Source of the DNA: a virus
Strand: one strand, 5' to 3'
Length of the DNA stretch: 29,628 nucleotides
Virus record (IMG/VR): IMGVR_UViG_3300010158_000243
Span: 1 to 29,628 of that record
Position 1 is the stretch's first letter; each line of letters begins with the position of its first letter. This document shows, one piece after another, positions 1 to 29,628 of the stretch. Below the pieces are notes generated by a model. That model was not told the origin of the DNA, ran no database searches, and saw only the letters and a list, made by a program, of their open reading frames with translations. A program made the translations under genes and the position numbers.

Positions 1-1
1 A

Positions 2-169
2 GACAAAAACAACCCATACAAACAACCAGAACTAGATTCTGACATTAAGAATATTATTAGCAAGATCTCCAAATCTACTAGTTTGAGTGAATATGATGTT
101 CAACAAGTGTTGAAGGTATACTTTGACATTTATCAAGAGAGTGTTTTTGAATCTCTTAATATACAATAA
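2..169 (+). CDS. C-terminal end of a small protein, possibly HU-like helical segment
   Basis: The window opens inside this gene, and 55 codons are read before TAA at 167-169. The visible part is hydrophilic at first (DKNNPYKQPELDSD) and then forms two likely helices, KNIISKISKSTSLSEYDVQQ and VLKVYFDIYQESVF. The pattern of a helix, a TSLSEYDV turn and a second helix resembles the N-terminal dimerisation helices of HU/IHF-type proteins, but the protein stops where HU would continue into its beta arms. The function is therefore unassigned. The stop codon is followed after one base by an ATG, the TAATATG junction that recurs down this operon. Confidence 0.7.
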   Translation, partial: DKNNPYKQPELDSDIKNIISKISKSTSLSEYDVQQVLKVYFDIYQESVFESLNIQ

Positions 170-170
170 T

Positions 171-191
171 ATGGTAACAAAAGAAGTATAA
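171..191 (+). other. Six-codon micro-ORF between two genes
   Basis: ATG at 171 opens the reading MVTKEV and ends at TAA 189-191, one base before the ATG at 193. Both ends have the TAATATG form, so the micro-ORF fills the gap between two genes exactly. It may only carry ribosomes from one stop to the next start. Expression of the peptide is not shown. Confidence 0.35.
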
Positions 192-192
192 T

Positions 193-420
193 ATGAATAA
201 AGCAGATATATTAAAACTTATTCAAGAGCAAGTCCCATATGTTTCAACAACCGAGCAGCGATTTGGGGATAAGCTAGACTTCTATGAAGTACACATTAAA
301 TCACTAGTATCCTTAGTGGAGAAAGCTTACATAGAAGGTAGGAACTATGCAGCGAATTCTCAGCATTGGGATATCGTACCAAAGACTAAAACAATGGAAT
401 ATGGTGATGACCTCTTATAA
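193..420 (+). CDS. Unknown 75-residue protein
   Basis: A small protein of no recognised family. It has a mixed-charge N-terminal helix (MNKADILKLIQEQ), a central amphipathic helix (HIKSLVSLVEKAYIEGRNYA) and a short acidic end (EYGDDLL). There is no signal peptide, membrane segment or metal motif. The ATG at 193 is one base after the stop of a six-codon micro-ORF, and no purine-rich ribosome site precedes it. Its place in a run of tiny co-directional genes suggests an accessory early gene, which is inference from context only. Confidence 0.75.
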   Translation: MNKADILKLIQEQVPYVSTTEQRFGDKLDFYEVHIKSLVSLVEKAYIEGRNYAANSQHWDIVPKTKTMEYGDDLL

Positions 421-421
421 T

Positions 422-448
422 ATGGGACACTCAAACTACAAACTATGA
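422..448 (+). other. Eight-codon micro-ORF overlapping the next start
   Basis: ATG at 422 lies one base after the stop of the previous gene (TAATATG at 418-424). It reads MGHSNYKL and stops at TGA 446-448, inside the ATGA that also starts the YopX-like gene at 445. It bridges a 24-base gap and looks like a translational coupling leader. Whether the peptide has any function cannot be seen. Confidence 0.4.
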
Positions 449-807
449 GAATACCAAAATATAGAGTTTACGTTAAGCATTGGGGTAATAGTGAAAACGA
501 TGGAATGGAGTGTCCTGAAGAAGGTGAACTCTATATGTACTTGAGGAATTGGCACCTTGGCGCTTATAAAGAAGCTATCTTTCAACAATTCACAGGACTT
601 CTAGATAAGAATGGTAAAGAAATTTATGAAGGTGACTTGTTAGAGTTTGCTTATAGAGATGATGGTATGCAATTTGTTGGTGAAGTTCAATATTTTAAAG
701 AGTTTGGTTCTTTTGGAGTTGTAATAGATAAAGCATTTGAAACATTTCAAGATCTAATTGAATATGATCAGTTTTTTAACGTAGTAGGAAACATTTTTGA
801 AAAATAA
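445..807 (+). CDS. YopX-like protein
   Basis: A 120-residue protein with the hallmarks of the YopX family (Pfam YopX), small proteins common in phages and prophages. Around residues 47-64 is the typical FTGLLDKNGKEIYEGDLL stretch, and the chain ends in VVGNIFEK, matching the family's usual closing (V/I)GNI(Y/F)E. The family's biochemical role is not established; the fold is a small beta barrel. The start ATG overlaps the stop of an eight-codon micro-ORF, and the stop is followed one base later by the next ATG, so the gene sits inside a coupled operon. Family call is confident, function is not. Confidence 0.88.
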   Translation: MRIPKYRVYVKHWGNSENDGMECPEEGELYMYLRNWHLGAYKEAIFQQFTGLLDKNGKEIYEGDLLEFAYRDDGMQFVGEVQYFKEFGSFGVVIDKAFETFQDLIEYDQFFNVVGNIFEK

Positions 808-808
808 T

Positions 809-1027
809 ATGGAAAATATAGAAGACATTGAAGAAGTTTCTCGTTTAGCCGTTCAAGCAAAAGTAAAAAACACTTGGTTTACTGTATCTAATTTTCCAAT
901 AGGAACAGGTTGGCGTACAGCTATAGAAGATCTTAAAAATTGGAAAAATGACGAACCCAATTCTACATTTCGTTTGATTTGTACAAACATTATTGTTGAG
1001 ACAGAAATTATAGCAGAAATCAAATAA
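809..1027 (+). CDS. Unknown 72-residue protein
   Basis: No family recognised. The start is taken as ATG 809, one base after the YopX-like stop (TAATATG). A TTG at 797 is in frame but would overlap the upstream gene for no reason. The protein opens acidic (MENIEDIEEV), has a central aromatic stretch (NTWFTVSNFPIGTGWRTAIE) and ends in a likely beta strand (IIVETEIIAEI). It looks like a compact cytoplasmic protein without membrane or metal motifs. Its stop is again TAATATG. Confidence 0.75.
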   Translation: MENIEDIEEVSRLAVQAKVKNTWFTVSNFPIGTGWRTAIEDLKNWKNDEPNSTFRLICTNIIVETEIIAEIK

Positions 1028-1028
1028 T

Positions 1029-1049
1029 ATGGACAATACACACATCTAG
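1029..1049 (+). other. Six-codon micro-ORF
   Basis: ATG at 1029 lies one base after the previous stop. The frame reads MDNTHI and ends at TAG 1047-1049, nine bases before the ATG of the next small gene. It is the third such micro-ORF in the first 1.1 kb. Expression is unproven. Confidence 0.3.
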
Positions 1050-1058
1050 AAGGATAAT

Positions 1059-1157
1059 ATGACTGAAAAATGTAAAGTTAAGACTGAAGTATTATCCTAT
1101 AGGAAGTTTATTAGAGCTATAGGCGGTTTCATCTTAAAACGAAAGAGACATAAATAA
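1059..1157 (+). CDS. Basic 32-residue small protein
   Basis: A very small gene between 1059 and the stop at 1155-1157, one base before the next ATG (TAATATG). The product is strongly basic: the N-terminus has MTEKCKVKTEV and the C-terminus ends in FILKRKRHK, with a short hydrophobic helix (RAIGGFIL) between. The charge suggests binding to nucleic acid or to the inner face of the membrane, but no family is recognised. Support comes from its exact fit between neighbouring stop and start codons. Confidence 0.55.
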   Translation: MTEKCKVKTEVLSYRKFIRAIGGFILKRKRHK

Positions 1158-1158
1158 T

Positions 1159-1752
1159 ATGCACGAATTTTTTGAATTACTAGAAGCTGAACATAAAGAA
1201 GCCATGGACTCGCTCAAGTTCATGATTGATGTCGAGGCTCAAAAATATCCTGAAGACAAGGATGCTGCGATACTTTGCAAGTTCCTGGTGGATAGTACGG
1301 ACAGGTATGCAATGATACTGGAGTCTGAGGTGTTTGATGGTTTCCACGACAACGCTCAAGTTTTTGAGTCGTTGTGTAATAGTATATACCATGCGCTGAC
1401 TGATGACGGGGATATAGCCTTCGCACAGGTGAACAACCATTGCCCTGGTATTATATTCCAGTCTCGTTGGGAGCTAACTCCAGATGACCTCATGTCACAG
1501 AACGAGCAGGAGATGTATGCAAGATTGAATAAGTTTAAAAAGGAAAAAGGGCTACCTCCGTACGAAAACAAAATAGTGTTCTTTGACAACGCTTACGAAT
1601 ATATCGAAGCGGTTAAACAGTATCGTATAGATTCAGAAGCTCAAATGCGGCGAGTCGATGAATGGAATAGAATGCGGGGGAGATTAGAAGGTAGAGAAAA
1701 ACCAAATATGGATGAAGTTGAATTTGGAACACCTCACTTGAAAGAAGAATAA
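1159..1752 (+). CDS. Unknown 197-residue acidic protein
   Basis: A soluble, acidic, mostly helical protein of no recognised family. The first 90 residues are rich in helices (HEFFELLEAEHKEAMDSLKF), followed by a middle section with a conserved-looking CPGIIFQSRWELTP stretch near residues 93-107. A charged helical C-terminal third contains MRRVDEWNRMRGRLEGREKP. There is no signal peptide, membrane span or obvious catalytic motif. It is the largest gene of the first 3 kb and is joined to both neighbours by TAATATG junctions. Confidence 0.8.
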   Translation: MHEFFELLEAEHKEAMDSLKFMIDVEAQKYPEDKDAAILCKFLVDSTDRYAMILESEVFDGFHDNAQVFESLCNSIYHALTDDGDIAFAQVNNHCPGIIFQSRWELTPDDLMSQNEQEMYARLNKFKKEKGLPPYENKIVFFDNAYEYIEAVKQYRIDSEAQMRRVDEWNRMRGRLEGREKPNMDEVEFGTPHLKEE

Positions 1753-1753
1753 T

Positions 1754-1855
1754 ATGAGTCCAGAAACACTAAAAGAAGCCATTCAAGCTGCTGAAGCATT
1801 TGTTAAGGAAGCAAAACAAATTGAAATCACCTACTGCACTAGAAAAAGCAAATGA
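1754..1855 (+). CDS. Unknown 33-residue helical peptide
   Basis: A tiny gene starting one base after the previous stop (TAATATG at 1750-1756) and ending at TGA 1853-1855, inside the ATGA that starts the next gene at 1852. The product begins as an Ala/Glu-rich amphipathic helix (LKEAIQAAEAFVKEAKQIE) and ends basic (CTRKSK). Exact coupling on both sides supports translation. No function is recognised. Confidence 0.55.
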   Translation: MSPETLKEAIQAAEAFVKEAKQIEITYCTRKSK

Positions 1856-2115
1856 ATATAGATAAAGATACTCCGCCACAGCTCATCTTCACCACCCTAC
1901 CTAAACAGGCGTATGAGTGGGTCAAAACAGGACATTGGACTCGTAATGAGTTTGAAACTTGGGTTTTACATTATAGTGTAAACAAAGGTCGTGTTATGGC
2001 TGAAGATCTAATGGATGCGGTAGAAGGAATCCAAGACTGGAAGAATACAGTTATCGGTGATCTAATAGATGAACTCAGAGGTTATACTAATCATAGTAAA
2101 GAAGACCAAGAATAA
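1852..2115 (+). CDS. Unknown 87-residue protein
   Basis: A small soluble protein of no recognised family. Tryptophans recur (EWVKTGHWTRNEFETWVLHY), followed by a helical second half (EDLMDAVEGIQDWKNTVIGD) and an acidic end (SKEDQE). The start ATG shares bases with the previous stop (ATGA), and the stop is followed after one base by the next ATG. Nothing in it points to membrane, metal or nucleotide binding. Confidence 0.75.
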   Translation: MNIDKDTPPQLIFTTLPKQAYEWVKTGHWTRNEFETWVLHYSVNKGRVMAEDLMDAVEGIQDWKNTVIGDLIDELRGYTNHSKEDQE

Positions 2116-2116
2116 T

Positions 2117-2329
2117 ATGGGAAAATCAAACTATCAACTAACAGACGAACAAAAAGGCCTTTTGCTAGATATCACGCACAGCATTATCGAAGAGATCGAA
2201 AAGAATTGTTCACAGTACAGCTGCCTTGATGTCTACTATACTCCTGATGGAGTAGACAACGGCAGATTCGATAACAACAAGTTCACCGCAATGGTGTGGT
2301 ACGTCGGAGATCAACTAAGTGCATATTGA
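2117..2329 (+). CDS. Unknown 70-residue protein
   Basis: The start is placed at ATG 2117 because TAA of the previous gene is one base upstream (TAATATG). An in-frame ATG at 2069 would overlap the previous gene by nearly 50 bases. The product has a helical first half (LTDEQKGLLLDITHSIIEEI) and a second half with CSQYSCLDVYYTPDGVDNG, where two Cys are five positions apart. The stop TGA is followed one base later by the next ATG. No family is recognised. Confidence 0.75.
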   Translation: MGKSNYQLTDEQKGLLLDITHSIIEEIEKNCSQYSCLDVYYTPDGVDNGRFDNNKFTAMVWYVGDQLSAY

Positions 2330-2330
2330 T

Positions 2331-2534
2331 ATGAAATTTAAGCGATACAACATAAAAGAATTGCTGCAAAATCCATCGATTAAACGAGATTGGATTTGTA
2401 AAGGAACTGTTGCCTGTATGGCTAGAGAAGGTGTTGATGTTACGCTTGATGAGGTGTACGATATGTATGATAAGTTTACAATCAATAAAATTGTTATGCC
2501 TGATGGATACTCGTTTAACAAGGAAAACAAGTGA
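2331..2534 (+). CDS. Unknown 67-residue protein
   Basis: Starts at ATG 2331, one base after the previous stop (TGATATG, a variant of the operon's TAATATG junction). A GTG at 2319 is also in frame but less likely. The product is basic at the N-terminus (MKFKRYNIKELLQ) and includes WICKGTVACMAREGVDVTLD and a helix DEVYDMYDKFTINKIV. The 18 bases around its start (2322-2339) are repeated exactly at 2540-2557 near the start of the next gene. No known family. Confidence 0.7.
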   Translation: MKFKRYNIKELLQNPSIKRDWICKGTVACMAREGVDVTLDEVYDMYDKFTINKIVMPDGYSFNKENK

Positions 2535-2821
2535 AACTTCATATTGATATGAAATTTGACCGAGACAAGCTAGAAGAGGAAGTCCTAGAAAAAGTTAAAG
2601 AAGTTAATGAGGAGTCGGGCTACCGTCCTTACTTTGAGCTGCCCGAATATGTGCACATTGTCGCTTCTATCATGGAAGATAAGTTTAAAGTTGAGTATGA
2701 TGATCTTGTAAATCAAATACATCTACTCTCCAAAGAGCTAGACAAAGCTCAGATCAAAGCAGAAAATTTAGAAGAAGAGTTAATGCAATTAAAAGGAGAC
2801 ATGGACGTAATAACCTTATGA
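2531..2821 (+). CDS. Unknown coiled-coil protein, about 90-96 residues
   Basis: Two starts are possible: GTG 2531, overlapping the previous stop as GTGA, or ATG 2549 inside the 18-base repeat shared with the previous gene. The product is charged and helical, with a C-terminal coiled coil (LLSKELDKAQIKAENLEEEL). That coil is nearly the same as a segment of the next gene's product (RIKAEILEEELEYY), and the DNA is 29/31 identical between 2752-2782 and 3000-3030. It overlaps the next gene by four bases (ATGA). No function recognised. Confidence 0.7.
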   Translation: MKLHIDMKFDRDKLEEEVLEKVKEVNEESGYRPYFELPEYVHIVASIMEDKFKVEYDDLVNQIHLLSKELDKAQIKAENLEEELMQLKGDMDVITL

Positions 2822-3300
2822 AACGCACTCTAATGAATGAACTAACAGAAGGTGTCGAGGCTTTAGCTGAACGAAGAGATTTAGAAGAGTGGGCATTCTA
2901 TGAGAGCGGTCTAGTTGCTCACGGATGCCTAGAAAACATAGACGAATATATGCGCGAGGCTATTACCAAATACGGTAGATTGCTTCTCTCTAAACAAAGG
3001 ATCAAAGCAGAAATTTTAGAAGAAGAATTAGAATATTATAGAGGTGTTGCAGAACAGTTAGGTGCAGAGAAAGCAGTCTCTCAAAGAGACAAGATGCTGG
3101 AAGAATTTCATGAAATTGAACAAATTTTAGGCAAAGTGTTAGGTTACCCTTTTTGCAAAACTGAACAGAAGAATTACTTTCCTGATGGTTCAGAATCTGA
3201 TGGTGTTTGTATTGGAGACAACAATGCAGTGTCACTGGCGAATGAAGCTGCGAAGAGAATCGAATACTTGGAAGACGAGCAGATGGGCATATTTCTTTAA
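2818..3300 (+). CDS. Unknown 160-residue coiled-coil protein
   Basis: A soluble charged protein with a long helical middle. Residues about 58-110 form a likely coiled coil (AEILEEELEYYRGVAEQLGA and on to EIEQILGKVLGYPF). A C-terminal part contains CKTEQKNYFPDGSESDGVCI and ends in a helix (LANEAAKRIEYLEDEQ). The coil segment is related to that of the upstream gene, which points to a partial duplication. The start overlaps the upstream stop (ATGA). Family unknown; a structural or adaptor role would fit but is inference. Confidence 0.75.
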   Translation: MKRTLMNELTEGVEALAERRDLEEWAFYESGLVAHGCLENIDEYMREAITKYGRLLLSKQRIKAEILEEELEYYRGVAEQLGAEKAVSQRDKMLEEFHEIEQILGKVLGYPFCKTEQKNYFPDGSESDGVCIGDNNAVSLANEAAKRIEYLEDEQMGIFL

Positions 3301-3306
3301 ATTAAT

Positions 3307-3588
3307 ATGAAGCTAACACAAATTCAGCGGGCGATAGTCACCGACGCATACTATATCATCAACGACCATCAAAAAGAAATTGATAGGTTGTACAAAAAAC
3401 TAGTTAAAGAAATTGGTTTTGATAAAGAAGAGTACGACTTCGAGGGTAAGTCAGATCCAGAACATCGTTACTCAGTATCTCCAGGAGATCTATTGTTTGA
3501 CGGTATTTATAATTCTGCTGATGTTGACGAACTGGCAGAAGTTTTAACTAGGATGGATGCTATATTAGCGCAGCGTAAAAAAGATTAG
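3307..3588 (+). CDS. Unknown 93-residue protein
   Basis: ATG 3307 is preceded by TTAATATG but here the TAA is not the upstream stop, which lies at 3298-3300. The product is helical at both ends (IQRAIVTDAYYIINDHQKEI and DELAEVLTRMDAILAQRKKD) with an acidic middle (KEEYDFEGKSDPEHRY). No signal peptide, membrane span or known motif. It lies five bases upstream of the RNA ligase gene and is probably co-transcribed with it. Confidence 0.75.
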   Translation: MKLTQIQRAIVTDAYYIINDHQKEIDRLYKKLVKEIGFDKEEYDFEGKSDPEHRYSVSPGDLLFDGIYNSADVDELAEVLTRMDAILAQRKKD

Positions 3589-3593
3589 ACCTT

Positions 3594-4721
3594 ATGCAAA
3601 TCCTCAATATTGATTGGTTAAAGAGTGAGGGATTCATCGTTAGAGAAAGAATCATAGCTGATGAAAGGTGCTACCTTGTATACCCATCCCATATGGGAAT
3701 TAAATGGACCAAAGATAATCTAGAGTACAGAAGCAGCATATGGACCTGGGATGGGCGTCCAGTTTCTCTAGGATTTAAGAAATTCTTCAATTACGGAGAA
3801 GCCAATCACATTGTTCCTGACTTCACTGATCAGCAAATCAAAGATCATACAGCAATACCTATTGAGAAGATTGATGGGTCTTGTCTAATTGTCTCTAAAT
3901 TTGGAGGTATCGCTAACGGTGAATTGATCGTGCGCACCAGAGGTACATTTGATGCAGGTGAACATGATGCTACAGCTCATGAAATAGCTTATCTAAAGAA
4001 TAAGTATCCGAAGGTATTTGATAATCCCTATCTATCAAACGGCAGCCATTCATACATATACGAGTGGACTACCCGTAATAATCCTATTGTTGTAGACTAT
4101 GGTGCTGAACCTGACATCAGATTGATTGGTGTCATAGAACATGAGGCATACTCTTATACTCCACAGGTGTATCTCCCTGAGATAGCCATGGATCTTGGTG
4201 TGTGCGTAGCTGAGCATCACAAGTTCGCTTCTCAGGGTGCCCTGGAAGTGTCGCTGGTAGATATGCGAAATGCTGAAGGTTATTGCGTATACTATAACAA
4301 CGATCAGGATATCAAGAAGATCAAGTGCAGCTGGTATCGGGCAGCCCACAGGTTCATAAGCAACTGTACTCTTGATAATGTGTTGGACTTGTATCTGTCT
4401 TGGCTAAATCAAGACTATCCGTCTGCTGAAAGGTTTATCCAGTCACTGGAAACTGCCTTTGACTTTGAGTGTACAGACAAGGCAAAACTATATGCGTATC
4501 AGGCTCATGATGCTTATATGCAAAGCTTGAAAACGCTACGGCATATAGCTCTGTTCGTAGCTCAATTGGATGGCGACTCTAGGGATGGTCGAAAGCATGC
4601 AGCTGAGGTTATTCAAGAAGCTTATGGTTCTTCCGGGATGGTTCAGTTTGCATTCACAATGTTAAATAATCAACCATTGCAAGATAAACAACTTAAAAAG
4701 TTAGTAGAGTTACACCTATGA
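3594..4721 (+). CDS. RNA ligase, T4 Rnl1-like (RnlA family)
   Basis: An ATP-dependent RNA ligase that seals 5'-phosphate and 3'-OH RNA ends through an enzyme-lysyl-AMP intermediate. The nucleotidyltransferase motifs appear in order: motif I KIDGS with the likely adenylated Lys92, then LIVRTRGTFD, a motif III-like YIYEWTTRNNPIVVDY, motif IV EGYCVYY and motif V KIKCSWYRAAH. At 375 residues it is close to T4 RnlA in length, with a helical C-terminal domain. In T4 the enzyme repairs tRNA cut by host anticodon nucleases; the two tRNA genes in this window and a phosphoesterase at 13839 make an RNA-repair role plausible here. ATG 3594 follows the previous stop by five bases. The stop overlaps the next start (ATGA). 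Confidence 0.93.
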   Translation: MQILNIDWLKSEGFIVRERIIADERCYLVYPSHMGIKWTKDNLEYRSSIWTWDGRPVSLGFKKFFNYGEANHIVPDFTDQQIKDHTAIPIEKIDGSCLIVSKFGGIANGELIVRTRGTFDAGEHDATAHEIAYLKNKYPKVFDNPYLSNGSHSYIYEWTTRNNPIVVDYGAEPDIRLIGVIEHEAYSYTPQVYLPEIAMDLGVCVAEHHKFASQGALEVSLVDMRNAEGYCVYYNNDQDIKKIKCSWYRAAHRFISNCTLDNVLDLYLSWLNQDYPSAERFIQSLETAFDFECTDKAKLYAYQAHDAYMQSLKTLRHIALFVAQLDGDSRDGRKHAAEVIQEAYGSSGMVQFAFTMLNNQPLQDKQLKKLVELHL

Positions 4722-5161
4722 CAATAGAACAAGTAGACACATGTGCTGCTATAAGCCGACACTTCAAACTACGCAAAGCAGATCTGAAGGCTGAGGTAGA
4801 AGAATACATCAAACACAATGGAGGAGATAATAGCCCTGTAATAGAAGTAAACCTACCGGACTTTATTGCTACCATAGGTATATCAAAGCATACGATAGGT
4901 GTAAAAAGTATGTTCTTCTTTAAGAAGTTTGAGGAAACAGAGCTCTATGCAGACGCTGTTAATTTGATAGAAAACGGGCGTACTGACTTTGTAGTGTTCC
5001 GTTCAGGTAAAGCTCTGGTCGTAATCTACACCGCCGATGAATATAAAGGGCTTGGGGGTATTTTTGTAAAACAAGACAAAACACCTGTAGGCTATGTAAT
5101 AGAGCCTCTCGATCATTATTTAAAACATAACTACCCTGTTTACTCTGAAGAGCTATTATGA
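4718..5161 (+). CDS. Unknown 147-residue protein
   Basis: A soluble alpha/beta-looking protein. The N-terminal helix has TCAAISRHFKLRKADLKAEV. The middle alternates likely strands and helices (FIATIGISKHTIGVKSMFFF, then TDFVVFRSGKALVVIYTADE), and the chain ends YPVYSEELL. It overlaps the RNA ligase stop and the next start by four bases each, so the three genes are translationally coupled. No family is recognised; the coupling suggests, but does not prove, a shared RNA-processing role. Confidence 0.78.
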   Translation: MTIEQVDTCAAISRHFKLRKADLKAEVEEYIKHNGGDNSPVIEVNLPDFIATIGISKHTIGVKSMFFFKKFEETELYADAVNLIENGRTDFVVFRSGKALVVIYTADEYKGLGGIFVKQDKTPVGYVIEPLDHYLKHNYPVYSEELL

Positions 5162-5349
5162 GAAACCTGAAGCTGTCTCTGTTGGCAGATAGATCAGAGT
5201 TCATAATTTGTTTGATTAGAGAGAATTGCAAAAACCAGGACGATCTATCCAAGATTGCATTGGCCGTTGAGTGTATGCTTGAGGAAGTGTCTGAGGAGAG
5301 GAGAACAGAAGCTCCCACAATCAAGCAAGTCCTCCTGCAAAATATTTGA
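5158..5349 (+). CDS. Unknown 63-residue protein, end of operon
   Basis: A small mostly helical protein (ADRSEFIICLIRENCKNQDD and LSKIALAVECMLEEVSEERR). The start overlaps the previous stop (ATGA). No intrinsic terminator follows; the next promoter lies eight bases after the stop, so read-through into the following genes is possible. No family recognised. Confidence 0.72.
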   Translation: MRNLKLSLLADRSEFIICLIRENCKNQDDLSKIALAVECMLEEVSEERRTEAPTIKQVLLQNI

Positions 5350-5357
5350 ATAAAAAG

Positions 5358-5373
5358 TGGTATAATATATTGA
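5358..5373 (+). promoter_or_regulatory. Phage promoter, exact 16-base consensus
   Basis: TGGTATAATATATTGA, identical to the copies at 16127 and 20084. It has an extended -10 (TGgTATAAT) and a conserved TATTGA that runs to the predicted start near 5373. No convincing -35 hexamer lies 16-18 bases upstream of the -10. It would drive the 5451-6979 genes. Confidence 0.8.
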
Positions 5374-5379
5374 AGCGTA

Positions 5380-5415
5380 GTACGCCTCCAGAATTTTTTA
5401 ATCCTGGGGGCGTAC
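5380..5415 (+). promoter_or_regulatory. 5' leader hairpin
   Basis: GTACGCCTCCAG pairs with CTGGGGGCGTAC: 12 base pairs with one G-U and a 12-base A/T loop. It begins about seven bases after the predicted transcript start and 36 bases separate it from the ATG at 5451. The T-run is in the loop, not after the stem, so it is not an ordinary terminator. Likely roles are 5' end protection of the mRNA or a protein-binding site. Confidence 0.7.
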
Positions 5416-5450
5416 TTGTTTCATAACCAAACCTAAAATACCTATATATT

Positions 5451-6188
5451 ATGAACCTACCAGAAGACATTCAGCAGATGGTGATCGAAATCGGTAAAGA
5501 AGTGGAGATGCAGGTGCAAGCTCCTGCGGCTGTAATGGAAGAGGGGGCAAGTGAAAATCTTTCCGTGGATGTTAAGTTTCTAGAGCAGGCAATTATTACA
5601 GCCCACGACACTGCGTGTAGAGAATACATGGACACTCCGGACTATTTTCCACACGCAATGATCAGGACAAAGCCTGATGTGTTGCTTGGCGAAAAGGCTA
5701 CCCGTAAAAGGGTGTGTACTGTAGAAGATTTGCTGAGGCTCACATCCAGACTAAGCAAAATGGAAGTTACTCCTTACTGGGGCAACGACCACGAAAGATT
5801 GTTAGTAGTGAAGGCGCAAATTCCAGACACTTACGAAGCCCGTGTGGGTTTCATAAGGGTAAAACACATTCCAGACAGGTTCTTCAAAGATATTAAATTT
5901 GTAGACTTGAAATCTCCAGGAAAGAAGGGAAAGGGGAAGATTTCCCTAGTACTGAATGAACTGGAACCTATCTGGACTCGTGAGAGTCTTGCAGAGGTCG
6001 ATAAGCTGATAATTATTAGGCACTATAACTATGTGACCTTTAAGATAGATAAAGAGCATCATAGCCTGGTGTCTTGGTTTCCAGGCTGTGACATACGGTC
6101 GGGTTTGTGTGAATCCCTTGAAGAGGAATTCGTAGGCTTAGAAAAGAAAAGCGAAATTGCGGTTAGACTCTTGCGTAATGAAAAATAA
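5451..6188 (+). CDS. Unknown 245-residue protein
   Basis: First gene after the promoter at 5358. The product is soluble and mixed alpha/beta, with an acidic N-terminus (NLPEDIQQMVIEIGKEVEMQ), a central part with many aromatic and basic residues (VTPYWGNDHERLLVVKAQIP) and VKHIPDRFFKDIKFVDL and a later SLVSWFPGCDIRSGLCESLE stretch. No catalytic motif or membrane segment is recognised. No ribosome-binding sequence precedes the ATG. Its last 11 bases overlap the start of the next gene. Confidence 0.8.
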   Translation: MNLPEDIQQMVIEIGKEVEMQVQAPAAVMEEGASENLSVDVKFLEQAIITAHDTACREYMDTPDYFPHAMIRTKPDVLLGEKATRKRVCTVEDLLRLTSRLSKMEVTPYWGNDHERLLVVKAQIPDTYEARVGFIRVKHIPDRFFKDIKFVDLKSPGKKGKGKISLVLNELEPIWTRESLAEVDKLIIIRHYNYVTFKIDKEHHSLVSWFPGCDIRSGLCESLEEEFVGLEKKSEIAVRLLRNEK

Positions 6189-6567
6189 ATTAATTCTCAC
6201 AATAGGTACAGCGTTAATGGCTGTATTAGGTGCAACAGTCATGGTGTCAGGGAACGGTACGCTGACAGTGGTGTACGTAGGTGTCTCTGTTGCATTGCTT
6301 GGTGCGGTGGCTGTAGGTGGAGCCATTAACTATAACAACCAGGATAATCAAGATATCCGGGAAGTGTGGCGAGAAAAGATCAGTATGCTTGGCAACAAGA
6401 TCTGCAATCTTGAAGAGTTGTCTATCGAACAACAGAAGTTAATCATTAACCTGGAGAATCAAATTGAAAAGAGAGCAACAGCCGGAGGAGGATCGGAATC
6501 ACCCAAAGAGTCAGCACCAGAACTCTTCAGTGAAAGTGTCGTGGTCAGCTACGCTCCACGCAAATAA
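6178..6567 (+). CDS. Small membrane protein with coiled coil
   Basis: The start is taken at ATG 6178 (MKNKLILTIG), which overlaps the upstream gene by 11 bases; an in-frame TTG at 6157 is unlikely. Two hydrophobic helices sit at residues about 4-24 (LILTIGTALMAVLGATVMV) and 30-51 (LTVVYVGVSVALLGAVAVGG). A coiled coil follows at about 65-100 (SIEQQKLIINLENQIEKR), then a Gly/Ser/Pro-rich tail. The topology suits a protein with a cytoplasmic coiled-coil domain, possibly a holin-like or scaffold protein, but it is far from the lysis genes. Its end overlaps the next gene. Confidence 0.75.
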   Translation: MKNKLILTIGTALMAVLGATVMVSGNGTLTVVYVGVSVALLGAVAVGGAINYNNQDNQDIREVWREKISMLGNKICNLEELSIEQQKLIINLENQIEKRATAGGGSESPKESAPELFSESVVVSYAPRK

Positions 6568-6979
6568 AAAGTATATTAAAGCGGTTGCTGCTGCCGCTAT
6601 AGCAAAAAAAGTAATTGAAGAAATTGTAGTTAATAGGAATTATTACGCAGATTTCATGAAATTCAATTTCATGAACGGTATTAAATCCGACAAAGCATAT
6701 AGGAAAGTCTATTACTATGATCTTCCACCCAAAGAGAGAAACCGTATAACTAGACTATATAGGAATTTCTCACATCTTAGTGTGGAAGAAATATATGATA
6801 GGTTGAATACGCCTATGAAGGTAACCAATAGAACCATGCCTCTTGAGACACGGTGGGTATACGCCTACCGCAAGAAGTATGGTACATCGGATTACTATGA
6901 AAATAATCAAATAAGCGACCACGAAATACTCAAGTGTTTGACTGCCTCTGAAGCGGAAGAATACTCTAGAATGTTTTGA
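6530..6979 (+). CDS. Unknown basic protein, start uncertain
   Basis: The reading frame is open from about 6464, but there is no ATG until 6656. Candidate starts are TTG 6464, GTG 6530 and ATG 6656; GTG 6530 is chosen because it keeps the Ala-rich helix (KAVAAAAIAKKVIEEIVV) and overlaps the upstream stop modestly. The rest is basic and Tyr-rich (KAYRKVYYYDLPPKERNRIT and TRWVYAYRKKYGTSDYYENN), ending in an acidic helix (ASEAEEYSRMF). No known family; nucleic acid binding is possible from charge. A strong terminator follows at 6993. Confidence 0.65.
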   Translation: MKVSWSATLHANKKYIKAVAAAAIAKKVIEEIVVNRNYYADFMKFNFMNGIKSDKAYRKVYYYDLPPKERNRITRLYRNFSHLSVEEIYDRLNTPMKVTNRTMPLETRWVYAYRKKYGTSDYYENNQISDHEILKCLTASEAEEYSRMF

Positions 6980-6992
6980 TGGAGCTTAACAG

Positions 6993-7027
6993 AAAAAGGA
7001 AAATCCTCACAGGTTTTCCTTTTTTTT
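6993..7027 (+). terminator. Intrinsic terminator with AGC tail
   Basis: AAAAAGGAAAA pairs with TTTTCCTTTTT, with a small inner CCT/AGG pair, and the 3' arm runs into eight T. The T-run is followed by AGC, as in the four other plus-strand terminators of this window. It ends the 5358-6979 unit. Confidence 0.88.
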
Positions 7028-7042
7028 AGCTATCAACATGTC

Positions 7043-7048
7043 TATAAT
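7043..7048 (+). promoter_or_regulatory. -10 box for a leaderless transcript
   Basis: TATAAT lies seven bases upstream of ATG 7056, so transcription would start at or next to the A of that ATG. It falls just after an earlier in-frame ATG (7038), which therefore could not be used from this promoter. A terminator lies directly upstream, so the gene needs its own promoter. Confidence 0.6.
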
Positions 7049-7055
7049 AAATAGC

Positions 7056-7361
7056 ATGGAAGACGATTATAACAGACGAGGATTTTTAATACCTGAAAGC
7101 TTCTTAACTCAGCTAGAAGAATATACTCGAGGTTATATGTTGCTGGTATGCAACGATAAGGGAGAGCTGTATGCTCATGAGGCCTACGATAACCCTGTCA
7201 TAAAGCTAGGTATTATCAATTTTGGAGATATGCACGTGTCTGCCTCGATGAAGCATATGCATAATATGGCTCTAAAAGAGGAAGAAGAGCATTACAGAGA
7301 CATGGCAGATGATGCTGACGATGAAGATAACGATGAAGATGCTGACACTGAGGATAATTAG
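7056..7361 (+). CDS. Unknown 101-residue protein with acidic tail
   Basis: The start is set at ATG 7056 (MEDDYNRRGFLIPESF) rather than 7038 because a TATAAT box overlaps the upstream ATG. The first half is compact (LTQLEEYTRGYMLLVCNDKG), then a Met/His-rich stretch (MHVSASMKHMHNMALKEEEE). The last 25 residues are almost all Asp and Glu, with few other residues. Such acidic tails are seen in DNA mimics and in proteins that bind basic partners, but no family is recognised. Its TAG stop overlaps the stop of the convergent endolysin gene (TTAG at 7358-7361). Confidence 0.78.
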   Translation: MEDDYNRRGFLIPESFLTQLEEYTRGYMLLVCNDKGELYAHEAYDNPVIKLGIINFGDMHVSASMKHMHNMALKEEEEHYRDMADDADDEDNDEDADTEDN

Positions 7362-7957
7362 AGGCAGCCTTCTACCAGCTTAGCTTCACGTTCTCTTCGA
7401 CCAATCAATCCGCTGCCCTTTTCCCAAAGACGCTTCATGCTTCTTATCTGAGTTGCAATATCCTTGTATTCCTTGCGAGGCGCAAGTTCTTTTATAGCTG
7501 CCATCTCTCGTCTAGTAGGTCCACGCATACTCATTCCCCTGTTGAATACAAGGGATACCAGGGCTGTCTGTGCTCCACTACAAAGCTTCTCTATACCAGG
7601 GAAGGCGTTTAGAGTATATCTTCTAAACTTAGGTAAAATATACATCTCAAATACTTGCAAGGATTCTTCCCATGTGAAAGTTATACCTTTCAGCTTCTTG
7701 GTGTAGGCCTCGGCTACTAGCCCTTTTCTGCCCCTACCGTTCTGAATAAGGTCGAGCTCATGCTCGGTAGTCAATGGCTTAAAGATAGTGTCTACTTCTT
7801 CTTTTGAGTAGTAGCCTATATCTATACCTACCATCGCTGTAGGTCCGCTCATGCCCTTGGGCCAGATAAAAGTACTCTTATACACTTTCTCATAATACTC
7901 TTTACCACCAGTCTCCTCTTCGACTATAAAGTCTATTCCTTCTTGTGTAAGTTTCAT
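7358..7957 (-). CDS. Endolysin, GH24/pesticin-like lysozyme
   Basis: A peptidoglycan glycosidase of the T4-lysozyme/pesticin-like group, 199 residues. The N-terminus has IVEEETGGKEYYEKVYKSTF, where Glu14 or Glu15 should be the catalytic acid, followed by WPKGMSGPTAMVGIDIGYYS, the counterpart of the usual SGVTIGIGYDLGY signature. The helical rest includes GAQTALVSLVFNRGMSMRGP, typical of the fold's core. There is no signal peptide, so release would need a holin. It is last in the minus-strand operon. The start follows the upstream stop by one base (TAATATG). It converges on the plus-strand gene at 7056 with overlapping stops. Confidence 0.88.
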   Translation of the reverse strand: MKLTQEGIDFIVEEETGGKEYYEKVYKSTFIWPKGMSGPTAMVGIDIGYYSKEEVDTIFKPLTTEHELDLIQNGRGRKGLVAEAYTKKLKGITFTWEESLQVFEMYILPKFRRYTLNAFPGIEKLCSGAQTALVSLVFNRGMSMRGPTRREMAAIKELAPRKEYKDIATQIRSMKRLWEKGSGLIGRREREAKLVEGCL

Positions 7958-7961
7958 ATTA

Positions 7962-8390
7962 TTACTCGTCGTGTAGTTCGTAATCGTCTTCTTTATCGTT
8001 ACCTACTTGTTTTTGAGTAATATCCACAACTTGTACAGTAGCGGCTACAGAGGCATTGCTTGTGCTGTTGTATTTAAGGTCAACCACAGCCTGCCCGCCT
8101 ATATACACGGCCATGATTGTAGCAAACACTTCAATGGTTTTAGAAAACATTACAGAGAATGTGGCACTCAATTCAGGGTTCTTTGTAAGAGCAAAAAGCA
8201 CAGCTACACTAGAGGCATAGAATACACCTAGAATAATAAACCCTGAAAAGGTTATGAAGAACTTTTTAGAAGCTAGATGATTCGTATTCTCCATTTCTTC
8301 TTGTTGTGCTGGTGCTGTGCCTGGGGGAGCTACTCCGGTTTGTAGGAAAGATGCTCCTGTCTTTAATAGGTTTTTAATGGCTGCAAACAT
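7962..8390 (-). CDS. Holin-like membrane protein
   Basis: A 142-residue protein with two hydrophobic helices, near residues 46-67 (FFITFSGFIILGVFYASSVA) and 84-105 (SKTIEVFATIMAVYIGGQAV). A Pro/Ala/Gln-rich N-terminal part precedes them and a highly charged C-terminus follows (GNDKEDDYELHDE). Two transmembrane helices, small size, charged tail and position directly upstream of the endolysin fit a class II holin. No sequence family was recognised, so the role rests on topology and context. It could also be a general membrane protein of the cassette. Confidence 0.68.
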   Translation of the reverse strand: MFAAIKNLLKTGASFLQTGVAPPGTAPAQQEEMENTNHLASKKFFITFSGFIILGVFYASSVAVLFALTKNPELSATFSVMFSKTIEVFATIMAVYIGGQAVVDLKYNSTSNASVAATVQVVDITQKQVGNDKEDDYELHDE

Positions 8391-8394
8391 ATGA

Positions 8395-8928
8395 TTAAAA
8401 TATTACGTTAACTATAGTGTAGCCTATACCGAATACCGCTACCGGTCCTAGGAACCTAACGACGAGAACCCAAGGCCCTGCCAAGGTTGTCAGCATTAAA
8501 GAGACTGCCGGTGCACCTATCTGTATGTATAGAAAGGCTAAAAAAATGCCGAATATATAACCCAATAAAGATTTAACTCTATGATAGCGCATCAAGGTAG
8601 ACTTGCCCTTTTCTTTCTCTAGATCAACCCTCGCTTGAGTATCAGCGATCTTCTGGCTGGCTTCTACTGTTCTAGTGTAATACTCCTGTTTCTGCTGCTC
8701 TTCGTTCTTGCCCCATTGCTCCATGTTCTTTAAATTTGTGTCTATGATGACCTTGTCTTGCTCTAGCTGAACTATCTCGCTTTTGGCTGCAAACATGGAT
8801 ACTTCCAGGCATCCAAGCTCATAGGAAAGTTTGCTCTTTAATTCAGAATTAAAAGATCTCTGGGATTTATCTACAGCTAGTAGAGAAGTCGTCAATAAAA
8901 GAAAAACTGTGAATAGGTAGGCCCGCAT
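8395..8928 (-). CDS. Secreted coiled-coil protein with two C-terminal membrane helices
   Basis: A 177-residue protein. Residues 1-18 (MRAYLFTVFLLLTTSLLA) form a signal peptide or first membrane anchor. Residues about 25-115 are a charged coiled coil (SELKSKLSYELGCLEVSM, then EKEKGKSTLMRYHRVK). Two hydrophobic helices follow (LLGYIFGIFLAFLYIQIGAP and WVLVVRFLGPVAVFGIGYTI). The coil would lie in the periplasm. It sits between a lipoprotein and a holin-like protein, so it could act as an inner-membrane spanin partner, though classical i-spanins have only the N-terminal anchor. No family recognised. Confidence 0.7.
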   Translation of the reverse strand: MRAYLFTVFLLLTTSLLAVDKSQRSFNSELKSKLSYELGCLEVSMFAAKSEIVQLEQDKVIIDTNLKNMEQWGKNEEQQKQEYYTRTVEASQKIADTQARVDLEKEKGKSTLMRYHRVKSLLGYIFGIFLAFLYIQIGAPAVSLMLTTLAGPWVLVVRFLGPVAVFGIGYTIVNVIF

Positions 8929-8930
8929 AA

Positions 8931-9155
8931 TTAATCCTCAGGTATAGAGTTTATGAGAATCTTGATTCTCTCTATTTGAGAGGAAGCCTTGTCTAATGCT
9001 TTCTCGAGGTCCTTTATATTAGACTCAAGGGAAGAAGTATCATGCACCGGGACCGGTGTAGATATAGGTGCAGACAAGGGCTGTCTATGTGAAGCGGCAC
9101 ACCCAGATAGGGTAAATGCAATTATAATAGCCGCTAATATAGAGGACAACTTCAT
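8931..9155 (-). CDS. Small lipoprotein, candidate outer-membrane spanin
   Basis: A 74-residue protein with a lipoprotein signal: MKLSSILAAIIIAFTLSGC, lipobox LSGC with Cys19 as the lipidated residue. A Pro-rich stretch follows (HRQPLSAPISTPVPVHD), then a helical coil (ESNIKDLEKALDKASSQIER). A short Pro-rich lipoprotein beside endolysin and holin-like genes fits an Rz1-type o-spanin that links outer and inner membranes at lysis. It is longer than typical Rz1. It indicates a diderm host. The start codon ATG follows a candidate minus-strand promoter by about 14 bases. Confidence 0.75.
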   Translation of the reverse strand: MKLSSILAAIIIAFTLSGCAASHRQPLSAPISTPVPVHDTSSLESNIKDLEKALDKASSQIERIKILINSIPED

Positions 9156-9169
9156 GGTTGTACTCTAGC

Positions 9170-9175
9170 ATTATA
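9170..9175 (-). promoter_or_regulatory. Candidate minus-strand -10 box before lipoprotein
   Basis: On the minus strand the sequence reads TAATATAATGC, with TATAAT 14 bases upstream of the ATG at 9155. A TTCAGG hexamer lies 16 bases upstream of it, a weak -35. It would allow the last four lysis genes to be transcribed separately. A similar TAATATAAT occurs at 10183-10188. Confidence 0.45.
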
Positions 9176-9197
9176 TTAGTTTTTTGTCTAGCCTGAA

Positions 9198-9572
9198 CTA
9201 GCTACGTAGCTGCGCGCTAATACTGTCGACTTTCCTATCCAAAGCTTCCAGCTTTGCCAGTACCTCACGAACCTCTAATTCAGTCTTCCTCCCGGCTTCC
9301 AGATCCTCTTTTGCCCACTTCCTGTCCTGTATTGCCTGCCGAGCATTCGCCATGATGATAAATGGAGCCTGCAATGCTGCCACACACGACAATATAAGAT
9401 TCAATAATATGTATGGATATGGGTCTGCAGGCTTTAAGAGAATACATGAATTCACTACGATCCATACTGCAATAATACTAGTGCATGAGATTATCGCTGC
9501 CCAGCTACCACCAAACTGAGCCACTTTATCCGCTACTCTGTCCCCGAAAGAATATTTTTTAACAGGGCTCAT
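9198..9572 (-). CDS. DUF1003 family membrane protein
   Basis: A 124-residue protein with the DUF1003 signature in order: FGDRVADKVAQFGGSWAAII, a tryptophan-containing membrane helix (SIIAVWIVVNSCILL), then PADPYPYILLNLILSCVAAL and QAPFIIMANARQAIQDRKWA, and a C-terminal charged coil (EVREVLAKLEALDRKVDSIS). The family is common in bacteria, and its function is not established. Two transmembrane helices are predicted. Its presence between lysis genes suggests a membrane-active helper, for example a holin or antiholin, but this is inference. It lies two bases from the upstream gene, so they are co-transcribed. Confidence 0.88.
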   Translation of the reverse strand: MSPVKKYSFGDRVADKVAQFGGSWAAIISCTSIIAVWIVVNSCILLKPADPYPYILLNLILSCVAALQAPFIIMANARQAIQDRKWAKEDLEAGRKTELEVREVLAKLEALDRKVDSISAQLRS

Positions 9573-9573
9573 A

Positions 9574-10140
9574 CTATTTACGGGTTTCCTGTTGTTTATC
9601 TATGTGGGCGATGACTCTGTTAAGGTCCGTTCTTAGGCTTTCTTGCTTTGAGTGCTGTGCAGATAAATACCAAACAACCCCTGCAAATTGAATGACCATA
9701 GCAGTAATTGAAGCTATGAATAGCTTAGAAAGAAAGACACGCAGCTCATTATAACTGTGAGCTGCGTGTCCTAAAGTATTTAACTCTGAGGTTATTTTAG
9801 ATACATCAGTAGATAGATTCTGAATAGCTCCTCTTAATCCATTCCGACCATCTACCCCCACACTAATATGTTTCGCATCTCTAGCCATATCACGTATCTC
9901 TACTAGAGATTTATCTAAAGCTTTTAGCTGTTCCTGTGTCTCTTCAGAAACACTTTCCAGCTTAAGTTTTATAGCCTCAAGTTCGGAATCAAGAGCCTTG
10001 TTACTAGACTCAAGAGCCTTGTTACTAGACTCAAGATCCGAAATAGAGGTAACTACGTCGTTATGGAAAGAGAGCGAGCTACTTTTATACTGCAGTTTTT
10101 TGAAATATTCGTCGTCGGTAGAAGAAAAGGAGTCTAACAT
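9574..10140 (-). CDS. Coiled-coil protein with one membrane helix
   Basis: A 188-residue protein. Residues about 30-130 form a long coiled coil containing a tandem repeat (LESSNKALESSNKALDSELE), encoded by a 21-base direct repeat at about 9990-10035. One membrane helix follows near residues 138-160 (LFIASITAMVIQFAGVVWYL), and the chain ends in a charged tail. With no signal peptide the coil would be cytoplasmic. The gene contains a perfect 12-base-pair inverted repeat (9736-9770). No family recognised; a membrane-tethered regulator of lysis is possible. Confidence 0.72.
   Translation of the reverse strand: MLDSFSSTDDEYFKKLQYKSSSLSFHNDVVTSISDLESSNKALESSNKALDSELEAIKLKLESVSEETQEQLKALDKSLVEIRDMARDAKHISVGVDGRNGLRGAIQNLSTDVSKITSELNTLGHAAHSYNELRVFLSKLFIASITAMVIQFAGVVWYLSAQHSKQESLRTDLNRVIAHIDKQQETRK
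9736..9770 (-). promoter_or_regulatory. Perfect hairpin inside a coding region
   Basis: GACACGCAGCTC and GAGCTGCGTGTC form a perfect 12-base-pair stem with an 11-base loop. On the minus-strand transcript the stem is followed by TTTCTTTCT, which resembles a leaky intrinsic terminator. It lies in codons of the coiled-coil membrane gene, upstream of five lysis-region genes, so it could reduce their transcription or protect processed mRNA. Confidence 0.6.
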
Positions 10141-10157
10141 AATAGTTTTAATTTAAA

Positions 10158-10188
10158 AGAGTCTATGCCATTACATAGCTCTATTATA
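10158..10188 (-). promoter_or_regulatory. Candidate minus-strand promoter with overlapping inverted repeat
   Basis: On the minus strand TATAAT occupies 10188-10183, preceded by TTTTTAA, and would start transcription near 10176, about 36 bases before the ATG at 10140. An inverted repeat (AGAG plus CTATG pairing with CATAG plus CTCT, one bulged base) at 10158-10182 covers the predicted start site and could be an operator or a leader structure. No strong -35 element is visible. Confidence 0.4.
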
Positions 10189-10195
10189 TTAAAAA

Positions 10196-10576
10196 CTAGA
10201 GGGATTGTCGCTTTATTATTTCTATTTTTTCCTCCGGATCCGCCTGCTCTTCATCAGAGACATAGTAGTTTAATTCCTTCGTCTCATATTCGACGTTTGG
10301 GGTTTCGTCTACGCTCACTACACCCTCTTTAAGCTCTTTAACTTCCTTAGAAACTCCTCTGAATACTGATCTTACCGAATCGTTATACACTTTGTCCACG
10401 ATAAGAAGCTGACTGGTGCCTACCTCGCCTAGGTAAATACCTTTCCTTGGAGAATCTAAAGCATGCTCAACACATGTCCATCTGTTTTCGGGGATGTCTA
10501 ACATCTTTAAGGCCTCCACCCTTTCTTTAGGGATAGGTTTACCACTCACAACACATTTATAAGCTTTTTTAGCCAT
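10196..10576 (-). CDS. Unknown protein with DksA/TraR-like degenerate zinc finger
   Basis: A 126-residue protein. Residues about 6-45 read YKCVVSGKPIPKERVEALKM, then WTCVEHALDS. This follows the layout of the DksA/TraR C4 zinc finger (CxxCGxxIPxxRLxA then CxxC), but with the second Cys replaced and the last ligand a His. The rest contains a possible beta region (YLGEVGTSQLLIVDKVY) and an acidic C-terminus. It may be a virion-associated or regulatory protein; the gene is three bases downstream of the portal gene. The family link is tentative. Confidence 0.7.
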   Translation of the reverse strand: MAKKAYKCVVSGKPIPKERVEALKMLDIPENRWTCVEHALDSPRKGIYLGEVGTSQLLIVDKVYNDSVRSVFRGVSKEVKELKEGVVSVDETPNVEYETKELNYYVSDEEQADPEEKIEIIKRQSL

Positions 10577-10579
10577 ATA

Positions 10580-12358
10580 TTACTGTTGTCCTCCGGCTGC
10601 TTGTTGCTTTGCTCCTGATAACCCCTGAGACTTTGACTGCGAAGTCATCTGCTCAAGCTGCGATTTGACTTGGGCGTACAGATCCTGGTCCTGTCCCTTG
10701 ATCTGCTGTAGCTGAGCTCTTCTCTGTGCACCATCGAGAGGGAATAGCTGCTGGGCGAGCTGTTGAGCTTTCTCGATAGCATCCTGAGGTGTCCCGCCTC
10801 CTCCACCACCACCACCTGGAGCTCCTCCTGGTTGTTGACCTCCTCCCTGTTGCTGTCCCTGAAGCATCTGCATAAGGTTCTGCTGTGTACTTTGAGCAAT
10901 TTCTTCTTTCTCTTTCTCTTCTTCCTGGATCTCTTTTGTGATCCTGTCTTCCTGCATTTTCTTGCGTACCTGATCTTCGTAATCGAAGTTGTAGAGCTTG
11001 AGGAGTTCAGATCTTGCTATGGCGTTAGCAGAAACAAGCTGACTAATCACTGATTTGCGATCCATGTCATCAGAGAACGTGATCGGTATGAGTGATATCT
11101 TGGCCTTGGGTAGTCCCATGATCTGCCCGATAACTGTACCAATGTGATTTAGTAATATGTTATAGTTGGAAGGAACAACGCTCCAAGCATTTTCAAACAT
11201 ACGAAGCATTGGTCCTGCAGCCTGCTGCTGAAAGGTCATCTGGAACATTTCAACAGGGATATCCAGAGCATTCAAGATAGAGTTCTTGGCTGCCTCGATC
11301 ATTTCAGTAGGTGCAAGTTTCGTGCCCTCGCCACCAAGCTGCTGGTAAGTTAGAGGAAATGCGAATTTATGATACGAACCTGGATCTCGCCGATGTTCCT
11401 CGATCATGGCATCCACAGCACCACTCCAGACACCACCATTCTGGTTCAATAGAGGGTTGGCTGCTGGGTTATTCGAGTCACCCATGGAGATAACACGAAA
11501 AGGAGCGATGTCTTCGAAACAGATAACTTCATTATATCTCTTTAGAGTTTGAAGCATGAACATATCTTCGAACAAGAACATGCTAGGAGGAATAGCTTTC
11601 CCGTCTGTACGTATGCTTGTAGGTGTGTCTAGCTTGAGATGCTCGAAATTCTTTGAATTAAAGGCAAGCATGGTCTTATTGAAGACGCACTCAAAGATAA
11701 TCTGCGGTGTTTTCTTGCTATAAAACTTATTATTCTTGGTAGTAACCTTTTTGGCATACTGCTGAGGGATATCCCAGAAATATTCCGACTCACCTGTAGT
11801 CTCCTCGTGACGAATCTTGATCTCTTTCGCTGGCCAGTGTACTACATGGATCTTTTCGATGTCGTTAGCAGGCTTGTCGACACACTTGTGCTCGCCTTTA
11901 TAACCACATTTCAAGCAAGCCATAGTATACTTACCTTTGTTGAACTCGAAATTCTGCAGCTTGTCTATGTTTGTGGACTTGCCGCAGCTTGGACAGTTCA
12001 GATAACGATAGAATCCTTGATTTACAGTGATAAACTCGTTACCGTAAGCCAGTAGGTTCAATCCTGCCTTGGAACATATCTGCTTCCACTTCAACTGATC
12101 CAACATCTCTTGGTAAGACTTCTTGGCTTCTTCATCATCACACTCAATTGTCAGTGATGTTATGAAATAGTTGGCGATACGGTTGAGGGCCTGCTTGTAG
12201 AAGCCGTTTCTATAGAGGAAATGCTCAGCCCAAAGAAGCATACCCTCGATATTCATCGGGAGATACTGCAGAGGAATGTTATAGAAAGGATTAGAGTAAC
12301 GGTCTCTGCCGTTGTCGCCTACTTTAAAATAGCTTTGGGGATCGTCAGGTGTAGTCAT
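10580..12358 (-). CDS. Portal protein with inserted zinc ribbon
   Basis: A 592-residue protein that fits a phage portal, the dodecameric ring at the capsid vertex through which DNA passes. Typical features are the N-terminal NPFYNIPLQYLPM region, LNRIANYFITSLTIEC, LNLLAYGNEFITVN and, in the second half, MIEAAKNSILNALDIPVEMF and AGPMLRMFENAWSVVPSNYN. A four-Cys zinc ribbon is inserted at residues about 122-151 (CPSCGK and CLKCGY). The last 120 residues are rich in Gln and Gly (GGGGGGGGTPQDAIEKAQQL), a low-complexity tail. The assignment rests on remembered portal patterns and length; no database search was possible. It heads the structural and lysis part of the minus operon. Confidence 0.82.
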   Translation of the reverse strand: MTTPDDPQSYFKVGDNGRDRYSNPFYNIPLQYLPMNIEGMLLWAEHFLYRNGFYKQALNRIANYFITSLTIECDDEEAKKSYQEMLDQLKWKQICSKAGLNLLAYGNEFITVNQGFYRYLNCPSCGKSTNIDKLQNFEFNKGKYTMACLKCGYKGEHKCVDKPANDIEKIHVVHWPAKEIKIRHEETTGESEYFWDIPQQYAKKVTTKNNKFYSKKTPQIIFECVFNKTMLAFNSKNFEHLKLDTPTSIRTDGKAIPPSMFLFEDMFMLQTLKRYNEVICFEDIAPFRVISMGDSNNPAANPLLNQNGGVWSGAVDAMIEEHRRDPGSYHKFAFPLTYQQLGGEGTKLAPTEMIEAAKNSILNALDIPVEMFQMTFQQQAAGPMLRMFENAWSVVPSNYNILLNHIGTVIGQIMGLPKAKISLIPITFSDDMDRKSVISQLVSANAIARSELLKLYNFDYEDQVRKKMQEDRITKEIQEEEKEKEEIAQSTQQNLMQMLQGQQQGGGQQPGGAPGGGGGGGGTPQDAIEKAQQLAQQLFPLDGAQRRAQLQQIKGQDQDLYAQVKSQLEQMTSQSKSQGLSGAKQQAAGGQQ

Positions 12359-12360
12359 GC

Positions 12361-12525
12361 TTAGTTTTCTTCAGTCTGTAGGTCTTTTAGTGGGGAAGGC
12401 TGCTGCAGCTTTTCTTTGTTGTCTTCGTCTGCAACAGCAAAACCCTTCTTGTCGTAATACTCTGCTTTTTTTGTGTTGTCAAAGTCGCTCTGTGACTTTT
12501 CTGTAACCATTCCATTCTTTTCCAT
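12361..12525 (-). CDS. Unknown 54-residue hydrophilic protein
   Basis: A short gene between the portal and the 204-residue gene. It starts at the ATG whose complement is 12523-12525, four bases after the upstream stop, and ends at 12361, two bases before the portal ATG. The product is charged and without hydrophobic core (SQSDFDNTKKAEYYDKKGFA, then NKEKLQQPSPLKDLQTEEN), so it is probably disordered. Exact packing between neighbours supports it as a gene. It might be a portal-associated or scaffold-like peptide, which is inference. Confidence 0.6.
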   Translation of the reverse strand: MEKNGMVTEKSQSDFDNTKKAEYYDKKGFAVADEDNKEKLQQPSPLKDLQTEEN

Positions 12526-12529
12526 AATA

Positions 12530-13144
12530 TTATTCTTGTTCTGCAGGTACTTTAAACAAAATCATAAGTCTTTTGCTACTATCTGGCCAGTTAAAAGTAA
12601 CTCCTGGATAGTACACAACATGAGTGCCTGTGTTCTCTGTATGGAACCATAGAGATTCACCTGTCTTAGGTTCAAACAGTACAGAGTCTTCGTCTTTGAA
12701 TACTAGCATAAAGGCTTGTTCATGCTCTACAAGGTCTTCAAGTTTCACCTTCAGCTTACCGAAGTCGTTCTCAAACTGTACAGTGGTCGGGGCTTTCTCT
12801 TTCATAGGAGTCGTTAAAAAATCTGAAGGTTCTTCTTCTTGGAGAGTGCGAATATAGCTGTCAATCATCGACTCAGCTGTTTCTTGTTGAGGTTGCCCTT
12901 TTTTCTTTGCTTTGATCTTCTTGGTTGTGCGTTCACTGTTATGAGTTTTTAGTAGTTTACCTCCACTACGGACAGCTGAAGTGACCATAGCCTTCCTTCT
13001 TTCGTTAAGTCCAGGCTCGTCGCCATAGACGGACACTCCCCCTTCGTTTATCTTGGCTCCTGTGGCTGTATAGATCGATTTGCCTGGATCATTGCTGCCG
13101 ATGACCAGGTCTCCTAGCTTAAACATACTGTCTTCTTGTATCAT
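12530..13144 (-). CDS. Unknown 204-residue protein, first gene of the minus operon
   Basis: No family recognised. Residues 1-60 include a glycine-rich segment (FKLGDLVIGSNDPGKSIYTA), followed by a basic linker (TKKIKAKKKGQPQQETAES). The C-terminal half looks like a compact beta domain (FGKLKVKLEDLVEHEQAFML, then ESLWFHTENTGTHVVYYPGV and RLMILFKVP). Position directly ahead of the portal suggests a virion or head-assembly protein. It is first in the operon; its promoter must lie in the 76-base gap to the divergent gene. Confidence 0.75.
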   Translation of the reverse strand: MIQEDSMFKLGDLVIGSNDPGKSIYTATGAKINEGGVSVYGDEPGLNERRKAMVTSAVRSGGKLLKTHNSERTTKKIKAKKKGQPQQETAESMIDSYIRTLQEEEPSDFLTTPMKEKAPTTVQFENDFGKLKVKLEDLVEHEQAFMLVFKDEDSVLFEPKTGESLWFHTENTGTHVVYYPGVTFNWPDSSKRLMILFKVPAEQE

Positions 13145-13220
13145 AATTTTGTTGATTTTGGGCTGACTGCGACTTAATGTATAGGTTATTCATCAGATGG
13201 CAACAACTTTGGTATAAAAA
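13145..13220. promoter_or_regulatory. Divergent intergenic region
   Basis: A 76-base gap between genes reading away from each other, so it should hold promoters for both strands. On the plus strand TTTGGTATAAA (13208-13218) resembles the extended -10, but lies only two bases from the ATG at 13221. On the minus strand CCTATACATTAAG about 36 bases upstream of the ATG at 13144 is a weak candidate. Neither matches the 16-base consensus. Confidence 0.4.
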
Positions 13221-13628
13221 ATGAGCATAAGCATACAAATCTCCAAAAGAAGCACGGTAGAAGTTCCAGAAATTTCGTCATACAAACTTGTGGTTGAGGC
13301 TATTAATGCTCAAAACATGCCTAATAAAATATTTGTGAATCAGCGTATCAGAAACTTTGCGAAACTGCAAAGCGAAGACTTCTTTGTAGCTGTCTGTACT
13401 CCCACTCAGTTGGAAGATTTTCTTGAAGACTCTCCTTCTGGCGATACCACATACTATAGAACGGATAGGGTAGAGCTGATCGGTAGAACGGCTGAAATGG
13501 TGCAGCATGTGTTTGAATCGTTGCTCTATGAAGTCAACAAGCTGGTGCTGGACCTTTCTGATCTTGAGAATATGACTCAGGCTGAGGTGTACAGCATTAC
13601 CGCAAACAATCCGATTACCAAGGTCTAA
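13221..13628 (+). CDS. Unknown 135-residue protein
   Basis: A soluble alpha/beta protein of no recognised family. It starts with a strand-like basic stretch (MSISIQISKRSTVEVPEI), then VNQRIRNFAKLQSEDFFVAV and a helical second half (AEMVQHVFESLLYEVNKLVL). No metal or membrane motifs. It is transcribed divergently from the portal operon and followed by a 210-base gap that contains paired stems. Role unknown. Confidence 0.78.
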   Translation: MSISIQISKRSTVEVPEISSYKLVVEAINAQNMPNKIFVNQRIRNFAKLQSEDFFVAVCTPTQLEDFLEDSPSGDTTYYRTDRVELIGRTAEMVQHVFESLLYEVNKLVLDLSDLENMTQAEVYSITANNPITKV

Positions 13629-13711
13629 ATCCAGAATGTGTTCTTTTTGTAAAAATTTGCAAAATGTTTTTGACTATAGAACTGAGGCCTCTACATTCAT
13701 CACAGCAGGCG

Positions 13712-13810
13712 CAGCCGAATCTGTACAATTTTCAAAAAACCCCTAAATTGTACATATATTGTTCAAGCCATAACTAACTCAAAACTAGTTATTTAAACAA
13801 AAATCGGCTG
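13712..13810 (+). ncRNA. Possible three-stem structured RNA or leader
   Basis: In a 210-base gap without genes, three inverted repeats nest as a three-way junction. The closing stem is CAGCCGA (13712-13718) with TCGGCTG (13804-13810). Inside it, TGTACAATTT (13722-13731) pairs with AAATTGTACA (13745-13754), 10 perfect pairs, and ATAACTA (13770-13776) pairs with TAGTTAT (13786-13792). The structure ends 28 bases before the ATG at 13839. It may be a 5' leader element of the phosphoesterase mRNA, a small RNA, or a DNA site such as an origin. No known riboswitch class is recognised. Confidence 0.45.
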
Positions 13811-13838
13811 AAAATCTAACGTTTCACAAAAAATAAAA

Positions 13839-15326
13839 ATGACTAAATCCGAAATAATCAACCGTTGTATTCATTTGAAAAAAAGCAAAAGAGGCATTAA
13901 CTCTTTCCTTAACAGTCAGGGTTACAGTAAGGCAGAAAGCGTAGCTATCGAAGCTGAGGTCAAGAAGAAGCTAGTGAAGAACAAGGAATGTAAGCGTCCA
14001 GCTGAAGACTCTTCTGAAGAATGGGCAGGCATCCTCAAGTTCACAGACAAGTACAGCTATAACAAAGAAGACGATAAGTATGTAATCTATCTAAAGGCTG
14101 CTAGTAGCAATGTTGTGCTCACTGGTGATGTGGTCAGGGGCATCAAGGAGAACTACTCTAACTGGTGTGGTGAAGAACATTCGATCAATGACATCTGCCT
14201 AAACTACAAGATCCCCCGGAACTACATGATTGAGATCCTGAAAGTGTTGGGCATCACTCATGACTCAGAGCCTTGCACAGATGAGGAGATTGCTGAAAAG
14301 GGTGTGGATGTATTGGCTGACGATATTCTACAGAAGAAAAAGTTTCAGCTGCATCAAGAGTTCCAGAAGCGTAGCTGGAAGCAAACAGAAGAAGCTGCAG
14401 TAAAGTGGTTCAAGATGCAAGAGGGTGTATATAACCCGTTCACAAGTTTCCTGGCTTCATGGAATCCTCCAAAGCACACACCAATAAAATACACCGGCCC
14501 AGTTCAAAAGAAAAACAACAATAAAGCCCTCCTTGTAGGTCTATCAGATGTACATTACGGAGCAAAAACAACCAGCAATGAATCCTACAGAGCCAAAAGT
14601 TACAGCACGGAAGAAGCAACGAAATGCATCGAGAAGTATGCAGAAGATATTAAGCGGATCGTACAGGAAAGAAATTACGGATTTTCTGAGTGTGTACTTG
14701 CTTCCTTGGGCGATATTCTCCACACCACCGGGAGTGGGTACACTACAAAAGGAACTATGCTTGTACATGATTGCATCAAGGAAGAACAGTTCAATTTCGC
14801 CTTCGACAGCATCGTAAAGTTCATCGACAACCTGCTTTCTCTTTTTCCCAAGGTTAAGGTAAAGAGCGTTAAAGGTAACCACAACGATGTAGGGGACTAT
14901 ATCTTGTTCAAGGCTCTGGGAGCGTACTATAGAACAGACAAGCGAATCTGCTTCGATAACTTCCAAACCGATCATGGCTTGTTCAAGATCAACAACTGCT
15001 TGTTCGTGATCTCTCACGGCTACAGTGCAGAGTATAAAGGGAGGCTCCCAGCCTCTGGCAAGGCTAGAGAAAGCTACGTAGCCAATCTATTTCTAAGCAA
15101 ACCTGAAGCTCTTATTGGAGTAAGTCAGAAGGTTTTGATTACTGCAGATCAGCATCATCTTGAGATGCGGGAGTATGCAGAGTTCGAGCACTATATGCTC
15201 TCAACGACAGTTCGTGGAGACAAACACAGCGAAGCTATGGGTCTTAACAACATTGCCCGTCAGAGCTGTTTTGTGATTGATGAAACTGGTGTTAGAGAAA
15301 TAGTCTACTGCTATGGAAAGAGATAA
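13839..15326 (+). CDS. Metallophosphoesterase with N-terminal helix-turn-helix
   Basis: A 495-residue protein with a calcineurin-like metallophosphoesterase domain in the second half. Motifs in order: DVHYG (Asp237, His239), GDI (Gly291-Asp292), GNHND (Asn347, His348), ISHGY (His393) and ADQHH (His439, His440). The last motif departs from the usual GHxH, with Asp or Gln in place of the first His. Residues about 100-145 form a helix-turn-helix-like segment (SINDICLNYKIPRNYMIEIL). The substrate may be nucleic acid: a nuclease, or a phosphatase for RNA or DNA ends that would suit the phage's RNA ligase, are both possible. No ribosome site precedes the ATG. The stop overlaps the next gene by 14 bases. 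Confidence 0.85.
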   Translation: MTKSEIINRCIHLKKSKRGINSFLNSQGYSKAESVAIEAEVKKKLVKNKECKRPAEDSSEEWAGILKFTDKYSYNKEDDKYVIYLKAASSNVVLTGDVVRGIKENYSNWCGEEHSINDICLNYKIPRNYMIEILKVLGITHDSEPCTDEEIAEKGVDVLADDILQKKKFQLHQEFQKRSWKQTEEAAVKWFKMQEGVYNPFTSFLASWNPPKHTPIKYTGPVQKKNNNKALLVGLSDVHYGAKTTSNESYRAKSYSTEEATKCIEKYAEDIKRIVQERNYGFSECVLASLGDILHTTGSGYTTKGTMLVHDCIKEEQFNFAFDSIVKFIDNLLSLFPKVKVKSVKGNHNDVGDYILFKALGAYYRTDKRICFDNFQTDHGLFKINNCLFVISHGYSAEYKGRLPASGKARESYVANLFLSKPEALIGVSQKVLITADQHHLEMREYAEFEHYMLSTTVRGDKHSEAMGLNNIARQSCFVIDETGVREIVYCYGKR

Positions 15327-15669
15327 TTACGACGAGTTTATTGAAGACGATGAGACTGACATATATCAAGCTGCACGTAGATATACTGCTGAAGTAGAGA
15401 GACTTACAGATGTAATAAACCTAAACTATCCTTCTATAGCTGCGGGAGACATAGGTGCAAATACTGTGATTACCCCTTTCACGGTAAATAGCGGTTATTA
15501 CGCATCAGGAGCTCCGTCGATGTATAGTTCGGTTCAGTCGGTAGATGATATAGCTGAGTTAAAGAGAACACTTAGCTATATACAAGCTGAGGTTGCTGGT
15601 ATAAAAAAGATGCTGAGCAACACAGCAGAGAAGATAAACTCACTCGAACACAGAAAGATAACCCTATGA
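15313..15669 (+). CDS. Unknown 118-residue protein with C-terminal coil
   Basis: Starts inside the last codons of the phosphoesterase gene (ATG 15313) and ends with a four-base overlap with the next gene. The N-terminus is very acidic (NYDEFIEDDETDIYQAARR). The middle is rich in small and hydroxyl residues (GANTVITPFTVNSGYYASG). The C-terminal 45 residues form a coiled coil (AELKRTLSYIQAEVAGIKKM). Likely a small oligomeric protein; no family recognised. Confidence 0.75.
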   Translation: MERDNYDEFIEDDETDIYQAARRYTAEVERLTDVINLNYPSIAAGDIGANTVITPFTVNSGYYASGAPSMYSSVQSVDDIAELKRTLSYIQAEVAGIKKMLSNTAEKINSLEHRKITL

Positions 15670-16109
15670 TTAAGAACCAGCTCTGTTTGCTAATAGCTAT
15701 TGCTTGTGCATCTTCGACACTAGCAGGCTTGAATAAGAACGATGATGTTCCTGGTCACAAGCTTCAACTAAATCAGGAGCTTTATTTCACTGATAAGTTT
15801 GGAGTTGCATTGCCCGATCAGATCGCTAACGCTGCCCTTGGTAAGCTTGTAAAGATCTATAGAACTGATGGTTTTTGCTACGAGGGTAAGATCACTGATA
15901 TAGAAGAAGAAGAAGGAGTGTTTAAGGTATATGGAGATGTACTTAATCTAACAGGTGTACGTTTTGGCTTTGCTATGGCAAAAGGTGGTAAATTTGCTGG
16001 AGCAGTTCTTGATAAAGTGAACGACACTGTATACGTTCTGGAGTTCAGTGAAACTCACAAGGGCTTTGTGCTTGTTAGATCATATAAACACGGCAAGATT
16101 ACCTCGTAA
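15666..16109 (+). CDS. Secreted protein of unknown function
   Basis: A 147-residue protein with an N-terminal signal peptide (MIKNQLCLLIAIACASSTLA), cleavage expected after residue 20. The mature part is rich in beta strands (LGKLVKIYRTDGFCYEGKIT, then FKVYGDVLNLTGVRFGFAMA), resembling small barrel folds. It has no lipobox. It would be exported by the host Sec system to the periplasm. The start overlaps the upstream stop (ATGA). A promoter and tRNA gene follow. Confidence 0.75.
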   Translation: MIKNQLCLLIAIACASSTLAGLNKNDDVPGHKLQLNQELYFTDKFGVALPDQIANAALGKLVKIYRTDGFCYEGKITDIEEEEGVFKVYGDVLNLTGVRFGFAMAKGGKFAGAVLDKVNDTVYVLEFSETHKGFVLVRSYKHGKITS

Positions 16110-16126
16110 ACATAAGGGGTTATTTG

Positions 16127-16142
16127 TGGTATAATATATTGA
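16127..16142 (+). promoter_or_regulatory. Phage promoter, exact 16-base consensus
   Basis: TGGTATAATATATTGA, identical to 5358 and 20084. The predicted start at 16142 lies eight bases upstream of the tRNA-Ile gene, so the tRNA is near the 5' end of the transcript. AGGGGTTAT just upstream (16115-16123) is repeated inverted at 16279-16287. Confidence 0.8.
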
Positions 16143-16149
16143 AAGACAA

Positions 16150-16222
16150 GGGCCTGTAGCTCAATGGTTAGAGCAGGCAACTCATAATTGCTTGGTTGGC
16201 GGTTCGAATCCGTCCAGGCCCA
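16150..16222 (+). tRNA. tRNA with anticodon CAU, probably tRNA-Ile2
   Basis: A complete 73-base cloverleaf: acceptor GGGCCTG/CAGGCCC perfect, D stem GCTC/GAGC, anticodon loop CTCATAA, T stem GGCGG/CCGTC with one G-U. The anticodon is CAU. The arm AGGC-ACTCATAA-GCTTGGT closely follows the bacterial tRNA-Ile2 type, in which TilS converts C34 to lysidine so that it reads AUA. Elongator tRNA-Met is the alternative. The initiator features (mismatched first pair, three G-C pairs in the anticodon stem) are absent. CCA is not encoded. The last three acceptor bases also belong to the next hairpin. Confidence 0.92.
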
Positions 16223-16254
16223 CTTTCTTTTAAACAGCATTAAAAGAAAGTGGG
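16219..16254 (+). promoter_or_regulatory. Perfect 15-base-pair hairpin overlapping the tRNA 3' end
   Basis: CCCACTTTCTTTTAA (16219-16233) is the exact complement of TTAAAAGAAAGTGGG (16240-16254), with a six-base loop. The left arm starts in the tRNA acceptor strand, so the hairpin competes with the tRNA fold. It could steer 3' processing of the tRNA, act as a terminator without a strong T-run, or protect the cleaved end. Confidence 0.75.
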
Positions 16255-16289
16255 TTAGCTTAAATCTTTCAAAACGCCATAACCCCTAA

Positions 16290-16358
16290 ATGAAACCCAG
16301 CATATTTGTGATTGTATCAATCACGCATATTGTAGTTGTAGTTTGCTTGTTAAAATGA
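16290..16358 (+). CDS. 22-residue hydrophobic micro-protein
   Basis: ATG 16290 to TGA 16356-16358. The product is almost one membrane helix (SIFVIVSITHIVVVVCLL). Its stop shares bases with the ATG at 16355 (ATGA), so translation of the next membrane protein may be coupled to it. It may be a leader peptide or a real one-helix membrane peptide. Support is composition and overlap only. Confidence 0.4.
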   Translation: MKPSIFVIVSITHIVVVVCLLK

Positions 16359-16519
16359 AAACACTATTCTTTATTGGGTTCGCAGCAATGCTAGTCATCG
16401 ATTCATTGATGATTGGCTTCTGCGACATCAATTTACTAGAATCAATAGTTCTAGTTTCGGTAGCTGCAGCATCCGTAAAGGGAATGTTGATGGCTTTAGA
16501 TGCATCTGTAGAAATCTAA
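16355..16519 (+). CDS. 54-residue membrane protein
   Basis: Starts in the ATGA overlap with the 22-residue ORF and ends one base before the next ATG (TAATATG at 16517-16523). Two hydrophobic stretches are visible, KTLFFIGFAAMLVIDSLMIG and LESIVLVSVAAASVKGMLMA, so it should be an inner-membrane protein with a short loop. No family is recognised. Two-helix micro-proteins next to tRNA and other small genes are typical of phage accessory regions. Confidence 0.6.
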   Translation: MKTLFFIGFAAMLVIDSLMIGFCDINLLESIVLVSVAAASVKGMLMALDASVEI

Positions 16520-16520
16520 T

Positions 16521-16964
16521 ATGAGAAAGACTCTTTTCCAAATACAGTCCAACAGCCTAGTGTTGGGTGAGTACGGCGATAAGATTGAAGCTCTTAAAGC
16601 TTTAAAAGAGGCTCCTTTTGGGGTGCTTCGAGAAGTGTTTGAGGCGCCCCTGAAGGGAATCCCTGACACTCTCTTCATAAAAGAGTGGCAAGATCAGATG
16701 ACAACTGCCCTCAAAGAGTTTGAAAATAAGCTCAAAGAAGTTTATGTCGGTAGGGTTGTGTCTTATCATAATCTTGTGACAGAAGAAGAGCACGAACCAG
16801 AACTGATAAACGGACTGGTGATAAGCTTCTATACGGAACAGGACTTGGAGGACGAAAGGATCGACATGGGAGTGGCGATGGATGTATCGCTATTTTATGG
16901 TGATGGTGTAGAGTGTATGTTAATAGCCCTGAAAGATATGCAGTACATCTCTTTTGAAGACTAG
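16521..16964 (+). CDS. Unknown 147-residue acidic protein
   Basis: Joined to the previous gene by TAATATG. The product has a helical N-terminal half (GDKIEALKALKEAPFGVLRE, then WQDQMTTALKEFENKLKEVY) and a strand-rich, acidic C-terminal half (ELINGLVISFYTEQDLEDER and DVSLFYGDGVECMLIALKDM). Cytoplasmic, no motif recognised. The stop lies two bases before an eight-base repeat that flanks the tRNA-Arg gene. Confidence 0.75.
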   Translation: MRKTLFQIQSNSLVLGEYGDKIEALKALKEAPFGVLREVFEAPLKGIPDTLFIKEWQDQMTTALKEFENKLKEVYVGRVVSYHNLVTEEEHEPELINGLVISFYTEQDLEDERIDMGVAMDVSLFYGDGVECMLIALKDMQYISFED

Positions 16965-16972
16965 CTTTCAAC

Positions 16973-17049
16973 GCACCAGTAGCTCAGCTGGATAGAGCAA
17001 CGGATTTCTAATCCGTTGGTCGCAGGTTCGAATCCTGCCTGGTGCACCA
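16973..17049 (+). tRNA. tRNA-Arg (anticodon UCU)
   Basis: A complete cloverleaf of 77 bases including an encoded CCA end: acceptor GCACCAG/CTGGTGC, D stem GCTC/GAGC, anticodon stem ACGGA/TCCGT with loop TTTCTAA, T arm GCAGG-TTCGAAT-CCTGC. The anticodon UCU reads AGA and AGG, both common in this A/T-rich genome. It has the typical bacterial tRNA-Arg(UCU) look. The gene is flanked on both sides, with no spacing, by the direct repeat CTTTCAAC. Confidence 0.95.
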
Positions 17050-17067
17050 CTTTCAACTGTAAAGAAA

Positions 17068-17268
17068 ATGAATGTGAAATACACGCTATTTATGGCCGTC
17101 CTCATCGGGGCGGCTTTTTTGTTGGTTCTACTCATACCATTCACACTGGTGTGGGCGCTAAATACGTTGCTGGGTACAACCACAGCATACTCGTTACAGA
17201 GTTGGCTGGCATCGATCTTTGTGATCCTGCTAGCCAAGGTTAGTATCAAGTATATCAAAAGTGAATAA
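17068..17268 (+). CDS. 66-residue membrane protein
   Basis: Two hydrophobic helices, LFMAVLIGAAFLLVLLIPFT and SWLASIFVILLAKVSI, with a short loop (NTLLGTTTAYSLQ) and a basic C-terminus (KYIKSE). Likely an inner-membrane protein; holin-like in size but not near the lysis genes. It lies 18 bases after the tRNA-Arg gene and overlaps the next gene by eight bases. Confidence 0.68.
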   Translation: MNVKYTLFMAVLIGAAFLLVLLIPFTLVWALNTLLGTTTAYSLQSWLASIFVILLAKVSIKYIKSE

Positions 17269-17950
17269 CCCAGAAAAAGTGATCTCGAGTGAGTTTAAAA
17301 TTCATTCGCACGCAATCATCAATAAAGTATTGTTCAACTGGGTTGAAGCTCAGATGAATGATTGGAATGACTGTAGGGTGGTTACAATGCCATCCATCAG
17401 TGGAAGACAAGAAAATCTTCTGGTCGACTATGTGAGTAAAATCATGATGGAAGACACTTGTGGATATATGCGAGGATCGTGTAAGCTTCTAACCTTCGAC
17501 AACAGGGTGGAAGCAACTGAAACAAATATTCAGCCGCAAAAGATAGTGTGGAATCATTACAAGTGTACTGACATCTTTCGTAAGATGTTAAAACTTGCTC
17601 TTGATTCAAGACCTACCGCAGCATGGTTCGACATGCCTGGAGCTCTAATCGAGAAAACTCGAAAAGGGATGCAGGAAATAGTAAGGAGTCAATTTGCAGA
17701 CAACAGTTTGCTTTTTGTTACGCTTGCTATAGACGGACCAATGCGTAATTTTGATGAAGACAACCATGCTCGAAAGTTCTATGATTGCTTCAAACGCAGT
17801 AGAAGCAGGCAGTTTGCAACAGAGTTGTTGCTCGCTGAATTAATCCAAGACACTGGTAAAAAAGCCAATCAGTGTATGGAGTCTTACGTGTACAAGCATG
17901 GAAGAAGCACCTTTGGCTTATTTGGCTTTGAAGTGAAAACATTAAATTAA
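17261..17950 (+). CDS. Unknown 229-residue protein, possible Rossmann-like fold
   Basis: Starts at GTG 17261, overlapping the previous stop by eight bases. The first half is helical and Trp-rich (NKVLFNWVEAQMNDWND). The middle reads GSCKLLTFDNRVEATETN, then RPTAAWFDMPGALIEKTRKG and NSLLFVTLAIDGPMRNF. The order of a Phe-Asp strand end, a FDMPG strand-turn and a late LFVTLA strand resembles the C-terminal strands of class I methyltransferase-like proteins, but no SAM-binding GxGxG is present. Function is open; a methyltransferase relative is only a guess. Confidence 0.75.
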   Translation: MNNPEKVISSEFKIHSHAIINKVLFNWVEAQMNDWNDCRVVTMPSISGRQENLLVDYVSKIMMEDTCGYMRGSCKLLTFDNRVEATETNIQPQKIVWNHYKCTDIFRKMLKLALDSRPTAAWFDMPGALIEKTRKGMQEIVRSQFADNSLLFVTLAIDGPMRNFDEDNHARKFYDCFKRSRSRQFATELLLAELIQDTGKKANQCMESYVYKHGRSTFGLFGFEVKTLN

Positions 17951-17957
17951 ATTAATT

Positions 17958-18218
17958 ATGAAAACATTAGCATTAGTAGCGGCTCTAGCCGCAGGTATGG
18001 TAGCAGGTTTTGGTATTGCCAAACCAAAACACCACAAAGCGGAGATGAGTTTCACATTCCCTGTGGACCAAGTACTTAACGTTAGGTACGCTTCAAGTCA
18101 AGACGGAGAAGTTGAGAGCTGGATTCACTGCGGTTTATGCAAGCAGGGAGTTATAAGAAAAGAAGACGGTAAGTGTTCATATTGTGGAAAAAGTACAGAT
18201 GAACAACCAAAAAATTAA
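17958..18218 (+). CDS. Membrane-anchored or secreted zinc-ribbon protein
   Basis: An 86-residue protein with an N-terminal hydrophobic segment (MKTLALVAALAAGMVAGFGI) that is either a signal peptide or a membrane anchor. The C-terminal 40 residues carry a four-Cys zinc ribbon: CGLC, 13 residues, then CSYC. A periplasmic or membrane-tethered zinc ribbon is unusual; if it is an N-in anchor the ribbon would be outside the cytoplasm. The last 20 bases overlap the next small gene in another frame. No specific family recognised. Confidence 0.72.
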   Translation: MKTLALVAALAAGMVAGFGIAKPKHHKAEMSFTFPVDQVLNVRYASSQDGEVESWIHCGLCKQGVIRKEDGKCSYCGKSTDEQPKN

Positions 18219-18300
18219 ACTAATAGTAATTGGAGCCACAGCCCTCATCGGTTGCCTGCTAGCAATATTCGATAAACGAAATGAATCTAAGAATAGATAA
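18199..18300 (+). CDS. 33-residue membrane or lipoprotein micro-protein
   Basis: A small gene that overlaps the zinc-ribbon gene by 20 bases and the next gene by 20 bases. The product is MNNQKIKLIVIGATALIGC followed by LLAIFDKRNESKNR. LIGC at residues 16-19 fits a lipobox, so this could be a very short lipoprotein; otherwise it is a single membrane helix with a basic tail. The three overlapping frames, each with a hydrophobic helix, recall overlapping spanin genes. Confidence 0.5.
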   Translation: MNNQKIKLIVIGATALIGCLLAIFDKRNESKNR

Positions 18301-18562
18301 GGAAACAACGACAGGAGTATTGTCGTTGGCTTTATTGCTTCATGTGGTAGTCTTTTCAATTCTATTAATTGGAGAGAAAAGGCTAGAGCGTAAGCTTGTA
18401 GATGAAAACTCTAATCTCTGGAACGAAGTCATGAGTAAGACAACTTCCGGGATAAGGACACAGGGAGAAATCCTGAGTCTGAAAAGAGAACTTGAAGAAC
18501 TAAAGGGTCGTTCATTTGATCCTGCAGTTCTAACACCCACAGAGGCTAGAAAAAAGAGCTAG
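18281..18562 (+). CDS. 93-residue one-helix membrane protein with coiled coil
   Basis: An N-terminal helix (GVLSLALLLHVVVFSILLIG) is followed by a charged coiled coil (EKRLERKLVDENSNLWNE, then GEILSLKRELEELKGRS) and a short basic tail. This is the layout of an inner-membrane spanin (N-terminal anchor, periplasmic coil) and it overlaps a possible micro-lipoprotein gene. Since a lysis cassette with its own lipoprotein exists at 7358-9155, another coiled-coil membrane role is just as likely. A terminator follows 16 bases after the stop. Confidence 0.68.
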   Translation: MNLRIDKETTTGVLSLALLLHVVVFSILLIGEKRLERKLVDENSNLWNEVMSKTTSGIRTQGEILSLKRELEELKGRSFDPAVLTPTEARKKS

Positions 18563-18577
18563 CTTGGTATTAAGATT

Positions 18578-18616
18578 AGACCCATATGCCTTAGCTGGTG
18601 TATGGGTCTTTTTTTT
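18578..18616 (+). terminator. Intrinsic terminator with AGC tail
   Basis: AGACCCATA pairs with TATGGGTCT, nine perfect pairs, followed by eight T and then AGC. It closes the 16127-18562 transcription unit. Confidence 0.9.
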
Positions 18617-18634
18617 AGCTTTTGGTCCTTTGTA

Positions 18635-18712
18635 CCCCCCCCCTCTAAAAACACTATTATCATGGGATAATATATTGAATCACAACCACCAAAAGCATAG
18701 CTCTTGGGATTC
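18635..18712 (+). promoter_or_regulatory. C9 tract, promoter and leader hairpin
   Basis: A run of nine C (18635-18643) lies 22 bases upstream of TGGGATAATATATTGA (18663-18678), which differs from the 16-base consensus at one base, in the -10 hexamer. The predicted leader folds from the first bases: GAATC (18677-18681) pairs with GATTC (18708-18712) and CCAAAAG with CTCTTGG inside it, one mismatch. It drives the genes at 18744 and 19024. Confidence 0.7.
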
Positions 18713-18743
18713 ATTGTCAGTTAACACCTAAAAAACAAACATC

Positions 18744-19001
18744 ATGAAAGTAATATTATTCGCAATCTTTGCAGGAGCTATTTGGTTTCTGACCATGGTA
18801 AACAAAGAGCTCATCACCATGGCAGATGCTAGAGCAGCTGAAGTCGTAGAAAATACGATCAAAGTAGAAAAGCTAAAGCAGGATATGCTTACGCTCGAAA
18901 GCGAGCGTAAACACATTCTCCAAGCTACCGCGTGGTATGACACCACAAAGGATAAAGTAGTGTCGGTTAAACAAAAAGTCACAGGTATCTTCAGCAAGTA
19001 A
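18744..19001 (+). CDS. 85-residue one-helix membrane protein with coiled coil
   Basis: An N-terminal hydrophobic helix (VILFAIFAGAIWFLTMV) is followed by a coiled coil (VVENTIKVEKLKQDMLTLES) and a basic end (VSVKQKVTGIFSK). Topology is that of a type II membrane protein with an external coil or a membrane-anchored cytoplasmic coil. The gene contains a nine-base-pair hairpin with an AAAG loop (18889-18910). It resembles the 18281 product in design but not clearly in sequence. Function unknown. Confidence 0.72.
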   Translation: MKVILFAIFAGAIWFLTMVNKELITMADARAAEVVENTIKVEKLKQDMLTLESERKHILQATAWYDTTKDKVVSVKQKVTGIFSK

Positions 19002-19023
19002 TTTGGTAATAGATAATACACAC

Positions 19024-19434
19024 ATGAAAGCAACAATCATCATTTGCGAGTCAGACAGTCTCACCGAAGAAGTGATCAAAGATGCAGCTCAAAAAGCTGC
19101 AGAGTTTATCAGCAAGGAAGGGCAGACACAAGCAGCTCAAGAGTTAGAGTCTGTTAAGACAGAAATCCGCGATTTTACGCGGATAGCTGACGAGAAATAC
19201 AATGAGTGTGAGGGGCTAAGAGAAACCAAACAGCTCCTTGCGGCAGAAGTTCAATTGCTAGAGCTTAGGAAAGCTCTACTCGAACAAGAAGCGAAGGTTG
19301 CGAAGCTAAAGCCTAAACAGCCTTCGCGGGTTGGGCGGGCCTTCCAGGCTCTAGGCAAGCATATCGCTGATAGTGCAAAGAGCATGTCTTTAGCGGGTTG
19401 GAGAAAGAACCTAGGGTTAAGCAGCCAAGCCTAG
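19024..19434 (+). CDS. Unknown 136-residue helical protein
   Basis: The start is ATG 19024 (MKATIIICESDSLTEE); an in-frame TTG at 19003 is less likely. After an N-terminal strand the protein is a long charged helix (EVIKDAAQKAAEFISKEGQT, then ETKQLLAAEVQLLELRKALL), ending in a basic, Pro/Gly-containing tail (KPKQPSRVGRAFQALGKHI). It may be a coiled-coil oligomer that binds nucleic acid or membrane, but no family is recognised. Second gene of its unit; a terminator follows nine bases after the stop. Confidence 0.72.
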   Translation: MKATIIICESDSLTEEVIKDAAQKAAEFISKEGQTQAAQELESVKTEIRDFTRIADEKYNECEGLRETKQLLAAEVQLLELRKALLEQEAKVAKLKPKQPSRVGRAFQALGKHIADSAKSMSLAGWRKNLGLSSQA

Positions 19435-19442
19435 TTAGTATT

Positions 19443-19509
19443 AAAAAAGATTCCAAGGTTCAATCCCTTAAACAGACTCTCCCTCTGGGAGGGTCTGGAA
19501 TCTTTTTTT
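19443..19509 (+). terminator. Large intrinsic terminator with AGC tail
   Basis: AAAAAAGATTCCA pairs with TGGAATCTTTTTT; inside it AGACTCTCCC pairs with GGGAGGGTCT with one G-U. Seven T are followed by AGC. It closes the 18663-19434 unit. Confidence 0.9.
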
Positions 19510-19520
19510 AGCCCCTGGTA

Positions 19521-19582
19521 CCCCCCCACCATAAAACATATGTACTCTGGTATAGTATTTTGAAACCCGGGCTTTATAGCCC
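19521..19582 (+). promoter_or_regulatory. C7 tract, variant promoter and leader hairpin
   Basis: A run of seven C (19521-19527) lies 23 bases upstream of the -10 of TGGTATAGTATTTTGA (19548-19563), which differs from the consensus at two bases. A short hairpin, GGGCT-TTAT-AGCCC (19569-19582), begins about six bases after the predicted start. It should drive the 19625 and 19733 genes. Confidence 0.65.
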
Positions 19583-19599
19583 ACAACCAATTGAATAAT

Positions 19600-19615
19600 G
19601 CAACTTGGTAACCAA
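19600..19615 (+). repeat. Direct repeat with palindrome, first copy
   Basis: GCAACTTGGTAACCAA, repeated exactly at 19712-19727. Each copy contains the palindrome TTGGTAACCAA and lies 4 to 9 bases upstream of an ATGAAAGTA start. It may be a translation-control or protein-binding element. Confidence 0.75.
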
Positions 19616-19624
19616 CAAAAACAT

Positions 19625-19723
19625 ATGAAAGTAGATCCAATAATGTTCACCTGCTCGTTCTTTGTGTTCCTTCCAGCAACACTGTTAGTAATGACGATAT
19701 TGTCGGCAATTGCAACTTGGTAA
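19625..19723 (+). CDS. 32-residue membrane micro-protein
   Basis: ATG 19625 to TAA 19721-19723. The product is largely one membrane helix (TCSFFVFLPATLLVMTILSA) preceded by KVDP. An in-frame ATG at 19598 could add nine residues. Its last codons (GCA ACT TGG TAA) are part of the second copy of the 16-base repeat, so the repeat ends the gene and leads into the next one. No known family. Confidence 0.5.
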   Translation: MKVDPIMFTCSFFVFLPATLLVMTILSAIATW

Positions 19724-19727
19724 CCAA
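19712..19727 (+). repeat. Direct repeat with palindrome, second copy
   Basis: Second exact copy of GCAACTTGGTAACCAA. It spans the stop of the 32-residue gene and ends five bases before the ATG at 19733. Confidence 0.75.
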
Positions 19728-19732
19728 ACACC

Positions 19733-20002
19733 ATGAAAGTAAAAATCACGACCAAGTACATCGGTGGCGATTATCTAAGCGAGCTAAGTTACAGCTCGTT
19801 AAAGACGGCAATGCCGAGGATAATCGACACCTATAACCCTCAGAAAGGGATCCGGCACGCGCTAATAGAGTTCACAGTGGGAGTGGGTGAAAAGAAATAT
19901 GTGTTGGAACACATGCCATTGATCAGAGACTATAACTGGCGTGACATACAGGTCATGCTAGAAATGCTCGCTGACATAGAGAATGCCTCACTGGCTGTGT
20001 AA
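19733..20002 (+). CDS. Unknown 89-residue protein
   Basis: A compact soluble protein: strand-like N-terminus (MKVKITTKYIGGDYLSELS), a basic middle (YNPQKGIRHALIEFTVGVGE) and a C-terminal helix (WRDIQVMLEMLADIENAS). No membrane or metal motifs. The ATG is five bases after the repeated palindromic element. A terminator follows eight bases after the stop. Confidence 0.72.
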   Translation: MKVKITTKYIGGDYLSELSYSSLKTAMPRIIDTYNPQKGIRHALIEFTVGVGEKKYVLEHMPLIRDYNWRDIQVMLEMLADIENASLAV

Positions 20003-20010
20003 TCTAGTTT

Positions 20011-20048
20011 AAAAAGAGGTTGGGTTCTATCCCCAATGCTCTTTTTTT
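20011..20048 (+). terminator. Intrinsic terminator with AGC tail
   Basis: AAAAAGAG pairs with CTCTTTTT, with TTGGG/CCCAA inside. The T-run is followed by AGC. It closes the 19548-20002 unit. Confidence 0.88.
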
Positions 20049-20083
20049 AGCTATCGACCCCTCGGCGAAATTCGTGAATTTAA

Positions 20084-20099
20084 TGGTATAATATATTGA
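20084..20099 (+). promoter_or_regulatory. Phage promoter, exact consensus, leaderless
   Basis: TGGTATAATATATTGA, third exact copy. Its last base, the predicted transcript start, is the A of ATG 20099, so the mRNA should have no 5' leader at all. Confidence 0.8.
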
Positions 20100-20473
20100 T
20101 GATTATATCAAATCTTAACCAAAAACTGGAAAGCGTTAATCATTTTTTTGATAACGCTGGATGGCGGGTAAAACCCGTACAAGACGAAGCCTTCTCTGCT
20201 TTCGCTTTCCTAGGAAACGAAAACAAAGATGGCTGTTTAATGATTCAATGTACAAATACTGGATTTTTTGTTCAGTACTGGTATTTGAGCATTAAAGAAG
20301 TCTTGCGGGAATGGTTCTATGATGACGAGGCCAAGCGTGAAAAACTTGGAGGTTATCGCAAAAAGCTACCACAATCTGCTGGCACGGCAAATCTCGATTC
20401 TTTTGATGCCCTGGTCGAATATTCGATCACTGCTATCGAGGAATGGGAAGACTGTGCTAAGGATAAATGGTAG
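20099..20473 (+). CDS. Unknown 124-residue protein, leaderless mRNA
   Basis: Start set at ATG 20099, the last base of the promoter consensus. An in-frame TTG at 20096 would lie upstream of the predicted transcript. The product is soluble, with SNLNQKLESVNHFFDNAGWR at the N-terminus, a strand-rich centre (KDGCLMIQCTNTGFFVQYWY) and an acidic C-terminal helix (ALVEYSITAIEEWEDCAKD). No family recognised. It is a single-gene unit between two terminators. Confidence 0.75.
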   Translation: MIISNLNQKLESVNHFFDNAGWRVKPVQDEAFSAFAFLGNENKDGCLMIQCTNTGFFVQYWYLSIKEVLREWFYDDEAKREKLGGYRKKLPQSAGTANLDSFDALVEYSITAIEEWEDCAKDKW

Positions 20474-20483
20474 TTTTTAAAAG

Positions 20484-20525
20484 AAAAGCTGGTTTGGGGG
20501 AAACTCCAGATCAGCTCTTTTTTTT
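20484..20525 (+). terminator. Intrinsic terminator with AGC tail
   Basis: AGCTG (20487-20491) pairs with CAGCT (20512-20516), extended by a TGG/CCA pair inside and by flanking A/T pairs, followed by eight T and AGC. It closes the 20099 unit. Confidence 0.82.
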
Positions 20526-20551
20526 AGCTAGTAACCACTCAAGACAATATC

Positions 20552-20557
20552 TATAAT
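20552..20557 (+). promoter_or_regulatory. -10 box, nearly leaderless
   Basis: TATAAT lies nine bases upstream of ATG 20567, predicting a leader of about three bases. The box lacks the TG extension and TATTGA of the consensus. A terminator lies just upstream, so a promoter is required here. Confidence 0.55.
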
Positions 20558-20566
20558 ACTAGAACT

Positions 20567-21763
20567 ATGAACAGCAAACAGGCAAACATATCAGCTAACT
20601 TTGAGAAACAGATCATGAATCTTCTCAAAAAGAACAAACTCACTGGATTCAGATCAGGAGCAGCAGCAAGAGAAGCAATGATGGGTGGAGGAGTAGGAGG
20701 AGCGGTAGGACTGGCTGATGCGATGAAAGACGACAGCTCAGGCAATGTACCTGATGATGATAAAATGTCTCATTATCTGAAGTCTATCCTAGGATATGGA
20801 ACCGCTGGTGCAGGAATAGGTGCAGGCTTTGGATTAAAAAAAGGATTAAAGCTTAAAAACCAAGCAGCCAAGGCTCATCTTAAGGATCTCTTGCCTGGTA
20901 TAGAAAAAGAACTAGCCGTAGGGGTAGATCCCACATTGATGGGTGAAGCTAGAAAGAGAGTATTAAACCAGATTGAGCAGCATCACCCAGCAATGGACTA
21001 TGAAACATTCATGGAGAACCTGGCTAATGAAAAAGCACACGCTCCTATGGTTGACAAGAAACCAGGCTTCTTTGAACGTAGAGATATAAAGAGCGAATCA
21101 GGGAAAGCTAAAGAGAAGTTTGAAGCGGGTAGGGCAGAACAAGCGACAAATAGTGCAAATCAAGCCAAGGCTGATGAAGCTATGAGAAAGGTGGAATCTA
21201 ATCTAGAGCCTGCAAAAAGATCCGTAGAAGATATTATCAAAGAAAGGCAGATCGGTGAACCAGGACCAAAGAGCAGGCCTTCTGGTACTACACCATTAGC
21301 TCCAGGCAAAGCAGGAGCAGGATTCAAACCATTATCTAAAGACACAATACCAGGAAATGCTCCAGCAGCTCCTCCAGTACCTGCCCCAGCCCCTGAAAAC
21401 ATATTTCAGAAGATGCACAAAGAAACCACTGAAGAAATAAATAGATACCTGAATCATCTAAGTGGCGGCGGAGCATCTATACTTGGACATGCCGAGAATC
21501 TACAGGCACATAAAGAGGATATAGCTAATTTCGCTAGAAAAGCTCATGGTAGACAAACAAGATCAAGAGAATCACTAGAGGAGTTGAATGATAGAATAAA
21601 CGCTAATCATTCAAAACTGTTCGGTAGGCAAAATACACCATCACCGGCAAATTCTGCCGCTGCCCCTGCAGTTACTGCCGCAACCACACCTACAACAGCA
21701 AACTCTAGTCAAGGATTTCAGAGCTTCGGTAGTATGCTAGGCCAGCTCACTGGTAAACCCTAG
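20567..21763 (+). CDS. Unknown Gly/Ala/Pro-rich protein, possible virion protein
   Basis: A 398-residue protein. The N-terminal 30 residues are charged and helical (SANFEKQIMNLLKKNKLTGF). Two glycine-rich hydrophobic segments follow (AMMGGGVGGAVGLADAM and GYGTAGAGIGAGFGLKKGLK), like those of membrane-inserting or ejected virion proteins. A charged helical centre and a Pro/Ala-rich linker (PGNAPAAPPVPAPAPENIFQ) lead to a second helical part and a low-complexity end. No family recognised. It lies just upstream of the giant multidomain gene and is probably expressed with it, so packaging in the virion is a reasonable guess. Confidence 0.75.
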   Translation: MNSKQANISANFEKQIMNLLKKNKLTGFRSGAAAREAMMGGGVGGAVGLADAMKDDSSGNVPDDDKMSHYLKSILGYGTAGAGIGAGFGLKKGLKLKNQAAKAHLKDLLPGIEKELAVGVDPTLMGEARKRVLNQIEQHHPAMDYETFMENLANEKAHAPMVDKKPGFFERRDIKSESGKAKEKFEAGRAEQATNSANQAKADEAMRKVESNLEPAKRSVEDIIKERQIGEPGPKSRPSGTTPLAPGKAGAGFKPLSKDTIPGNAPAAPPVPAPAPENIFQKMHKETTEEINRYLNHLSGGGASILGHAENLQAHKEDIANFARKAHGRQTRSRESLEELNDRINANHSKLFGRQNTPSPANSAAAPAVTAATTPTTANSSQGFQSFGSMLGQLTGKP

Positions 21764-21801
21764 TAAACCAGTAAGGTATTTAGGCATTATTTGCTCTATA
21801 T

Positions 21802-24800
21802 ATGTTTAATCTCGTACAATTGTTAGCGAATAGGTCAAAAGTTGCAGGAGAAAACGGCAAAATGGAAAAATCTGCCGTTGTACTAGGCAATAGTTTACCT
21901 AATCCAGGTCCAACAAGACTAGGTCAGCTGGCAGGTGTTAACGAAACCAAATCTAGTCATCAGACTGGGCTAACTAAAGAATTAACGAATCCATATCAAC
22001 CTAGCGTTGCTCCCAAACCAGCTGAGGGTCTATCAGCATTCACAGGTAATGATGCAGTTAAAGATGTTTCTCATAGTCCCATACGTTCAAATGTTGCTCC
22101 CGTCGCTCCGAAGCCAGCTCAGTTTACCAGGATACCACGAACCACTGAACCTAGAGGAGTGGGTATTGGTAAGGTAGCAAGGAATACAGGAATAGTGGAC
22201 GTTGATGGTAACGCTTATGTGAACACTGAGGATGTGGAGCTACTGGGTAAACTAGGGTTTAGCATAGATATTAATGAGTATATTGGGCTAGAGAAGACAA
22301 GTGAGGCTTTGGATCTATACTCGTACATAGAGAAAGAGGCTGGAGTTCCTAAAGCTGTAAGTAAAGCTGTAGACAAGGGTGAAGCTTTCAGTGGGTCGTT
22401 TCTAGAAGATATGGAATATAGGGTTCCAAAGGGATATGAGATAAAAGGTGATCTTTGTTGTCCTGTTGAGAAGAAGGCTTCCAGATTAAGAGACAGTGTA
22501 GATATAACCTCACATAGTGATCCTAGCGGCTTGCAGGAATACAAGGCAGCTATCGGTGACAAGCAGATAGGTAATATGCTAGTAGCTGACGTCGAAGGTA
22601 AAGGCAAAGTAGTTGCTCACAGCATACTAGAGCCAGAGTTCCGTGGAATGGGTTTGGGTAAGAAACTATATGGCGAGGTTATGCGTCGACAGCCTGAGGG
22701 TGTGTTACATAGTGGTCCTGTAGTGAGTGATGATGCTAAACGTGTGTGGGATAGTCTAAAACATAATAAGGGATATAACGTAGTTGGTGAAGCTCCTGAA
22801 TTAGTGGGGCAAATAAATAGTAAGGCTTTAAATATTCCAAATAAAATTAAAAAAGTGTTGGCTGCTCCTGCTGCAGCTGAAGTTAAGGGATCTCTATTAG
22901 GTAAAATAAAGAGTCTATTGGGTGCTGTTAAAAAAGCTGAAGCCACTCACAAGTTAGATAAGGAGGCTAGTGAGAAGACTGGTTCAGTTGAAAAAGAGTC
23001 TTTTGAAAAGACTGCTATAGGTAATAAAAGTGTTAATAGGCTGTTTGAGTCGCTAGAAAAAACCGCAGCAGCTGATCCAAGTCAGTCTATTCTAGTAACA
23101 GGTCATAGTGGCGCAGGAAAAAGTACACTAGCCAAAGCTCTGGCTGAAAGATTAAAGCTTCCACTAGAACGTGTGGATGCTCATCCGGAGTTTAAAGAAT
23201 ATGTAACCAAAGACGATCATGGTCGCTGGCAAAAGTCTCTTACTCCAGGCACAGAAGAGCATACTTTCTATACTGATCTAGTACACCGAGCTAATCAGCA
23301 TACACTAGAGAATAGTCCAGCAGCAGCAATCATAGAAGGAGCTCAATTAGGTCATATGACTCCTGAAGAGCTAGCTAAATACAAAGCACATATTGTAGTT
23401 GGTGGTGATCCTGAGCAGAGTATAGCGCAGAGAATAGCTCGATCAGCTAAAAAGAAAGGTATTACATTCACACCTGCTGAGATACTCGAGAAGCAACAAA
23501 AGGCTAGGGCGGTTGTGGATTTTTGGGCTCCTGGCATAGAGAAGTTTAAAAAGCTTCCAGGTATGCTTCACTATAATCATACAGAACACGAGCTGGAACC
23601 ACTGCTCAAGAAACTGCAGGGTATATTACATAAAAAAGCTGAAGAGACTCACGAACTAGAAAAAACTGCGTCGTCTGCAAGCAGACGTATCATGGATATG
23701 TTAGGAACAGCAGATCAGGGTAAAATAAATGAAACACTAGACAGAGTAACAAATTTAGGGAAAAACAATGAGCAACCTAGGGCGGTACAGGTGCCCTCTA
23801 ATGATGGTGCCCAATACACTTCTTACACCCCCGCACCGATACAACAAAACTCTAGCTTTTCTGATCTGCTGGGAAGCAAGCAAAGAGAACTAGCCAATAG
23901 ATATGGAGGATATAATACTGATAATAATAGCAGTGTAAACTCGAGATTAGCCAATAGATATCGCGAGATGCACCAGACGAGTAATCGGTCTCCTGAAGAA
24001 GGGCCTCGTTCGACCAAAGTAGAAGATCTTAGAGATGGTGATAGTTTTAGTCGGCAGAAAATAGATGCCAGTCTAAAAGGAAAAAACGTGAGCGGTGTCT
24101 TAGATCCTCGAGGGCATTCTCAAGGTGTATTAGCTCAATTTAAAATAGATAACCCTAATTTTACAGAGGAACCTTATTTCACACCACATGGAACAGATAC
24201 AAACCTTGATGTGAGAAAAGATAAAAATGCACTACCTCCACTAAAAGATCGTGTTGGTCAAGAGCATTTAGATCCAACTAAAAGAAACACTTTCGAAACT
24301 GTATTAAACTCACAAAACGTACGCTCAGACGCAAAGAGATTAAATGCAACACAGTATTTTTTACCTTCCACTGAAAATAAACCTGGTAGCATACACACAT
24401 CACAACTACCTAACGCGCTACAAGGATATATGTATAAGGGAAATCCTATAGATACCATACAGGCGGCTAAAAATTTAGGAGAAGTGTCAAAAATGCCTGT
24501 AGAAAGAGGATTTTTCTTTAGTGGTGAACCTGCAGTATCTGCAAGATATTTAGATTCGACGGCGTTGACAACAGGTAAAGTTGGAACTCCCATGAACCAA
24601 CAGCAACCTGATTATGTTGCTCCTGCAGGATTTCGCGAATTGAGAAGATATGCGAACAATGCGCGAACTTCAAAAAACAGCATAGCTGATTACATGCAAG
24701 ACAAATTAAAATATTCTCCTGCAGCACAACCGCAACCTCAGGCACCGCAACCTCAGGCACCGCAACCTCAGTCACCGACACCTCAGGCACCGCAACCTCA

Positions 24801-26850
24801 GGCACCGACACCTGATCAAGGTATGCCGGCTAACTATATGCGTACATCAAGAAGCCGCGCGATTCCTCCACCGGGAGCACCAGTACAAAGCCTAGCAGGT
24901 AATCTTTCAAAGGGGTTAGGTGCAGCTCAAACCGTTGCAGCCGGTGTTGGAGTAGCTAAAAACATATACGATGGTAATTATGGGCAAGCTGCAGCAGGAA
25001 CTGGTATGATGGCTGGCGGTAAGCTATTAGCTAAAAACCCAGTAACCGCAAAGGCTCTTCCCGCTTTAGGAGCATATACTAGCGGGGTAGACACCGTGAA
25101 TAAAGTGAAAGATAATGACTTAACAGGTGCAGCCATATCTGGAGCAAATACGGTAGCTAACGGAATGATGATGTATCCTCCAACAGCCCCCTTGGGTGCG
25201 GTAGCTAGTGCTGGATTAACTGGTATTGGTATGGCAAGAGACGCATATAGAAACCAGATGGTTCCAAATCCAAACTACGCCAAACAAAGTAATGGTGCAA
25301 TGAGTGACAGTCAAAAGCTTTATGCTCCAGGTACACCTGCAGCAGTGCCTAGAAAGGATGTCGGCAGTAAACCGCAAACTGCTGCACCACTAGCTAAACA
25401 GGGAGAAGCCACTCACGAACTAGAGAAAGAGGCTAGTAAGGCGTCTAGGCGGGTAATGGAGATATTGCGTAAAGCTAGTCCTACTAAAAAACAAGAGCTT
25501 ATAAAAAGGCTGCATAAAAATAACATAACTCAAAGTAGCGATCTAGATAAAATGATTTTAGCTAAGCCGATGGCTAAATTTAAAGACTTCACTCTAAGTG
25601 AGAGCATTGTGGATAAAATGTTACGTGGAACTGGTCACGAGAGAGACAGTGTAGCTGATAAATTTAATCTAGGAACCACAAGAAAGGACATCACATCAAT
25701 TTTAAACGCAGACTCCACCGGGAAAACGTATTTATTTGGGCAGTATCCTATCAAACAGGAAGGCCTGGGAGAATTGTTATTTACTCCACATCTAGCAGAA
25801 GGAGATGAGTTAAAAAGAAAAGAAAAGTTAATTAAATATTTGGCAGACCCTAAAAGTGTTAGATTGCACGGAAGAAATCAAGGCTGGCAAAAACAGTTAA
25901 ATTACGAAACGGTTATAGGTAAACATAATATTGTAGATCCTTCCAAAAAATTAAAGGCTAACTATTTCATCCCTGTAAAAAAGCCTTCACCTTCCACGGT
26001 GACTCCAAATCTTCTTCCCACTTCGGAGCACGGATATATGTATAAAGGAGGACCTTCTGACAGCTTGCAAGATGCTCGCAACTTACGTAAAGCCGTAGAT
26101 ACCAGCGGATATTTCTTTAGTGGTAATCCTGAGATTTCTGCAGGTTACGCAGGTGAGGCGAAATTTTTACAGCCTGCAGGTTTTCGAGATTTGCGATCCC
26201 ATCTATCAGTTGCGCCAGAACTGCGTAAAAAACATAGACTGATGGCGAGTAACTTAGAAAATTACATCAAGCCTGACCCTGCAGTGATTTCTAATCCTAG
26301 CCTAAGCACTAAGCTAAAGATGTATGGAAAAAATCTATTAGACTCGTTTAAAAAAGCTGAAGCCACTCACGAGCTCAAGAGCAGTAATATCAAAGCTGTA
26401 GGATACGACAAAAAAGAAAAGGAACTAGAGGTACATTTCCACAGTGGTGGAGAATACAAGTATAGTGATGTCCCAGCGAGTCTCTTTCATCGTCTACTGA
26501 AGGTGAAGAGTCCTGGAGGGTTCTTCCACAAGCATATCAAGAAAGACAACCCTTTTGAATACGAACGCTTGAACAAGGCTGCAGGAATTCCTGAGCATGT
26601 AAGGAAAGCTATGATCAACGGCGAGCGTGAGGTTCTTCAGAGATCTCAGAAAGCTAGTGTGGCTAGCCGACTCAACAATATAGCTGCAAAGAAGCATAAG
26701 GATGAGTTGTCTCGTTTGATCAACATGGGTGAAGAAAAGGTTGTCTATCCACCCAGTGCGTACAATAATCAAACTAGTCTGAAGTTGAGCCTGCCAGAGA
26801 TAGACTACGAAAAGACTCAGAAATATATATTACCCCGTAAAACGTCATGA
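21802..26850 (+). CDS. Giant multidomain protein: GNAT, kinase, two ART-like domains, KTSC
   Basis: A 1682-residue protein built of modules. Residues about 235-325: GNAT-like acetyltransferase with the acetyl-CoA loop RGMGLGKKLYGEV at 281. Residues about 428-600: P-loop kinase of zeta-toxin type, Walker A GHSGAGKST at 434-442. Residues about 790-960 and 1290-1500: two paralogous domains, both with GYMYKGxP, G(F/Y)FFSGxPxxSAxY and PAGFR(E/D)LR, which look like ADP-ribosyltransferase folds. Residues about 970-1005: Pro/Gln repeat, then a Gly/Ala-rich hydrophobic region. Residues 1527-1593: KTSC domain (IKAVGYDKKEKELEVHFHSG). The linker AE(A/E)TH(E/K)L recurs at 379, 613, 1202 and 1519. Probably a virion-packaged set of host-modifying enzymes, by analogy with T4 Alt; this is inference. 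Confidence 0.85.
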   Translation: MFNLVQLLANRSKVAGENGKMEKSAVVLGNSLPNPGPTRLGQLAGVNETKSSHQTGLTKELTNPYQPSVAPKPAEGLSAFTGNDAVKDVSHSPIRSNVAPVAPKPAQFTRIPRTTEPRGVGIGKVARNTGIVDVDGNAYVNTEDVELLGKLGFSIDINEYIGLEKTSEALDLYSYIEKEAGVPKAVSKAVDKGEAFSGSFLEDMEYRVPKGYEIKGDLCCPVEKKASRLRDSVDITSHSDPSGLQEYKAAIGDKQIGNMLVADVEGKGKVVAHSILEPEFRGMGLGKKLYGEVMRRQPEGVLHSGPVVSDDAKRVWDSLKHNKGYNVVGEAPELVGQINSKALNIPNKIKKVLAAPAAAEVKGSLLGKIKSLLGAVKKAEATHKLDKEASEKTGSVEKESFEKTAIGNKSVNRLFESLEKTAAADPSQSILVTGHSGAGKSTLAKALAERLKLPLERVDAHPEFKEYVTKDDHGRWQKSLTPGTEEHTFYTDLVHRANQHTLENSPAAAIIEGAQLGHMTPEELAKYKAHIVVGGDPEQSIAQRIARSAKKKGITFTPAEILEKQQKARAVVDFWAPGIEKFKKLPGMLHYNHTEHELEPLLKKLQGILHKKAEETHELEKTASSASRRIMDMLGTADQGKINETLDRVTNLGKNNEQPRAVQVPSNDGAQYTSYTPAPIQQNSSFSDLLGSKQRELANRYGGYNTDNNSSVNSRLANRYREMHQTSNRSPEEGPRSTKVEDLRDGDSFSRQKIDASLKGKNVSGVLDPRGHSQGVLAQFKIDNPNFTEEPYFTPHGTDTNLDVRKDKNALPPLKDRVGQEHLDPTKRNTFETVLNSQNVRSDAKRLNATQYFLPSTENKPGSIHTSQLPNALQGYMYKGNPIDTIQAAKNLGEVSKMPVERGFFFSGEPAVSARYLDSTALTTGKVGTPMNQQQPDYVAPAGFRELRRYANNARTSKNSIADYMQDKLKYSPAAQPQPQAPQPQAPQPQSPTPQAPQPQAPTPDQGMPANYMRTSRSRAIPPPGAPVQSLAGNLSKGLGAAQTVAAGVGVAKNIYDGNYGQAAAGTGMMAGGKLLAKNPVTAKALPALGAYTSGVDTVNKVKDNDLTGAAISGANTVANGMMMYPPTAPLGAVASAGLTGIGMARDAYRNQMVPNPNYAKQSNGAMSDSQKLYAPGTPAAVPRKDVGSKPQTAAPLAKQGEATHELEKEASKASRRVMEILRKASPTKKQELIKRLHKNNITQSSDLDKMILAKPMAKFKDFTLSESIVDKMLRGTGHERDSVADKFNLGTTRKDITSILNADSTGKTYLFGQYPIKQEGLGELLFTPHLAEGDELKRKEKLIKYLADPKSVRLHGRNQGWQKQLNYETVIGKHNIVDPSKKLKANYFIPVKKPSPSTVTPNLLPTSEHGYMYKGGPSDSLQDARNLRKAVDTSGYFFSGNPEISAGYAGEAKFLQPAGFRDLRSHLSVAPELRKKHRLMASNLENYIKPDPAVISNPSLSTKLKMYGKNLLDSFKKAEATHELKSSNIKAVGYDKKEKELEVHFHSGGEYKYSDVPASLFHRLLKVKSPGGFFHKHIKKDNPFEYERLNKAAGIPEHVRKAMINGEREVLQRSQKASVASRLNNIAAKKHKDELSRLINMGEEKVVYPPSAYNNQTSLKLSLPEIDYEKTQKYILPRKTS
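24730..24815 (+). repeat. 15-base tandem repeat coding for Pro/Gln linker
   Basis: Units of CCGCAACCTCAGGCA and close variants (CCGACACCTCAGGCA) are repeated about six times in frame within the giant gene, coding for PQPQAPQPQAP. It forms a flexible spacer between the first ART-like domain and the hydrophobic region. Copy number could change by slippage without breaking the frame. Confidence 0.88.
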
Positions 26851-27365
26851 ATTTAAAAAAAGCATACATCACCGGATTCGTTAAGAGAGCGAATGACTAT
26901 GGACTCAGTGAACGAGAAGCTTTAAGCTTGTTCAAGCAAGCAGCTCCAGGATATAGAACTAACTCTCAGATCGGTTCTGAGATAAACAATATTAACGCTA
27001 ATCCAATCAAGACTACTGGTAGTGCTGCTGTTATGGACTTTCCTCAAAAGGGTGTTGTTCCTCCAAAGCTTCCAGCATATACACCAAACAACGAACAACC
27101 TCATCAGGGACCAGCTACATATCTAGAGAGTATTCCTGCGTTAGGGCATTTCATAGGGCCACCAGCACGAATGATGGAACATGACCCTGTAGGTGCAGGC
27201 CTAGGATTAGCCACAGATGCTCTCGCTTTTGGAGGACCCATCGGACTAGCTGCTGCTGGAGGAGTGTCGGTAGGTAGCAAGGTTAGAGACATGAGTAACT
27301 ATCTCGACAGAAAAGCGGATATTGCCAAGAAGATAGAAAACACGAATAGCCCGGTACAAGGATAA
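26847..27365 (+). CDS. Unknown 172-residue protein, putative virion component
   Basis: Starts four bases inside the giant gene's stop (ATGA). The N-terminus is a basic amphipathic pair of helices (AYITGFVKRANDYGLSEREA, then SLFKQAAP), a pattern I associate with virion proteins of large phages. A Pro/Asn-rich linker follows, then a hydrophobic Gly/Ala-rich segment (GAGLGLATDALAFGGPIGLA) and a charged end. The design of a short basic helix, linker and membrane-active segment matches the neighbouring genes, so it may be packaged or ejected with them. Confidence 0.72.
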   Translation: MNLKKAYITGFVKRANDYGLSEREALSLFKQAAPGYRTNSQIGSEINNINANPIKTTGSAAVMDFPQKGVVPPKLPAYTPNNEQPHQGPATYLESIPALGHFIGPPARMMEHDPVGAGLGLATDALAFGGPIGLAAAGGVSVGSKVRDMSNYLDRKADIAKKIENTNSPVQG

Positions 27366-27367
27366 AT

Positions 27368-28381
27368 ATGAACACAGATAAAATCAAATTCGGTTGCCCA
27401 GTAGCCCCAGCTGACTCAAGAGACAGAGCCTACAAACCTCGACTAGACCAAACAATATTCCTTGATGTGGATCTTAGACCTCAGTGTCCAGCTATCAGGA
27501 ATCAAAAAAATCTTGGAGCATGTACAGCTTTCGGTACAACAAGCTTGTTCAACTTTGTCAGGATGAAGCACGGACTAGCGTCATGGCTTCCATCTCCACT
27601 ATTCACATACTATGCTACACGGGAAAAGTATGGTGAGCAGAACATGGACAATGGCGCTTATGTTCGTGATGCGCTAAAGAGCACTGTGAATGATGGTGTA
27701 GCTATGGAGCGTGTGTGGCCTTATGTTGTATCCAGGTTCACTGAAAAGCCTTCTCCTCAAGTATACGCTGACGCAGAAAAACATCAGACTCTAGAGTATC
27801 TGAGCTTATCCCGTACAGATAAAGCGGCATTGCTAGCTTGCCTCAGTGAGGGTTACCCGTTCGTGTTTGGTATACCTGTGTATCCTAGCTTCATGAACCC
27901 AACTGGTGGCTTCGTTCCTCTACCTGATAAAGTTACAGAAGCAAGTATAGGCGGTCACTGCATGCTCTGTGTAGGCTACAAGAAAAACTCGGATGGAGTT
28001 GAGGTGCTTATTGTACAGAACAGCTGGAGTATTTATTGGGGTGACAATGGATATTGCTATATACCACTGAGCTATTTTATGGATTCAGCTTACGACGTGT
28101 GGACAATCAGAACTACTGAAGCTCCTGTTGACGATGTGGCTGATGAACCCCCAGCTCCTGAGCCTGAGCCTGAGCCAGCTCCTGAACCCCCAGCTCCTGA
28201 GCCTGAGCCTGAGCCAGCTCCTGAACCCCCAGCTCCTGAGCCTGAGCCAGCTCCTGAACCCCCAACGCCAATTCCAATTCCAGTTCCTGAGCCTGTAGTA
28301 AACGATAGTAAGACCAGTAAGATGGGTATTGTGGTGATATTAATATTTATTTTATTACTATTACTGTTTACAATACTCTAG
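27368..28381 (+). CDS. Papain-family (C1) cysteine peptidase with C-terminal membrane anchor
   Basis: A 337-residue protein. The catalytic residues of the C1 family are present: Gln46 (oxyanion hole) and Cys52 in RNQKNLGACTAF, His197 in IGGHCMLCVGY, and Asn218 in VQNSWSIYWGDNGY. There is no signal peptide and no long inhibitory prodomain, only about 40 residues ahead of the active site. A Pro/Glu repeat (PPAPEPEPEPAPE units) at residues about 261-308 is followed by a C-terminal membrane helix (GIVVILIFILLLLLFTIL), so it is tail-anchored. It lies two bases after the previous stop. Possible roles are processing of the polyprotein encoded upstream, attack on host proteins at the membrane, or a structural role on the virion. 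Confidence 0.9.
   Translation: MNTDKIKFGCPVAPADSRDRAYKPRLDQTIFLDVDLRPQCPAIRNQKNLGACTAFGTTSLFNFVRMKHGLASWLPSPLFTYYATREKYGEQNMDNGAYVRDALKSTVNDGVAMERVWPYVVSRFTEKPSPQVYADAEKHQTLEYLSLSRTDKAALLACLSEGYPFVFGIPVYPSFMNPTGGFVPLPDKVTEASIGGHCMLCVGYKKNSDGVEVLIVQNSWSIYWGDNGYCYIPLSYFMDSAYDVWTIRTTEAPVDDVADEPPAPEPEPEPAPEPPAPEPEPEPAPEPPAPEPEPAPEPPTPIPIPVPEPVVNDSKTSKMGIVVILIFILLLLLFTIL
28150..28265 (+). repeat. Tandem Pro/Glu-coding repeat
   Basis: Two 39-base units and one shorter 33-base unit, in frame, coding for PPAPEPEPEPAPE-type repeats between the peptidase domain and its membrane anchor. It gives a stiff, acidic stalk. Copy number changes in steps of six bases (one PE pair) keep the frame. Confidence 0.85.
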
Positions 28382-28382
28382 T

Positions 28383-28457
28383 ATGAACCAAGACAGCTTT
28401 TCTAGTTTAAAGGATTTCGGTATCGACGTAGGGTCGCTAAAAGCGTACAGGAGCTAA
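28383..28457 (+). CDS. 24-residue micro-protein
   Basis: ATG 28383 to TAA 28455-28457, between the peptidase stop and the fibre ATG five bases later. The product is hydrophilic ([20 protein letters not shown], then AYRS). Spacing between neighbours suggests it is translated, perhaps only to couple the fibre gene to the upstream genes. No function recognised. Confidence 0.35.
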
Positions 28458-28462
28458 GACGT

Positions 28463-29628
28463 ATGCCTCTAAAGCCTAAAAAAATAACTGAATTACCACC
28501 CGCAGAGGCTTTAGGTGAGGGAGATCTTTTCGTTGTCGAGAATAACGATATAACGAAAAGGATTACTCTTGAAAACCTAAGCCATGCTGTAGCTGGACGT
28601 ATTCAGGAAGCAATTGCTGGGGCACCTGGTAATGCTGGCCCTGTTGGAGCTACTGGAGCAACAGGTTATTTTGGACCTACAGGCTTAAGAGGGGCTACTG
28701 GCGTTGCTGGTTCTACGGGAGTTCAAGGACATCCTGGTTCTACTGGCGCTACAGGATCTGATGGGGCTACTGGAGTTCTTGGCCCTAAGGGCAGCACTGG
28801 AGCCGTTGGCGCTACAGGAGCCTCAGGTATTGGAGATACTGGAAGCACAGGAAGCACAGGAAGTAGAGGAGAAATAGGTGCAACAGGAAGTACAGGGGCT
28901 ACAGGAAGTACAGGATACGACGGCGCTACAGGAAGTAGAGGATCGACAGGCCCTTCAGGTGATAGAGGTAATGCTGGTGGAGTTGGCGCCTCAGGAGCCA
29001 CAGGATATCAAGGAGCCACAGGATACGCTGGTGACACTGGACCTACAGGACAGGGAGCTACAGGAGCCACAGGATCTACAGGGGCCACAGGAGCGAGAGG
29101 ATCAACAGGGGCAGGAGCAACAGGATCTACAGGAGCAACCGGATATACTGGTTCTTCAGGGGTTAACGGAGCTACAGGACCTATAGGAGCTACAGGATAC
29201 GACGGCGCTACTGGTCCATCTGGTGGACCTACAGGAAGCACAGGAAGCACAGGTTTTGATGGAGCCACAGGGCCTTTTGGCGCTACAGGCGCAACGGGAG
29301 CTAGTGGATTAGGTGCCACAGGTGCCACAGGGGCTACAGGAGCCACAGGATACGCTGGAGCTACAGGATCAGGAGCAACAGGATCAACGGGAGTTAGAGG
29401 ATACCCTGGAAGTACAGGGGCAACTGGCTACACGGGTGCAACAGGCTCGACTGGGGCTACCGGATATCAAGGGTCTACGGGATCTACAGGAGCCACAGGA
29501 TACGCTGGTTCTACGGGATCTACGGGAGCAACAGGACCGAGAGGAGCAACAGGAAGTACAGGGGCTAGTGGATTAGGATCTACGGGAGCAACAGGAGCCT
29601 CTGGTAATACTGGGGCAACGGGAGCTAG
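28463..29628 (+). CDS. Collagen-like tail fibre protein, 3' end missing
   Basis: Open from ATG 28463 to the end of the window (388 codons) without a stop. The first 45 residues ([20 protein letters not shown] and [19 protein letters not shown]) resemble the N-terminal attachment segment of many phage tail fibres. From about residue 50 the chain is Gly-X-Y triplets, mainly GAT and GST with some GPT, GYxG and GSR, forming a collagen triple helix. Thr in the Y position rather than hydroxyproline is typical for bacterial and phage collagens. Several Gly-X-Gly interruptions break the triplet register. It would form a trimeric shaft; the receptor-binding tip lies beyond the window. Confidence 0.9.

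Follow-up and report, generated by a model that had tools for sequence, protein, structure and literature searches.

A candidate polyvalent effector precursor of a tailed phage with a head-gene motif at its module seams

The polyvalent gene and its surroundings

The stretch of DNA analyzed, referred to below as the window, is a complete IMG/VR record of 29,628 bases. An open reading frame check confirmed that the whole module array reported in a preliminary description is encoded by a single open frame at positions 21802–26850, corresponding to a protein of 1682 amino acids. The features of this gene and its neighbours are given below in window positions, with residue numbers in brackets.

20567–21763, + strand: Gly-zipper protein gene, 5′ of the polyvalent gene
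21802–26850, + strand: predicted polyvalent effector precursor, 1682 amino acids, based on the open reading frame and orthologues
21802–21876, + strand: leader-like N-terminal peptide ending MEKSA (1–25), with an early hydrophobic-x-K-x-A site in most orthologues
21877–22179, + strand: proline-rich spacer ending IGKVA (122–126), with K-x-A directly preceding RNTG in 10 of 13 orthologues
22180–22479, + strand: conserved family N-domain (127–226), present in all relatives, with internal sites LEKTS, IEKEA and VEKKA
22480–22851, + strand: GNAT-like module (227 to ~350), a weak assignment
22936–23067, + strand: linker 379 seam between GNAT-like module and kinase (379–422), with LDKEA, VEKES, FEKTA and LEKTA; pLDDT stays under 50 until the kinase begins
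23068–23640, + strand: P-loop kinase module (423–613), ending LHKKA
23638–23703, + strand: linker 613, LEKTA site and ASRR helix
24025–24741, + strand: putative ART-like repeat 1 (742–980)
24919–25296, + strand: Gly/Ala-rich region (~1040–1165), similar to relatives L007 and L012
25402–25470, + strand: linker 1201, LEKEA site and ASRR helix
25618–26301, + strand: putative ART-like repeat 2 (1273–1500)
26356–26376, + strand: linker 1519, the leading edge of KTSC (AEATHEL)
26377–26544, + strand: KTSC domain (1526–1581), Pfam E=9e-20, PDB 7x8c E=8e-12
26569–26583, + strand: LNKAA site (1590–1594) at the KTSC/tail junction
26584–26847, + strand: C-terminal tail module (1595–1682), common to L005, L007 and L011
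26847–27365, + strand: small leader-bearing gene, 3′ of the polyvalent gene, with leader GFVKRA..x12..LFKQA as in head and cargo proteins of relatives
27368–28381, + strand: papain-like C1 peptidase (Pfam E=3.5e-14) with an acidic proline-rich stalk and a hydrophobic C-terminus

The individual modules are assigned with differing certainty. The KTSC domain (PF13619) was recovered as previously described, at 70.6 bits against a cut-off of 25. The kinase, earlier called zeta-type, is firmly of P-loop kinase fold but the zeta assignment was not sustained, as P-loop Pfam matches fall below their cut-offs, including Zeta_toxin (PF06414; E=0.019, 14.8 bits against 22.3). A structural model of residues 422–617 was confident (pLDDT mostly 72–92), with the kinase folded exactly between two K-x-A sites, and a Foldseek search with this model retrieved NMP, shikimate and gluconate kinases at E ~1e-6, to which the modelled domain appears closest. 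The whole protein of a two-kinase relative (L002) scores above the Zeta_toxin cut-off, and no relatives of the window kinase were found among named phages at E 1e-3. A GNAT acetyltransferase could not be substantiated, residues ~245–345 giving only weak matches to Acetyltransf_7 (E=0.021, 15.6 bits, below the cut-off of 27) and to the acetyltransferase PA4534 (E=0.16). The two domains described as paralogous and ART-like are indeed paralogues (31–32% identical), but for the ART fold itself there was no Pfam match and the model had a pLDDT of 36. A profile built from both repeats matched residues 742–980 and 1273–1500 and no other segment among all fetched ORFs, and no relatives of the repeats were found in IMG/VR. 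The reported hydrophobic region is present at ~1040–1165 but is Gly/Ala-rich with a peak 19-residue hydropathy of 1.06, and is therefore not a plain transmembrane segment.

Elsewhere in the window there is a T4-type RNA ligase 1 gene at 3594–4721 (Pfam E=1.7e-11), genes for tRNA-Met(cat) and tRNA-Arg(tct) at 16150–16223 and 16973–17049, respectively, and a collagen-like tail fibre gene at 28463–29626 that is truncated by the end of the record. The window record contains no head cluster, a portal-like gene being its sole head-type gene. In one relative (L005:8663–11680) a Gly-zipper sequence similar to that of window gene 20567–21763 is an in-frame fusion partner of the polyvalent protein. DUF1501 genes lie close to the polyvalent gene in relatives (L002:13289–16103; L030:11587–15925, corresponding to G001 111587–115928), and G001 additionally has a PSCyt1/PSCyt2/PSD1 gene nearby. 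DUF1501 and the PSCyt1/PSCyt2/PSD1 families are typical of Planctomycetota, and these neighbours give a hint of a Planctomycetota host.

Module shuffling among relatives

Scans of IMG/VR, using as query the full-length protein or its conserved N-domain, gave a family of 14 contigs with lengths up to 204 kb. An identical match in L002, L003 and L004 was counted once, giving 13 distinct proteins, namely the window protein and 12 orthologues. The best reading of the phage carrying the polyvalent precursor is a tailed phage of roughly 190–200 kb. An N-domain of ~100 amino acids is common to all 13 proteins and nearly all sequence beyond it differs. The N-domain matched no Pfam or PHROGs family, and searches of bacterial genomes gave no match to it. 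The modules shuffled behind it include one or two kinases, KTSC, MazG-like, AstE/aspartoacylase-like (Pfam E=3e-4), HExxH peptidase-like, DUF6321, RCWEGY and others, the smallest relative (L016, 299 amino acids) consisting of the N-domain and KTSC only. Several distinct effector-like domains occur in one phage polypeptide, and the architecture varies strongly between relatives. The gene may be viewed as a cassette rack in which a constant N-domain is followed by exchangeable enzyme-like modules, usually including KTSC.

The RCWEGY and PGLWANI/DUF6321 modules are also found outside the array, in small genes (G004 60455 and G005 166260) where the lone module sits behind a short leader ending K-x-[AS]. 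By eye, an ART-like YRG..STS..EQE pattern was seen in L015 and a RelA/SpoT-like pattern in L012, neither of which was borne out by database searches: the only PDB match of the L015 module was a weak one to the ART toxin TreX (E=0.18), and PDB look-ups with the L012 module and with the AstE-like module gave no match. In L013 the first ~20 KTSC residues continue directly into sequence that looks like a kinase end (residues ~645–675), likely a deletion scar.

The motif at module seams and in head genes

A repeated linker, [AG]E[AE]TH[EK]L, had been proposed as the boundary mark at which a packaged precursor would be cut. The repeat is real, occurring at residues 379, 613, 1201 (previously given as 1202) and 1519 as against 0.0005 per protein in shuffled sequences, and the helix ASRR(I/V)M(D/E) follows the second and third linkers at residues 626 and 1214 as described, with essentially none in shuffles. 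However, the fourth linker is the KTSC start itself, which in relatives reads THELKSSNIKAVGY, and the DNA of linkers 379 and 1519 is identical over 23 nt, indicating that AEATHEL is for the most part the KTSC edge, duplicated at further seams with almost the same DNA. It is missing from most seams of the relatives and was rejected as a general cut mark.

The seam element common to the family is, from the sequences compared, hydrophobic-x-K-x-A rather than AEATHEL. This motif occurs 83 times in the 13 proteins against 29 expected, and the narrower form hydrophobic-E-K-x-[AS] 51 times against 3.5 expected. Its placement follows module edges, as 41 of the 83 motifs lie within 5 amino acids of the ends of homologous blocks (12.8 in simulations, with flat controls) and K-x-[AS] precedes 49 of 55 module starts against a background of 0.168 (~17%), although these boundary counts are not independent since the statistics use homologous proteins. 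Two of the six module starts without K-x-[AS] are pattern matches within the kinase, and the motif is missing from N-domain starts in 3 of the 13 proteins. The favoured context is F/L/M/I-x-K-[QTER]-A-[EAS]. Some IEK-x-A sites fall within the conserved N-domain, which would be split by cutting there, and no site lies between ART-like repeat 1 and the Gly/Ala-rich region; a one-site-per-seam rule, if strict, leaves both the internal N-domain sites and the missing site after repeat 1 unexplained.

These observations bear on whether the protein is an ordinary multidomain enzyme active uncut, its seams being recombination scars and K-x-A a habit of helical linkers. The 23 nt identity of linkers 379 and 1519 and the L013 fusion are in keeping with scars of this kind. 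Against it, the codons of the motif vary freely, matching background use, and 78 of the 83 sites are distinct in DNA, indicating selection at the protein level; a DNA-level repeat as the source of K-x-A was likewise rejected on these grounds. The lysine is also specific, replacement by R giving only 1.23-fold enrichment, with acidic residues near 1 and Q little or not enriched. Together with the absence of enrichment from early and tail genes (below), this makes an uncut enzyme a very improbable explanation.

Four relatives (G001, G003, G004 and G005) were read entirely or nearly so. Profile matches in G004 identified a head maturation protease (133187–134629) and a major head protein (138426), both distantly related to proteins of Salmonella phage Arash and Vibrio phage D69, and the T4-type MCP family PF07068 was not found in the relatives. 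In an unbiased scan ranking 400 hydrophobic-x-X-x-Y patterns, the K/A pattern came first in the head clusters of the four relatives, Arash and D69 (z 7–8), but not elsewhere in the relatives' genomes or in phage G, Myrna, Stormageddon or the K64-1/CBB stretches. In G004 the motif was observed 50 times in head genes (15.6 expected) and 23 times in the polyvalent/leader region (11.7 expected), while there was no excess in early (26 against 28.5) or tail (25 against 21.6) genes. The excess is therefore specific to head and cargo genes, and a genome-wide K-x-A habit was rejected. The polyvalent gene itself lies outside the head cluster, and in the relatives its product has this short motif in common with the head proteins of the same phage. 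A similar scan of T4 head proteins as a positive control ranked I.E first, matching the known specificity of gp21, which cleaves at L/I-x-E (PMC9026906). Within head proteins the motif lysine is more conserved than other lysines (77% against 47%), and the motif alanine than other alanines (74% against 38%), a contrast partly confounded because motif-rich proteins are more conserved overall.

By eye, two genes of the G004 head cluster (118825–121830 and 123382–125232; L040 and L041) resemble pieces of a multi-subunit RNA polymerase, and an RNA polymerase beta is annotated near the head genes of Arash. A leader, Y..GFVKRA..x12..LLKxA, opens many small proteins in G001, G003, G004 and G005 as well as the product of window gene 26847–27365, and to judge from its sequence may mark packaged cargo.

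Such a leader raises the alternative that hydrophobic-x-K-x-A is a docking or capsid-targeting motif for core or shell proteins, additional copies raising affinity, and that the polyvalent protein enters the head and is later ejected uncut. On many small proteins a pair of motifs makes up a conserved helical leader (GFVKRA..LLKQA), and such pairs are seen again in a scaffold-like protein. Capsid targeting and processing site share one short leader in T4 (PMC9026906), and a docking motif could yield much of the enrichment observed. However, the sites stand before each module and not at the N-terminus only, K-x-A lies directly before the conserved MCP N-arm in Arash, D69 and the relatives, and in the head maturation protease it is found around the catalytic region. 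Since these positions fit cutting better, docking of an uncut protein, the main rival, is considered rather unlikely.

Proposed processing and comparison with known systems

The presence of a head-protein signal at module seams suggests packaging and cutting within the particle. The idea of a packaged precursor cut at its linkers receives indirect, independent support from the head-gene motif at the seams, with AEATHEL replaced as the signal. We propose, as the probable reading of these sequences, that the gene encodes a polyvalent effector precursor that is taken into the prohead, where the head maturation protease cuts it. Nearly each module has the head-assembly motif in front of it; the protein would enter the prohead while the head assembles, the phage's own head maturation protease would cut after K-x-A, and the separate effectors so freed would be ejected together with the DNA, each presumably with its own role in the host. 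A fuller version is put at an even chance: a true effector polyprotein would be cut at K-x-A in the prohead, and these very sites would be the seams where cassettes are exchanged, both from one phage to another and from the array to leader-bearing stand-alone genes or back.

Another protease might process the protein instead, possibly after delivery. HExxH motifs are present in the polyvalent proteins of L002, L007, L013 and L014, and the adjacent papain-like C1 peptidase (27368–28381), with a similar neighbour in G001 and, by sequence, in G003, is a possible alternative processing enzyme. Processing of polyvalent proteins by zincin-like peptidases, with P1 DdrB as precedent, is proposed by Iyer et al. 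(PMC5512222). The window protein, however, has no HExxH module despite having the same seams, and the sharing of the motif with head proteins favours the head protease over others; processing by another enzyme is accordingly judged improbable.

Should the head maturation protease indeed process the protein, capsid maturation would double as effector release, one protease both maturing the head and freeing injected enzymes, and cassette exchange would explain the diversification of polyvalent proteins. Hydrophobic-x-K-x-A would then predict packaged proteins and their cut positions among the uncharacterized proteins of this lineage, offering a route to effectors in phages of uncultured hosts. 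Arash and Vibrio phage D69 are examples of cultured cousins in which the rule can be tested.

Polyvalent proteins, as presented by Iyer et al. (2017; PMC5512222), are single phage polypeptides with many effector-like domains, among which ART, GNAT and peptidase themes recur, and are predicted to be delivered with DNA. The family described here resembles them in its many effector-like domains per polypeptide and rampant domain shuffling, but its seams carry a head-cluster motif, whereas in the excerpts consulted processing is attributed to fused zincin-like peptidases and head maturation proteases are not proposed for it. In T4, Alt and the internal proteins IPI-III have capsid targeting sequences and are cut by gp21 (PMC9026906). 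A short leader and a very short (here candidate) protease motif are common to both systems, and the T4 cargo is packaged in the prohead core and includes an ART, as the proposed cargo here may; in T4, however, the cargo is one protein per gene, as opposed to serial modules with a site before nearly each, and the motif is L/I-x-E rather than K-x-A. The large heads of SPN3US and phiKZ likewise employ a short cleavage motif, A-x-E, at which head proteins are cut by gp245 and gp175, respectively, and many proteins are ejected (PMC10052503), but the motif is different and the sites mostly release N-terminal propeptides rather than separating modules. A KTSC protein, CBB_320, was detected by mass spectrometry in virions of Pectobacterium phage CBB (4 peptides, 37.2% coverage; PMC5259590), placing KTSC in a phage virion, yet as a single small protein and not a polyprotein. 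Beside the processing by fused metallopeptidases put forward in PMC5512222, an array of cassettes joined at seams that a head protease cuts would, as far as the excerpts show, be a new form of polyvalent protein.
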